Of a stretch of 64,000 nt of DNA, positions 1 through 64,000 are shown piece after piece. The notes beneath the pieces are model-generated. The model worked only from the letters and a program-made list of their open reading frames with translations, was not told the origin of the DNA and did no database searches. Source of the stretch: Chalciporus piperatus (taxonomy: Eukaryota; Basidiomycota; Agaricomycetes; Boletales; Boletaceae). Made by a program: the position numbers and the translations under genes. Numbering within the stretch: the stretch's first letter is position 1; each line of letters begins with the position of its first letter. The stretch is from contig JBBPTG010000020.1 of the NCBI GenBank assembly GCA_038093975.1, positions 124,001 through 188,000 on the forward strand. The letters are read 5' to 3'.

Positions 1-1780
1 TGCTATCGAAAGTGTGATGGTGACATCACAAGAGGCGCTTGCGACTGCGGACAACGGTAAAAACTAATGGTGCAGTTCATTGTTACACAGCGTTGGATCG
101 CGGAGATGATCACCATACCTCAGTGTTAGAGAGTTCTTTTAATGTTGGGTAGCGGATCCTGCAGAGAGGTGAATGGTAAGTTGGACCATCGTCATTTTAA
201 CACTCACAGATCCACTACAAACACTAAAGCATTGGAAATCCAAGATTGGAGTTCAGCAGAGGCATCGAGATTTCAAACCGAGATATACGAACACAAGCCT
301 AGCACTGGTCAATGTTAGCGCAAGCACACAAAAAAATCATCGAGCACTCACGAAGTTGAGCGGTTCCAAACAAGACCTGTCATCGTTGAATTCAGTTGGC
401 CTCCGCGATTATTTCTGAGCCATACCACAGCTGTCGTGACAACTCGATTATGATCGCTGACTGTGAGACAGGCCTGATGAGTGAGGAAAACGGAGAGAGA
501 CCTTGTGACCCACTTATCCAGACCCTATGAGCATAGAAGCTATCGTGACGTTAGTTCGGTGACAGAACTTGAACAGTTCCCAAATCGGCTTACCTTTGGA
601 CTATGAATGTTACCCAGAACTTCGAAAAAGTCATCCACGAGAAAAGTTGTCTAACATTGGAATGTTCCTTACGACAGTTACAATGCCGACCTTCAGTTGA
701 CTGTATTCAGCATTCATCGACTTGAAATAAATTCGCCTCTCACAATCACCGACCTAAGTTGAAGTGAAGATGTAACATTATGAAGTGCGTCGTGCATCAT
801 CATTTCACAGAGAAACATACGCAGGAAGTAATAGGCAATCCGTGGACGTGCTTGAGTGACACTCGACCAAAATGTGGTGGTAGAACTGGGTTAGCGAGAA
901 CGTTTGCGCACTGTCGAGGATGCTACTCGAAAATAAGCAACGGGGAAGAGGATTCCGGCACAGCTTAGGATCTCACAAAACGATGAAAACCTGTCAACGT
1001 GGGATCCATGTATCCATCGAAATGAGCCCTAGGACGAAACATAGTCACAGGATAAATCTTACCAAGCTTTTCAGGGCGCGCTTGTCCCGTGGAAATCCTC
1101 GCACATAGAAGATGAACTGACAAATTCCGACTCCATAGAGGCTGTGTCGCCAGTTAGGTCGTGTCAGAACCAGCTAAACCGACATACGCTGTTCCAACCA
1201 TCAAACCTGCAAGTTCGACGATAACTGATTAGTACCGATTTATGGCCAATGCTCGATACGTACCTATAAAACCAGGCCCCCAAAGCAAGTTATAGGGGAG
1301 CGCGCTCATGGTGTGCGCAATGCAGGATGGAAAGGGCGTCCATAAACCAAGTGTATGCCACTTACTTAATGGAACATTGATTCAATTGCTCCCACCCCGG
1401 GCCTGTGTTTCGAAAGCAGCCTTGCGAGCTCTGATTGGTTGGGTCGGTCAGTCAAAACCCGGCGGTCCTCGGCTAGTAAAGCCCATTTACATAAATCACA
1501 ATGCGTCCGAGTCGCATCTGGTCGCATCAAGGAATTGAACCAAACGTAGAGATTGTTGGTCGGTAGGTGCGATCCGATTGTGTGTTTACTCCCACCGACG
1601 GGATGGGAGCATTACAGTAATGCTTCGATGGGCAGGGCTTCACTGGCATGAGTGTGCCACTGAGAGGTTTCCCTGAGTGACAAGGTACTGTAGCCCAGTG
1701 TAGTCCCCGTGTGGGCCCATCGTTACGAGAGACAGTCAGGTTTGACATTTGACAGCCTGAGTTTAAGCCAGCTGATTCAG

Positions 1781-1811
1781 AGGATATCACTCTCGGGTAT
1801 CACTACTTGCC
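1781..1811. repeat. Direct repeat copy 1
   Basis: About 31 nt, from AGGATATCACTC to TATCACTACTTGCC, recurs at 2394-2423 with two substitutions and one indel. The second copy ends 22 nt before the chosen PUS3 start codon. The flanks on either side do not match, so only this core is shared. Confidence 0.7.
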
Positions 1812-2393
1812 TTGGATAAGATTGTGTGCGAGCAGCATCTATGACTGTCTGACCGCCACCGCCATGTTCATGGTTTGCGACTTTTCCATTGTGCCGCTGC
1901 ATGGCGTGTGCCCGTGGCACTTCAAACACTGCGTCCATTCCCTTTCAAACCCACGTCGCAAACATCACCGGGGAAATTCTGGTAGTTGGCATGCGGTTGT
2001 AACGGTCGGCGTATTGGCCCGATCTGACCCCTCTGTGTGCAGTATTAGATTCGATTCCTGCGATGACAGACACTTGGACAGGTGCTAAGACCGACATCTG
2101 ACCAAAGTATGGGGATAGAACCATAATAGCGATAGTATGGATATTGTCGAGGATGCTATCCAGAAATGTGTAAGGCCCAAGCTGTCACAAGTCGTAGGAT
2201 GGGGCTCGCCAGGCCTTTCAGGGCGAGATTGTCGTGCAGTGTGTAGAATTTAGGTTGGTTGATACAGTTACGAGTTGGTTCAAGTTACGAGAGTTCGACG
2301 TTGGGTTCGACGTTGGTCAAGTACTTCCCAGTTGACAACTTGATCGGTTACCTTTGCTAGACTTGACTGTATTAGGGAGTCGATGTGGTTCGG

Positions 2394-2423
2394 AAGATAT
2401 CACTTTCGGTATCACTACTTGCC
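2394..2423. repeat. Direct repeat copy 2, in the PUS3 5' leader
   Basis: Second copy of the 31-nt repeat at 1781-1811. It lies in the likely 5' leader of PUS3. Whether it is a promoter word or a chance remnant of duplication cannot be told from the sequence alone. Confidence 0.65.
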
Positions 2424-2445
2424 ATCGAAAGCCCACCTACCACTC

Positions 2446-4062
2446 ATGTCCCCAAACTACGAAACCTGGTCCAAAGAGGACCTCATCGCTCGTCTCACCG
2501 AGCTCGACATCCGCGCCAAAGCTGGTCCCAGTCACAAAAACCTGTACCACAAAAAACGGCCCATCTCACCACCCCCCGCCGGAGCACGTCCATTCAACTT
2601 CAAAGATTACCCCCGTCGAAAGATCGCGGTCAAATTCTGTTATTCGGGATGGGATTACAACGGTCTGGCGTATCAGATCGACCCGACACCTCTGCCAACT
2701 GTGGAGGAGGTACTGTTTCGGGCGTTTGCAAAGGCACGGTTGGTCGATCCGGAGGGTGGTCTGGAGGGGTGTGGATGGGAGAGGTGCGGGAGGACGGACG
2801 TGGGTGTGAGCGCAGCTGGACAGGTGGTTTCCCTCTGGGTACGGAGCACAGTCGGCGCAAACACATCCCTACCCTCAGCGTCCGAAGCTGGACCATCCGA
2901 TCTTGCAGCCGAACCAAAGAGTATACCTGATACAAGCCCCTCAGACACCGACTCCGAATTCCCCTCCTTCGACCTCGTCGACGAACCCCCCTCCAACTCC
3001 TCCGCCCCTCCCCAACGCACCTCCGAACTCCACTACGTATCCATCCTCAACCGCGTCCTCCCTCCCTCCATCCGTATCCTCGCCTGGTCCCCAGTCTCCC
3101 CCACCTTCTCCGCCCGTTTCAACTGTCAACACCGTCACTACAAATACTTTTTCACCTCCCACTCCCTCGACGTTTCCCTCATGCAACAAGCCGCCACCTA
3201 CCTCATCGGCGAGCACGATTTCCGAAATCTCTCTAAACTGGATCCTGCGAAACAAATCACGGACTTTCATCGGAGGATTCACAAGGCGGAGATTTCGCGG
3301 GTCTCTGGCTCTGGTCAGGGTGGGGACGAGGACGAGGGTGGGGACGCACACGCGATCTATGTCCTCGATCTCGTCGGCACAGCGTTCTTGTACCATCAAG
3401 TGAGGCATATCATGGCAGTTTTGTTGCTCGTCGGCACGGGCCTCGAACCTCCTTCCATTGTTCCTACTCTGATGAACGTAGACGGATCTGAAAGATCACC
3501 CTCGCCCTCCTCCGAACCCCTGCCCATCGTCGATCGAAAACCGGACTACCAAATGGCAGACGCCCTCCCTCTCATGCTATGGGATTGCGCCTTTTCGGAT
3601 TCAGACGTACGGTGGCAGACCGGTAACAACAACAACAACGACGGTGACGATAACGACAACGATAAAGACGACGAGGCCAGTCGCGAATCGGGTACCACCA
3701 AGGGTAACAACTTGTATCAGCAGCTCCATTCCATTCATCAGCGCTCGCTCATACACGCTTGCCTCGAATCTTATTTTCTCGAGGCTGCCGCTCGATTCCA
3801 TCCACGACCTCTGCAGTATTTCCCGTTCAGTCTGACAGGATTGACGACGTCTACGATTCCGCCGCTAGGGGACAAGGATCCAGTGCTCGGCGTGCCCTTG
3901 GGTGGAGGTACATATCGAAGGGGAGTCAAATATGTTCCCATACTTGAGCGAAAGAGGCTCGATCACGTCGAAGTTGTCAACGCGCGCTATCGGAATGGCA
4001 AGGGTGGTCGTAGAGCTGAAAGGCTGGAGGCAGCGAACAGTGGAGGGGCAGATGATGAGTAG
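2446..4062 (+). CDS. PUS3: tRNA pseudouridine(38/39) synthase, Deg1/Pus3 type
   Basis: Isomerises uridine 38 and 39 in the tRNA anticodon stem-loop. It is a single exon of about 538 residues. The TruA fold is clear: KFCYSGWDYNGLAYQ near residue 65 and the catalytic-Asp motif GRTDVGVSAAGQV near residue 120. These are followed by FSARFNCQHRHYKYFF and a Y-H-Q-V-R-H-I motif in the second half. I start at the ATG at 2446 (MSPNYETWSKEDL) rather than the in-frame ATG at 2383, because the former gives the usual N-terminus and the latter adds unrelated residues overlapping the repeat at 2394. Oddities: an acidic Ser/Pro-rich insert of about 65 residues after the catalytic motif, and an Asn run passing into an Asp/Asn-rich stretch near residues 390-405. 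It converges on the oxysterol-binding protein gene, 229 nt away. Confidence 0.9.
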   Translation: MSPNYETWSKEDLIARLTELDIRAKAGPSHKNLYHKKRPISPPPAGARPFNFKDYPRRKIAVKFCYSGWDYNGLAYQIDPTPLPTVEEVLFRAFAKARLVDPEGGLEGCGWERCGRTDVGVSAAGQVVSLWVRSTVGANTSLPSASEAGPSDLAAEPKSIPDTSPSDTDSEFPSFDLVDEPPSNSSAPPQRTSELHYVSILNRVLPPSIRILAWSPVSPTFSARFNCQHRHYKYFFTSHSLDVSLMQQAATYLIGEHDFRNLSKLDPAKQITDFHRRIHKAEISRVSGSGQGGDEDEGGDAHAIYVLDLVGTAFLYHQVRHIMAVLLLVGTGLEPPSIVPTLMNVDGSERSPSPSSEPLPIVDRKPDYQMADALPLMLWDCAFSDSDVRWQTGNNNNNDGDDNDNDKDDEASRESGTTKGNNLYQQLHSIHQRSLIHACLESYFLEAAARFHPRPLQYFPFSLTGLTTSTIPPLGDKDPVLGVPLGGGTYRRGVKYVPILERKRLDHVEVVNARYRNGKGGRRAERLEAANSGGADDE

Positions 4063-4291
4063 TCGAGGACGTGATCGGGCGATTTCCACCGAGTACTACC
4101 TTACGCAACCCTTATAGTCCGAATAATGACAGAAACATGGACAGTATGATTGGCAGTAGAAAGAGAGCGTCATGTTCGTTCATTAGATACAGGTGTGCTG
4201 TACAGGGAATAGCTAAGCAAAGAGAAGTTGTGGAAAGCTTCCAAGCTTCTAAGAGTGTCTGATGCATGTCACCGGTGATGATGTCGTGGCT

Positions 4292-5997
4292 CTACTCGAA
4301 TGGCCCGTTGTTCAGGTAAACATAGGCATCTTCTGTAGATGGAACAGGGTTCCCATTAAACAGCTCTGCAAGACGCTCGTCTGGAAAGAGTGGTTGAGCA
4401 GCAGGTAGCTTGGAAGGAACGAGCGACCTACAAGTAGAACAGCTATCGATGTGCTCGAAATGCTTCAGCGCCCAAGTCGTTCCGGCGGCAGCTTCATCCC
4501 TTCGTCTTTGTCTTTGCTCGTTCTAGATCACGTTGGTCAGAACATGTCGGTCAGACGGTGATGAAACCCATACCTCGATCTTGCTCTTCTCCTTAGCTGC
4601 GGTCTCGAAGTCACCTTCCCTGATACCCTTGGCAACGGCATACCACAAACGCCTGCTTTCCCATTCGCCTTGTTGCTCAGCGGGCGGGACAGTGACTTCC
4701 TCTTTGGGAGAGGTGACGTCGTGGAAAGTAGCGCCAGTGGACTTGTCCGTCGAGGTGGTGTGCCACGTTCCTTGAATGACGCGCTCCGAAGATTGCGAGG
4801 GATGTGCGACCGTGGCCTTAAATGAGTGCGATGTACCAGAAAAGTAACCCTTCCCCTTGTACTCGATCTGAGCACGCGATAATCAGTATCCAACCATAGA
4901 ACGTTGACAAGAAACATACCACCGACAGCCAGCCATTCGAGCCCTGGATGTAGCTTGTTTCGGCTAGCTCGATGTAAGGAGAGCCATACCAAAGACCGTC
5001 GATACGAAGACGTGGTAGGGTAATCAAATATTCTTCCTTCTCGCCAGATGGCAGGTCAAGTGTTAAAATGGCATGACCGACCTGTTTGACAATAATGCTG
5101 CCACCTGGTCATACGTGTGAGCCAACGGGGAAACAGCGCAGAGCGAACTACAAACCGCTGAAACTCGTCTTTTGGGCATTGTGGCCGGTCAGGAGAACAC
5201 CCTTGGCTTTATTGGCTATGCGATAAGCAGTAATGGGAGGGTGATGTGAGACTTGCTCGACGACCAGGGTCGTCTTGCCACCCCGTTCCTTGTTCTCCGG
5301 CCAACAGCCGTAGAAAAGCCTAACATCGTGAGTCGAGAACACATCGTAATTCTTGCTGAATACTCACTCCCCAAGCACAGGGTTTAGAGGCCTTGATCGG
5401 GATTAGATAGGAATGATATACAGGTCGAGGTCACTTACTTTTTCTCGGAACCCATCGATTCATTGCGCGACGTATATTGACCCTTGAGGGTGCTCTGAAT
5501 AATGTTTAGATGAATTCCACCGGTCAAAAAATCATTGGAAAAGTATTACAATGAACCATCTTAGGACAGCCAGTGCACGATCTTCCTCATTCCGAGCGTC
5601 CGCAATCTTCGCAAACAGTTCGGGACGTTCACACCAGTACGCTACAAACGGATCAGTGAGGCCTACAGGTACAAGCAATACTACATACCAGGGAACTCGG
5701 TAAGCGATGTTGGGGACAGAATGAACGGAGGTGCCGTCATGGACGATAGATCTCCGGTGAAGCCAGCGAGGCTGGACGAACGAAATGTTCAGTATACTGC
5801 ATCCATCGGGGGGGATCACCAACGAACGATTTGAGAAACGAGGTCCAACTACTCTTCTGCGCTGCAGGCACGGCCTATATAGTGACGAACGAGGTGGATC
5901 GGGGGTTCGACATGCAGGCAGATTTGTGTTTATGTTGGTTACGGTCAGATCTCAGGAAAACCTTTGACAGACTTGCCTCGCCAGCTTGTTCGGACAT
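4292..5997 (-). CDS. Oxysterol-binding protein, Kes1/Osh4 type
   Basis: Lipid exchange protein (sterol/PI4P) acting at ER-Golgi-plasma membrane contacts. The family signature is direct: VVEQVSHHPPITAYR at about 5220-5270. The N-terminal part reads SSWTSFLKS then LAGFTGDLSSM joined over an intron (donor GTTCGTT, acceptor CAG), and PPFILSPTSLTEFP. The C-terminal exon ends AYVYLNNGPFE with TAG at 4292-4294. There is no sign of PH or ankyrin domains, so it is the short form of about 400 residues. At least seven short introns are needed. The start is set at ATG 5997 (MSEQAGEASLSK); the frame stays open upstream to an ATG at 6093, so a longer start is possible. UBE2G1 lies upstream on the same strand. 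Confidence 0.85.
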
Positions 5998-6219
5998 CTT
6001 GCTATAATCCTTGGAGAAGTAAATAACGGGTTGGGAATGGTCGAGGTTGATGGTCAAGAGCAAATTAGGGCAATGCTGCTGCGACCACTCCATTATTACA
6101 AGTCACGTGATGTCTCACCCTAAGACTCTAGAGATCGAGGGTAGATACCGCAGGAAAAGTGATACACAACTATCGGGACAAAGGACGATATACTACAGCA
6201 AGAGAAGAGAAATAGCCAA

Positions 6220-7140
6220 CTACAACGCTTCCTCCGCAGAACGTCGCACCAACCGTCGCACCTTCTTCTTGTAAGCTATCAAGGCGGGTGAGCTATCTAT
6301 ACCCAGGGGAGCAAAGAACCATACCGGCGAAATCAGTGCGAATCTCCTTCGCTGCGTCGACGTTAGCTGGGCTGTCCGTGTTCGGAGTGTCCGAGGACAG
6401 AAGAGAGATGACACTGATGAGCTACAATACACGGACACGATGGTCAGTCATCATACTAACGAGGGATGCGACAAGAATCGTACTATGGTCTCGACCGTAT
6501 GAACAGGCATCCATCGTTCGCCAGCATCCTCGTATCCGTACTGGTCATCACCGGGAGCGTGCTAAACATCTCTAGGTAAATGTCCCGATTTGTACGAATG
6601 GATCCGATTCTTACCAAAATTGAAATGCAGACAACGCCATCCGGGTAGACTGAATACGGTCGTTTAGCCATGCATCTAATTGGTTCGGGTAAAAGATAGC
6701 TGACTGTTTGGGTGCCACATTGGCGTGATAAACCTCATCTTGGGAGGCAACAAAGGATACTCGGAGGGAAACGTCAACCGCGCCTTGAAGAAACCGCCTT
6801 CGCTGATGATAAATGGCGTCAGCAGCCATCGAAGTCCGATGGTGGGAGTAGTATTTACTAGAGGGTGTCGGGAGGCCTTTGTCGCAGATCAGCAGGGCCA
6901 CAACGCCAACACGATGGAAGAGCCACTCACCCGATAATCATGACTTCCCATTCGTACAGATTGTTATCATCAACGAGTCCTTTTCCCATAATTCTGTCAG
7001 GAATCCGTTGGAGATCTACATTACGGGAGGAGACTGGCCGTACCTGCAGAGAACCCCTGGACAGGGCGTTTCGTGAGCTCGGTGAGTTGGCGACGGAGAA
7101 GGAGGGAATTAGAAGGTTGTGGTGCTGGCGAGTGCGACAT
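6220..7140 (-). CDS. Ubiquitin-conjugating enzyme E2 of the UBE2G1 (S. pombe Ubc15-like) type
   Basis: Carries ubiquitin as a thioester for E3 ligases. Exon 1 starts at ATG 7140 (MSHSPAPQPSNSLLLRRQL) and reads RPVQGFSAG, then GLVDDNNLYEWEVMIIG after an intron. The active-site exon contains YPDGVVCISIL with the catalytic Cys, followed by the long acidic loop (PGDDQYGYED) that defines the G-type E2s. The tail SPANVDAAKEIR and the last exon YKKKVRRLVRRSAEEAL with TAG at 6220-6222 match UBE2G1 rather than UBE2G2. It is about 165-170 residues, the usual length. A second, different G-type E2 lies 7.3 kb away, beyond RPC2. Confidence 0.88.
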
Positions 7141-7319
7141 GGCGAATGGAGTTCTTAGCAGCGGGCAAGTTCGCGCAGTAGAACAGAAACAGAGCAAGGA
7201 GTCAAAGGGCGTGGCCTTGAGGTCACTCCTCGCCAGCGTGATCGTGTGAAACAAAGCTGTGACAACTGAGTTACAAATTGTAATACAAAGTGGTAGGTTC
7301 AAGAAGCGAAAACCATTTA

Positions 7320-8555
7320 TTACAGGGTGATATGAGTCGTGAGGAGGATATCCCTGTCCTGGTCTGAAGAATTCCGTCTTGCAAACCCTTCCATGTTCAG
7401 TATAAGATGGCTCCCCTGGGAGTAAGTATGCGTTCATGTTTCACCGACCCTTGATTGAAACTCGATACAGTACTTACAGCAGATGATTGAAGAGAGACTG
7501 TCCAGCTTCGCCTACTCGTTAAACACACATTATCAGATAGAAAAATCCGACTCACAAAAAAGCAGCCACGGACCGATGATCGTCGAGTCCACATATAGCC
7601 AGAGAAATACCAGTCAGCACTGTAGCATGCAGATCGGAATCAGTGAGCTACGCCAACAGGATACCTGGAGTGACGACTCACAAAACATAGTAACATATAT
7701 ACTTGTTGCATCTCGCATGAGAAATGATACAATAGGTGTCCTCCCCCACCCAAGTTGGGCACTGATGACAACCTTGTAGATCGTCAGGCCCACCATTACA
7801 CTTTGAACTCCCAAGAATATTGCTCTGCGGTGCTGCCGTCAGCACGCGAGCACAAGTTTCGAAGGGTAAACAGCTCACGCATGAATTGTCGCGACATCTC
7901 CAGTCGGGCGAGGTAGCATGCAAGTCTCAAAATATGTCACAGAGGCAGATCGAGATACACTGATTGAAGCGGTGACCAGATCTGAAAGTATCAGGGCTCC
8001 GAGGAAGACAGCCATTTTACGATTTCGATTGAACAATGCAAAAACTGACAAGACAAAACACACAACTGTGAAGTCGGTTTCGTGAAGCCTCTTGAGCTAG
8101 TGCTCACCTCTGGTTGCCAAAGTAAGTTCGAGCATAAATGTCGTAATCTGCACTGTGACTATCATATATTGATACCATGACGTGCAGAGGTGGTCAGGTA
8201 GATCCCCTGACGATAAACTCCATGAAATGGTGTGGTGGAATCTGATATAAAATCAGTGACCCCAACATGGTGGACAAATTCTGACATACACTTGTGCAAG
8301 CAGCGGAATATAACGGAGATAGAAGTAGAACAATTTGAACACGGTGTTACGCATCCTGCGCAGTGCGAATGTTAGGCTACGCCTGACATAGTAACACACC
8401 AGATGGACCTACGACCAGATATATTCCACCTCGTCGTTGAACGACAGCAGAAAGTCCCAGACCAAGAAAGTTAGCGAAGCCACTTTGCTCCTTTCAGCCC
8501 AAGAATTGACGCTAGCGGCTACACTGACAGGACCTACCCATGTGGTATTCGACAT
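7320..8555 (-). CDS. Seven-helix membrane protein of the DUF6533 type (copy A)
   Basis: Uncharacterised multi-pass protein of a family expanded in Agaricomycetes. Exons assembled from 8555 downwards: ASLTFLVWDFLLSFNDEVEY is the family's TM1-TM2 signature. Then come FKLFYFYLRYIPLLAQ, LPDHLCTSWYQYM with LELTLATR, FALFNRNRKMAVFLGALIL, and VQSVMVGLTIYKVVISAQLGWGRTPIVS (shown in parts). The last exon reads LILNMEGFARRNSS and ends with TAA at 7320-7322. All joins keep phase, so the gene looks intact with about eight introns. The start ATG at 8555 (MSNTTWVGPV) is the first in frame. A close paralog with the same exon order lies at 41050-42309 on the other strand. The function is unknown; receptor-like roles have been guessed for this family but are not shown here. 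Confidence 0.72.
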
Positions 8556-9124
8556 CACGCAAGGCGTGAATACATGTGACAGAGAAGTTTGGGTACCTGG
8601 CACCTAATGGCATTTAGGACGAGTGACTTTGAGGCTCAGTTTTCAAAGAGGGATGCGGAGCATGGCCGGACAAATGGGAAGAGGTTATATTCATCAAACA
8701 TGGGCCGGTTCGAGGCCTACTATTCCCATCTCGTATCATAGGCACTATACGGCATTGAAGGTCTGATGTTGGTTCTTGTTGGGTTCCGTAGGCTCGAGCT
8801 CAGTTGATGTCTCAGTTGGTGTTTGGTGAGAAAATTGTAGCCGCCAGCGCGGCCGATTCGTGGGTTGAGGACTGATTGATTGATTAAGGAGGGCGACAGC
8901 GAACAGACTCACCAATACGAAATCATACATACCAATAAATTGCCACACGACCAGATGATGATCGATGACTAGTAGTAGTAGTAGTACTAGTCTTAGTCTA
9001 CTTACGTAGCAATTGAGCGTGACCACAGGTCACGTGAGCGCTCGGTATACCAAATCCTAAAGCCAATCCTAAGCCAGTAACTTAAGCTACCGAACTCTTA
9101 TGATAACTCCTCGGTCAGTCTGCC
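8556..9124. other. Divergent intergenic region before RPC2
   Basis: Space between the DUF6533 gene (leftward) and RPC2 (rightward). It contains an AGT triplet run (five copies from 8971). No supported gene was found. It presumably carries both promoters; no clear TATA box was assigned. Confidence 0.5.
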
Positions 9125-13369
<4,245 letters not shown>

Positions 13370-14468
13370 GAACTGTATTATGTATCGAGAACCTAATTCT
13401 ATTCCAAATTCCCTAGCAACCTGCCCTGTCGGACGAGAAAAGAGCCGACCTCGTCTTCTATGCGATCAATCAGAACATACCAAGCTGTATTTGCTGTTCT
13501 CCCCAAAAACGAACAAGGGCGCATAGCCATTCATTTGTCGCACCCGGCCGGCTCATGGCTCATGCACATGGGTGGCGTGCCACCTTTTATGGGGAACCCA
13601 ATCATGAAGAAGATGACGGTTCATTTTCCATCATTCACCGGCTTAGTGAGTAGGGCTCTGGCTGGCTGCTTGCGTGGATTCTGTACAGTTGGGGCTGTAC
13701 CTGGTTCTTATCAACGGTGATAAGATAGTGAAGGGAACATGACTTCTTTCGCGGAAGCAAAACGATGAAGGGGCCCGGGGTGGGGAACGTCTTACGGTAC
13801 TGCGGGGTGAGAAAGCTTTTGCAAGGCAATGCTAGACTGCGGCCTGTTCCGTTTTTTTCCTTCCCTCACCGATTCATTGGGGCAGCCACTCAAAACTCAG
13901 ATCTCAGATCTCGATAGCACACTGAGTAAAGCAAAATACGCACGGTTATTAAAATCGTGATGGATGTCCCAGAGGAACAAGGCTGGCTGGGTAAGAGACC
14001 AGCCATGACGTGTCCCTCTTGTCAGAAAGATATCCAAGAGGGGAATAAACATGGTGAGACAAGTTTAGGATCTGGCAAAGTCCCGACGACAGATTACCGC
14101 CGAACCGAACTTGATGGGTATTGATTGGACAAAGATGGATGCGAAAGCGCATGCCCCAAACCGGAGCAAGGACTCGCGGGCTCAAGGTTCCACTAGGTAG
14201 GTCTGGACTTAGGCGGACGGTTTACGCCCCCGGGATCGAGATTTGGAACGCCGGTCTGCGTTAGAGTACCTCGTGATGGATGATATGGAGCTACGTTGGA
14301 CATTCACTTGTAATTAAGATGAGGAACGAACAAAGAGCTGCGCCGCGGTAAATAAGCGCTCGCGGAGTTTGGAGAATGCATGGTGGTCAGACTACGCCCC
14401 AACTGAACGTACTACCCTGCACTACCAGACGAACTCTTTCTTAGCGGTCGAATCACGATCATCGTACA
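13370..14468. other. Intergenic region between RPC2 and UBC7
   Basis: About 1.1 kb without a recognised gene. The longest open frame (13460-13720, +) has no family resemblance. GATCTCAGATCTCAGATCTC-like tandem words occur near 13900. It presumably holds the RPC2 3' end and the UBC7 promoter. Confidence 0.45.
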
Positions 14469-15471
14469 ATGAACTCGAGAGGATCCTCGACCGCACTGCG
14501 GAGATTGATGACAGAGTACAAGCAACTCACCTCCGGAGGTTCGCACATCCCTGTGTCTCCTCTATTCGCTCTCAAGCTCACACTGCGTCCCCAAGGCTCG
14601 CCAGACGGCATGTTTACAGCAGGTGCGTAAGATGGAGTTCGTCCGCCCATCAAAAAAACACATCAACGGCGCAACCCAACAGGCCCGATCTCGGAGTCGG
14701 ACTTCTTCACCTGGGAGGCCCTGATATGTGGACCCAAAGACACACCATTCGTGGGTCTCTTCCCACCAACTTCTCCTCTCGTCATGTGAAACAAGATATC
14801 TCGTTTTTTTGGTTCTTCTGTTTCGATCTCTAGGAAGGTGGCGTCTTCATTGCCAAGTTGACGTTCGTATGTCTCGCCACATTGCTTGTCGACCCTCTCG
14901 ATCATGCCAACGCTGAAACATGGTGCCATTGATTGGTTTTTTTTTGCGCGTAGCCCTCGGATTATCCGTTATCGCCCTTCAAGATGAAATTCGACCCTCC
15001 GTTATTTCACCCTAACAGTACGCAATTTCATCATCGATGACAAGACGTTCTTGGTGACCCCCAAGGCAGTTTACCCAGACGGCACCGTCTGCATATCGAT
15101 CTTACACACACCAGGGGACGACCCTACCATGTATGAGCAAGCATCTGAACGCTGGAGCCCGGTCCAGAGCGTAGAGAAGGTCGTTCTCAGCGTCATTTCC
15201 ATGCTTGCCGGTACGTCGATCTCGATCCCGTTCCCTACCAAATCGATCGCTACATCGTTGCACACAACTTTGGCAGAACCTAACCTGGAGAGCGGCGCCA
15301 ACATCGATTGTTGCAAGCTCTATCGCGATAATAAGCCGGTGAGCATTCTGTTGTGACGATGACCACCCTCGTTTGTCGGTTTGCTAACATGCCATGATTA
15401 TGAAATTGGGCTACACATAGGAATACGAGAGGCTAGTGAGGGAATCCATTAAACAACAGTTAGGGTTATGA
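14469..15471 (+). CDS. UBC7: Ubiquitin-conjugating enzyme E2, UBC7/UBE2G2 type (ER-associated degradation)
   Basis: E2 of the ER-associated degradation pathway in other eukaryotes. Seven exons join in phase: [78 protein letters not shown]; the active-site exon [18 protein letters not shown] with the catalytic Cys and acidic insertion, then [38 protein letters not shown]; and [16 protein letters not shown], stop TGA at 15469-15471. The product is about 171 residues. The C-terminal LGL and the SGANID motif match UBE2G2/Ubc7 rather than UBE2G1. The gene is convergent with the lactone oxidase gene; only 150 nt separate the stops. Confidence 0.93.
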
Positions 15472-15621
15472 GAACAACAAGGTGTGCAGTAGGACTATAG
15501 GAAATGTAGTTCGCGTAGCTATACGTTGAACAATTCAGTGATACGACGGGCTAGTGCGTGCAATAGGATAAACAATGCCTCGCCTGGTAACATGGACATC
15601 TGTTCCTGATCAAGATCATGA

Positions 15622-17404
15622 TCATCCTCGGGAGGCGGCGTAACGCTTGAAAACTCTGCCATCAAACTCTGGACCGGTTTTGCCAAATATATGGCGTTGG
15701 ACGTATTCATTGCGGAATATTCCGTCGGGGTCCACATCCTCTAGGACACTAATGAAATCGTCGAACCGCGGGTATAAGGTGCGAATCGTGTCTGGTCGAA
15801 GACGATGTGCTTTTGCCCAGTGTGGTCGTCCGCCGTGACGGAAGAGAATGGCCTCGAAGCGTTCGAACAGCTTGTGGTATGGAACTTCCAATCCATAAGG
15901 TCTAAGATGAACGGTTAGGTCCGACGATATCATTAGTATTAATGATGCTGACGAGACAAGGCGAACGCCTCACTTGTACTGCACAATTCCGATCCAGCAA
16001 GTTTTCTGATTGTTGCTCGGACTTAGCCAGATGTCATCGGTATCAGAGAAGCGAATCTCGATGGGGAAGTGGGGACGCAGGCCATCAGGGTCTCCAAATT
16101 CCTTGGCTAGCCACGAATGGAGATCTTTCAGGCACGCTTGCGTGTTTTCATAAGGGATAGCCCACTCCGTGGTATGATGGGGGTACTATGGGCAGTTTAG
16201 TTACAAAGTCCACGGCGCCGAGTGATGACAACTCACTCTGCAATCTAGATTAAATACACGATAACTATCATCCACCGTGACGACGTTGTCTTTGACGAGC
16301 CATGCAGCGAACCGGGTCGTGAAGACGTTTAGGGAGAGGACGTATCGGCCCAGGAAGAGAAGGAATTGCAGCACGTGGAAACCCAAAAGGGAATGCCATA
16401 GCCAACTTCCCACTGGTTTTTTTGGCTGTCAGATCCAAAAGATCGATCGTATCAGAAGGCAACGTCAGACAGTTGGACAGAAACAGATGCTTACCTCTAC
16501 AGTCCGATCGGCAGAACTTACCCGGATGGTATCTGCGGCTGGGAACCACCATAGTCGGACATGCTCAGAAGCACCAACGAGGGCGTCCATACGGCGCATA
16601 CATTCGCTGAACCCTATCGTCTGCTGAACTTCCCTCAAACGAAACGCAGGCTCCACTTCCAACGTCACGGTCAAGATAAGACCAGTGCTCCCGAGTCCAC
16701 AGATGGAGGCAACGAAGAGATCCGGTCTCTCTTGGCGAGAACACGATACTCGGGAACCATCGGCCAATAAAAGTGACAAAGCCATCACATGGGTTGAAAT
16801 AACGCCATAATTGATGCCAGTTCCGTGGGTCGCGGTGGTAATGATGCCACCTAGCGTCTGATCGGAAATGGAGCCGACATTGATCATCGCTAAATGATGG
16901 TCGGCAAGCCCAGCATGCAACAGGTCCAGCGTGATACCAGCTTCGGCGATAACGTATCGTTTGTCGACGTTGACCTAGGAGAGAAGGACGGGGTGGAAGA
17001 CGTAAGTCAGCATCGAAATGGTCATATGAATGTGTGCCTTGTATGTCAGAGTGACGACAAGGGGCGCAAACAAGGCTAAATCTACAAAGTCTAAATATGC
17101 TTACTTCAAGTAATCGATTCAACTTTGTGGTGCGAAGCATGTACCCGGTAGTGCACGCGAGATCGCTGGGGCTATGTCCGACTCCGACGGCACGAACGAC
17201 CTTGCTCTCGCGGCGCGCGAGTTCTAATATGAGCTGGCAATGATACTCCGACTCAGGCTCAAAGACAGCGAGGGGGGTGCATGTGAAACTCTGTCCCCAG
17301 TTGGTGAAGCGGGAGCGGGGTGAGTCGGAGGGGACAGTGATTGGAGATAGGAGGTCATATAGGACCTTGGTTGGGATATCTGCAATGTTCGACTGGGTCG
17401 ACAT
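15622..17404 (-). CDS. ALO1: D-arabinono-1,4-lactone oxidase (FAD-linked)
   Basis: Last step of erythroascorbate synthesis, oxidising D-arabinono-1,4-lactone, at mitochondrial membranes in yeast. The N-terminus reads FTNWGQSFTCTPLAVFEPES. It is followed by RAVGVGHSPSDLACT, whose His is the covalent FAD attachment site in this family. The FAD-binding block is NVGSISDQTLGGIITTATHG with STHVMALSLLLADG and FVASICGLGSTGLILTVTLE. HVRLWWFPAADT follows. The C-terminal exon contains the ALO signature GGRPHWAKAH and ends DGRVFKRYAASRG, stop at 15622-15624. I start at ATG 17404 (MSTQSNIADIPTK); an in-frame ATG at 17434 adds ten residues and cannot be excluded. Several short introns split the middle. I saw no transmembrane segment clear enough to call. 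Confidence 0.9.
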
Positions 17405-18456
17405 TTGGGTAGGGGATGAAAAGATATGGATCATTGACCGTCATGAGGGGTTTTTATAATCTTTTGGGAGATGACACAAGCCGATCGACCACATCCCACC
17501 GATCGTCTTCGGAGTTCTCCGAGCAGGCGGGTATGGCCGATGAGTCGGACAGGTCGGTGGAAAGCAGTGTAAAAAGTGTTAGTGCGGTCAGAGGTAGAAG
17601 GTGACACTGGCCGATCTCTTGGGGCAATGTAAAGGCACAGGGGATGCCTTGGGACAAGGTACCAGGTCCCAATATAACCAAGTTCGCGAGACCAGTTAGC
17701 TTTTTGGTCATGGCGTGTAACGCTCCATAACTAAATCGGTCCCTTCGACGTTTCGAAACCGCAAACATATGGATTTTGATTTGATGAAAAATATAAATCG
17801 GTGACGAATGTGTCCCATCGGTCGCTCGACAGAACCCTATTCCCTTCGTGGGATGGATTTTGATCTGATCCATCAACGAAATATCTGTCAAGTCCTGAAC
17901 GATCTAGCGATGCCACATATTCACCTTGGATACTGTAACGCCCGTCCACCTCCTACCATCGGGCCATCGTTATCGGCGACGGGAGCGGTGACGCTGGTGC
18001 CACTGAGTGGTGGAAGGAGCGCAAGACCGTCAGTGCTACACATGCATGTGGACATCTTGACACCATATGAAGATGAAAGATTTAAAAATATGGATACCAG
18101 GAACCTTGACGACAACAGTAACTTTGCTTCCGGCGTCGCCGAGAACGAAGCGACTTACATTTCCGTCTTCCTTCTTTCCTTCCTTGAGTTCCTTCCTCTC
18201 AGTTAACTTATTTAGAACAGGGAACGAACCCGAGAACCAACGTTTTGCCGGTTTGTCTCTCACGCGACACGATCTACAGATTCAATTAATCAATCCACCC
18301 AAACCCTCAAGATATGCGTCCCGTATATTTTTAATATGATAAACCACCACTGGGTCCCTGGGAACGATCCGAACGCTCGCAGACGGCCACTATGAACGTG
18401 TTGCTACTCGTTAATCCAGAAAACAGTATGAAAAATAGCATTGGGGGGTATTACAC
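17405..18456. other. Intergenic region, ALO1 to Hsp70-like gene
   Basis: About 1 kb between the ALO1 start and the end of the Hsp70-like gene. Open frames on both strands (for example 17808-18206 +) show no family motif or convincing exon chain. It presumably holds the ALO1 promoter and the Hsp70-like 3' untranslated region. Confidence 0.45.
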
Positions 18457-21400
18457 TCAATTCAAAAAGTCGAACACGACCCGGCTCCACTCCTGGCCTT
18501 CATAAAACAACACCCCTCTGACCTCGACGCTGTCCATTTCGAGACCAAGCTCAAATTCTGCCACACATCGTTCGTATCAAAATCGTATCTCGATCGAGTA
18601 AAACCCTACGTACCAGTGTAGAATCCGTTCGGCTGCGGCATACTGGCGTTTTGCTGGAACGTGGGTAACGTACTCAGATCGACCGTCCATTTGCAGAGCT
18701 CCATCGTTTCGCCCTAGCGCACATACACACACGACGTCAGTGACAATCCCAAGATAGGCATGACGATAGATCCTTGCCTCATCGGTATATCGCATAACTT
18801 TATCGGAATCAGACGTGTACAGGACCGCCACGAAATGACGATCTGTAAGCCACTATTCAGTATCGCAAGGCGGTGATGAATAACAGCTACCCATATCGTA
18901 CCCTGAGCACTCTGTGAGAATTTACTGCGGGGAAAAATTTAGGTTGATTCAACACATTCAATCATCGCCCAATGCTCACCAGAACTTGGTCTTCACGCGT
19001 TGACTACACAAGAGATCTGATCAGTCATTGAATGGGAAAAAAAACTAGACACACGATCTTACCCCTTTCGCAGGATGGCACCTTTCATGACTAGATATTG
19101 GAGTCTAAACTTCCGGTCACCAAATTGATACCCTATATGAATGCAGAACACCTACCGATTCTCGCATATGGGCACACTAGCGTTGTTCTCCCTGATGTAT
19201 GCTGGTCGTTTCAGCCAGTCCTCTGGTTCGGCTGGGAGTTTGACCTCGATGACACAGCCATTTCAGTACGCATCAGCACGACGGGACGCAAACACGCTCA
19301 CTCTCATGATGTACGCACGAGGCGATATCACGGTCGACACTATCGCTTTGCGTGTAAGTCCGTACTGAGCGGCACCTCGCAAGGTGGCCGTATCAGCATC
19401 AGAGGGGCGTGCGATGACTTTGATGTTGCTAGAAAACTTCTCCTGCACACACACACAAGGTACGTTCGTTGATCGGTAGGAAAACCCGGGTCGCGCCCAA
19501 CTTACCTCCACCATTTTGAATAGATACTCGCTCCCAGCAAAGCCTCCCACGAGAAGCAGTGCATCAATCCTTTGCTCAATCTTCTTCGATTGTTCTTCGA
19601 TCATCTCGAGAACCTAAATAACGTTAAGCCAATGATATTCAACATTGATGCAACATAATTCTCCGACCTGATCAACAACAGGGTCAAATACTTCTCGGCG
19701 GATCAGGTTTCCGGGCATCGCGAGTTCCCCATTGATGAGTCCAACGGACGGGTCATGCGGGTCCTGCACGTTGAAGCACGTAAAATGGAAAAACGTATCT
19801 GGAGTTTCATTTAGTGAGCGGTCAATCAACATCCCACGCAGTGTCGGACGATATACCATCATCGATTTCTCCTCTGAATGCCAATTTATCGGTCTGGCTA
19901 AACGAGTGCATGAAATATGCCAAACTCGCAGCATCAAGGTGAGCAGGATGATCTGCCAAAAGCGTCTTGACAAGCTCTCTGAATCGGAGATCGAGGAAAA
20001 GGGAGCCGCAATTAGCTCCTGACCGCGCGCACATCTCAGCCATTTCGAAATTCGACATCTGACCGATAATCTTGTAACATGCAAGGTCCTTTTGGCCGAA
20101 CGTGACCAACGATACACGGCGAGCAAAACGATTTTACGCACGACCGTACCACCTCCAGCATCACAGATCATGAAGTTCTGACTCGGGCGCAACTTGTGGA
20201 GGTCCGTCAAGCGTGCACAATGAACTGCGGCAGCCTCTGGTTCGCTAAAGATAGATGAGTCAGGGGGAAGGCGTAGGCTGTGACGGGGAAAGTAACCATA
20301 CGTGATTATGCGCAGGCGATCACGCCAATGAATATCCCCCGCGCGAGCAGATTGAACGAGCCCGGCTTCAATTGCAGCTGCTCTCATCAAATCACATCCT
20401 TTGGCATCCCACGCTGCGGGGCACGTCACAACAACGTCGGCGGAATCTTGTGACGCAAGGCAATACAATCACTGATTCCAGACCAATAGTCGACTGAATG
20501 GACTCGCTTACTGAGATCCGCAACCGCCCCTATTTCTCGAGTGATTTCTTCCTTGGCATACTCCCACAGACAGGTCAGGAAATCGACGATCAAGTTCATG
20601 GCCGTTTTACCGGGCTAGCGCGGAGAAATGTGATGCCCTATTTGAGGATAATCATGCGGCGACTTACAGGAAGTTGCGGTAGTCGCGGGTCGATAGTGCT
20701 CTCATCCCGCAATGCGCGCGGTTCGAGGAACAATTTAAACCTGGACGAAAGCTTAATAGCGTTGCGGAGGAAGTGCCAAGTTTGAGCTCTTACCATTCAC
20801 ATCGGACCGTCCCAGGCATAGGGCTCGCGTTCTTGGCTTCGAGTCCCCAGGCCAAGACTTGACCATGTTCGTCGTAAAGAAGGCATGTCGGCACTTTGCG
20901 GAACGTTTCGAAGGACCCTGGCCAATGCAGAATCTGTTGAACGGCCCCGGATGCGATACGAGATGACCCATACGCCTATGCAAACATCATTAAAATATGT
21001 CGTTGATGGATCACTCGTGCTTACGACGCCTGAGAACGTGGTACCTGAGGGAAGGTTGAGTCGACGGACATGAACGATGTCCAAACAAGTTACTCGCCAA
21101 AATCAATGGAAATCGACATTCTACCCTCGTTTGCAGGTGCTCCAGAATACTCGGTTCTTGACATCGAAGTTACCGTCTGCGACATGGATAACGACGGCGA
21201 AGTAGAAGCATGTCGGGGTGGCACGTGTATAGGACTTGGATGGAACAATGGCGGGTTCCCTCCCGGAAGGCCATTCTGAGTAGAAGGACCGTATGACGTA
21301 GGGGAGGTCGGCAACATCTGCATGCCTGTGTTCATAGGCGAAACGGGCATCATTCCACTAACCGGACGCGGGGAGGGTGAACCATTCCATGGACCTTGAG

Positions 21401-21611
21401 CGCCGTTCACGCTCTGTTGGTTGTATTGAAAAGACACTGGTGGTGGTGACGGTCCAGTAGGAGACTGAAGCAGCGCAGGTTTTTCATAGTATGGCATCTG
21501 AGGACCTTGCTGAGGACCTGGCTGCTGGTTGATGGTTCCAGGTTGGCTGAATGGCTGGACCCGGTTGGTGTACTGGTCGTCCTGGATCGCTGGTTCTCCA
21601 CAGCAGCCCAT
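18457..21611 (-). CDS. Hsp70-superfamily ATPase (Hsp70-12A-like) with long disordered N-terminus
   Basis: Actin/Hsp70-fold ATPase without the classical substrate-binding domain layout. The first exon starts at ATG 21611 with MGCCGEPAIQDDQY and continues as about 155 Pro/Gln/Ser-rich residues before SMSRTEYSGAP and MSISIDFG. This is spliced to GTTFSGV, the phosphate-1 loop. Later exons give VVVTCPAAWDAKGCDLMRAA, EPEAAAVHCARL, and the phosphate-2 motif ICDAGGGTVDLACYKI (split by an intron). Then come LAYFMHSFSQTDKLAFRG, DALLLVGGFAGSEYLFKMVE (adenosine motif) and RPSDADTATLRGAAQYGL. The last exon ends GQEWSRVVFDFLN with TGA at 18457-18459. About ten introns are needed. Clients and role are unknown. 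The MGCC start suggests lipid attachment, but residues 6-7 (Glu-Pro) do not fit the usual myristoylation rule. Confidence 0.83.
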
Positions 21612-23532
21612 GGTGGACTAGTCGTGTAGAGCACGTCGAGAACAATAACACTGAGCTGGACGACACACAGCCCAACGTCCAGGGTCGTTGTGGCAGTGCG
21701 ACTCCAGGGCCGCATTGGAACCTGGGCGGCAGCACTAGTGATCTATAATCGGTAGCTGTTCTCGACAGAATGTCGTCAAAAATCCATCGCTGGACATCGC
21801 GTGAGCATGAAAAACCCCAACGAACGATAGACAGGTCGTATTGAAGCAAAAGCTCACAATTCGGTGATCAACAGTTCTTTGACATGGTGGATGAGGTCGA
21901 AGACGTGAACCGATCCGAGTTTCGCAGTTACACCGGAAATGCGATCTACGCTCACATCACGATCATCCACGTACAGATCGATTTTTCAACCAAGTTTCGA
22001 TAGATCGAGGGTGAATAGTCTCAGAGCTCATTTCCCGCCTTATTCCGAACCCCAATTTCGTCGGGGGGTGCAGACGACGATCAGCTGCCAACCACATCGC
22101 AAATTTCATGCCGGAATCGTTCTACGAACATCACCAATAGTCCATTGGTACGGAGAAACAACACGCTGTCGGCTGAAGAACCTCGGAAGATGGTCGCCTA
22201 CCTACGACCGCGACCACGCACCGCTGATCACCCACACCCCTCACCTCGAGTAATTTCAAAGCGCAGCGAGAATGACAGAGGACGGAAGAGAAAAATCTGC
22301 TTCCGCAAACTGTGTGTTTAAACACAGCTAATTTCCCTCTGCGTCATGTTTCAAAAGTACGCATGGAGCTGGCAGAAGCCCCGTCGCAAATTCACGTCAG
22401 AGGAAAAAGCCAATGTGCAGCGTGTCGCGCGATGCGGAACGATCCTTGGGTGAATCATGAGACATCGCCTCATGGTTCTCATGGGACGGAGAGGTAACAC
22501 CCCGTGTTGCCACTCCACAAGACGAATGACAGCAAGGACGCCTCGACCGAAATAAAAAGACCGCGTCGATAAGCAGGATGCTAAGTACGGCGCGGCAGGG
22601 CAAATCCGCGTTGCTTCCACCTACTTTTGAAGTCGGCAAGTTCATGAATGCAACGACAGGATCCGTCTGACGGAAACATTGAGAACGACACCGCGTGAGA
22701 GGGCGTCGTCTTCATCTCCAAGTCAAAAATTCAGCCGTGGCCGCACGACGCAAATGACAAAACTCTCACCCATCGACGGTTGCAGTGGTAATCAATGAAC
22801 GCAGCCCAATCATTCCCACAAAAATGCGGGTGGCAGCGATGTCAGATCCCCACTGACACCCAGGACGCGGCGTGTTGAGTGTGGGTAGGGAAAGCTTCGA
22901 TTGTACCATCAATGACTGTAGGAAAGGTGGTGGTGGGAGGAACACAGATCGTCGGTGCTGTCCGGGACTTGACAGCATGGACTTGGCACGGACGGGATTC
23001 TTTTTTCTGTCGCTCCATCAGAGCTCACGGAGTAGCGCATGAACGCAGGTCAGGCATCACCATGTCGACCCACCAGATGACAGAGACTCCGATCAGAAAA
23101 TTCTGCTAATGGTAATGTGTTGAACGATCATGGTCCGCGGGAGGAGGTTAAACGGACGCGAAGCAGCTGCCGCCATGCCGCTCCTACCAGAAATTATTGA
23201 CTGCTCAGCGCTGAAGCGGTTTCCCAGTGGTTTCCCCTCGGACGAGCCCAACATTGCCATGCCAGGAGAATCCGAAGTGTGTCCCTTGCGATGGAACATC
23301 GTCTATCTTCTTTGAAACCAAAACTCACCGAGCTGACCGAACCGACCACGAAGAAGAGCGGATTTCTGCCAGGAATGAGCGCTTCCGCGAAGGTTTTGAG
23401 TCGAACAGATTCAGAGTCCCTGGCCCGACCAGGCGGCGCTGCAATTTGCTCGTAACCGACACTCACAACATCCAACTCGACTTTGGGCACTCCCCTCGCT
23501 AGTCAACGTCCCCGGCGTCGACGACCATCACC
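21612..23532. other. 1.9 kb region with possible unrecognised minus-strand exons
   Basis: No gene could be assembled. Two minus-strand open stretches look protein-like: one from ATG 23490 (MPKVELDVVSVGYEQIA ...) and one within 23093-23299. A third at 22766-22978 contains GSDIAATRIFVGMIGLRSL. They may be exons of an unrecognised gene divergent from the 23533 gene, but I could not join them with confidence. Confidence 0.3.
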
Positions 23533-23939
23533 ATGAGCGCATCAAAACATGCTTCTAAACTCGCCTCCATCGCATCCGCATGGCCTGCAGACCCCTTCCG
23601 TCCAAACGTCCAACTAAAAAACTTGTTCCAATCCCTCACTACACACCCACGTCTGTCAGCCAACGCCGTACACTCCGCAAAGGTCCTACTAGAGAACGGC
23701 GTACAGAAAAAGGTGAGGCAACAAAGTCACTCGCTCCACCTTGACATTCATCCAATCTCGAACTCGAACCCGAACCTGAACGCGCCGCGTCTCCCTACCC
23801 GCAGTACCCATTGTCGAAAAAGACGTTAGAACCAGCATCGATGCCCAAACATTACCAACGTCTGGTACAAGGGTACGAGATGAGCGCACAAGGCACTGGC
23901 AGACCCTGGTGGAAGGTCTTTTTCAATATCTGGCGATAA
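23533..23939 (+). CDS. Small protein, probable UQCC2/Cbp6-like cytochrome bc1 assembly factor
   Basis: Two exons (23533-23712 and 23805-23936, with stop TAA at 23937-23939) joined over a 92-nt GT..AG intron in phase 0. The product is 104 residues. The N-terminus MSASKHASKLASIASAWPAD is followed by a helical stretch with LKNLFQSLTTHPRLSANAV. The second exon contains PKHYQRLVQGYE and a basic-aromatic tail GRPWWKVFFNIW. The spacing of the Y-Q-R-L motif and the Trp-rich end resemble the mitochondrial assembly factor UQCC2/Cbp6, which supports cytochrome b synthesis. This assignment is by eye and moderate; the exon structure is firmer than the function. Confidence 0.58.
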
Positions 23940-24573
23940 ATGTCATCTACCGCTCGCTCTCAATCCCAGCCATCACCATCGTCCATCATTCCAATTCCAT
24001 GTGTACAACCATGCCAATGCTGCCTCGGTGCTTCTTCCTGGTGCAACGCCGCTCGGAACTGATGGCGGAAGATGAGGTGTCGTTCCAACTCGGGTCGATG
24101 AACGGTGGTCTCCTGGCAGGCATCTTCAAGTTCTTTTCACAGTGTTCCAAGTTTCTCCCATTTTTTTTCGGCAATTCATTCATACTTAGGTTTAACCTAT
24201 CAAGTAAATCCATTTAATGGACTCCTATTCATCACCACGATCGATTGATCACTGAGTACTGATCGATCACATAGTTGAAAAGTTGATATTGGGCCCACTG
24301 GGTGATCATCAACCCAAGTTTAAAGCATGCCACGATGACCAAGTTTCTGAATGCAACGCGGCAAACCTGTGACGACGACAACCAAATCGATCACGATGAA
24401 ACACTGCACGAAACTGGCACCGACAATCGCTTGAATTGGGGGTTCGTGCTCTACCCTCGCAGATTATCTAGGTCGAGCGAACATAATTAGATAATACACC
24501 CCTTCTTTTTGCCCCGGTCTCAAATGCTTGGTTGCAGGGTTCGCGTGCGCCGTTTTGACAAGGTGGATGATCA
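23940..24573. other. Convergent intergenic region
   Basis: Between the stops of the UQCC2-like gene and NOC2. It is AT-richer, with GATCGATTGATCACTGAG-like words near 24240. No supported gene; probably two 3' ends. Confidence 0.45.
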
Positions 24574-27306
24574 TCAACTTTGATCCAGAATTTCATCTTC
24601 ACCTTTTGCGGCCTACAAAAGGTATCGAAACGCCAGGTCAGCAAAAACCCAATTCCCCACCCGAACAACGCGCAAGGGGAAAGGCAACATCAATACGTAC
24701 CTTGTCAACCAAGTTTTTCCGTTTCGTTCTCGCCTTGCGTTGAACCTGAACGTATTTCGCAAGAGGCGAATCTTCAACCCTGAGACTTGCTTCCCACATC
24801 TCCACCTCTGACAGCTCGCCAGGGACGAAATTCACTCCCTTGCGCTTCTGTTCCATCCATTTGGCACTTTCTTCGATACGCTCTACAACTCCCTTGACGA
24901 CGCCCATTTCTTTGCCCGCCCCCCCGCCTTTTGATTTCGATTTGGCGGTTTTGAGAGTCTTGCGAAGGGAAACGACGATTGGGACTGTGATCTCGGGAAA
25001 TGCGATGCTGCCGTGGACGGGCTTGCTGGAGAGCCATTCGGCGAGAGTGAAGGTGGCTTCGTCGATGAGACCTTCCATGTACACGCGAGTTTTGAGGTAT
25101 TGTGCAGGTGCGCGGATGTTGGACTCGAAGTCGAGGGGACGGAGCGTCGATGGCTTAGGTTTGCTCGATGAGGTGAGTTGCGATGAGATTATGGGAAGCA
25201 AGTAGGGGGTAAGCGGGATGTAGGTGTTGGTGTGACGCGACAAATGGAGCATAGACCGAGCAATATGCAGGTGGAAAGGGTAGGAGCGAGCATTGGATAT
25301 AAGTCTGAGTGTGTGTGTGCGTGAGCACGGTATAGGCAAGAAGATCGACATTGACTTACTTGATGGCACCCAGGCTCACTTGAACCAAAGGATACATCAG
25401 GGCCTTGAGTTCGCTCTCCTTACCCCGCCCCGCCTGTAGCTCTGTACTGCATGCCCTTGCTAGCACAAGCGACCAGAAATCGACCGAGTGCACATATTGC
25501 CAGTTATATACCTGTAGGTATGCTTCCTAATGGTGTATATTCAGTCAAGACTCGTAGAAATGTAGAGCGACGGTTAGAAATGTACTTTTGTCTGGGTCTT
25601 CATGCTGTTTCTGAGGTGAATCGCCAGCTGCCTTATGTATCCGAACGCGTGCTGATACGAGGTTGCATGGTCCAAGCAGAATATCTCGGAGGCAGAATTT
25701 TTCATGAGGTTGATGGACGGCAATTTGTGAGTGCTCGTAGATTTCGATGAGCGCACCAGCTGGAGATAGGTCCTCTGGGGGGATCGTTAGCAAAGAAATT
25801 GAAAAAAAGGGGAATGAACACCGACCTTCAACACCAGGTCCAACATGGCACTGTCTGAGGAATTTGCAAGCATTCTGATTGCCAAGAATGCCGATATCCG
25901 CACGCTGTCCTCTCCCGAAGACCACACGTCCAGACATTGCTGCGAATACGCATCTTGAGCGTCACGAAGTGAGATAACATTTTCAAATAAGCGTACCTTA
26001 AGATATGCTTTGATTGCTTTGCGGCTCGTGATGACATACGGCAAGATCTTGGCGCTTTCTACAAAAGCAAGCTGGAGTAGATCGTTGTTGGTAAGCTGAG
26101 GGATGAGGTGGATGACATTGCCGAAGTATGACAGGATGAGCTTCTGAAGCGCCTTTTGTTTTGTTGTTTGAGTCGGAGGTTTGCTATCAGGAGGTAATAA
26201 GTGCGTAGACGGGGATAAAAGACTCGGGTCGTGCGTACAATTTTCCGTCGGGGAGGGTTTTGTAAGGAATGTGATGAGCGAGAACGATTGGAGTGTATTT
26301 GAGGGCGGTGGTGACTAGCTTGTTGTACACTAAAAGATGGAGTGTCAGTAGTGGAGTCATAGCCAGCGGGACGACGCACTTGTTGCGCTGTCTATGTTCC
26401 AAGCAAGGACTTGGTTTTCCTCGTTCATGTGTGCGGCGGAACGGAAGGCGACGAGAAGTTTCCTGAGAGCACGAAGGGAGCGATACTGGAAGAATCATGA
26501 GCTACGCGCGAGCTAACGGAAGGTCACTCACGTCGAGCAAAGCTTTCTGCCATTCACGTAGGATGCCCTTGGTGAGGATAGGCAAAGACACGTCCTCTGT
26601 CTCTTCAGCATTCTCCTCTTCATCTTCCTCGTCGTCATCGTCGTCTGCCATGTCGCCGGCATTGAAATCGAGTAATTCCCGGTCGTTTTCTTGGAGGTAC
26701 TTGTAGAACTCTGGATCCTTTTCGGCGAGTTTCGAGAGTTCTTGCAAGTGTGTGGTACCATCGTCTGTAATAACGTGTTTGCGATGATGAGAAGTGTCCG
26801 TGACAGAGAGTCATACCATCTAGATCGTCGACGGAAGCGAAAGACTGGTCGTCAGCAAAGTCTTCCTCGTCGTCTTCCTCATCTGTGCCGGAATCGTCCT
26901 GGTCGACGTTCATCTGTAAAGTCCGGCGATGATAAGTGTCAGTTGTCGATCTTGATACGTGTCCGTACCTCCTCGTCCGAGTCGTCTGCCATGAATCCGG
27001 CACCGAGCAAGTCATCAACCGTGCTGGCGTTGACGCTACGAAACGACGATGAGCACACGATCTACCTGGACATAGACCCACTGACGTTGATTTCTCCGTG
27101 TGCTCCTCCACTTCGTCGTCGTCGTCGTCGTCCGCCGCATTGCTGTCGTTGTTTCCTTGTTTTGCACTCTCCTTGCCTTTTCCTCTCGTCCCTCTTCTAC
27201 TCTCAATTTTCTTTTTGATCTGCTGGGTTTTTTTCCTGGACTGGATCGTTTTCTTGAGCTGTCCGCTCGATGCGAACTTTCTCGTCGCTTTGGACGCTTT
27301 TCCCAT
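24574..27306 (-). CDS. NOC2: Nucleolar complex protein 2 (60S ribosome assembly)
   Basis: Scaffold for large-subunit pre-ribosome export, partner of Noc1 and Noc3 in yeast. Starts at ATG 27306 ([20 protein letters not shown]) with a Lys-rich N-terminus and acidic runs ([31 protein letters not shown]). The conserved core reads [68 protein letters not shown] and [20 protein letters not shown]. It continues with [20 protein letters not shown] and ends with a short last exon [12 protein letters not shown] after a GTACGT..TTGTAG intron; stop TGA at 24574-24576. It is divergent from METTL14; the start codons are only 77 nt apart. Confidence 0.9.
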
Positions 27307-27383
27307 CTTGACGTTGCGCAGAAGTCAAGCTAGTCACTAGTCAAGATCCAAGTTGGGTCCACCTCCGAAAAGGCAACTGCTCA
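27307..27383. promoter_or_regulatory. Compact bidirectional promoter between NOC2 and METTL14
   Basis: Only 77 nt separate the divergent start codons, so both promoters and both 5' leaders must fit here or overlap the coding regions. It includes the 11-nt palindrome CTAGTCACTAG. No TATA box is seen. Confidence 0.6.
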
Positions 27384-29384
27384 ATGTCGCTCACCACCAC
27401 CTCGGACGTGCTCGACGCCGCAGAGTCTCTCCTCGCCTCGCACGTCGACCTGATCAACCGAACACGAGATTCTCAACGAAATAACCGTCGTCAACTACGG
27501 ACGTTACCCTCGCCCCCATTAGACGTACTCAAACTACCACTCATACCATCACCCACACCTTCGCCGTCTCCTTCGCCACCGTCTTCGCCACTACTTCCAC
27601 CACGACAGAAACCACAGCGACCAGACCTCCCACCCGCTAAACGTGCACGAATAGCACGCTATCCGAATTACGTGCCAGAAGAAGAGACGATCAGGAATGA
27701 CTATTCGCAGAGATACGTCGAGAGCGGTGAATGGGCTCAGAACTGGGTCGTCGGCGCAGAGCCAGAACGTCGTTTTGAGGAGTGAGTCTGTCCACCGAGT
27801 CCCTTCTATCTCTCACACCCCCGCTCTATCAAGATATCCAAAGCAGCAGCGATTGCTCAACCTCAAGAAGGAATCCGTAGACACACACGCCGCACCGTCA
27901 TCTTACCTCCCATTCCAACAACTCACCTCCCTCCACCCGTACAAATTCGACGTCATCCTCCTCGACCCACCCTTATCCTCCTCATTCAGCTGGGAGGACC
28001 TCCAAGAATTCCCCATCCCCTCACTCGCAGCAGATCCCTCCTTCGTATTCATGTGGGTGGGAAGCGGCGCTGGCGATGGCCTCGAACGCGGTCGAGAAGT
28101 CCTCGCGAGGTGGGGTTACCGGAGATGCGAAGACATCGTTTGGGTAAAGACGAACCTCGACACTAATCGCGGACCTGGCGTGAGTTTCTACCAACAAAAT
28201 AGCCCCTTTCCTGCTTGACCAAGACGACGTTCGTAGACAGATCCACCAACGACGTCCTTGTTGACGCGCACGAAACAACATTGTTTGATGGGTATCAAAG
28301 GTACTGTACGACGCTCGACAGACAGCTGGTTCGTTCATTGCAACGTCGGTGCGTCCCCCGCCTTTCGTCCCCGCCATCGTCATCGTCTCCCGTCGACTGA
28401 TAATATGTATCCCCGACCCATCATCCAGACACGGACGTCATCATCTGGGAAGGCGATCCCTCCGACCCAACACGCAAACCCCCAGAGATGCACACCCTGA
28501 TCGAAAACTTCTGTCTCGGCACCCGCCGCCTCGAAATCTTTGGTCGTTCCCGCTCCTCCCTCCGCCGCGGCTGGGTCACCGTCCTCGCCGAAGGCGAACA
28601 CGAACTCATCCCTTCCCTCGCCCGCGATCACGCACCCTGTATCCCCGACGGCGCCCGTCCATGGGATAAAGACAGCTGGGAAGAATGCACCAGGAAACTC
28701 TACGCCCTCGGCGGTGGAAAATGCGTCGTGCCGAACACACAAGAGATCGAAACCCTTCGTCCGAAATCACCCGTTCGATCGGGGTCGATGCAAGGCGGAG
28801 GTGGAGGTGGTGTTAGCGGTGGCGTAGGCGTAGGCGTCAGTGGGGGTGTGAGCGTCGGGCTAGGTCCACCCCGATCAGGTCGTCCCTCTCACCCAACCAA
28901 CCAACTCTCATTCCATCCACCTTCCCAATCCCACCATTCCGTTCCCCCCATCATGGGCATGGGCATGGGCGGTATGGGCATCAATGTCGGTATGCCCGTG
29001 GACATGACCGGCGGATGGCCCGGAATGGGCATGAACGTGAACGCGATGAACATGAACAACATGAACATGAATATGGTTCAAGCGGCTGGCATGGGCATGG
29101 GGAACATGATGATGGGCATGAATATGGACGGAATGACTGGGACGTCGTTTCATCCCCATCATCACCCCCATCATCACCCTGGACAGGTTCAGGGTGGTAT
29201 GAACCAATTGGGACTTTCTTCCTTGTGGATGGGTGGCGACAATTCGGAGGGTGGGGTGTGGGACGATGGAATGATGATGAATGGGATGGGGATGGGGAAT
29301 GTGGGTATAGGAGGAATGATGGGTGGGATGAGCGGCATGGGTATGAATCAGTGGACTCAACCTGGATATGATGGTTTTCAATGA
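27384..29384 (+). CDS. METTL14: N6-adenosine methyltransferase non-catalytic subunit, METTL14 type
   Basis: Partner of the METTL3/Ime4 catalytic subunit in mRNA m6A writing. Four exons join in phase. Diagnostic blocks are YNYP-like [104 protein letters not shown], and [20 protein letters not shown] with GWVTV. The position equal to the METTL3 DPPW motif reads DPPL, as expected for the non-catalytic partner (human EPPL). Beyond the fold comes an unusual tail of about 200 residues, rich in Met and Gly ([19 protein letters not shown]) with a His-Pro run ([10 protein letters not shown]). There is also a Pro-Ser-rich linker near residues 50-80. Stop TGA at 29382-29384. Confidence 0.9.
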
Positions 29385-29841
29385 TCTGTACTTTTAACCC
29401 ACGAACTTGGCATTTTTATATTTCAAATTTCAAAAGGACGTTCACAGCATCAATGATCCTCGTTATTTCGAGAACCCCGAGGTTCCACTAAGATTGATAA
29501 AACCTATGGGTATGCGTGTATATGCGGTGAATATCGTGGGGGAGATTTAGAAATTAAGGTATTGTATATATACTCTACCAAGCTAGAACGAAAAAAATCG
29601 CAAAGCGAGGGGGAACCAAATGGTTGCGATGAAGAACTAATCTCTGTTTTCTGACCCCGAGATGGGGGAGCGGCGCGCATAATGAACAACCCCCTTCGAT
29701 CAACGGAGAGGCGCAAGACGCACAGACCCAAAGGCGAAGAACAAGGAAAAAGGAGAAAGCGCATGCCAGTATATGCGTCGGAATGAGAATACACGGTTCG
29801 AAGATGGAGGAATAGAATTGGCGTGGTTGGTCACGTTCGTG
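29385..29841. other. Convergent intergenic region
   Basis: 457 nt between the METTL14 stop and the kelch gene stop. It contains an AT-rich stretch near 29555-29600. No gene seen. Confidence 0.45.
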
Positions 29842-31596
29842 TTAAACGTCTATCCGGAAGCTCATCACTTGAGGCAGGTAGGCGGCTCCTGCAAGATCGA
29901 GGATGTGTACGTCGTCAAAAACATCGTGTCCATTGAACTGGATCAAACGGTTTGGTAAGCCTTTCGAGATCTGAGCGACGAAACGACACCCACCCCTCCG
30001 AACACGAACAGTCTGCTGTCTGCGATGATCGTCACGTGGTAGCCCCTTGGAGTGGGTGGCTTACCGCGGACGGCACGAGGTTCATACTGAAGGTTCACTG
30101 GAATGACGAGAGGCGTCGATCAGCACTTTGATACACAGTTACACAAAAGAATCACCGAGGTTATAAAGCAGGATCTCAGAACTGTAAGAACTCCCATCGT
30201 GTCCGCCCACGATAAAGAGATACGACCCAACTTGCGTTGAAGTATGCGATAACCGACGGTGTGGCAAAGTTAGCGTCACGCGAGTCCATACCAATGAATC
30301 TGAGAGCAGGCAATGTCAGCAACAGTACGGAGGCGACTGAGTACATCATACCCAAGTTCAAGCACCAGACGTCCGAGAAGCATTCCCGTCCATCACTGCC
30401 GCCAACAATCACCATCACATTGCCAACCAAGTTGGCGGTATGGTATCCCCTTGGAGCTGGCGGGTCGCCATTTGTCTTGATTTGAGTCCACTTGAGTCCA
30501 CCACCGATAGAACCACGGAGCGAGGTATCCAAACGGGATACGTCGAGTGTCCACAAGTCATTGAGTGCTGTCAAACCATTACCTCCTCCAAAGACATAGA
30601 TCTTCCCAAAGTACAACACAGCCGTATGTGCACGTCTTGGCGCTGGATGTAACGGGTCGACCTCTGGAGACTGAGGTTGCGACTGAGCTGGAAAGGTCGG
30701 AGCAAACCACCGCCTGGTCGTCGTATCAAGAATGTATGTCGAGTCGTAATAGACGGGACCTTGACCGCCGCCGAAAATGACGATTTTGCGATCGACAAGG
30801 GTTGCCGTGTGCGCTCGACATGGGGGCGGTACATCCCCAAGCATCTCTGGATGGGACCATTGCATCGTTTCTGATGCAAGATGTATCATTCAAAAGAATC
30901 ACCTGAAACAATGGGATTGGGCCTACCAGTGTCGAAGCAATAGACATCCTTCCAACATCCCTTGTCATCGCATCCACCAAACAACCAAGCGACGGTATCT
31001 ACCAGCGTAACCGTATGCGCGCGCATATTTCGCATGGGGAGCGCCCCATGTACGGGTGCACGCGACCAATACATGGTCGTAGCAGGCGCAATGGGAACAT
31101 CGTCGCCGTGAGGAAGTCGAGGGGTTGTCCGAATACGCTGTTCACGTACACCCCGACTATTTTTACTTTCCTTTACACCAGAGGGAGATGACGGTCGTCG
31201 TTTGATGGACTGAGCAGGCTCAGTTGGAGTCTGAACAGAGGATACATGACGAAGGGACGATGGTTTTCGTGATACGGCAATGCGGGGTGTCCCTGGCGCT
31301 GTCGGTGTGGGTGTAGGGGAGGAAGAGCCCGCCGGAAGAGCTGCTGGTGCAGTCGGGTTGAGATGCTGGGGATTATTGAAGGTAGAGGTCGATGCCGTTG
31401 CTTGGTGGGTCGGATGGAGGTATGGGGAGCGGGTCGCTGTGGGTGCCAAGGTAGGTGCAGATGGAGTACGGATGTCGTCGTTGGCAGAGCTGTTTGTCAT
31501 GGTGTCGATGTCGTCGTCAACGTCGTCGACGGTGTTCAAGAGCAGCGTCGCAGGACTGCTCGGATTTTGACCTCGGAGCCTGGCGCGGCTTGCCAT
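29842..31596 (-). CDS. Kelch-repeat beta-propeller protein
   Basis: Probable scaffold of unknown partner. Starts at ATG 31596 (MASRARLRGQNPSSPATLLL). The first 190 residues are disordered, Pro/Ser/Thr-rich and partly acidic. At least six kelch blades follow: RAHTVTLVDTVAWLFGGCD, CRAHTATLVDRKIVIFGGG, RRAHTAVLYFGKIYVFGGG with NDLWTLDV, GYHTANLVGNVMVIVGGSDG with FSDVWCLNL, a blade containing VGSYLFIVGGHDG in the next exon, and a last blade FNGHDVFDDVHILDLAGA. The final exon ends MSFRIDV, stop TAA at 29842-29844. The layout resembles fungal Tea1/Ral2-like or galactose-oxidase-type kelch proteins, but no specific ortholog is claimed. In-frame ATGs upstream of 31596 exist, so the true start may be earlier. 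Confidence 0.82.
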
Positions 31597-32406
31597 CGCT
31601 GGGGATGGTGATGAGCGTGGGAATCTGTCTGATCCCACCAACTTGAAGGGTCGCATAACTAGCATCCCATTTGGGTGTAATACAGGGACCACCGAGGACA
31701 ATGAGTACGACAGCGCGTACGAAATCCTAATAAATCGCCATGGCACCGTCGAGGAATGGTGTACTATATCAGATATCGATATTTGACTGTCATCGCTGGC
31801 TCAGTTGTAGTGTATGTGACTGTCAATGTTCATCGCAATCACCAACCGTCAAGGTCACAGTACTAGGATTCACTTCCCGTACTTACACGTACAGCGGCGC
31901 ATGCCCGAAGTATGGCAACCAGTGACATGTGTACTTCAGGAACACCTGACGAAATAGCTGTCAACTCGGCCCAGGAGTTGACGGGCGACCATCCTGTGGA
32001 AGCCAAGCGGGATGCAGAACCAGAGCAGAAAATGAAATCTGCTAGCACAAGCCAGGTTGAACGTGAGCACGATGTACCGCTCAGCGACCCCATACCCCTG
32101 ACATGGTCGTAGCATCCTCGCCCGAGCTACGCCATCCCGTGCAACAGGGCGAGGAAACTCAGAGCAAGCAGGTAGATAACATCGACATCGACGTAGCAGA
32201 GGAGATATTTTCGGGACCATGATCAGACCAAAACAGCTTCGCGAGTCCAGCAACCTCGAATACAGTATCATATCTGGGCGTGTACGCTAGTCGCAGATGT
32301 CGTAGACTCTGTGGTATTTACAGGAAACGTAGGACACATCATGATGTCGGAGAAAAAGAAACACGAGACAAGCAATTCGATAGCGGACTACTTGTCACAA
32401 CGCAGC
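31597..32406. other. Intergenic region between kelch and DM9-vWA genes
   Basis: About 0.8 kb. A minus-strand open stretch at 31863-32093 has hydrophobic segments but no motif I recognise. It may just be the upstream region of the kelch gene. Confidence 0.4.
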
Positions 32407-34403
32407 TCAGTATTGACTCCGGGGGGTGAGCGTACCAAGGCGAGGCGTCCCTGTCAACTTGGCAGTGAGACCCCGGGGCGATCTCTCTCCACTGAGAGAA
32501 CGTGGTGAGTTGTTGCCGAGAGGCGACAAAAGCGAACCGCTGCTGGGCCCAGCACGGTCTAGGTCCTTGTGGATACCTCCGAGAAGGATCTTCAACATGT
32601 ACTCGGTGTCAAATGCACCCTGCTCCGGGTCGAAAGGAGTACTGTCAACCATATCCTGTTCAAGACGATGAGAAGTCAAGACTCGCGAGTCCATTTAGGC
32701 CACATACTCTGATCCTGTATCGGTTCACGAGGTGATCATCCAACTTGTGAAGCAGCTCGGAAGCAGCTGGGTCTGTGCCGATTTGCACGAATTGAATGCC
32801 GAACACGTCGTGCTTGGCGTTCTGGCGGTCAAGACGATGCGCTGCGTCGACGATCACTCTTTCGAGGTCGGCTTGGTCGGCTGCAGGCGTGAATCACAAC
32901 GAGTTAGCGAGATTGGCCGGACAGGGATCAGCCCAAGCTTACTTGGGAGACCGTCCGTGATCACGACAACGGTGATAGGCTCATGAGCAGAGCCCGGACG
33001 CTCAATAAGAGGCAAGTAATGGTCCATGACCTGGGCGAGCTTCGCACCCGTCGGGGTGTCCTGGCCTAAGCAACGAGGGTCAATACTGGCGTTCCGCTAG
33101 ATGAGAGACTTACCCGAGGGTTGAATCCGGTTGAACAAGGCTTGCACCTCCGTCCTCGACTAAGGGAGGGATGATAAGTCTCAGCTGCATTCGGGATGAA
33201 CGAAGAAGAATGAACTACCTGCATGTTTGGAGCATAGTCGTCCTGATGCATGAAGTGGATATCGGATCCCTTCCATCCATACTGGTTGGCAATGTCCACG
33301 ATGCCAGCAAGAGCCTCGCGGGTTTGCTCCCACAGGTCACCTTCATTCATCTAGCAGGCTCGAAGTCAGCTCGATTCTGTGAAAACGCAAAAGTGATATA
33401 CTCACGGAGAGCGAATCGTCGATGACGATGACAGTCTTTATCTCACTTTGGTACGTCAGCAAGGGAGTAGGCGATTTGCGATTTATCAAAAGAAGGAGAC
33501 GTACGCCATTCTCCTGAGATCAACCTCTCTTTGAGGCTGAACTATACCCTCGGGAAGGAAACGTGGAATATCACACTCCACGAGAGTCGTGTTGAGCGAC
33601 TCCACTTCGGTGGCATGGTAGGTTCTGTTGTGCGATCTGCGCACGCCTTGTTGAGCAAGGACGACTGTGCCTTGAGCAAGGTGACCTTCGGGTTCCGCGC
33701 GAGGGAAACCCCAACGTAATTGGGAAGCGCAAACGAGAACCTCGTAGTTGGGGATCTGAGAGCGAGATTAATGAAGCCCAATGGTGCCAAGATGCCACCC
33801 ACAATGTGCTCCTTTCCAGCGTAACCGATGACCGCTCCAGCGAATTGGGGGCTGGCTTTACCGATGTCTGTCGATCAAAGTCGTTAGTTCGCCATTCGCA
33901 GAGCAAGCGTCCTGAATACTAACGAAGGCCACCCTACAGCATACATGTCAGTCATAAGGATATCATAGATGCCAGAGCAAGACAGACGCACCTCGAGAAG
34001 TGCACGCGCGACGTACATAGTACATCCATTGCGATCTTCACCGAAAGGAACGGCATTTTCTGGGATGACGTTGCCCTCAGTCAGGACCTGAAGTTAGAAT
34101 CCACGTCAGTACACCATCATCGCGCGATGGGATCGTACACCATACCCAAACCAACGGCACGTGAGATCCGTGCTTCTTGAAGTGTTCAGTGCTCCTACGA
34201 GCGGCCAAGAGCCACTCTTCCTTTTGGATGACCGAGCTGGCTCCTACGACAGGTGTAGTAGAGCGGACGCCGCCATACTCCGAGGTGGTCCTCGTTCTGT
34301 GGCTCGGGCTGAACTCGGACGTTACACTCAAGTGTGAGCCTTTGTGAAGGGTAGCACTGAGCGAAGCTTGTTTCTGGTGAGAAGATTGGCGCGAGTAAGA
34401 CAT
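32407..34403 (-). CDS. DM9-repeat plus von Willebrand factor A (vWA) domain protein
   Basis: Starts at ATG 34403 with a Ser/Thr/His-rich leader (MSYSRQSSHQKQASLSATLH). A DM9 (DUF3421) region follows: ENAVPFGEDRNGCTMYVARA, GGLHIGKASPQFAGAVIGYA with GKEH, then YEVLVCASQLRW. The vWA domain comes next: VIVIDDSLSMNE carries the MIDAS DxSxS motif, with YGWKGSDIHFMHQDD, GQDTPTGAKLAQVMDHYLPL, EPITVVVITDGLP and DVFGIQFVQIG. The C-terminus is Ser/Pro-rich (SPRSLSGERSPRG) and ends TPRSQY, stop at 32407-32409. About nine introns join in phase. DM9 in other proteins binds mannose-type sugars and vWA binds proteins through a metal, so a secreted-ligand or adaptor role is conceivable, but no signal peptide is visible. 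Confidence 0.83.
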
Positions 34404-37400
34404 GATTGTCGTGGGGAAGTTGTATGAAACGAAAACTGGGGCTTGGTTTGCGCGTTCGTCCTCGTTTTATACCGTGGTCGTGCCATCGGTGCCATTATGC
34501 ACGCACCGCGTGCACTTGTCCGGAGATCACCATACCCGCATATCGATGGCTAACCTTCACGTCAAACATGCTGCATTGAACCTTGATTGACGCGCGTACC
34601 CTAGTAGAGGGTATTCGGGTGTTGGCGAGATGGCATTGGCAAAAGTGGAAAATTAGAAGTCTGGATCCCTGAACTCGTGTAGCAAGATCATTCTTCACCC
34701 GGACCTTGACCATTTCGGGCATTGCAGGATTATTGCGGTGCTTGGGTGCGCTGGTTATTCGGACGAGCACTAGTACTGTTTCACCTCAGTGTGACTTACC
34801 GTTGTTGTATCTCGTCTTCACATTCTCCGTTAATTATCACCAGAGTCATAACGCTGGTTTGAATCAGGGTCTGCAAAGTGAGGACCAAAGGACATGATCC
34901 ATGTAATCGTATACGACCACGTTCAAAGCAACAGACACGCACCTGCCTCGAGGTCGTCGAGGGACCGATTATCCTCCTTGACATGATACATCTCTGACGT
35001 TCATCAAACCGCATGTTGACTAGTCCCTTCTCCCCTCCATCGTTGTTCGCGTCCGAGAAGGCTGAACTGTCAAATGAGGTTGATGTTGAAAGTTAAACGT
35101 TGACAGCTAGGTTGACCTCGGATCCAGTAGGACCCAGTAGAACCAGAGTCGACCCTTTGTTCGAGCCACGACTATTCCAGGTTTCAAAACACGACACAGT
35201 ATTACCCTGATCAGCGTCTTCCTCATTCTCTTCACTCGAGCTCTCAATTTTATGTAGCGCCAATGGAAGACGACGACTTCGCGAAGGGTGAACACTGGAC
35301 AGTGGACAAGGCTAGCCACGAGGCACTAACTTGAGGGTGCCGAGGAAGCAATCGTTCTACTACTGACATCGGATGTACAGTACCACGAACCCCAGTCCTG
35401 ATCGATGATCCATTACATACGTTTGAAATTTTGCACGGTCTTGTGGACATATCACTTTGGTGCGTGTTGAGCTCTCCACGACGGATGCCTGCTACTGAGC
35501 AAACTCGGGCCGTGTAGCGCTAGTGACAACTCGAATCCCATGTAAGGCGATTGAAGATCATACAAAGAGGACCGTGTTTGCCATGATCGATGATCTCCGG
35601 TATGCGTTTCTGGTGTGGTCATTGCTCCGCTTCATTTGATGCTGGGCAAGATGCCTCGTGTCGGAAAGCTCCGGCGAGCCTTGCCCTTGATCGTTCACGT
35701 CCACATGCTGCAGCGTGTTGTAACCGCCTGGTTCGGTCCCTGGAACGTGCATGATTTCATGCACGGTGATAACATGTTCTGCTATGCCATTGGTTGCCAC
35801 GCTTGACGCCCACTCGTGCCAAATACATCATTCAGAGGGTCGCCGTCAAACCGGGTGGATTCTGATTCTGGAAGGTGGGTTATGGGTTCGACGCTACCAC
35901 CCACTGCAACTCGAACTCAAACTTACCTCAAACCACCATCCCTCCTTCCTTGTGAGCCGACTTTGACGTGTCATCATTAACCACAGGAAAATGCGTCTTG
36001 ACGCCCTTTTGAGGCCATTCGTTCGCAAGCTTTCGTCCGTTCGTCTCCGTCCGCGCTTTGTCGGCCTTGTTTTCCTCGGCCTTGCGATGGCTTTCAGGTC
36101 CCGACTTCTACAGCTACCGCCGCTTGGGGAGTGTTTTGTGCGATTGGCCACAGGGTAACGGTGGTTCATCGCTTTCTTGCCGTTCGCCAACTGGTGGGCC
36201 CGGGTAGAGTGCAACCTCTGCTTCGCCTTGGAGATACAGCATCGGTCGCCGCCTCAGCTTCATTTTCTCATGTGTTTATGTTTGCGGGAAACCCCAATCC
36301 TTCGCACACGATCTCTTGTAATTTCCGATTATGATGTATGACGATCCTTGCTGAAAGAACAATAGGCACTTCGTTCGTGCATTCGGGACCTTTGGTGCTT
36401 AAATGGTTGATCCACCGACAGGCTTGACGGTCAATGAGATGTATTCTGATTCGACGTTGTCCATGTGGATTTTCTTCATCTCCACTGTTGCTCCTATGCT
36501 ACGATATCCCGTTCTCATGCAATTAGAGCATCAAACCAGGCTATTTGCTACGATGTCGAAATTTGTACAGGAGACCACTCGCTATTGTCCGGTATCTTAT
36601 CCACCGTTGCCAGGACGAGATAAGATTGGTCGACAACGGTATTTGATCCGAAGGTTCACCGGCTGAGCGTAAAATGATAAATGACGCACCTGGGGTAATG
36701 TACCACTTACGTGGAATGTTTCCGGGATGCCAGGTGGAAGGACGGAGAAAAAAAAATTAAGAAAATGTCCACCGATTGTGGCGATTCCGCCGACCCGAAT
36801 GCAGCTTTGATAACCCCAACCTCGAGCAAGACCTCGAGTCAGCTATTCCGCCAATACACATCCCTGATCCACTTACACCCTGTCGCTGCCACATCTCAGC
36901 TATTCCACAGCACAGCGTGGACGCAAAAAGTGAACGTGGACGCAACGAAGGGTATCAAGGCTCGTAGCATATCCTCATCGAATGTCGAGTCAGAGTTCCC
37001 TTTCTTGTGCTTCTCCCGCCAGTTAACGTTTCAACTTCCACAGCAAGTGCTGAGAACAATAACTCACCGCCATCGCTTTCCGCCACAACACCTCTTTTCA
37101 CCATGTGCCACCACGAAGTGTACGTTGCTCATGACGCTCTAGAAGTTAGATGATTGATCAAGTTGCGTGTTCCGACAGTGTAGGAGATTATTACAGAGGA
37201 TGCGGGGTAAGTCCGATCCAAGCTGTGTCTTCTGTCTTCCCGCTGACGTATTGAGGGCGACAGCACTTCCATGGGCGCTACTTCACTGGGCAAGTTCAAG
37301 ACTGCAACTCTCAAAGATGTAAGACTAGCAAGGCACACATGCATAAGACGGCTATAAATTGTGGATGCACCGCCGTATGTCCCTTGATTATACCCCTATA

Positions 37401-38723
37401 TCGAGGTTCTGATCCACCCTTGCCACAGGTCGTCACAGAGGATAGAAAAATACAGAACCTGTTTCAAACGTCATACTCTGACTGCGAACCAACCACGCGT
37501 TAAGGGCCATCGGATCAACTACCTTTTACTTATCGATATATTACGTCTTGACAGGCGTCTTCTCGGTGCCATCCTAGATTTCACTTCCATCGCTTTCTAT
37601 CGCAATTCTATCGCACCAATTCCCTGTGCTAATCTATAGATTGGGATCATGACTGTACTCGCATACCTGGTGTATGCATATGTCTGAGAGAGCCCGACAC
37701 TTGAGAACCAAGGCACCATTTGAATTTTGTCATGCATGTCATGATCTGTTCGTGGCAATGCGATTGGCTTACCAGCGGCCTTGCACTCTGCAATGTGCCT
37801 CCTCTGATTTGGACTACCGGGACCGGGATCGATTCCTGCATATCGGCGTGACAAAAACATGGCCAACAGTGGCCACGTGCAGTCGAATCCACTGGCATTC
37901 TCTTGATTCTCTTGCTCGCCCCAAATCGGTGTATTTTTTTTCCGCTGGGCCCTCCCTGTAAAGACGGGGGCATGCCTCTCACCACATGCCATGTCGGCGG
38001 TGGCGGAGGTGCGCACTGGAGGTGGCAAGTCATCTAGTTCCCAGAGGACCGCAGGAATTCGAACTGGCATCAAATACCGGCGCTGATCCGACCGAGCGCT
38101 GCTATGTACCTAGAGTAGTAAGTTAGTCCCACTACACAGACCCAAAGAGTCGTGCGTGCCAATTTTCCTTCCTCTGTTATCTACGTCTCGATGCTCCTTT
38201 CCACACAGCGGGATCTATGTTGCCATCCTCTTCTCCCATGGTGTAGTATGCTCTCTTGACACTGCCGTTCTCGCAAGACTGCAGAACGTCTCACTGATAT
38301 GGTAATTGCGCATGTTGCTGCCGAGATTCGAGAATGCGATCACCCACCAACGGATTCAGTATTGGAACAATTGTAGTCTCGGTAGGTGACAGCGGCCGAG
38401 TTTCAAGCCATCAGTGCAGAAATATCTCCACAACGAAACTCCTAGTCTGGTGACCAGACTGTCTATGGGGCAAACCACTTGCCTCACAGACGGTTCTGGT
38501 GACCAGACTACGAAACTCCGCTGAGACCTCTGGAAGAACAATTGATGAAGCCAGCTATCGCCATGATGGTTCGAAATGCGAGAAGGTTCTTGGGCTGACG
38601 ATTGGCGCTATGTATGTACACAGTACAAGATTCGAGTCCTCATGGCAACAGTTGGTGGCAAAGAGGGGAAGAGTGACCACGTTGAACCCTCTCACACCGT
38701 TACGTCGCTGATTATTCATTTTT
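34404..38723. other. 4.3 kb gene-poor region
   Basis: No gene could be assembled. A minus-strand stretch at about 35935-36060 reads as a plausible basic-to-acidic protein tail (containing RKAEENKADKARTETNGRKL) followed by a stop, but no partner exons were found. Plus-strand frames at 36403-36666 and 36711-37142 have no motif. A repeated near-palindrome lies at 38433-38520. The stretch may be decayed coding or transposon DNA. Confidence 0.4.
38433..38520. repeat. Paired palindromic repeats with shared flank
   Basis: The perfect 17-nt palindrome AGTCTGGTGACCAGACT at 38444-38460 recurs as TCTGGTGACCAGACT at 38495-38509. The word ACGAAACTCC flanks the first copy on its left and the second copy on its right. 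This could form two alternative hairpins or a cruciform, or be a footprint of an excised element. Confidence 0.7.
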
Positions 38724-39591
38724 TATAGTCATAGGCATACTATTACTGGACGTCTCAATCACCGTCGCTGCATTCTACGCCTTCTGGGAATCATCCACAA
38801 CTTCGGGTACCCGGCCGATTCACCTTCGATAGACCCATTTTCTACAGTCGAGAGTGACATGGCGCCTATCATTCAAGGGACTCGGTGAGAGCCAAGCTAT
38901 TCCACATCTCTTGACTGACAATCAAAGCTAGTTACTACATTGACTCATGATTTCTACTGTTGGAGGATATGGGTCATTCGAAAATCTCTCTGGGTTCCCA
39001 TCCCAGTCATGTTGGTGTAATAATAAAGTTGTATCTCGAATGCGAAATTTTTGAAGAGTACTAAACGCCAAACTGTTCTAGCTGTCCATGGTGCAGCTTG
39101 CCAGCATCATCCTACTAGATCTAATGGTGTGCCCAAGTTTCTTTGTCGACTCGGACAATTGATTAGATGACCTTAATCGAAGGACGAGTTTGGCCCTGCT
39201 GCCCCCACAGTCGTATCACCAGCCTTGCCTCCCCCATTTACAACACTATCGCATATCTCCCCCTTCTTGGCGGTGTGTACATATCTCAGGCCATTGTACG
39301 ACCCTGGCTTGATAGCACTGCTATATGCGATCTGACTATCACAATAAGCATGCTATTGACTGTATGTCTTCTTGGACTCGTCCGGGGTTTCCGCTGATAT
39401 CCTATGATAGTTCCGATCTGAACACGACACTCATTGTGTGGGATGACGGGACTGTGAATGCACAGCTTGCAGTTGCACCCTCACGTCTTCGAGCGAGTCA
39501 TGTCGAGCAGCTTGAACTTGTGACTCGGGGTCCATCAGACGAAGAGGGCCTGGGGGGCATTAATTTGCACGAGTCATGTCATTCATCGTGA
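38724..39591 (+). pseudogene. Decayed DUF6534-type membrane protein gene
   Basis: Recognisable pieces of the DUF6534 seven-helix family occur in order on the plus strand: IGILLLDVSITVAAFYAFW, then in another frame IIHNFGYPADSPSIDPF, then FYCWRIWVIRKSLWVPIPVM, LSMVQLASIILLDLMV, and LDSTAICDLTITISMLLT (a strong family block). A tail with LVTRGPSDEEGLGGIN follows and a stop ends it at about 39591. Going from the first to the second piece needs a 2-nt frame change at about 38790 that no intron explains, and the join near 38885-38935 does not keep phase with any GT..AG pair I could find. I therefore call it broken, though a missed intron could rescue it. Confidence 0.5.
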
Positions 39592-40380
39592 TGGTACATT
39601 GTTTCTCCTCACGTAATTCCATCAAGGCCATCCCTGCCGATTTCAAACTAAAGTTTGTCTTGGATCTATCTGAGGTGCGTCTGCTTGTATGCATATAGTT
39701 CAAGGATTGTGACGAAACCTGGATCCGACGCAAGCTGGAAGCGGGGCGGCACGAGTCTCCCCAAACCAGGCTCTCGATGATTGTCCTGCTCTATTGAACG
39801 ATGGATTGACAATGGATACACTCTGGGTCTAGCGCGCATATACGATGAGAATGTACAATTTTCTATGATATTTTGTGTGGAGGAGTATGAGATTTCTAGC
39901 TACACATTGTAGACGAAATACGGTGTGAATGTCATATTGTGACTAGACCAGCATCGCTATCAACGCTACAAGAGTGTGGTCCCAAACATACGCGACTCTC
40001 TACGTCTATACTTCTGAGTCAGGGGAACGAGCAAACGCCATAACATGTCGACAACGTGATTGACGGGCTGCTCCCGTCTATCACGTCTTTGACGTGTACA
40101 GGGACAGCTACAAGCGCATATACTCAGGATAGTGGAGATGATGGGTGTAAGAGGGAAAGAGTCGTGGTTGAATAATTACCGTCGAGTCCCTCTTATATAG
40201 GTTTTGAAGTCCCTTCTTCGTCGAATTGTTGCACGACAAAATTGACCTGAGACTTTACAATCCCCGCTCACCGAAAATCGGGCGAGTATTTAGACATCCC
40301 CATCGGTTTACGGGACTCGACTTGGAGGGCAGGAGGACGTCCGGGAAATGGCCTTTCTGGGAGCGAGTCTGTCTCGGAGT

Positions 40381-40413
40381 CTCGACTCTCGACTCTCGAC
40401 TCTCGACTCTCGA
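40381..40413. repeat. CTCGACT heptanucleotide tandem repeat
   Basis: Four exact copies of CTCGACT followed by a partial fifth. Confidence 0.9.
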
Positions 40414-40783
40414 GACACAAGTAAGTACCAGGTGATATGGTTAAAGTCATAGCCTGGTCGCACGACCACATCTGCTAACAAAGGGGATTGGTATTGGTGT
40501 TGTGGCATCTCAGGCCGACTCGGAGAGTCGTGTCCGCAATTCATGCCAAACGGGAAAGTTTACAATCGTAACTCGGGACAGCTTCGAGAATCCAATTATT
40601 CCGCGCGTCCTCCGTGACAGGCCAGCGCTTTACTGATCTCCATTGAACTAATCCGCACTGACAGGTGTGTGGGATCTCGTGTGTAGGCACTGCAGGTTAT
40701 TGACAAAGGATCTCAGTTGGTCATCTATACCATCCCGATTCAACCGGCTTATTGACATGCAGGGACATTTCGCACGCGGTTGG

Positions 40784-40813
40784 TCCCAGCAGATCCCAGC
40801 AGATCCCAGCATA
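40784..40813. repeat. TCCCAGCAGA decamer repeat, three copies
   Basis: Two exact copies and a third with one or two changes at its end. Confidence 0.85.
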
Positions 40814-41049
40814 CCGATATTAAACTCAAATTGCAGTTACGGAACCGACTTGTCATTCCAATGATCGTAAGTACTGGGAATCACACACGTCAACTCACCC
40901 TGGAATACCTCTCAAGAAGGTAAGTAAGCCTCGATGTGCTAGCTTTCGGTACCCTCTCTGTGGCTACCAGAGTCCAGACCTTTCCTCTCACATGGCATCA
41001 GTTATTAGCCCTCCGAACTTCTCTTTGACATACCTTGAGACCTTGCGCC

Positions 41050-42309
41050 ATGTTCGATATCACATGGGTAAGTTTTGATGCCTTGATGCTGTCAATGCTA
41101 TGGGCTAACAGCAGGGTTATTTCAAGTGGCTTCTCTCGCCTTCATAGTCTGGGATTTTATATTGACATTGGGAGACGAGGTACAATATATATGGCAGTAA
41201 GACTCAGCGTCCTACCAGACTGCACCATGCTCACCTCTACAGGATGAAAACGTGCATCTTTAAATGGTTTTACCTGTATCGACGTTATTTCCCTTTAGTT
41301 GCTCAAATGTGGGTCAACGGTGGTGTCCCCGTTATTCAAACACAAACTCGCTGTCTAATGCCTACCGTAGATTCCACCAAGCTATCTATCCGAGGTTGGC
41401 ATCAGGCTACCTCCCTGACCACTGGTGTACGATGTGGTACCAATACATGGCGCTCTCGTTAAAAGGCTTGGGTACTATCATCGAAATTGTCTTAGCCACC
41501 AGAGGTGAGCTCAGCCACTCCGCTCATCTGAAGTCTCAGCTATACTTTTGAATAGTCTTTGCCCTGTTCAATCGAAGTCGCAAGATGGGCATCTTCCTCG
41601 GAAGCTTGGTTCTTCCAGGGATAGCGAGCGGGGCAGCCAGTATGGCCAGATCTTCCAAGGCGCAGTATTTCGAGGCATGTATGCTTCCCCTTCCCGTTGG
41701 TGGCGTCACCGTGATCGCTCATGCGTCAGTGGTTCGTTTCTAACTGCCCTCTGGCATTGTATTGATGACAGCACCTTAGGACGCTTGTGTTGGTCGTCCA
41801 AACCATCATGGCAGCCATGACAGTCTCCAAGGTCTTTGTTGGTGTTCGAGCAGGGTGGGGTAGGACACCCCTTGTATCCTTCCTTTTGCGAGATGCTTCG
41901 AGCGTTTACGTCGTTATGTCTGGTAAGTCTTCATGCCAACTCTCTAAGCTGACAGATGGAGTAGCCCAATGCCTACGGCTGACATGTTGTAGTGATGTGC
42001 GGTATGTCTCTGGCCATCTCTGGGCTCAACGACCGTCTGTCTGCTGCTGCGTTCTAGTACGTGTCAGAGTCGCCTTTGAATGCTGTGAGTTCGAGTCTAA
42101 TAACGACCCTGCCAAGTTGGTCGGTATCGTTTCACTCGGTCGCTGTCAGTAGGTTTGACAGCAGGCACGTCGGTTTTAACCCTGACGCAAGTACTCCACA
42201 GGGAAGCCGCCTGCTATTGAACATGGAAGGGTTCGCAAGACAGAATTCTTCAGAAGAGAGAAATGTCGTTCTTACGAGTCATATCACGCTGACATGTAGT
42301 CTCCCGTAA
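41050..42309 (+). CDS. Seven-helix membrane protein of the DUF6533 type (copy B)
   Basis: Paralog of the gene at 7320-8555 with the same exon order. Pieces: ASLAFIVWDFILTLGDEVQY; FKWFYLYRRYFPLVAQ; LPDHWCTMWYQYM with IIEIVLATR; FALFNRSRKMGIFLGSLVL; VVQTIMAAMTVSKVFVGVRA followed by GWGRTPLVSFLLRD; GMSLAISGLNDRLSAAAF; and a last exon LLLNMEGFARQNSS ending CSLP, TAA at 42307-42309. Splices after exon 2 keep phase. The start is uncertain: the frame opened by ATG 41050 (MFDITWVSFDA) matches the start of copy A but is one nt out of frame with the TM1 block. This is due to a GGG at about 41113 where GG would fit, so this copy may carry a frameshift or use another first exon. Function unknown. Confidence 0.62.
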
Positions 42310-42636
42310 GCAGACCCAAGAGTCGGGATGAAGACAGTCGTTCACCCTAGTTGTCATGATGTATGTTACTTGTCTTTCTAGTGTATCGATCTCTGGACGG
42401 GTCCCACGAACCAGATATTTTCTTGTCTTCCTGGCGAATCGAGTTTGACATTGGTGTTCAGTCATCACGCCGAGTCGACCGGCCGGCTACTGGCGGGACA
42501 TTCCGCCGTACTCCTGCACATCAGGGAGAGGGTTTGAGGAACTTTTACTTTTTCTCTGAGAGTTTCTCGATTCAGCGCGTGACGTCGAGCGAACTCATCA
42601 TATATGGGTGTAGGGACGTGATGCAAATTCAAAGAG

Positions 42637-43902
<1,266 letters not shown>

Positions 43903-44027
43903 CGCTGGGGGGTTGGGAATGATATCGCTAATGGAATGACTAGCAAATTTTCGATCTGAGGGAGGTTGCCTTTTCCGGACGTGGGGTTAAACCACCTCGT
44001 CGCTGTTGCAGACGTTGATCTCAAACG
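43903..44027. promoter_or_regulatory. Bidirectional promoter between DIM1 and eIF2D
   Basis: 125 nt separate the divergent start codons of two translation-related genes, so the promoters must be shared or overlapping. No TATA box is evident. Confidence 0.6.
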
Positions 44028-46360
44028 ATGTTCAAGAAACCATTGTCGAACGTCAAGACCTCAGGTATGTTGTCGATGTTGACTGGTGGTAACAAAACTG
44101 AACAATGAGCAGCACCTCTGCGCAGCTCTGACCGACGGAAGCTGAAGCAACGCGTCATACAGACGTATGGCGTATCCCCTGAAATCGGCGACCTACTCGT
44201 GCCCGATGGGCTCATGTCCCAGAAGGTGATAACTTACGCGAATGATCCTGGAGTACGTAGTCGCATTCCCGCTCGTTTGGGTGTTCGCGTTGGTATTCAA
44301 TGACTTGGCCGTCTGGGTTTGGTTCTCCAGGTCATTTATCTCTCTCCCGAAGGCGATCCGCTATGGTTCTCAGTCGGAAAGGGTGTGGACGACCTCATTC
44401 CTACAGGTATCATTTCAGTTTAATTGTCTTTGAGAATGCGCGTGGTGTGTTCATCCCATCTGACCCTTGGTGTTTCTCGGCGTCAATGTTCGCTCGCTAT
44501 AGTCTACACCTTATGGAAGAAATACGATATACTCCCTTGGATATCTACCCCAGGGGCAGTCATTCCCGTCCTCACAGGCGGTGCAGACCTCATGATTCCT
44601 GGAGGTGAGCCACCTGTCGTCATGTACACGTGTCCCTCTTGATCGTATCGTTTGCATACAGTCGTTCGGATGTCTAGTCCGACAGTCTCCCCTCAGCAAC
44701 TCATTAGCATCGTACAACACACTAATGGATCTCCCTCAACGTGTAGGCCTCCACTCGCAGTCGGACGGCTGGCAGTGGATTTGGACACGTTGAAGGCAGG
44801 TGTAAAGGGAAAGGCAGTGAACGTCCTTCATACTTGGAAGGATAACCTGTTTGATATGGGGAACAAGAGTGATCCTCCGGGGGATATCGAGATCACACCG
44901 GAAGATAAAGTCGAGGGCGCGTCGATGCCAGAGCCGTCTGCTGCTGAACAGGGTCAGCAACCTGGACCTGATGCCGCACCGGACGATCGAGCGGACGACC
45001 TCCGTTCTGAATCCGAGCCTCCGAATGAATCAGGGGGTCCCGCGATCACTCCACAACCTTCGACATCCACCCCACACCAACCAGCGCTGTCCAAAGAAGG
45101 TGAGATTCATCCGTCCTACATTGTTACACGACTGAGATATTTAGCAGAGGTCTCGGACATCTTACGCGTTGCCGTACTCCAAGCCATCAAGACCACGCTC
45201 AGTTCGTTTACTGCTGTATCCTTCCCCATACCCGCAAGCACGTTCTATTCATCATACATCCTACCTTTCCGCCCTGCATATCTTCGCCAGCAATCATCCA
45301 ACGATCAATCACAGTACCCACAGATCGTCATCAAATACTCTAGTTACAAATCCCTACTCGCGTTCTTCAAATTCCTCGATAAGCAACAGGTTTTAACGCT
45401 GAAAGACATGAAGCCGGAGCCGCTTGTGATGAGTGTGTCTGCCTCCCACCCTGATGTTGCTGCACACGATTCCTATACATCACTTCGAGATGTACAGCTT
45501 AAGGAGGAGAAGCGGGAGCGAAAAGAAGAAGAGAAGAAGGCTAAAGTGAACGAAATGGAAGTGAAGGAGCTCTGGAAGCCACACGCTGCGAGTGGCTCTG
45601 CCAAGTTTTTCTCCGAAGGTGGATTTGAGTGCGTTTTACAGATCAAAACTCTGAACCCATTGGCGAATGGTGTCCACTGACATTATATGATACAGTCCCT
45701 CGGCGCTATATAGTTACTCGGATTTGAAGTCTGCGGTGAACAAGTATGTCGCTGCACGCCAACTGGTCAACCCTCGTGATCAATCGTATGTCAACGTTTG
45801 GGCAGACGAGGTTTTGCTCGCATCGGTATATGGGAAAGGTGAATCACCTGAATCCCTGGAATTCCTGAAGCGCGACGACGTCGTCAAGAGGTTATCAAAG
45901 GGGATGCAATCTTGGTACGAGGTCCACGCGGACGGAAAGGACCCTGTTCTCAAGTGCGTTCTGTGTTCAATTGTCCACCTAGGATGGGTGAGGCTGACGT
46001 AGATGATTCGTGATTCGTGATTCAGGAAGGGGGAGCTGACGCCTATTTCGGTGGTTGTCAAGGTTCGGCAAGGGAGGAAGGCGAGTACGAAGGTGACTGG
46101 GTTCGAGCCGTTCTTCCTCGAGGCAGAGGAGATGGCGGAGGAGCTAAAACGGATTTGTGCGTGTGCGACTTCTGGTACGCGTTTCCAGAAGTGGATTCGA
46201 GGGCTTTCTAATCTATGCGACCGTGACAGTGTCGCCTGCGCCTGGAAAATCGTCTGGGATGGAGGTATTGGTACAGGGGAAGCAGATCAAGGCTGTGACG
46301 GAGTTTCTGCTCTCGAGGGGCGTTCCGAAGCAGTGGATAGAATCTGCTGAGAAGAAGTAG
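44028..46360 (+). CDS. Eukaryotic translation initiation factor 2D (ligatin, Tma64)
   Basis: Delivers tRNA to the 40S P site and helps recycle ribosomes. Starts at ATG 44028 (MFKKPLSNVKTS). The exons join as RRKLKQRVIQTYGVSPEIGD with PDGLMSQKVITYANDPG. Then comes the PUA domain LSPEGDPLWFSVGKGVDDLI, TVYTLWKKYDILPWISTPG and VIPVLTGGADLMIPG, followed by SPQQLISIVQHTNGSP. After an acidic linker come EGEIHPSYIVTRLRYLAEV and a SWIB-like region SYKSLLAFFKFLDKQQVLTL. The SUI1 domain closes the protein: VKVRQGRKASTKVTGFEPFF, LEAEEMAEELKRICACATS, EVLVQGKQIKAVTEFLLSRG. It ends KQWIESAEKK, TAG at 46358-46360. One intron near 45995-46025 ends in a GATTCGT tandem repeat just before its acceptor. Confidence 0.92.
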
Positions 46361-46646
46361 ATCAATGGGTCAAGGATGGAAGAAATATGATGTGTTATTG
46401 TGATATGCGAGTTGGTTCAACTTCAAGTGTTGGTAGTTGCTCAAGTGACAGTTAGCTCCGAGATCATGCATCGCACGCTCCAGACTTTTGGCCTCCGCAG
46501 ACGCCATGCATCCAATCCTCAGACTTTCTGGCTGAACAACAGTGAAAAACAATCGGGGATACGAGTAATAACTCGGAGTTGTACCAACACCATCCTTGGA
46601 CGAAATGCACCTCACTCTCCTCAACCACTAACATTATGATTGGAAC

Positions 46647-47654
46647 CTATGGGAACCGCTGGGAACCGCTCAGACCAAGCTCCGAGTATATCGAATAGAT
46701 CGACCACAACCCCTTTCTCTTCTCCTTACGGCGAGTGCTCCCCTTCACATTCGCATTCTCGTTCTCGTTTGCATGCGGAACCCTCGCGCTGGCCTTCGTC
46801 TTCAAGTTCCCGTTCGCATTCTCCAAGATACCCCGCCGCCCCGACCCTCGGCGCATCGTTCCCCTTTTCTTCGGGCTCGCGGAGGTCTCGCCGAGAGATT
46901 TGGCACCACCGCGACGCGTACTGGGCCGACGTCTGCTCGAGGGGACTCGTGCCACCGTGCCTGCTCTACTGCCAAGGTACTTTGACGTCGAAACCCGTCT
47001 CTTCAAGTAAAGCTTCGGTATCTTGGTCGTCTGAACATCCTGTTTCTCGATGGGTGTCGGGGGCAAGGCTTTCTCCACGTTCAACGGGCTCTGACTCGGA
47101 GTGGGGCTTCCCGGAAGGGCGTACTTGTCATCGAAAGGACACAACGGTGCTTCGTCGTCGTCGTCATCCTCCCACCCCTCAGGTTCCTCTGCAGCTTGTC
47201 CCGCTTCCTCTGAATCGCGCACGGAAACCTGAGCTTGAAGGTTTGTCGCCCCTTGTGGCTTTGGGGAATAATCGAGAGCGCTCTGCAAGGCAACTGGGTT
47301 CGCGTTTCCAGGTCCTCTTAGATCGAAGAGTCCGCGAAGGCGAGGGGACTTGAGACGTAAACGACGGGAGATTGGGGTATTCGCAGAGAAGGCTGGGCTA
47401 GGCGACGGGGCCTCGGTGGTGGTGGCAGCGACGACGACGAGCCTTTCGAGCTCCTTCAAGGTTTGACGTTTGCGCTGAACGCGTGCTTCGACGGTAGAGC
47501 AGAGGGTTTCGAGCTCTTTCAGTTGATCGAGGAGAAGGTTGGCGGTGGCGAGAATGTTGGGTTGTTGAGGGGTGATGTCTGCGTCTGTTATAGCTGGTGA
47601 GTCTTTGGTGGGGGTTGCGAAGGGGTTGATTGTGTACGGAGTCGTGGAGGGCAT
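46647..47654 (-). CDS. Uncharacterised single-exon protein with short coiled coil and basic disordered tail
   Basis: 335 residues from ATG 47654 (MPSTTPYTINPFATPTKDSP), uninterrupted to the stop at 46647-46649. Residues 35-75 (LATANLLLDQLKELETLCST and following, ending LKELERLVVV) have heptad-like Leu spacing and probably form a coiled coil. Residues 150-165 are acidic (EGWEDDDDDEAPLCPFDD). The last 110 residues are strongly basic and low in complexity (RRGSGRRG, SSRRRPSTRRGG). It has no recognised domain. The intronless structure differs from most neighbours. The codon-rich opposite strand also stays open in parts, so the coding status rests mainly on length and the sensible start. Confidence 0.6.
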   Translation of the reverse strand: MPSTTPYTINPFATPTKDSPAITDADITPQQPNILATANLLLDQLKELETLCSTVEARVQRKRQTLKELERLVVVAATTTEAPSPSPAFSANTPISRRLRLKSPRLRGLFDLRGPGNANPVALQSALDYSPKPQGATNLQAQVSVRDSEEAGQAAEEPEGWEDDDDDEAPLCPFDDKYALPGSPTPSQSPLNVEKALPPTPIEKQDVQTTKIPKLYLKRRVSTSKYLGSRAGTVARVPSSRRRPSTRRGGAKSLGETSASPKKRGTMRRGSGRRGILENANGNLKTKASARVPHANENENANVKGSTRRKEKRKGLWSIYSIYSELGLSGSQRFP

Positions 47655-47915
47655 GGTGGGGTGAAGACGCTTGCGGGCTAGTTGTCGGAGAGAATTGCTG
47701 GGACTGATTTGCCGCAGTCGTTCTTATATTGTCAGGGTTATACCGTGGACTGGTCCCATTTCTAACAGAGTACCATGAGGTACAGCAGTTAGACGATGAT
47801 CCAGGCAAGATCATAATCAGAGTGTTACACATTGATCGTCGACTCCAACCACTGCTCCCTTTCAACCAAGAACCAACAACGATAATATATGCGCGACATT
47901 CAAAACACCTATGCG
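47655..47915. other. Short intergenic region
   Basis: Upstream region of the 47654 gene. Nothing specific recognised. Confidence 0.4.
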
Positions 47916-48741
47916 TCAGTAGAAATTAAAGTAATCATTGGCAGAATCGTCGCGCTCCTCCTGTCCAAGCATCTCCGCTTCCGGATCAGCACTCAACCCA
48001 CAAGCCGCAGCGAGCAGGAACCACACACTCGAGACAAGTTTTCTCCGGTGCCCGAGAACCGCGTCATTGTTGTCGCTAGGAGGATACTCGAGTGGTCCGA
48101 AGAATGTCTCGCAAATGTCTCGGACACCTTCTGCGTAAAGGCCCATCTCGCGACTTCGATGGGTCGCCATCTGGGACCCCAATATCAATTCCCGTGGTCG
48201 TCATAATATCCGTGTCAATTAGGAGGCTGATCTTGTATGATGGGTTGGGTGTCTTGTCGGAAATATGTTTGCCAATTTTGTATCCGAGGGAATGGAACCA
48301 CCTGAATGAGCCCTTTGAAAATCCGAGTCCAAAGTAGTGCACTGCGAGTGCCAGACCTTTAACATCTGGCGCAGCCTAGCTCCTGCACGTTCTCAAAGAC
48401 GTCTATGCCCAGATCTGGCTCTGAATCTGACACAGTGTCCAGAAGATGAGGTAGACCTGCAGACAACCAGTACCAATCGCTCAGCAGCATGAGCCTCGGG
48501 GACCTCGTAAAATAGTCGACTCGCTGTCGATGAAAAGACACCGAAAGGTATCAGTTGAAAGCTCGGTGGATTTTATGTACTTCGTAACGGTGCCTTCTTT
48601 TGCCTTACTAAACAGGCCCCAGGGGATGGGTGTGTACTTGAGTCTTGTTAAGTCGTGGGACGCGTTATCGCTCGTTATCGATATCGGATAAATCGCGCAT
48701 TTACTTGCAAAGCTTCTGGCAAAGATCGAGACCTCGTTCAT
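47916..48741 (-). CDS. Possible uncharacterised multi-exon gene
   Basis: I do not recognise a family. Several minus-strand stretches look coding and are arranged in order: RSPRLMLLSDWYWLSAGLPH with DSEPDLGIDVFENVQELG; LALAVHYFGLGFSKGSFRW with LGYKIGKHISDKTPNPSYK; and a last stretch GLYAEGVRDICETFFGPLEY ending DSANDYFNFY with a stop at 47916-47918. The join between the second and third stretch (near 48190-48210) needs a frame change without an obvious intron, so the gene may be broken or my exon model wrong. An ATG at 48741 (MNEVSIFARSFAS) is the first candidate start. Confidence 0.35.
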
Positions 48742-49215
48742 AGTTCCCTCCCCTCACTTCCTCGTCTTGCAAGGTTTAAGAGCACATCTGCAACTGCTAT
48801 TAGAGACTTTCGGTCAATTCGGATGCCTGCCAACGAATGCAGAGCAAAGTAATACTGTACTGCTGATGCACCGTGACGTGTCGATCATGGTGCGATAACG
48901 GCCAAGGCGGTTAGTTCGACGAATTGCCAGTGAGCCGCAAAAGGCTTGTTCAACCGATCGTCGATCGAGACAAGATCTACCGTTTCTGGCCAGCACACCA
49001 GAAAAAATGTAGCCTACCTTGTAAGCAAGGTTCATGGTCCTCCTCCTGGTGATCCACTGGCACCGACGGTGACCGGGCCGTCCAGTTTTGTTCACACGAC
49101 GTCGAGACTCGCGTCTACAAATACCCGTCGAGTCAACGTAGACCACACTCAGGTCTCACTCAGTCTCACTTCAGTCTCACTCACCAACAATCACTGGGAA
49201 TCTCCTTGGGACACG
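48742..49215. other. Upstream region of the aminopeptidase gene
   Basis: Short tandem CTCACTCAGTCTCACTTCAG-like words near 49150-49185 precede the start. The frame of the peptidase stays open upstream to 48946, but it lacks protein-like composition. Confidence 0.45.
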
Positions 49216-51171
49216 ATGCTCGCCAGTTCCATCGCCCCCGTCGCGTTGCTCGCCTTCCCATACGCCGACGTCGTCGAGCGTACACTCCCAACTTGTCTCA
49301 CAGACAACTACTACGGTATTTTTGGTGAACATGCTATCTTCAAACCAACCGAGCGCGCTTGCGTGGACGATAACAGGAAGCTCGTTTCCAGCCCATCATT
49401 CCATACCTCCTTGTCCCATTTGAATGATCCCCAGCTAGTTTGGATACAAGAATCCGCCATCGACCAATCTCTCCGAACACCAGAATACGAAGCAGAGGTG
49501 GAGGAATTCATCAATTGGATTCGCACAGCCAACGTCGTCGCTCCTCCTACGAGTGAATACCAGAACGTGCTCCTCGAACCACAGCTTGAGTCTTCTTTGA
49601 ATCCAGCTATCTTTCTCTCTCGCTTTGACTCTCGCGACGTGGCCTCTATCATCGTCGCTGTACCCGAGAAGGACAATGCTTACGCACTCTCCTCCCTCCT
49701 CCCGCGCTACTGGAAGTCCTCGGTGATTCCCTCCATGCCGGTTTCGTATGTTCCCGTGCCAGACAGCGCTGTCCAACGAATTCGTGATCTCCTCGAAACC
49801 GTGCGCTTCGACCCCGTCGTCGCGAGCATCGCGAACGGCATCTCTGTGGACACAATGGGTCGGGACATCCGATACCTCACCAACGAGGACGGTGAATCTG
49901 GGATCATTTCTCGGCATTCATTCGCTGCTGGGTCTCGCGTCGCGGCGGCGTGGTTGAAGGAGACATTCGAGAAGACGGGAGCAAAGTGCGAGTTGCGCCC
50001 ATTCCTGATGGGCTTTGCGCCTAATGTCGTCTGGTGTGTATCTTCCTCGCCTATCTGGGTTTTGCGCTGTGATTGGTCGACCGCTGACGGATCGGTGCGT
50101 GGTTCTTAAAGCAAATATGCAGCGATGACGGATGCGGATTCAGCCCCTACCGTGCTCATTTCGGGTCACTATGATTCTCGCGGGTCCTTCGGCTCTCAAC
50201 GCGTAAGTGTGCATTCATCATGTTTCGATCACATCAATAACGTGTTGATAGGCACCCGGTGGAAACGACGATGGCTCTGGGACGGTCTCGTTGCTTTCGA
50301 TCGCCAAGCGGATCAAGGAGGTCGGAGTCAAGTTTTACAGTAACGTCGAACTTGTTGCGTTTGCTGGCGAAGAGCAGGGGTTGCTCGGGTCTGCAGCATA
50401 TGCTCGTGCGTTCTCTTTCAGCCCTCGAAATCCCGTGTTGTGGCTTGCTAACTGGTCAACTCGGGACTAGGCGAGCTGCGTGCACAGGGCGCCAACGTGA
50501 CGCTGATGATTCAAGCTGACATGCTCGCATACCATGCTCCCAACGAACCTCCCCAGCTTGGCTTGCCGATGTAGTACGTGGCGGTTCCTCTTGCTGCCGA
50601 AACGAATTCATGACAGGAACTGTTGTAGCATTGGGACGTCCGAGGTCGCAGACCTGGTGACGAAGATGGCTACCCTCTATAGCCCTGAACTCACTGTTGG
50701 ATACACTGCTGCGTGCTGCAGTGATCATCAGGTATGCATTATATGCTCCCTCTGAGTATCATGAATTGACGATGGCCTCTCAAGTCTTTCCACGAGCAAG
50801 GATACCCCGCAACACAGGTGTTCGAGCGGGCCGGACCAAGTGAGTTACAGTCTTCGTTTCGTACGAACTGATATCGACGTCGACGCGTTTGTTTTCGCGT
50901 AGTTGCGGATCCGATGTACCATAACAGCGGTACGTATTTGTCGATGTTGCAGCGTGCATATACGATACTTATGACCTCTCCAGGCGACTTGAGCGACCGA
51001 CCAGGGTACGACTTCAACCAAATCCGGTATATCTCGAGAGTCCAGGTGAGCAGTCTTGAGTGCGCATATGTACAACTCCTGAACGGTTCTTCACTTCTTC
51101 GCCCGCAGTTCGCGACGTTGCTGCACGCAGCGGGCTTCGAGCTCCCCGAAACGAATGACTTGAATTTCTAA
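49216..51171 (+). CDS. Secreted M28-family zinc aminopeptidase (leucine aminopeptidase-like)
   Basis: Removes N-terminal residues from peptides outside the cell. Starts at ATG 49216: MLASSIAPVALLAFPYADVV gives a signal-peptide-like hydrophobic stretch, though without a charged N-terminus. A non-catalytic N-terminal region of about 270 residues follows (YLTNEDGESGIISRHSFAAG, WLKETFEKTGAKCELRPFL). The M28 core then shows the zinc-ligand motifs in order: VLISGHYDSRGSF, APGGNDDGSGTVSLLSIAKR, NVELVAFAGEEQGLLGSAAY, MIQADMLAYHAP, and CCSDHQSFHEQGYPATQVFE with MYHNSGD. Ends PETNDLNF, TAA at 51169-51171. Introns of about 50-60 nt lie between these blocks and keep phase as far as checked. Confidence 0.9.
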
Positions 51172-52682
51172 GCTTCCCCGTGAGCTTGAACTAGGTGATT
51201 TAATATCGATTATTGATTTTTTATGTCGATATTTTGCTTAATTTGATCTGTGCTTTGATCTCTGTGCTACCGTGACTGAGCGACCTTTGGAGATCACTGA
51301 TTGCCAACGCATCGAATCATCATTGAATGATCGCTGGCAGTGGAAGACACCGTGGCGAATGCTGGCATCACGACGACCAATGGGGTTAAGAACTCGCTCG
51401 CGTTTGGGCGGCGCTCTGCGTTCGTTGACGTTCAGCTGACCTTTTTCCCCACCGAATATTTGGCTATCCAACTCCTTGGCGTTTCAAGCGGCGCTCGCAA
51501 GCTATTCCTAGGATTGGGGTGCTTCTTGAAGCACGCTCGCAGGTGATCTGCATTAATCCAAGCACACGCCAACGGGGGAACTACGAAGTACGGCAGTTCA
51601 AGATCGACCCGCAGCCGACTCGACTCAATTCCTTCCTCTTGCTATCCATTGCGTGCCGTCGTTTTGTGGATAAGAGATGGCCCGCTAGTCGGAATACGGC
51701 CGAAAGGTAGGAAGTCCAATGACAGTTCCTGAGTTGGTGCATGTCCTAGTCGTCTCAAACGACGGGGAATGGATCATTGGTAAGGAGAAGTTTGACCAAG
51801 TTTTCAGACAAATGTCCGTTAACCTTAACAGAATCTGCCATCAAGAGGAATGATGGCGCATTGAGGTAACTGTCGAACGCCCATGGTACGGGAAAATTCC
51901 AGCAATCCCAAGTGCTCTCTACGATATCCCTCGTATGTTGTCCGTTGTCTCTCATTTTCTACGCTCTCACAATATGTACTAGTACTTCAATCAAAAGCTG
52001 ACCGAATGGAAATTCGATAATATGTGAACCGACTTTTATGAGCTGAAGATCCAAACAATGGATGCTCTGGGTCGTCAGAATGGGGCAATTAAGGCTATTG
52101 ATGAGCTGGCCAAGCCTCCACGCAGTGGGTAATGTTAGGGTCCGACTCGGAGTCGACGATGCGTACAGTCTTCCGCCGGCGGACATGTTTATTGATAACG
52201 AGCTTTATCTTCGGAGTGAACGCTACGCGGAAACGAGCTGCTGATAAGAGCACAGCACTGATAACTTATAGTTTCCGGGTTAAGGGCACTGCGAGGCAGA
52301 TATCGTTCATTGACCAGATCGTCCAACAGCCTAGATAAGGAGGTCTGTGTTGGGAGAGTTAGGGAAAAGACCCAGCTGTGTCAAGCTAATCGAGTTTTGA
52401 TCATGCTGTTCACAGATATAGTTCTGCCATGTCTACTTAGTACACCAGTGATCGCCACTTGTTATGATGGATCGAGAGCGTCCGCGAGAATCATAGCAGC
52501 GGGTGGTTCGTCTGAGGCAAAGTAGGGTATCAGAAAATTCGGACGACGTCCATAAATGTCAAGGAGGCGGTGATGGTGCCAATCAAGAGACTCTGTGACT
52601 TCAAGCTTCAAGAATCAGCCCAATTCCTTGTGCCACATCGAGTTAAGAGGAGGCACTGACGAGTATGCCGAGGTCAAACAGT
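51172..52682. other. 1.5 kb region without a recognised gene
   Basis: Open frames on both strands are short and show no motif. The base composition becomes more AT-rich towards the kinase-like gene. Confidence 0.4.
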
Positions 52683-53842
52683 CTAGGCTGAAGCATTCTT
52701 CCCAGTGACTGATAGCGCGAAGACTGCGTTATTATCTGTAACACTAGCGGGAAGGCCGGGAGGAGTAAAAATCGGAGCGACTGGTTTTGTATTGTCAAAC
52801 TCCTGATCAACCCTACTGAACGGTCTCTGTCCTTCTCTCATCTCCCCTTCGATGATTTCTAGCTGGCGAAAGTCGCGCTCGGCTTCAACTCTCCCAGCAT
52901 CTGATTCGGCCCAGGGAACCATGTATCCCGGTGTAATTGCAAGAGATTTATCTCCAATGACCTCCCCCAACTTCTGGACAGAGTCAAAGTCGATGAGCAC
53001 TGGCTGGCCATCTTCAGTGATCATGATGTTGCCCGGCATGACATTGTTGTGGGCGTATCCCAGACTGTGGAGATGTTCAAGCCCTGCGTGAATCCCTTGG
53101 ATGATCTCCGTGATGCGCTCTGTACTCGGGTTGCTGTCAGTATCCCTGACTCTGGCGAGTGTGTGATCATAGCATTCAAGGCATATTCCTGAGAAATAGC
53201 GGTCGCCTTCACAGATGCACCCGTAGTACTTGGCAAGATTTTTGTGGGGGTGGTGTCTTAGGACCTCGTGCATCATTGCATCACGCTGAAGTGAGGAAGA
53301 CATGTCGGCTTTCGTTTGTGCGAGGGTAGGGATGTTGGATTTTTTGATTCCATCTCCACCGTGACCGTGGGCTTCTTCCTCCAATTTGATGGCAGTGGCC
53401 GCGTAATATGATGGGGGTTTGTGGTAGCACTGGCAAATTGTTGGGAGAGCTGTGAGGGACTGCTTGAAAAAAGTCTGGTAAATGTATTCATAAGAGAAGA
53501 CCTCTGATGGCGGATTGGAAACAGATTCACTAGCTTACCCAAGCGATGTCGTAAGATGACCCGAAAAATATCATCACAAAGAGAATCTACATTCTCATGA
53601 TTTACCGAAACCACTTGATGAAGAGCTGCAAATAGTACAGCAGGATATGGAGATTGAACATATTGATCAAAGGTTGCAATAAGATGGTTGCCAGAGGCTC
53701 GACTATCCCAAGGATAACAGGAATGCTCAGATATGAGCAAGATTGCTAAATTAATAAGACAGCTATGCAGTTGAACACAGAAAATAAAAGCATGCTACTT
53801 ACAGGAGGCAACAAAGACAATCTGTTCCTTTGCAGCAGAGGT
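52683..53842 (-). CDS. Protein-kinase-like module (fungal RIO/HND-type), C-terminal part of a possible GTPase-kinase gene
   Basis: Stop TAG at 52683-52685. Read backwards from there, the exon contains GYAHNNVMPGNIM (catalytic loop), PVLIDFDS (DFG position) and, upstream, RRDAMMHEVLRHHPHKNLAK-like text beginning at QRDAMMHEV, plus YYAATAIKLEEEA (ATP-lysine motif). An upstream exon carries TFDQYVQSPYPAVLFAALHQ with VNHENVDSLCDDIFRVILRH, joined through a 35-nt intron, the shortest here. The next exon up reads SAAKEQIVFVAS. No start codon is obvious before 53842. The catalytic loop reads HNN where relatives have HND, so the base Asp is replaced and activity is doubtful. It may be an independent gene with an unseen first exon, or continue from the GTPase across the intron-like array. 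Confidence 0.65.
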
Positions 53843-54013
53843 CTGGAACAGTAAACATTGAAAGAATTGGGATGTCAAAGAGGATATAAATCAACCATGG
53901 AGTGAAGAACACTTTGAGTGTGATATCCCTTAGGCTGAAGGGAAGAAAACTATAGAAATAGTAAGAATATTGTGTCAAGAAAAGATATAATGAATCAAGC
54001 AAATCAGGCTTAC

Positions 54014-54082
54014 ATTCTAGAAAAAAATTGTTTGCAGGAATCAGAGACAGGAATTTAGCTTACCAACTAGATAGGAAAAAGG
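54014..54082 (-). other. Two further intron-like units with 3-nt spacers, not similar to the array
   Basis: Directly downstream of the array on the minus strand, an acceptor TATCTAG is followed by TTG and GTAAGC (spacer 54064-54066). Then TTTTCTAG is followed by AAT and GTAAGC (spacer 54014-54016). The intron-like bodies do not resemble the repeat unit, yet the 3-nt spacing is kept. Confidence 0.6.
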
Positions 54083-55391
54083 CAGGTCAGGACACAAACA
54101 ATGAGATCAGAGTGAGCATGCATCCCAAGACACAATTAGATCAACTGACTGGCTGTCAGGACACAAGCAATTGGATCAGAGTGAGCATACATCCAGAGAC
54201 ACCATCAGATCAACTTACATTCTGTCAAGGAGATTAGGCTAAGCACACATTCAGAGACACTATCACTGGCAGATCAACTTACTGCCTATCAGAATACAAG
54301 CAATGAGATCAGAGTGAGTATGCCCCGGAGTCACCATCAGACCAACTTACTCCCTGATGGCATTCAAGCAATGGAATCAGTGAGCATGCAAAGAGACCAT
54401 CAGCTTAACTTAAACTTACTCCCTATCAGGATTCAAGAAATGAAATCAGAATGAGCATGCATGCAGAGACACCATCAGATCAACTTACAAGCTTGGGCTG
54501 TCAGGACACATGCAATGGGAGCATAGTGAGCACTGATCCATAGACACCATCAGATGAGTCAACTCACTTCCTATCAGAACACAAGCAATGGGATCAGTGT
54601 GGGCACACATTCAGAGACACCATCAGATCAACTTACTCCCTGTCAAGCAATGAGATCAGAGTGAGCATGGATATAGAAATTCCATCAAATCAACTTACTC
54701 TCTACCAGTGTCAGGACACAAGGAATGGATCAGTATGAACATGGATTCAAAGACACCATCAGATCAACTTACAAGCTGTCAGGACACTGGCACAAGCAAT
54801 GGAAGCAGAGTGAGCACGCATCCAGGGACACCATCAGATCAACTTACAAGCTGTCAGGAGACAATGGGATCAGAGTGAGCACATATTCAGAGACATCATC
54901 AGATTAACTTACTTCCTTTTAAAATACAAGCAATGGGTGCAGAGTAAATATACATCCAGTGACATTATCACATCAACTTACTCCCTGTCAGGACACAAGC
55001 AATGAGAGCAGAGTGAGCATGCATGATGCAGACACCATCAGATTAACTTACAAGCTGTCAGATATAAGCAATGAGATCAGTGTGAGGCACCATTAGATCA
55101 ACTTACTCCCTGTCAAACACAAACAATGGGAGCAGAGTGAGCACACATCCAAAGACATCAGATCAACTTACATTCTGTCAGGGAGATCAGAGTGAGAACA
55201 CATTCAGAGATTCCATCAGATCAACTCCTGTCAGAACACAAGCAATGGGACCAGAGTGAGCATGCCCACAGTCACCATCAGATCAACTTACTTGCTAATG
55301 GGATCAGATTGAGCATGCATGCAGAGACATCATCATCATGATTGTATTAACTTACAACCTATCAGAGCATATGCAATGAGATCTGTGAGTA
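54083..55391 (-). repeat. Tandem array of about 20 intron-like units (about 65 nt each)
   Basis: Read on the minus strand, each unit begins GTAAGTTGATCTGATGG, has a middle such as CTCACTCTGATCCCATTGCT, and ends TGTCCTGACAG. That is a donor, a possible branch point and an acceptor. Units are 55-80 nt long, the size of ordinary introns in this genome, and diverge from one another by substitutions and small indels. Between the acceptor-like AG and the next GTAAG there are nearly always exactly 3 nt, and these vary (GGA, CTT, AAT, GAA, GCA, CCA, CAA, GTT, AGA); one spacer is 9 nt and one junction has lost its donor. The array sits between the GTPase exons and the kinase exons on the same strand. 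Confidence 0.88.
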
Positions 55392-55479
55392 GAACTCTTG
55401 ATATCTTCAATTGAATACTTTTTGCTTACCTGACTTTTATCAATACTCCCCTCCATTCTCTCATCTTTATTGCACTCAC

Positions 55480-56696
55480 ATGTATATGTGGAAACCACCT
55501 AGCCATTTGACACTGCATTTTCCAATCCTCTTCTGTTCCCAAGGACATGTTGGATTTTGCAGTCTCTGATAGATATCTTCTCAAGGTCCTGGATAAGTTC
55601 AGCTCAGTGTCAAATCAGTTCCTTTTAGTAATGTATCTTACCTCTTGATTGCATTGATTGCATAGGAAATACAAATCTCCAAGTTGTGGCATTGAGATGA
55701 TACAAGTAAGGACTCCAACACCTCATCATTCAGTGCTGCAGCAGTAGACTGAATTAGTCCAGTACAATCAGCCTTTTCACTCTGCATGTCTTTATCATCA
55801 TTGTCAGCCAATTCAGGCATATGATGAATCCATTCAACACTCACTTGCAAGGCAGACATGGTCCTTTGGTGGAAACTTGGTTGCAGCCAACCAATCCAAG
55901 CATTTGTTATCCTGAAACATCTTGTTTGCTTGCTGAGGGGCCTCTGCCACAGCCTCTTGGAGGCTCTTTTCTTGTTCTCCAAGTTCACCAAATGCAAGTG
56001 TATGCAATGCATCAAACTTGGTGAAAACCACAATGACAGGCACTGACAATTGAATTAGACAATAAATAGACATGTCAAGTAGCTTACCCTGTCGTGTGCC
56101 ACACTCTGAGAAGAAGGCTTCTTCTGCAGTAGTGAATGGCTGTGAATCACCCATCGGAATGCAATACCTATTACCTATAGCACGACATGGGAAATCCATT
56201 CAATAATCATGATAGACACAGACAAACCATATCACATGAAGTCGGGCTAAGAGTCTTGCAATTCCAGCACGCTGGTCAATGAATGACTGGACTTTGTGAA
56301 GCTCATCTGCTCTACTGGTCTCAAATCCACGTGAATCATGAAAAACAAATTGATTGTTGCTTTTGAAAGAAATTTCGTGCTCAATCTCATGCTCACCACG
56401 CTGATCCAGATCGTCAAGCAAACAGCGGACTCGGATGAACCACTAAGATACGCACGTCCTGGGTTCCTCTCACATCGAGAGTGATCTATGGTGATTGATT
56501 AGTATTCCTCTTGTGCTAGCAATGACAGACTCGGATAACAAGTGACCTTTTTACCATAGCGATCACGGACAATCGGGGCCTCGGTTGTCTTGCAATTCCT
56601 CTGAAGTAGCGTGGTTTTCCCAGCATTGGCGCGCCCAATAACGAGGATGCGGAAACGCTGGAACTTCTGCCTAGTCCTTTCATTGCGGTCAGACAT
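55480..56696 (-). CDS. P-loop GTPase (G domain) protein, 5' exons
   Basis: Starts at ATG 56696 (MSDRNERTRQKFQRFRILVI). G1 is GRANAGKTTLLQR, G3 is HDSRGFE after EHEISFKSNNQFVF, and G4 is VIVVFTKFDALH. Further exons read YCIPMGDSQPFTTAEEAFF, EQEKSLQEAVAEAPQQANKM, LDWLAATKFPPKDH, and NDEVLESLLVSSQCHNLEIC. Next comes TLRRYLSETAKSNMSLGTEE with MARWFPHIH at the 55480 border, where a GTGAGT donor follows. The family of such G-domain proteins is large in Agaricomycetes and its function unknown. The frame stays open upstream of 56696 to ATG 56987 through an HPRGRS repeat. The 3' exons are not inside this span; the gene must continue through or beyond the intron-like array. Confidence 0.75.
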
Positions 56697-56884
56697 GGCG
56701 GAGTATGATAAATGTTGGTGAACTTGAATGGTCGAGTGCTGTGAGGGCAGTAGCTGGATGATGCGAGAGCGGAAAGAATGCCCGGTCACAGGCGTCGCAC
56801 AGGATTGACCAGGCTCCCACGGCGACACGGAGCACCTCCTTGGCCCTCTACTGGTAACCGGCGGGAGAGACTCACCTTCTCGTT

Positions 56885-56956
56885 GAGACCTTCCTCGCGG
56901 GTGAGACCTTCCTCGCGGGTGAGACCTTCCTCGCGGGTGAGACCTTCCTCGTGGGT
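56885..56956 (-). repeat. 18-nt minisatellite, four copies, encoding HPRGRS on the minus strand
   Basis: GAGACCTTCCTCGCGGGT occurs four times in tandem on the plus strand, the last copy with one change. On the minus strand it keeps the frame of the GTPase gene and reads as four HPRGRS hexapeptides between ATG 56987 and the chosen start at 56696. It may be coding (longer start) or 5' leader. Confidence 0.9.
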
Positions 56957-56987
56957 GCTTTCCTTGTGAGTTTGAACCATGTTTCAT

Positions 56988-57682
56988 TGCGTGCTATCTA
57001 TAGTTGAATACCTTACGCGTACACACGGAACTCGCAGGTTTCGTCTTGAGGATCATCTGTGGTGTTGTTGTAGAAGGAGCCAAGTAATAGTGGCGAGTTC
57101 AAGGGGTGCCGAGTGAGCGCATGGACAGCGGGTGTGACTATCTGACCTGGCAGGCTGGATGTGATGTCGAACCTGTCAGTCATTCCCACAGTGGGTGGAT
57201 AGTCGACAGACCTAAAGACTCCGACCTGCTTCTATCTGCGCGCGCATAGACCGCATGACACACGACATTCGGAACTTTAAGAAGTATGGTCTCAGTTTCA
57301 CGTAGGAGTACCTGCCTGAGTGTCTCTGCAGAGGAAACAGTAATTGGATCGAGCAGAACCAGACGAAGGGGGTGAAATGAGGAGTATGCTGATACGAACG
57401 AAACACACGGGACTATGCTGGGGGAAAGCCAGTGGCAAATGCCGATGCGCCACTCGAGGCTGGATAATTGTCTATTGTGTCAGCCAACGCGACAAAGTAA
57501 CGAAATATGGATACATACATATTGGGTGGCAAGACATCGGACAGGAAAGTTTAAGGATGAAGGATGAGGATATCTGGGTGTTGCTGGTGGGTCACAGATA
57601 CCCGGGATTGGTTCCCAACCCATGTAACTCCTGAAAGACTTCGTACTTGCTCGTTGTAGAGTGTGCCTGATCCACACATCTA
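56988..57682. other. Region between GTPase gene and transposons
   Basis: About 0.7 kb. No supported gene or repeat. Confidence 0.4.
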
Positions 57683-58385
57683 TAGTTGCGGACACGCAAA
57701 GCCCACCGGTTCTATAACGCAAAAATATGAGTTTTCTACAGGAAACTGAGAGTGGATTTGGACTTAGATTGTCAAAAGGATGCAAAAAACACTGCTCCGA
57801 AGTTTTTCCCACGACATTTTTGGTGCGCCAAATTTTTGGGCCAATTTCCGGAATGTTGTGTACCCCTTTGGGGCTTTGGGGGTGATCTGAAGTGGACTGA
57901 AGCAAACCACGATGTCTCAACTTCTCAGTTGACGTTCAGTTGACAAAGAAATGTCAAGGTGAGGCCAATCCAGATGCCTGTAAGCCTACCCCGCCCCGAC
58001 TTGATACCTACTGACCGCACGAGGCTGAGAGCATAAGCTTAGTAATCAGGGGACAGTTGCCTAATTGGGAAGGGACTAGCGTTCAATACCATCACACCAC
58101 ACATTTTTAGACAACTCTGATAGACCTTTTCTTTATGGGATCATCAACAACTCAACGAGAGGAGTCGTTTGCGCATTTTTCGGGATTTTTAGCTATTTTT
58201 TTCGTGTTGCGCCAAATTTTTAGGGTAAAAATTCTTCATTTTGAAGAATTTAAAGAATCGGCTCGTGGAATCCGTTTCTACTTACTCTCAGCATCATAAA
58301 TAAATGGTTTTCAGTCAGGACTGATGTGTTGTGATGTCGCAAAAACTCAGCGACTATTGTGGTTGACTTTGCGTGTCCGCAACTG
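57683..58385. mobile_element. Non-autonomous DNA transposon (MITE-like) with TA duplication
   Basis: About 703 nt bounded by inverted repeats: left TAGTTGCGGACACGCAAAGC (57683 on) and right the reverse complement of CAGTTGCGGACACGCAAAGT (ending 58385). They share at least 18 bases and continue with scattered matches (YCMACC). TA dinucleotides flank both ends (57681-57682 and 58386-58387). Inside, GCGCCAAATTTTT occurs twice as a direct repeat (near 57825 and 58209). No coding sequence was recognised. The TA target and CAGT-like ends point to the Tc1/mariner-pogo superfamily. Confidence 0.75.
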
Positions 58386-58534
58386 TACCTCATACATGAG
58401 AATGGTTCTAGGCAACGAAATAAAAGTGATATGCGTGCCTGAATCCGCCGTATGAGGAGTCGCATTGAATATATCTTCCGGCGGTCGCAATGACCGCGTC
58501 ACGTTCTGCGGATATCTGGTCGTGTTTTCAGTTA

Positions 58535-59342
58535 CAGTTGACTTGCTCATAATGCATGATGTAACAATGCATAAAGGCCATAATGCATTGACTTTCGGGT
58601 CTCCGACTGTTGTTCCCACTCAAAACACAGTGTAAATGCATAACACATAATGCATTGGCTGGCGAGGTACAATATGCAATATCAGATAGGGCCAATAGCA
58701 GGTTGGTGGATGTAGATCAATTGTCCTGAGGGATCCATTGTCTCGAAACTTGCATAAAAGATTTGATAGGACTTTTCGGGTGGTACACATCTCACTCTAA
58801 TCTTCACTCGCGAAAGCGAATCTTCGGTCCACTTCCAACCATTGATGAAATGCTTGACCCAGTGGAAGAGAGAGTTGGCGAAGATTGGGCTGAATCAAAT
58901 GGCAGTGTTGAGGGAATTGCAGAACAGGTTCGTCAAGAGATGGCACAGGCGAATGTGATCGTGATTGACGATGAAGACGATGAAGACGAGGAGTCGACCG
59001 TTTCGTTCTCGCGCGCCGATCTGATGCAACTGTGTCAGCAGCTCGAAGAGGGGTGCATGCAGTATGGTGATCCCACATTCTCACTCGCCCTGTCCCATCA
59101 ACTCTGTAAATTCCGTGCAGTTTTACGGCGAGATGAAATCCTCAATGGAAAGCAGACTACCTTAGATGCTTTTAACTTCCATACTAGTAGCACGACATAG
59201 TGTATTCTATTGTCACACCGCTGGGTGGTGTCACATTAGTCACAAAATAGTCACGCAGCGTGACAAATACCCTGTTGCATAATCCTAATAGTGCATAACC
59301 TTTTTGCCGCCCCACTCGTATGCATTATGAGCAAGTCAACTG
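58535..59342 (+). mobile_element. Tc1/mariner-pogo type transposon, internally shortened, with perfect 23-nt TIRs
   Basis: Left terminal repeat at 58535-58557 begins CAGTTGACTTGCTCATAATG. The right repeat at 59320-59342 is its exact reverse complement. Both ends are flanked by TA (58533-58534 and 59343-59344), the expected target duplication. Total length is 808 nt. Subterminal TGCATAA words recur inside both ends and are candidate transposase-binding sites. The perfect TIR identity suggests a recent insertion. The inner open frame matches only the tail of a transposase, so the element is an internal-deletion derivative that would depend on an intact copy elsewhere. Confidence 0.85.
58763..59200 (+). 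pseudogene. C-terminal remnant of a DDE (pogo/Fot1-like) transposase
   Basis: Open frame of about 145 codons ending at TAG 59198-59200. It has no ATG at its 5' end (the frame enters from upstream); the first in-frame Met is in TIDEMLDPVEER. The text runs from an acidic region (VIVIDDEDDEDEESTVSFSR) to LMQLCQQLEEGCMQYGDPTF, LALSHQLCKFRAVLRRDEIL and KQTTLDAFNF. The final KQTTLxxF motif and the preceding L-x-x-L-E helix are typical of the ends of fungal pogo-like transposases. The DNA-binding and DDE parts are missing. Confidence 0.6.
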
Positions 59343-60056
59343 TAGCACATAAGCCACGTCTACCCAGATTCTGAAGGTATCACTCACTGCCCAGTCCTCC
59401 CCCAAGTTAAGACCAACCCCAGCTCAGCATACCGATGGATCGATGTACTACTAGTAGCTACATGCTGTACGGAGGAGGAGGCTGTGGCCCGTTCGAGCGG
59501 TCATCATTCGACGCTATTTTTCGTGGGGTTGGGCCATCAAGCTCAAGCTTCAAGCTTCAAGCTCCACTGGCACGTCGAGCACTAAGAACGGGAAGCGCCA
59601 CTTCCCGATTGATTCCTTTAGTACTCGTTGGACTCGTTAGTAGTCCGCACGCAGTGTGGTTCAAGTTCAGGTCCGGTGCGGCGTACCTAATTAAAGTCGA
59701 CTGCAACTGCAAATCGTATTGGAACTTGGGAGCAACCCAGGATCGCGGTAGTTTAGCTGAACGATGTTGTACTTGCTTAGCGAATTACACAAAGAGAAGG
59801 CGAATATGTCAACCAATGAGTCTGCCCACGGCGGGGGATAGTAGCTCTCCCCCGGAAACCGGAGACTCAATTTCGGGAACTTGAACTTCTGTGGCTGTGA
59901 CGCTTATAGTGGTTTCGCCAGCGAGAGCACAAAGTCGGAATGAAAAGTCGATTTGAAAGATTGTGATCGAGAAACATGATATACGAGATTAAAACTAATG
60001 TCTAATCTTAAAGAGGGACTGAATACAAACGAGTGACATCAAGAGCGAGTGAGTGA
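59343..60056. other. Intergenic region between transposon and amine oxidase
   Basis: An open frame at 59435-59884 (+) lacks any recognised motif and has low-complexity starts such as YGGGGCGPF. It contains the short triplicate CTTCAAGCTTCAAGCTTCAAG-like words near 59550. No gene is claimed. Confidence 0.4.
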
Positions 60057-62113
60057 TCAAGGCGAAGTCAACGAGCTCGGATAAGCCTGGGCGTTCATCG
60101 CAGTCGTTACATGAGGCAACTGACAGCTTCCCTTTCCTTGAATACACGCAGCAATAGCGGACCCAGCGCTTTGTCCTTCGAGGTATGCCCCTTGCAAGAA
60201 ACCTATCAATGAATCAGAGGGTGTCAGCCCACATCCCATGAAATCGGATCGGGAAAAACGCACCAAAGTGCTCCACGCTGGTAGCCTCGCCAGCGAACCA
60301 GAGACGGTTGTTCACTGTCGCCTTCAAGTTATACGAGTGGGCGGGAACATAGGATGATCCCCAGTTCGAGTAAGAACCGCGATACAACTCATTCGAAGCC
60401 CATGTCGGCACATGGATGTCGATGGGATCGGGTACGGTGATGTTGGGGTACATGGCACGAAGTACTTGCATAACCTCTGCCTGAACTTGGGACACGGGGA
60501 GTTGCTCGACGTAGAGGGACCAGTCTCCCTATAATCTTGTGAGATCCATTCCCTGAGTGAGTGAGCAGAAGACTTACAGTAACGGTGACGAAGATGACGC
60601 CGGAGCCTGGGAAGAAGTCTGCATGATCAAGACTCTGCCAGACTGGGTATTTTCCACGTTGGTAGTCCGCATACAATCCCATCTACCAAAACATAGGTAA
60701 AAATACGTAGGTAGCCTGGCACAACCTTACCTCTGTTTTGAACCAGAACGTTTCGTTGAACTGAAGGAAAATCTTTGTGTAGGTAGCCTGTCCGAGTCGG
60801 AACGGTGAGGACACACAGATATTGGACAGCAAATGTCGACTGACCATCTCAATGCTGTTAATGGCCTCCATTTTCCAATCAGGTAGAGGAGGTTGGAAAA
60901 CGACGTCAGTATTTTGCAAGACGCCAGCGCTGAGCGTGCATAGAACGTGGTCGGCAGTGAGGGTCATACCACCGGTCGTCGTGACAGTGACGTTGTCGTC
61001 GCCGTATTCGATATACTTGACAGTTTGATTGTAAAGTATTTGCTGTGACTGGAGGAATTCTGCTGCCTCCGCTTGAGCGATGTACACGAATCCTCGCTGA
61101 TCAATGGACATCTGATTATCGTCAGAGTATCCGCCAGCTTCGGGGACATATGTGAAGTTGTTGTTCTACATCGAATGAGAAGATTGCCACGGTGCGTTTG
61201 TCTCAGTAAACCTACCCATGCAGAAGCTAACCACGAAGTCTGAGAGGGGGACTAAAGGGAAGACTCAGTATTGCGTTTCTCATGGAACAGAATATTTCAC
61301 ACCTGTGCATCTGTTCCCGGTAAGAGCGAAAGAAATTAGCAAGAATTTCAGAAGAAATATACAACATGACTTGCATTCCTGCGAACGGTGTCAGACAGGT
61401 ATGCATGGACAATATTGATGGGACATACGAAGTCAATCTGGTAATAGTCGCTGGCAACCTCCTGCGGCGTTTGTGGGGTCATACCCAGCAAACTGTACGC
61501 CGATCTCAAGCTCATATCAACTTCACCATCTTGTAATCTCTGGCCTGGCAAAAGATAGTCACAACTTGCCGTCCCACGCGGTAAGATGATCGACCTACCT
61601 GCGACAACTGTAGCTTGATCGAAGTTGTCAATGGCTTGGTTGACTTTGTCCGTGTAGTTGTTATACCCGTTGTAGTCGTATGTAGCTGTAACAGCGTTAG
61701 CGAACAGAAAATCGCAGAGAGAGTAGGCTTGACATACTAACGCTTCCATACAGGTCACTGTAGACGGTCGTCAGGTTGTGCTTGAGTGCTAACTCCCAGA
61801 TTGGGTTGGCAGTGCCGTTGCCTTGTTGCGTTCCCTGGACCCAGTTCGGACCGATTTCGACGACAACTTGTTTACCGGTGACACCGAACGCTTTGGGAAT
61901 CATGCGACCACCAAGCTCGATCTTGGCTTCGACGATGATGAAATCATCGATGCCTTGTTCATGGAGCGTTCGGGCCGCCAAGATGCCAGCCATGCCACCA
62001 CCAAGGATAAGGACCTTGGTGTGGTTGGTACTAGCCTGCTGAGCAAACGTGCCCAAGGCAGCGGAGAGAATCCCAAACAGCGCAGCACAACGCGAGAGTT
62101 TAGAGAGGGTCAT
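60057..62113 (-). CDS. Secreted FAD-dependent amine oxidase (polyamine oxidase-like)
   Basis: Oxidises amines or polyamines with FAD, releasing aldehyde and hydrogen peroxide. Starts at ATG 62113: MTLSKLSRCAALFGILSAAL plus GTFAQQ is a good signal peptide with cleavage after the Ala-Gln region. The FAD dinucleotide fold follows: KVLILGGGMAGILAARTL and IIVEAKIELGGRM. Next come VEIGPNWVQGTQQGNGTANP, MSIDQRGFVYIAQAEAAEFL and ADHVLCTLSAGVLQNTDVVF, then QFNETFWFKTE and FPGSGVIFVTVTGDWSLYVE. The C-terminal FAD motif reads RLWFAGEATSVEHFGFLQGA then YLEGQSAGSAIAACIQG. Ends TAMNAQAYPSSLTSP, stop at 60057-60059. Multiple N-glycosylation sequons (NHT, NLT, NET, NIT) fit a secreted protein. Around ten short introns. 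Confidence 0.9.
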
Positions 62114-63058
62114 GTTCGAAAGGAAAGGAAGGGGCCCTTGCTATTTAGAAGGGTGTTCAACAAAACAGAAGCTTTAAAGGCGAAGTGGGAAGCGAAATGA
62201 GCTCACCGCATTGGAGAAAACCTGACAATATACTACTTACGCGACATAAAAGAAACCACATCGGTCGAGCAGCATAGTCACGTAACACTTTTGACGAGTC
62301 TTTTGGCATGATTTGTGAGCTCTGATTGGTTGACTCTTCACAAATAAGGGAATTACCTGATGCTCTAGCCATAAAGAAAAACGGGCACGAAAAGTTTCGA
62401 GTTTCTCGGCAGGCTGATGCAGCATCGAGTCGAGTCGTCAAACCGAACCAAAACCGAACGAGAGTCAGATCCGACTTAGATGAGGCTCTCTCATAATCTA
62501 TATATGAAACATATTCACTAAATATGAATGGTGCTCGCCTTGCACCGATGAACATCTTTACAATGTGTTTGATCCATTAAGGGAGATTGACTGGACATAA
62601 ACTTGAGAAATCGACCCCACCATGAGATGCGGAGGACACCGACCGGCAACAATCGACACTAAGTAAAAGTTGGGACTGACAAGCTTGAGCCTTTTTTGCC
62701 TCTCTGTTTAGCATAGTTCAGGTTCTATGCCGGTTAGCATTGATGTTACGTTACAGGACTGATACGAGTTGCTCGCGTCATTTCAGTTGCCAACCTTGCA
62801 ATCAGGTCCAACTTGAAGGACAAGCATTCTCCGGGTTCCTGTGCGCTGGCATAGTCCGCCCTTGATTTGGCGGTAACAAGGCGTCGCCGCCGCGTTGGGA
62901 ATGCGGGGAGCTGCGGCGGCAAATAAATAAATAAATAAACTTCATGACAATGAAAGTCACGTGGTGTTATCTTGTGATCACATGACTTGATGGGACACGA
63001 GACGCGAGACACTCAACTTGAGTTGCAACTTGATTTGACTTGTTCAAAAGCATATGGG
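62114..63058. other. Divergent intergenic region with hairpin and tetranucleotide repeat
   Basis: Shared upstream region of the amine oxidase and nuclease genes. It holds a GC-rich hairpin (62886-62893 pairing with 62913-62920) directly followed by an AAAT run (62921-62940). No gene was recognised. Confidence 0.5.
62886..62940. repeat. GC-rich inverted repeat followed by AAAT microsatellite
   Basis: GCCGCCGC at 62886-62893 pairs with GCGGCGGC at 62913-62920 across a 19-nt loop; an AAAT run of about five copies starts right after. Confidence 0.75.
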
Positions 63059-64000
63059 ATGGGTGTCGCTGGTCTGTGGGAGGCAAGTCACAAAATATTA
63101 TCATTGGACTAGCTGATTGACACGGATTGTGCAGGTTCTACGCTCTGCTGGACAGGTTCGATCGCTTACCGAGCTCGCTGTCATAGACGGTTTCGACGCG
63201 AACCCATCCCATCACCGTGGTTTCCGCATCGGCATCGATGCCTCCATATGGTTCTTTCACGCCGCATACGGAAGGGAAGGAGAGAACCCAGAGCTTCGTA
63301 CTCTCTTCTTTCGTTGCTGCCGTCTTCTACATGCGCCTCTCCTCCCCCTCTTTGTATTTGATGGCCCAAACAGACCAGCCATTAAACGCGGAAAGAGAGT
63401 TGGCGGTAACACACACTGGCTCACTCAGGGTATGAAGAACATCATCGAAGCTTTTGGCTTTGAATGGAGAGTCGCCCCAGGAGAAGCCGAGGCAGAACTG
63501 GCCTATCTCAACAGAGTCGGTATCATCGATGCTGTCCTAAGCGACGACGTAGACAACTTTCTATTTGGTGCCACAATGGTTATTCGAAAGTGCGTCAACC
63601 ACCACTGCCCTTCCTTCCTCGCCTGATCCCGTAAAAGCCCGAGCAGCACTCTCTCAGGTAACCGAGCCCATCCAGTCAAAAATGCGCAAGGTAAAGAGGA
63701 TGGAAACCACGTCGTGACGTATGCAGCAGACGCTATCCTTAACAATCCTTCTGTCGGTCTCTCTCGCTCGGGAACTATTCTTGTCGGTCTTCTATCGGGT
63801 GGTGACTACATTCCTGCTGGTCTTCCGGGTTGTGGCCAAAAATTTGCAACTGGCCTCGCACGTGCCGGTTTCGGTGACTCCCTCGTGAAAGCAGCCAAAG
63901 AACTCAAGGGTGCCAAACTCGATGCGTTCCTCGACCAATGGAGACAGGATATCAGAGCCGAACTCAAGACCAACAAAAGTGGCTGCTTGCCGTCAAAGAA
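63059..64000 (+). CDS. GEN1/XPG-like structure-specific nuclease (5' part, cut by window end)
   Basis: Flap or Holliday-junction endonuclease of the Rad2/XPG family. Starts at ATG 63059 with MGVAGLWE, joined over 63083-63134 to VLRSAGQVRSLTELAV. The intron starts GCAAGT, a GC-AG intron. Metal-binding carboxylates are all present: FRIGIDASIWFFHAAYG, LPLFVFDGPNRPAIKRGKRV, FEWRVAPGEAEAELAYLN and DAVLSDDVDNFLFGATMVIR. After a second intron come HVVTYAADAILNNPSVGLSR and TILVGLLSGGDYIPAGLPGC with GQKFATGLA, the helix-hairpin-helix region. The reading frame is open at the window edge. The pattern of GDYIPAGLPGCG fits the GEN1/Yen1 subgroup better than FEN1 or XPG, but full length is needed to decide. 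Confidence 0.85.

Follow-up and report, generated by a model that had tools for sequence, protein, structure and literature searches.

In Tuber melanosporum, the nank genes (Iotti et al. 2012) contain tens of codon-sized microexons, as related in PMC4986451 and PMC3689799. The locus that we analysed lies in a stretch of 64,000 nucleotides from Chalciporus piperatus (GenBank assembly GCA_038093975.1, contig JBBPTG010000020.1, positions 124,001 to 188,000), hereafter the window. It resembles the nank genes, as these accounts present them, in that a fungal gene family has expanded and its members contain tens of putative one-codon exons, with a proposed role in protein diversification. At the level of genomic sequence, the nank-type anatomy is found here, with 15-44 parsed 3-nt junctions per array and phase 0 on both sides. 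According to the same accounts, however, the nank genes encode NLR proteins (NACHT-ANK) of an ascomycete and alternative splicing has been reported for them, whereas the genes described below form a small-GTPase family in a basidiomycete.

Several other systems share part of this anatomy. The micro-exon genes of Schistosoma have short symmetric exons, for which protein variants by splicing have been proposed, but these exons, as summarised in PMC5825161, measure 6-36 bp, make up ~80% of the coding region and encode mostly secreted proteins, whereas here the units are 3 nt long and confined to one linker. The aphid bicycle and megacycle genes likewise form a fast-evolving family with many single-phase micro-exons; their internal exons, as described in PMC9168663, are in phase 2 and constitute most of the protein, in contrast to the single phase 0 codons considered here. 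That exons of 3 nt or less can be spliced is indicated, in the account given by PMC7392893, by the 3-bp micro-exon of Drosophila hth, and 1-nt exons are reported from plants (PMC8831610; PMC4674806); these cases are single exons, whereas ours lie in arrays.

In human SNHG14, tens of introns that resemble one another follow in succession (29 and 48), but the product, following PMC11608373, is snoRNA from the introns rather than codons between them. The tandem dual-specific splice sites of UBC, as outlined in PMC10809524, also involve a tandem array with a variable number of in-frame repeats, but there the repeat unit is the coding ubiquitin monomer and here it is the intron. Fungal introner-like elements, as portrayed in PMC4457414, are near-identical spliceosomal introns whose many copies lie in unrelated genes, whereas the present copies were found in tandem and in one gene family; among the matches listed in a DNA search of the fungus's own genome, no introner-like spread over unrelated genes was found. 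Finally, the HNWD-type repeats of fungal NLRs combine, in the account of PMC4986451, homogenised repeats, a few hypervariable codons and repeat-number polymorphism; their homogenised part is protein-coding, whereas here it is intron, and the variable codon alone would code.

The intron array and its host gene

The features of the locus are listed below in the direction of the gene.

55480..56696, minus strand: G-domain half, seven exons (56547-56696, 56456-56485, 56228-56400, 56088-56167, 55845-56042, 55642-55789, 55480-55588), their joining guided by homologues
55359..55479, minus strand: stretch between the last G-domain exon and the first 3-nt spacer, from base reading
54086..55358, minus strand: tandem intron array, 18 donors, each after a 3-nt spacer (one after a 9-mer)
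54064..54066, minus strand: 3-nt spacer TTG before donor 54063, between introns of unrelated sequence
54014..54016, minus strand: 3-nt spacer AAT before donor 54013
53539..53949, minus strand: C-terminal domain exons (53896-53949, 53803-53842, 53539-53745), from paralogue comparison

The initial annotation had described tandem intron-like units with 3-nt junctions on the minus strand at 54083..55391, together with a list of the spacers that included one lost donor and one 9-mer, and our base-by-base reading agrees with both. The donors that follow AG plus 3 nt lie at 55355, 55291, 55171, 55106, 55051, 54981, 54912, 54847 and 54772 in the first half of the array and at 54698, 54636, 54567, 54488, 54419, 54350, 54282, 54218 and 54149 in the second; two are noted as departing from GTAAGT, namely 54567 (GTGAGT) and 54149 (GTCAGT). 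A donor is lost between 55291 and 55171, and the 9-mer CCCAAGCTT, read base by base, precedes donor 54488. From high to low coordinates, the spacers are GTT, CAA, (donor lost), AAT, GGA, CTT, GGA, GAA, CTT, CTT, AGA, GGA, GAA, the 9-mer, GGA, GGA, GCA, AAT and CCA, for which we propose the one-codon exons V Q N G L G E L L R G E (PK)L G G A N P. The array, which was also picked up by TRF, has units of irregular length and is the least regular of the eight arrays that we parsed.

There are 19 occurrences of the motif YAG-NNN-GTNAG on the minus strand of the window and three on the plus strand, and 18 of the 19 on the minus strand constitute the sole run of at least two in the window. Shuffling of single bases within 500-nt blocks (n = 100) gave 6.1 motifs per strand and never a run longer than 2, showing that the run of 18 junctions is not due to chance.

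Upstream of the array, a zero-length AG|GTAAGC junction is present at 55430/55429 (minus strand) and also in the four paralogues compared. It is possibly a recursive splice point and could be of the nested, stwintron-like kind; in stwintrons a splice element is split by an inner intron, whereas the array junctions leave 3 nt. On the downstream side, two introns unrelated to the array units keep a 3-nt spacer, as had been noticed before: TTG is retained at the matching place in the four paralogues compared, where the counterparts of AAT are AAG, AAG, GAG and ATG.

The exons upstream of the array encode a P-loop GTPase (MSDRNERTRQ...IGRANAGKTT...FHDSRGFE...TKFD...WFPHIH) and, once joined, form an open frame ending with ...WFPHIH in phase 0. 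The best-scoring named homologues among the matches listed are from Boletales (Boletus, Pisolithus, Tylopilus, Imleria). For the model of the copy on contig C128, the best Pfam family is MMR_HSR1 (6.7e-06), and neither NACHT nor ANK was matched in Pfam at E 0.01. We dropped a reading in which the WFPHI exon runs on to '...VLIKVR': it is open in the window, and there is a stop there in C128, C220, C110 and C259. Several gene models of the GTPase family stop within a few residues of WFPH (e.g. P0001, P0002, P0006, P0143).

The exons downstream of the array begin in phase 0 and encode, exon by exon, LHSM, (FQ)TSAAKEQIVFVAS and SILLISEHSCYPWD...HRLG. A matching C-terminal domain follows WFPH in the relatives P0026 (Suillus hirtellus) and P0152, the latter joining the counterparts of the first two C-terminal exons without a gap. 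The acceptor TTCCAG of exon 53803-53842 is inferred, the AG that the paralogues have 6 nt further upstream being absent from the window; the window's acceptor likely drops FQ of the C-terminal domain. Both flanks of the array are in phase 0 and the C-terminal domain of the same protein is encoded downstream, which places the array within a single gene. The arrangement that the initial annotation had named as contradicting its reading, an array between two separate genes, is thus not what is seen.

Note that the 3' tail of the window GTPase differs from that of its paralogues. The open frame directly downstream (52683-53534, minus strand) encodes a protein kinase domain (Pfam PF00069, E 4.6e-15), and a GTPase-kinase fusion or read-through is possible at this locus. 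A minisatellite of 18/36 nt is found at 56861-56957, just upstream of the GTPase start codon.

Paralogous arrays, spacer diversity and relatives

A search of the genome for the unit, which had been suggested as a check, matched the window and six other contigs among the matches listed, and every matched region that we examined belongs to the GTPase gene family. Eight arrays were parsed, with 17 junctions in the window, 35 in C128, 44 in C220, 17 in C110, 15 in C259, 43 in C229 and 26 and 15 in C122, i.e. 212 in total; this set is restricted to YAG-NNN-GTNAG and drops real-looking junctions, such as TTG before GTAGGC on C128, which is why the joined C128 and C110 models lack the TTG codon. All eight arrays follow the same exon of GTPase paralogues (for C229, whose array reaches the contig end, the downstream side alone is on the contig). 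An array is present at all seven places that match the C-terminal exon; this exon was not found at the C259 copy, which insertions interrupt. No further run of three junctions was found in the stretches fetched for the G-domain copy on C3 and for the distant copies on C122 and C110. Distant GTPase paralogues, of the FVLHDSLGFEPG type, lie near three arrays (C122:66276, C122:18323 and C110:25401), without any such array in the stretches scanned.

The common unit is 69 nt (66 + 3) in C128, C220, C110 and C259 and 75 nt (72 + 3) in C229 and C122. Across the eight arrays, 199 of the 208 array-type donors stand 3 nt after YAG. Five of the nine exceptions have no YAG in reach (two of them stand 3 nt after AAG), and the remaining four are spaced by 0, 5, 9 and 11 nt, one each; the 11-nt case is inside an insertion, and the 5-nt junction, in array L015, would break the frame if used. 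The donor is GTAAGT in 188/212 junctions, 183 of the 185 introns under 100 nt measure 50-75 nt and a candidate branch motif, CTCAC, is found in 137 of these 183. The array introns have the hallmarks of the U2 type, with a GT donor, an AG acceptor and an ordinary fungal length. The joined G-domain exons are open in the window, C128, C110 and one C122 copy (the last exon of the C122 model was placed by eye), and the C128 and C110 models remain open through their 35 and 17 parsed micro-exons.

Identity between the flanks of the C128 and C220 arrays is 99.4% over 856 nt and 98.9% over 1750 nt, which suggests alleles or recent copies. The arrays themselves, with 35 versus 44 parsed junctions, share their ends and are rearranged in the middle; in paired units, introns differ at 21 of 1382 positions and spacers at 5 of 60. 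Matches of more than 200 nt between the C220 copy (L011) and the C128 copy start inside the third G-domain exon, and the C220 copy may be without its 5' exons. In C259 (L013), insertions of several hundred bases are present at ~5140-6150 and from ~6820, within array units and in the region of the downstream exon; this copy has probably been broken by mobile elements.

No phase 0 stop codon is present among the 212 spacers, against 9.0 expected from base shuffling within arrays. For the 182 distinct units the expectation is 8.45, and zero was never reached in 20000 shuffles; with codons counted once per array (81), which is the fairest figure given duplication, 3.05 stops are expected (P 0.029). 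As the initial annotation had stated, the spacers vary while their flanks are conserved, and this mostly holds across the arrays: the spacers are hypervariable and the introns homogenised. In five of the nine unit sets, no other position of the unit is as diverse as spacer positions 1 and 2, and in a sixth these two tie for first, in a comparison that omits irregular units and the window array (which has three regular units only). The exceptions are C229 (75-nt introns), C259 and C122 (L016), where spacer positions 1, 2 and 3 rank 13, 1, 13; 10, 2, 17; and 1, 5, 5, respectively. Mean intron-body diversity ranges from 0.005 to 0.30 across the sets; GT and AG are invariant within regular units, and some sets show variation at donor position 3 and at the base that precedes AG. 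When introns are near-identical (two body differences at most), their spacers differ in 48 of 61 pairs. Contrary to the pattern of ordinary coding constraint, spacer position 3 is less variable than the first two positions; it doubles as base -1 of the donor. Because homogenisation would level the spacers too, either selection or a mutation hotspot must keep them diverse, and a hotspot instead of selection could account for the diversity. The constant 3-nt spacing was dropped as proof of coding, few indels being expected in so short a stretch, and intron length modulo 3 carries no information, since the modal units have lengths divisible by 3 and account for the excess of such lengths (153 of 185).

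Relatives provide a further comparison. Eleven of them, ten JGI proteins and another with the label 'lgn', are intronless, come from contigs of 1.1-1.85 kb and carry at the array site a variable segment of 17-47 residues flanked by conserved sequence (for example, TTMMAEAWDDYNDDYWLDDDAGDFAYRRK in P0123). The short contigs indicate that they are probably mRNA-derived, and their inserts are at most candidate products of micro-exons. The amino acid composition of the inserts correlates with that of the spacer codons (Spearman rho 0.65, p 0.002, 11 relatives with boundaries set by eye and a few conserved edge residues included), also when expressed as enrichment relative to the remainder of the gene (Spearman 0.56, p 0.010). 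This comparison left out P0058 (cut tail), P0120 and P0121 (which share the insert of P0089) as well as these genome models: P0026, P0095, P0128, P0129, P0130, P0133, P0135, P0136, P0189, P0190 and P0207. Tyrosine is enriched about five-fold in both inserts and spacers, and lysine and glutamine are low in both; tryptophan, histidine and threonine disagree, the first two being common in the inserts and rare in the spacers. At the array site, P0121 is identical to P0089 save for a 17-residue insert, ASRLIPHYLCLLIIIYQ, which can be read as one retained 51-nt GC-AG intron in phase 0. The Suillus genome models P0129, P0189, P0190 and P0207 contain partly repeating stretches at this site that start with VS (GTAAGT), the pattern that gene predictors would produce by reading through introns in tandem; by contrast, P0026, P0095, P0135 and P0136 have short linkers only. 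In an AlphaFold model of P0089 (from 11 sequences; mean pLDDT 60), residues 296-333, in the linker region, are below 50.

Proposed splicing of the array and other readings

We consider it highly probable that the GTPase gene harbours homogenised tandem spliceosomal introns, that each 3-nt spacer is a one-codon exon and that the array generates a hypervariable linker. The units, mostly 60-75 nt long, would be recognised by intron definition via their near-perfect U1 site. GTAAGT is a full match to U1, and such a match in the donor may leave the exon bases at liberty to vary. Simultaneous occupation of a donor and of the acceptor that lies 3 nt upstream is hardly possible; the units would therefore be removed sequentially, one after another, each spacer adding one residue to the linker that joins the G domain to the C-terminal domain. 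As the spacers are 3 nt long and in phase 0, splice-site loss, skipping and unequal crossing-over would alter the linker in length and sequence but keep the frame, and the array would act as a frame-safe generator of a hypervariable linker; the loss of a donor, as between 55291 and 55171, would cost just one codon. By contrast, retention of most units would stop translation, the consensus GTA AGT TGA reading V-S-stop. Going one step further, the hypervariability of the linker suggests that it may recognise self, non-self or a partner. Such a role has been argued for hypervariable parts of fungal NLR repeats, as conveyed by PMC4986451.

The initial annotation had offered spliced micro-exons and a minisatellite within a giant intron side by side. 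In the latter case an amplified intron would be removed whole as one phase 0 intron, in one step or nested, and the spacers would never reach the mRNA. The phase 0 flanks accommodate both outcomes, skipping everything also keeping the frame, and removal as a single intron would fit the short linkers of four Suillus genome models and the zero-length AG|GTAAGC junction just before the array. It sits poorly, however, with the absence of stops among the 212 spacers, with spacers more diverse than the intron bodies, with the 3-nt spacers kept by the two trailing unrelated introns in the window and the paralogues compared, and with the inserts carried by relatives. We thus favour spliced micro-exons and regard the giant intron as unlikely. 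It is more improbable still that the arrays are decaying remnants, above all in the window, whose gene copy would be degenerating and its array without present function: the insertions in C259, the C220 copy that matches C128 only from inside the third exon on, and the least regular array and changed 3' tail of the window gene point that way, but the joined G-domain exons are open in four copies (window, C128, C110 and one on C122), GT and AG are nearly invariant in regular units and no spacer is a stop.

Another reading supplements the splicing of one-codon exons rather than competing with it, namely that splice choice among equivalent units yields many mRNAs per allele, with different in-frame subsets of codons. 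Judging from the sequence, donors and acceptors are equivalent and every subset would be in frame, and papers citing the work on the Tuber nank genes state that these are alternatively spliced. However, the single near-identical pair seen, P0089/P0121, has the same insert codons and differs by one retained stretch, and we find such combinatorial use rather doubtful.

Implications for a Boletales GTPase family

The arrangement had seemed new to the initial annotation. This does not hold for arrays of codon-sized microexons, which have a precedent in Tuber nank; the present case belongs to another gene class and phylum. As far as our literature search shows, the novelty lies in a GTPase host in a basidiomycete, in homogenised tandem intron units and in the opposition of conserved introns and hypervariable codons: the open-access literature, searched by titles and abstract starts (most subscription papers lying outside), contained no such report in Boletales or GTPases.

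If the proposed splicing is true, as many as ~45 successive exons of 3 nt are joined in their genomic order, and the array amounts to a direct test of the spliceosome on exons too short for two splice complexes, with dozens of equivalent donor-acceptor choices to face. It would also explain the GTPase gene models that end near WFPH, and it predicts protein variation missed by current annotation. We further put forward, tentatively, that Boletales GTPase genes write a hypervariable recognition linker with one residue per exon, change it as intron arrays recombine between alleles and paralogues, and may draw many linkers from a single allele by splice choice, which, together with Tuber nank, would represent a design that arose independently in two fungal phyla. 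If spliced as proposed, the array would allow a protein segment to evolve by intron shuffling without damage to the frame; such a gene architecture is rare and could enable the fungus to alter this part of a protein very fast.
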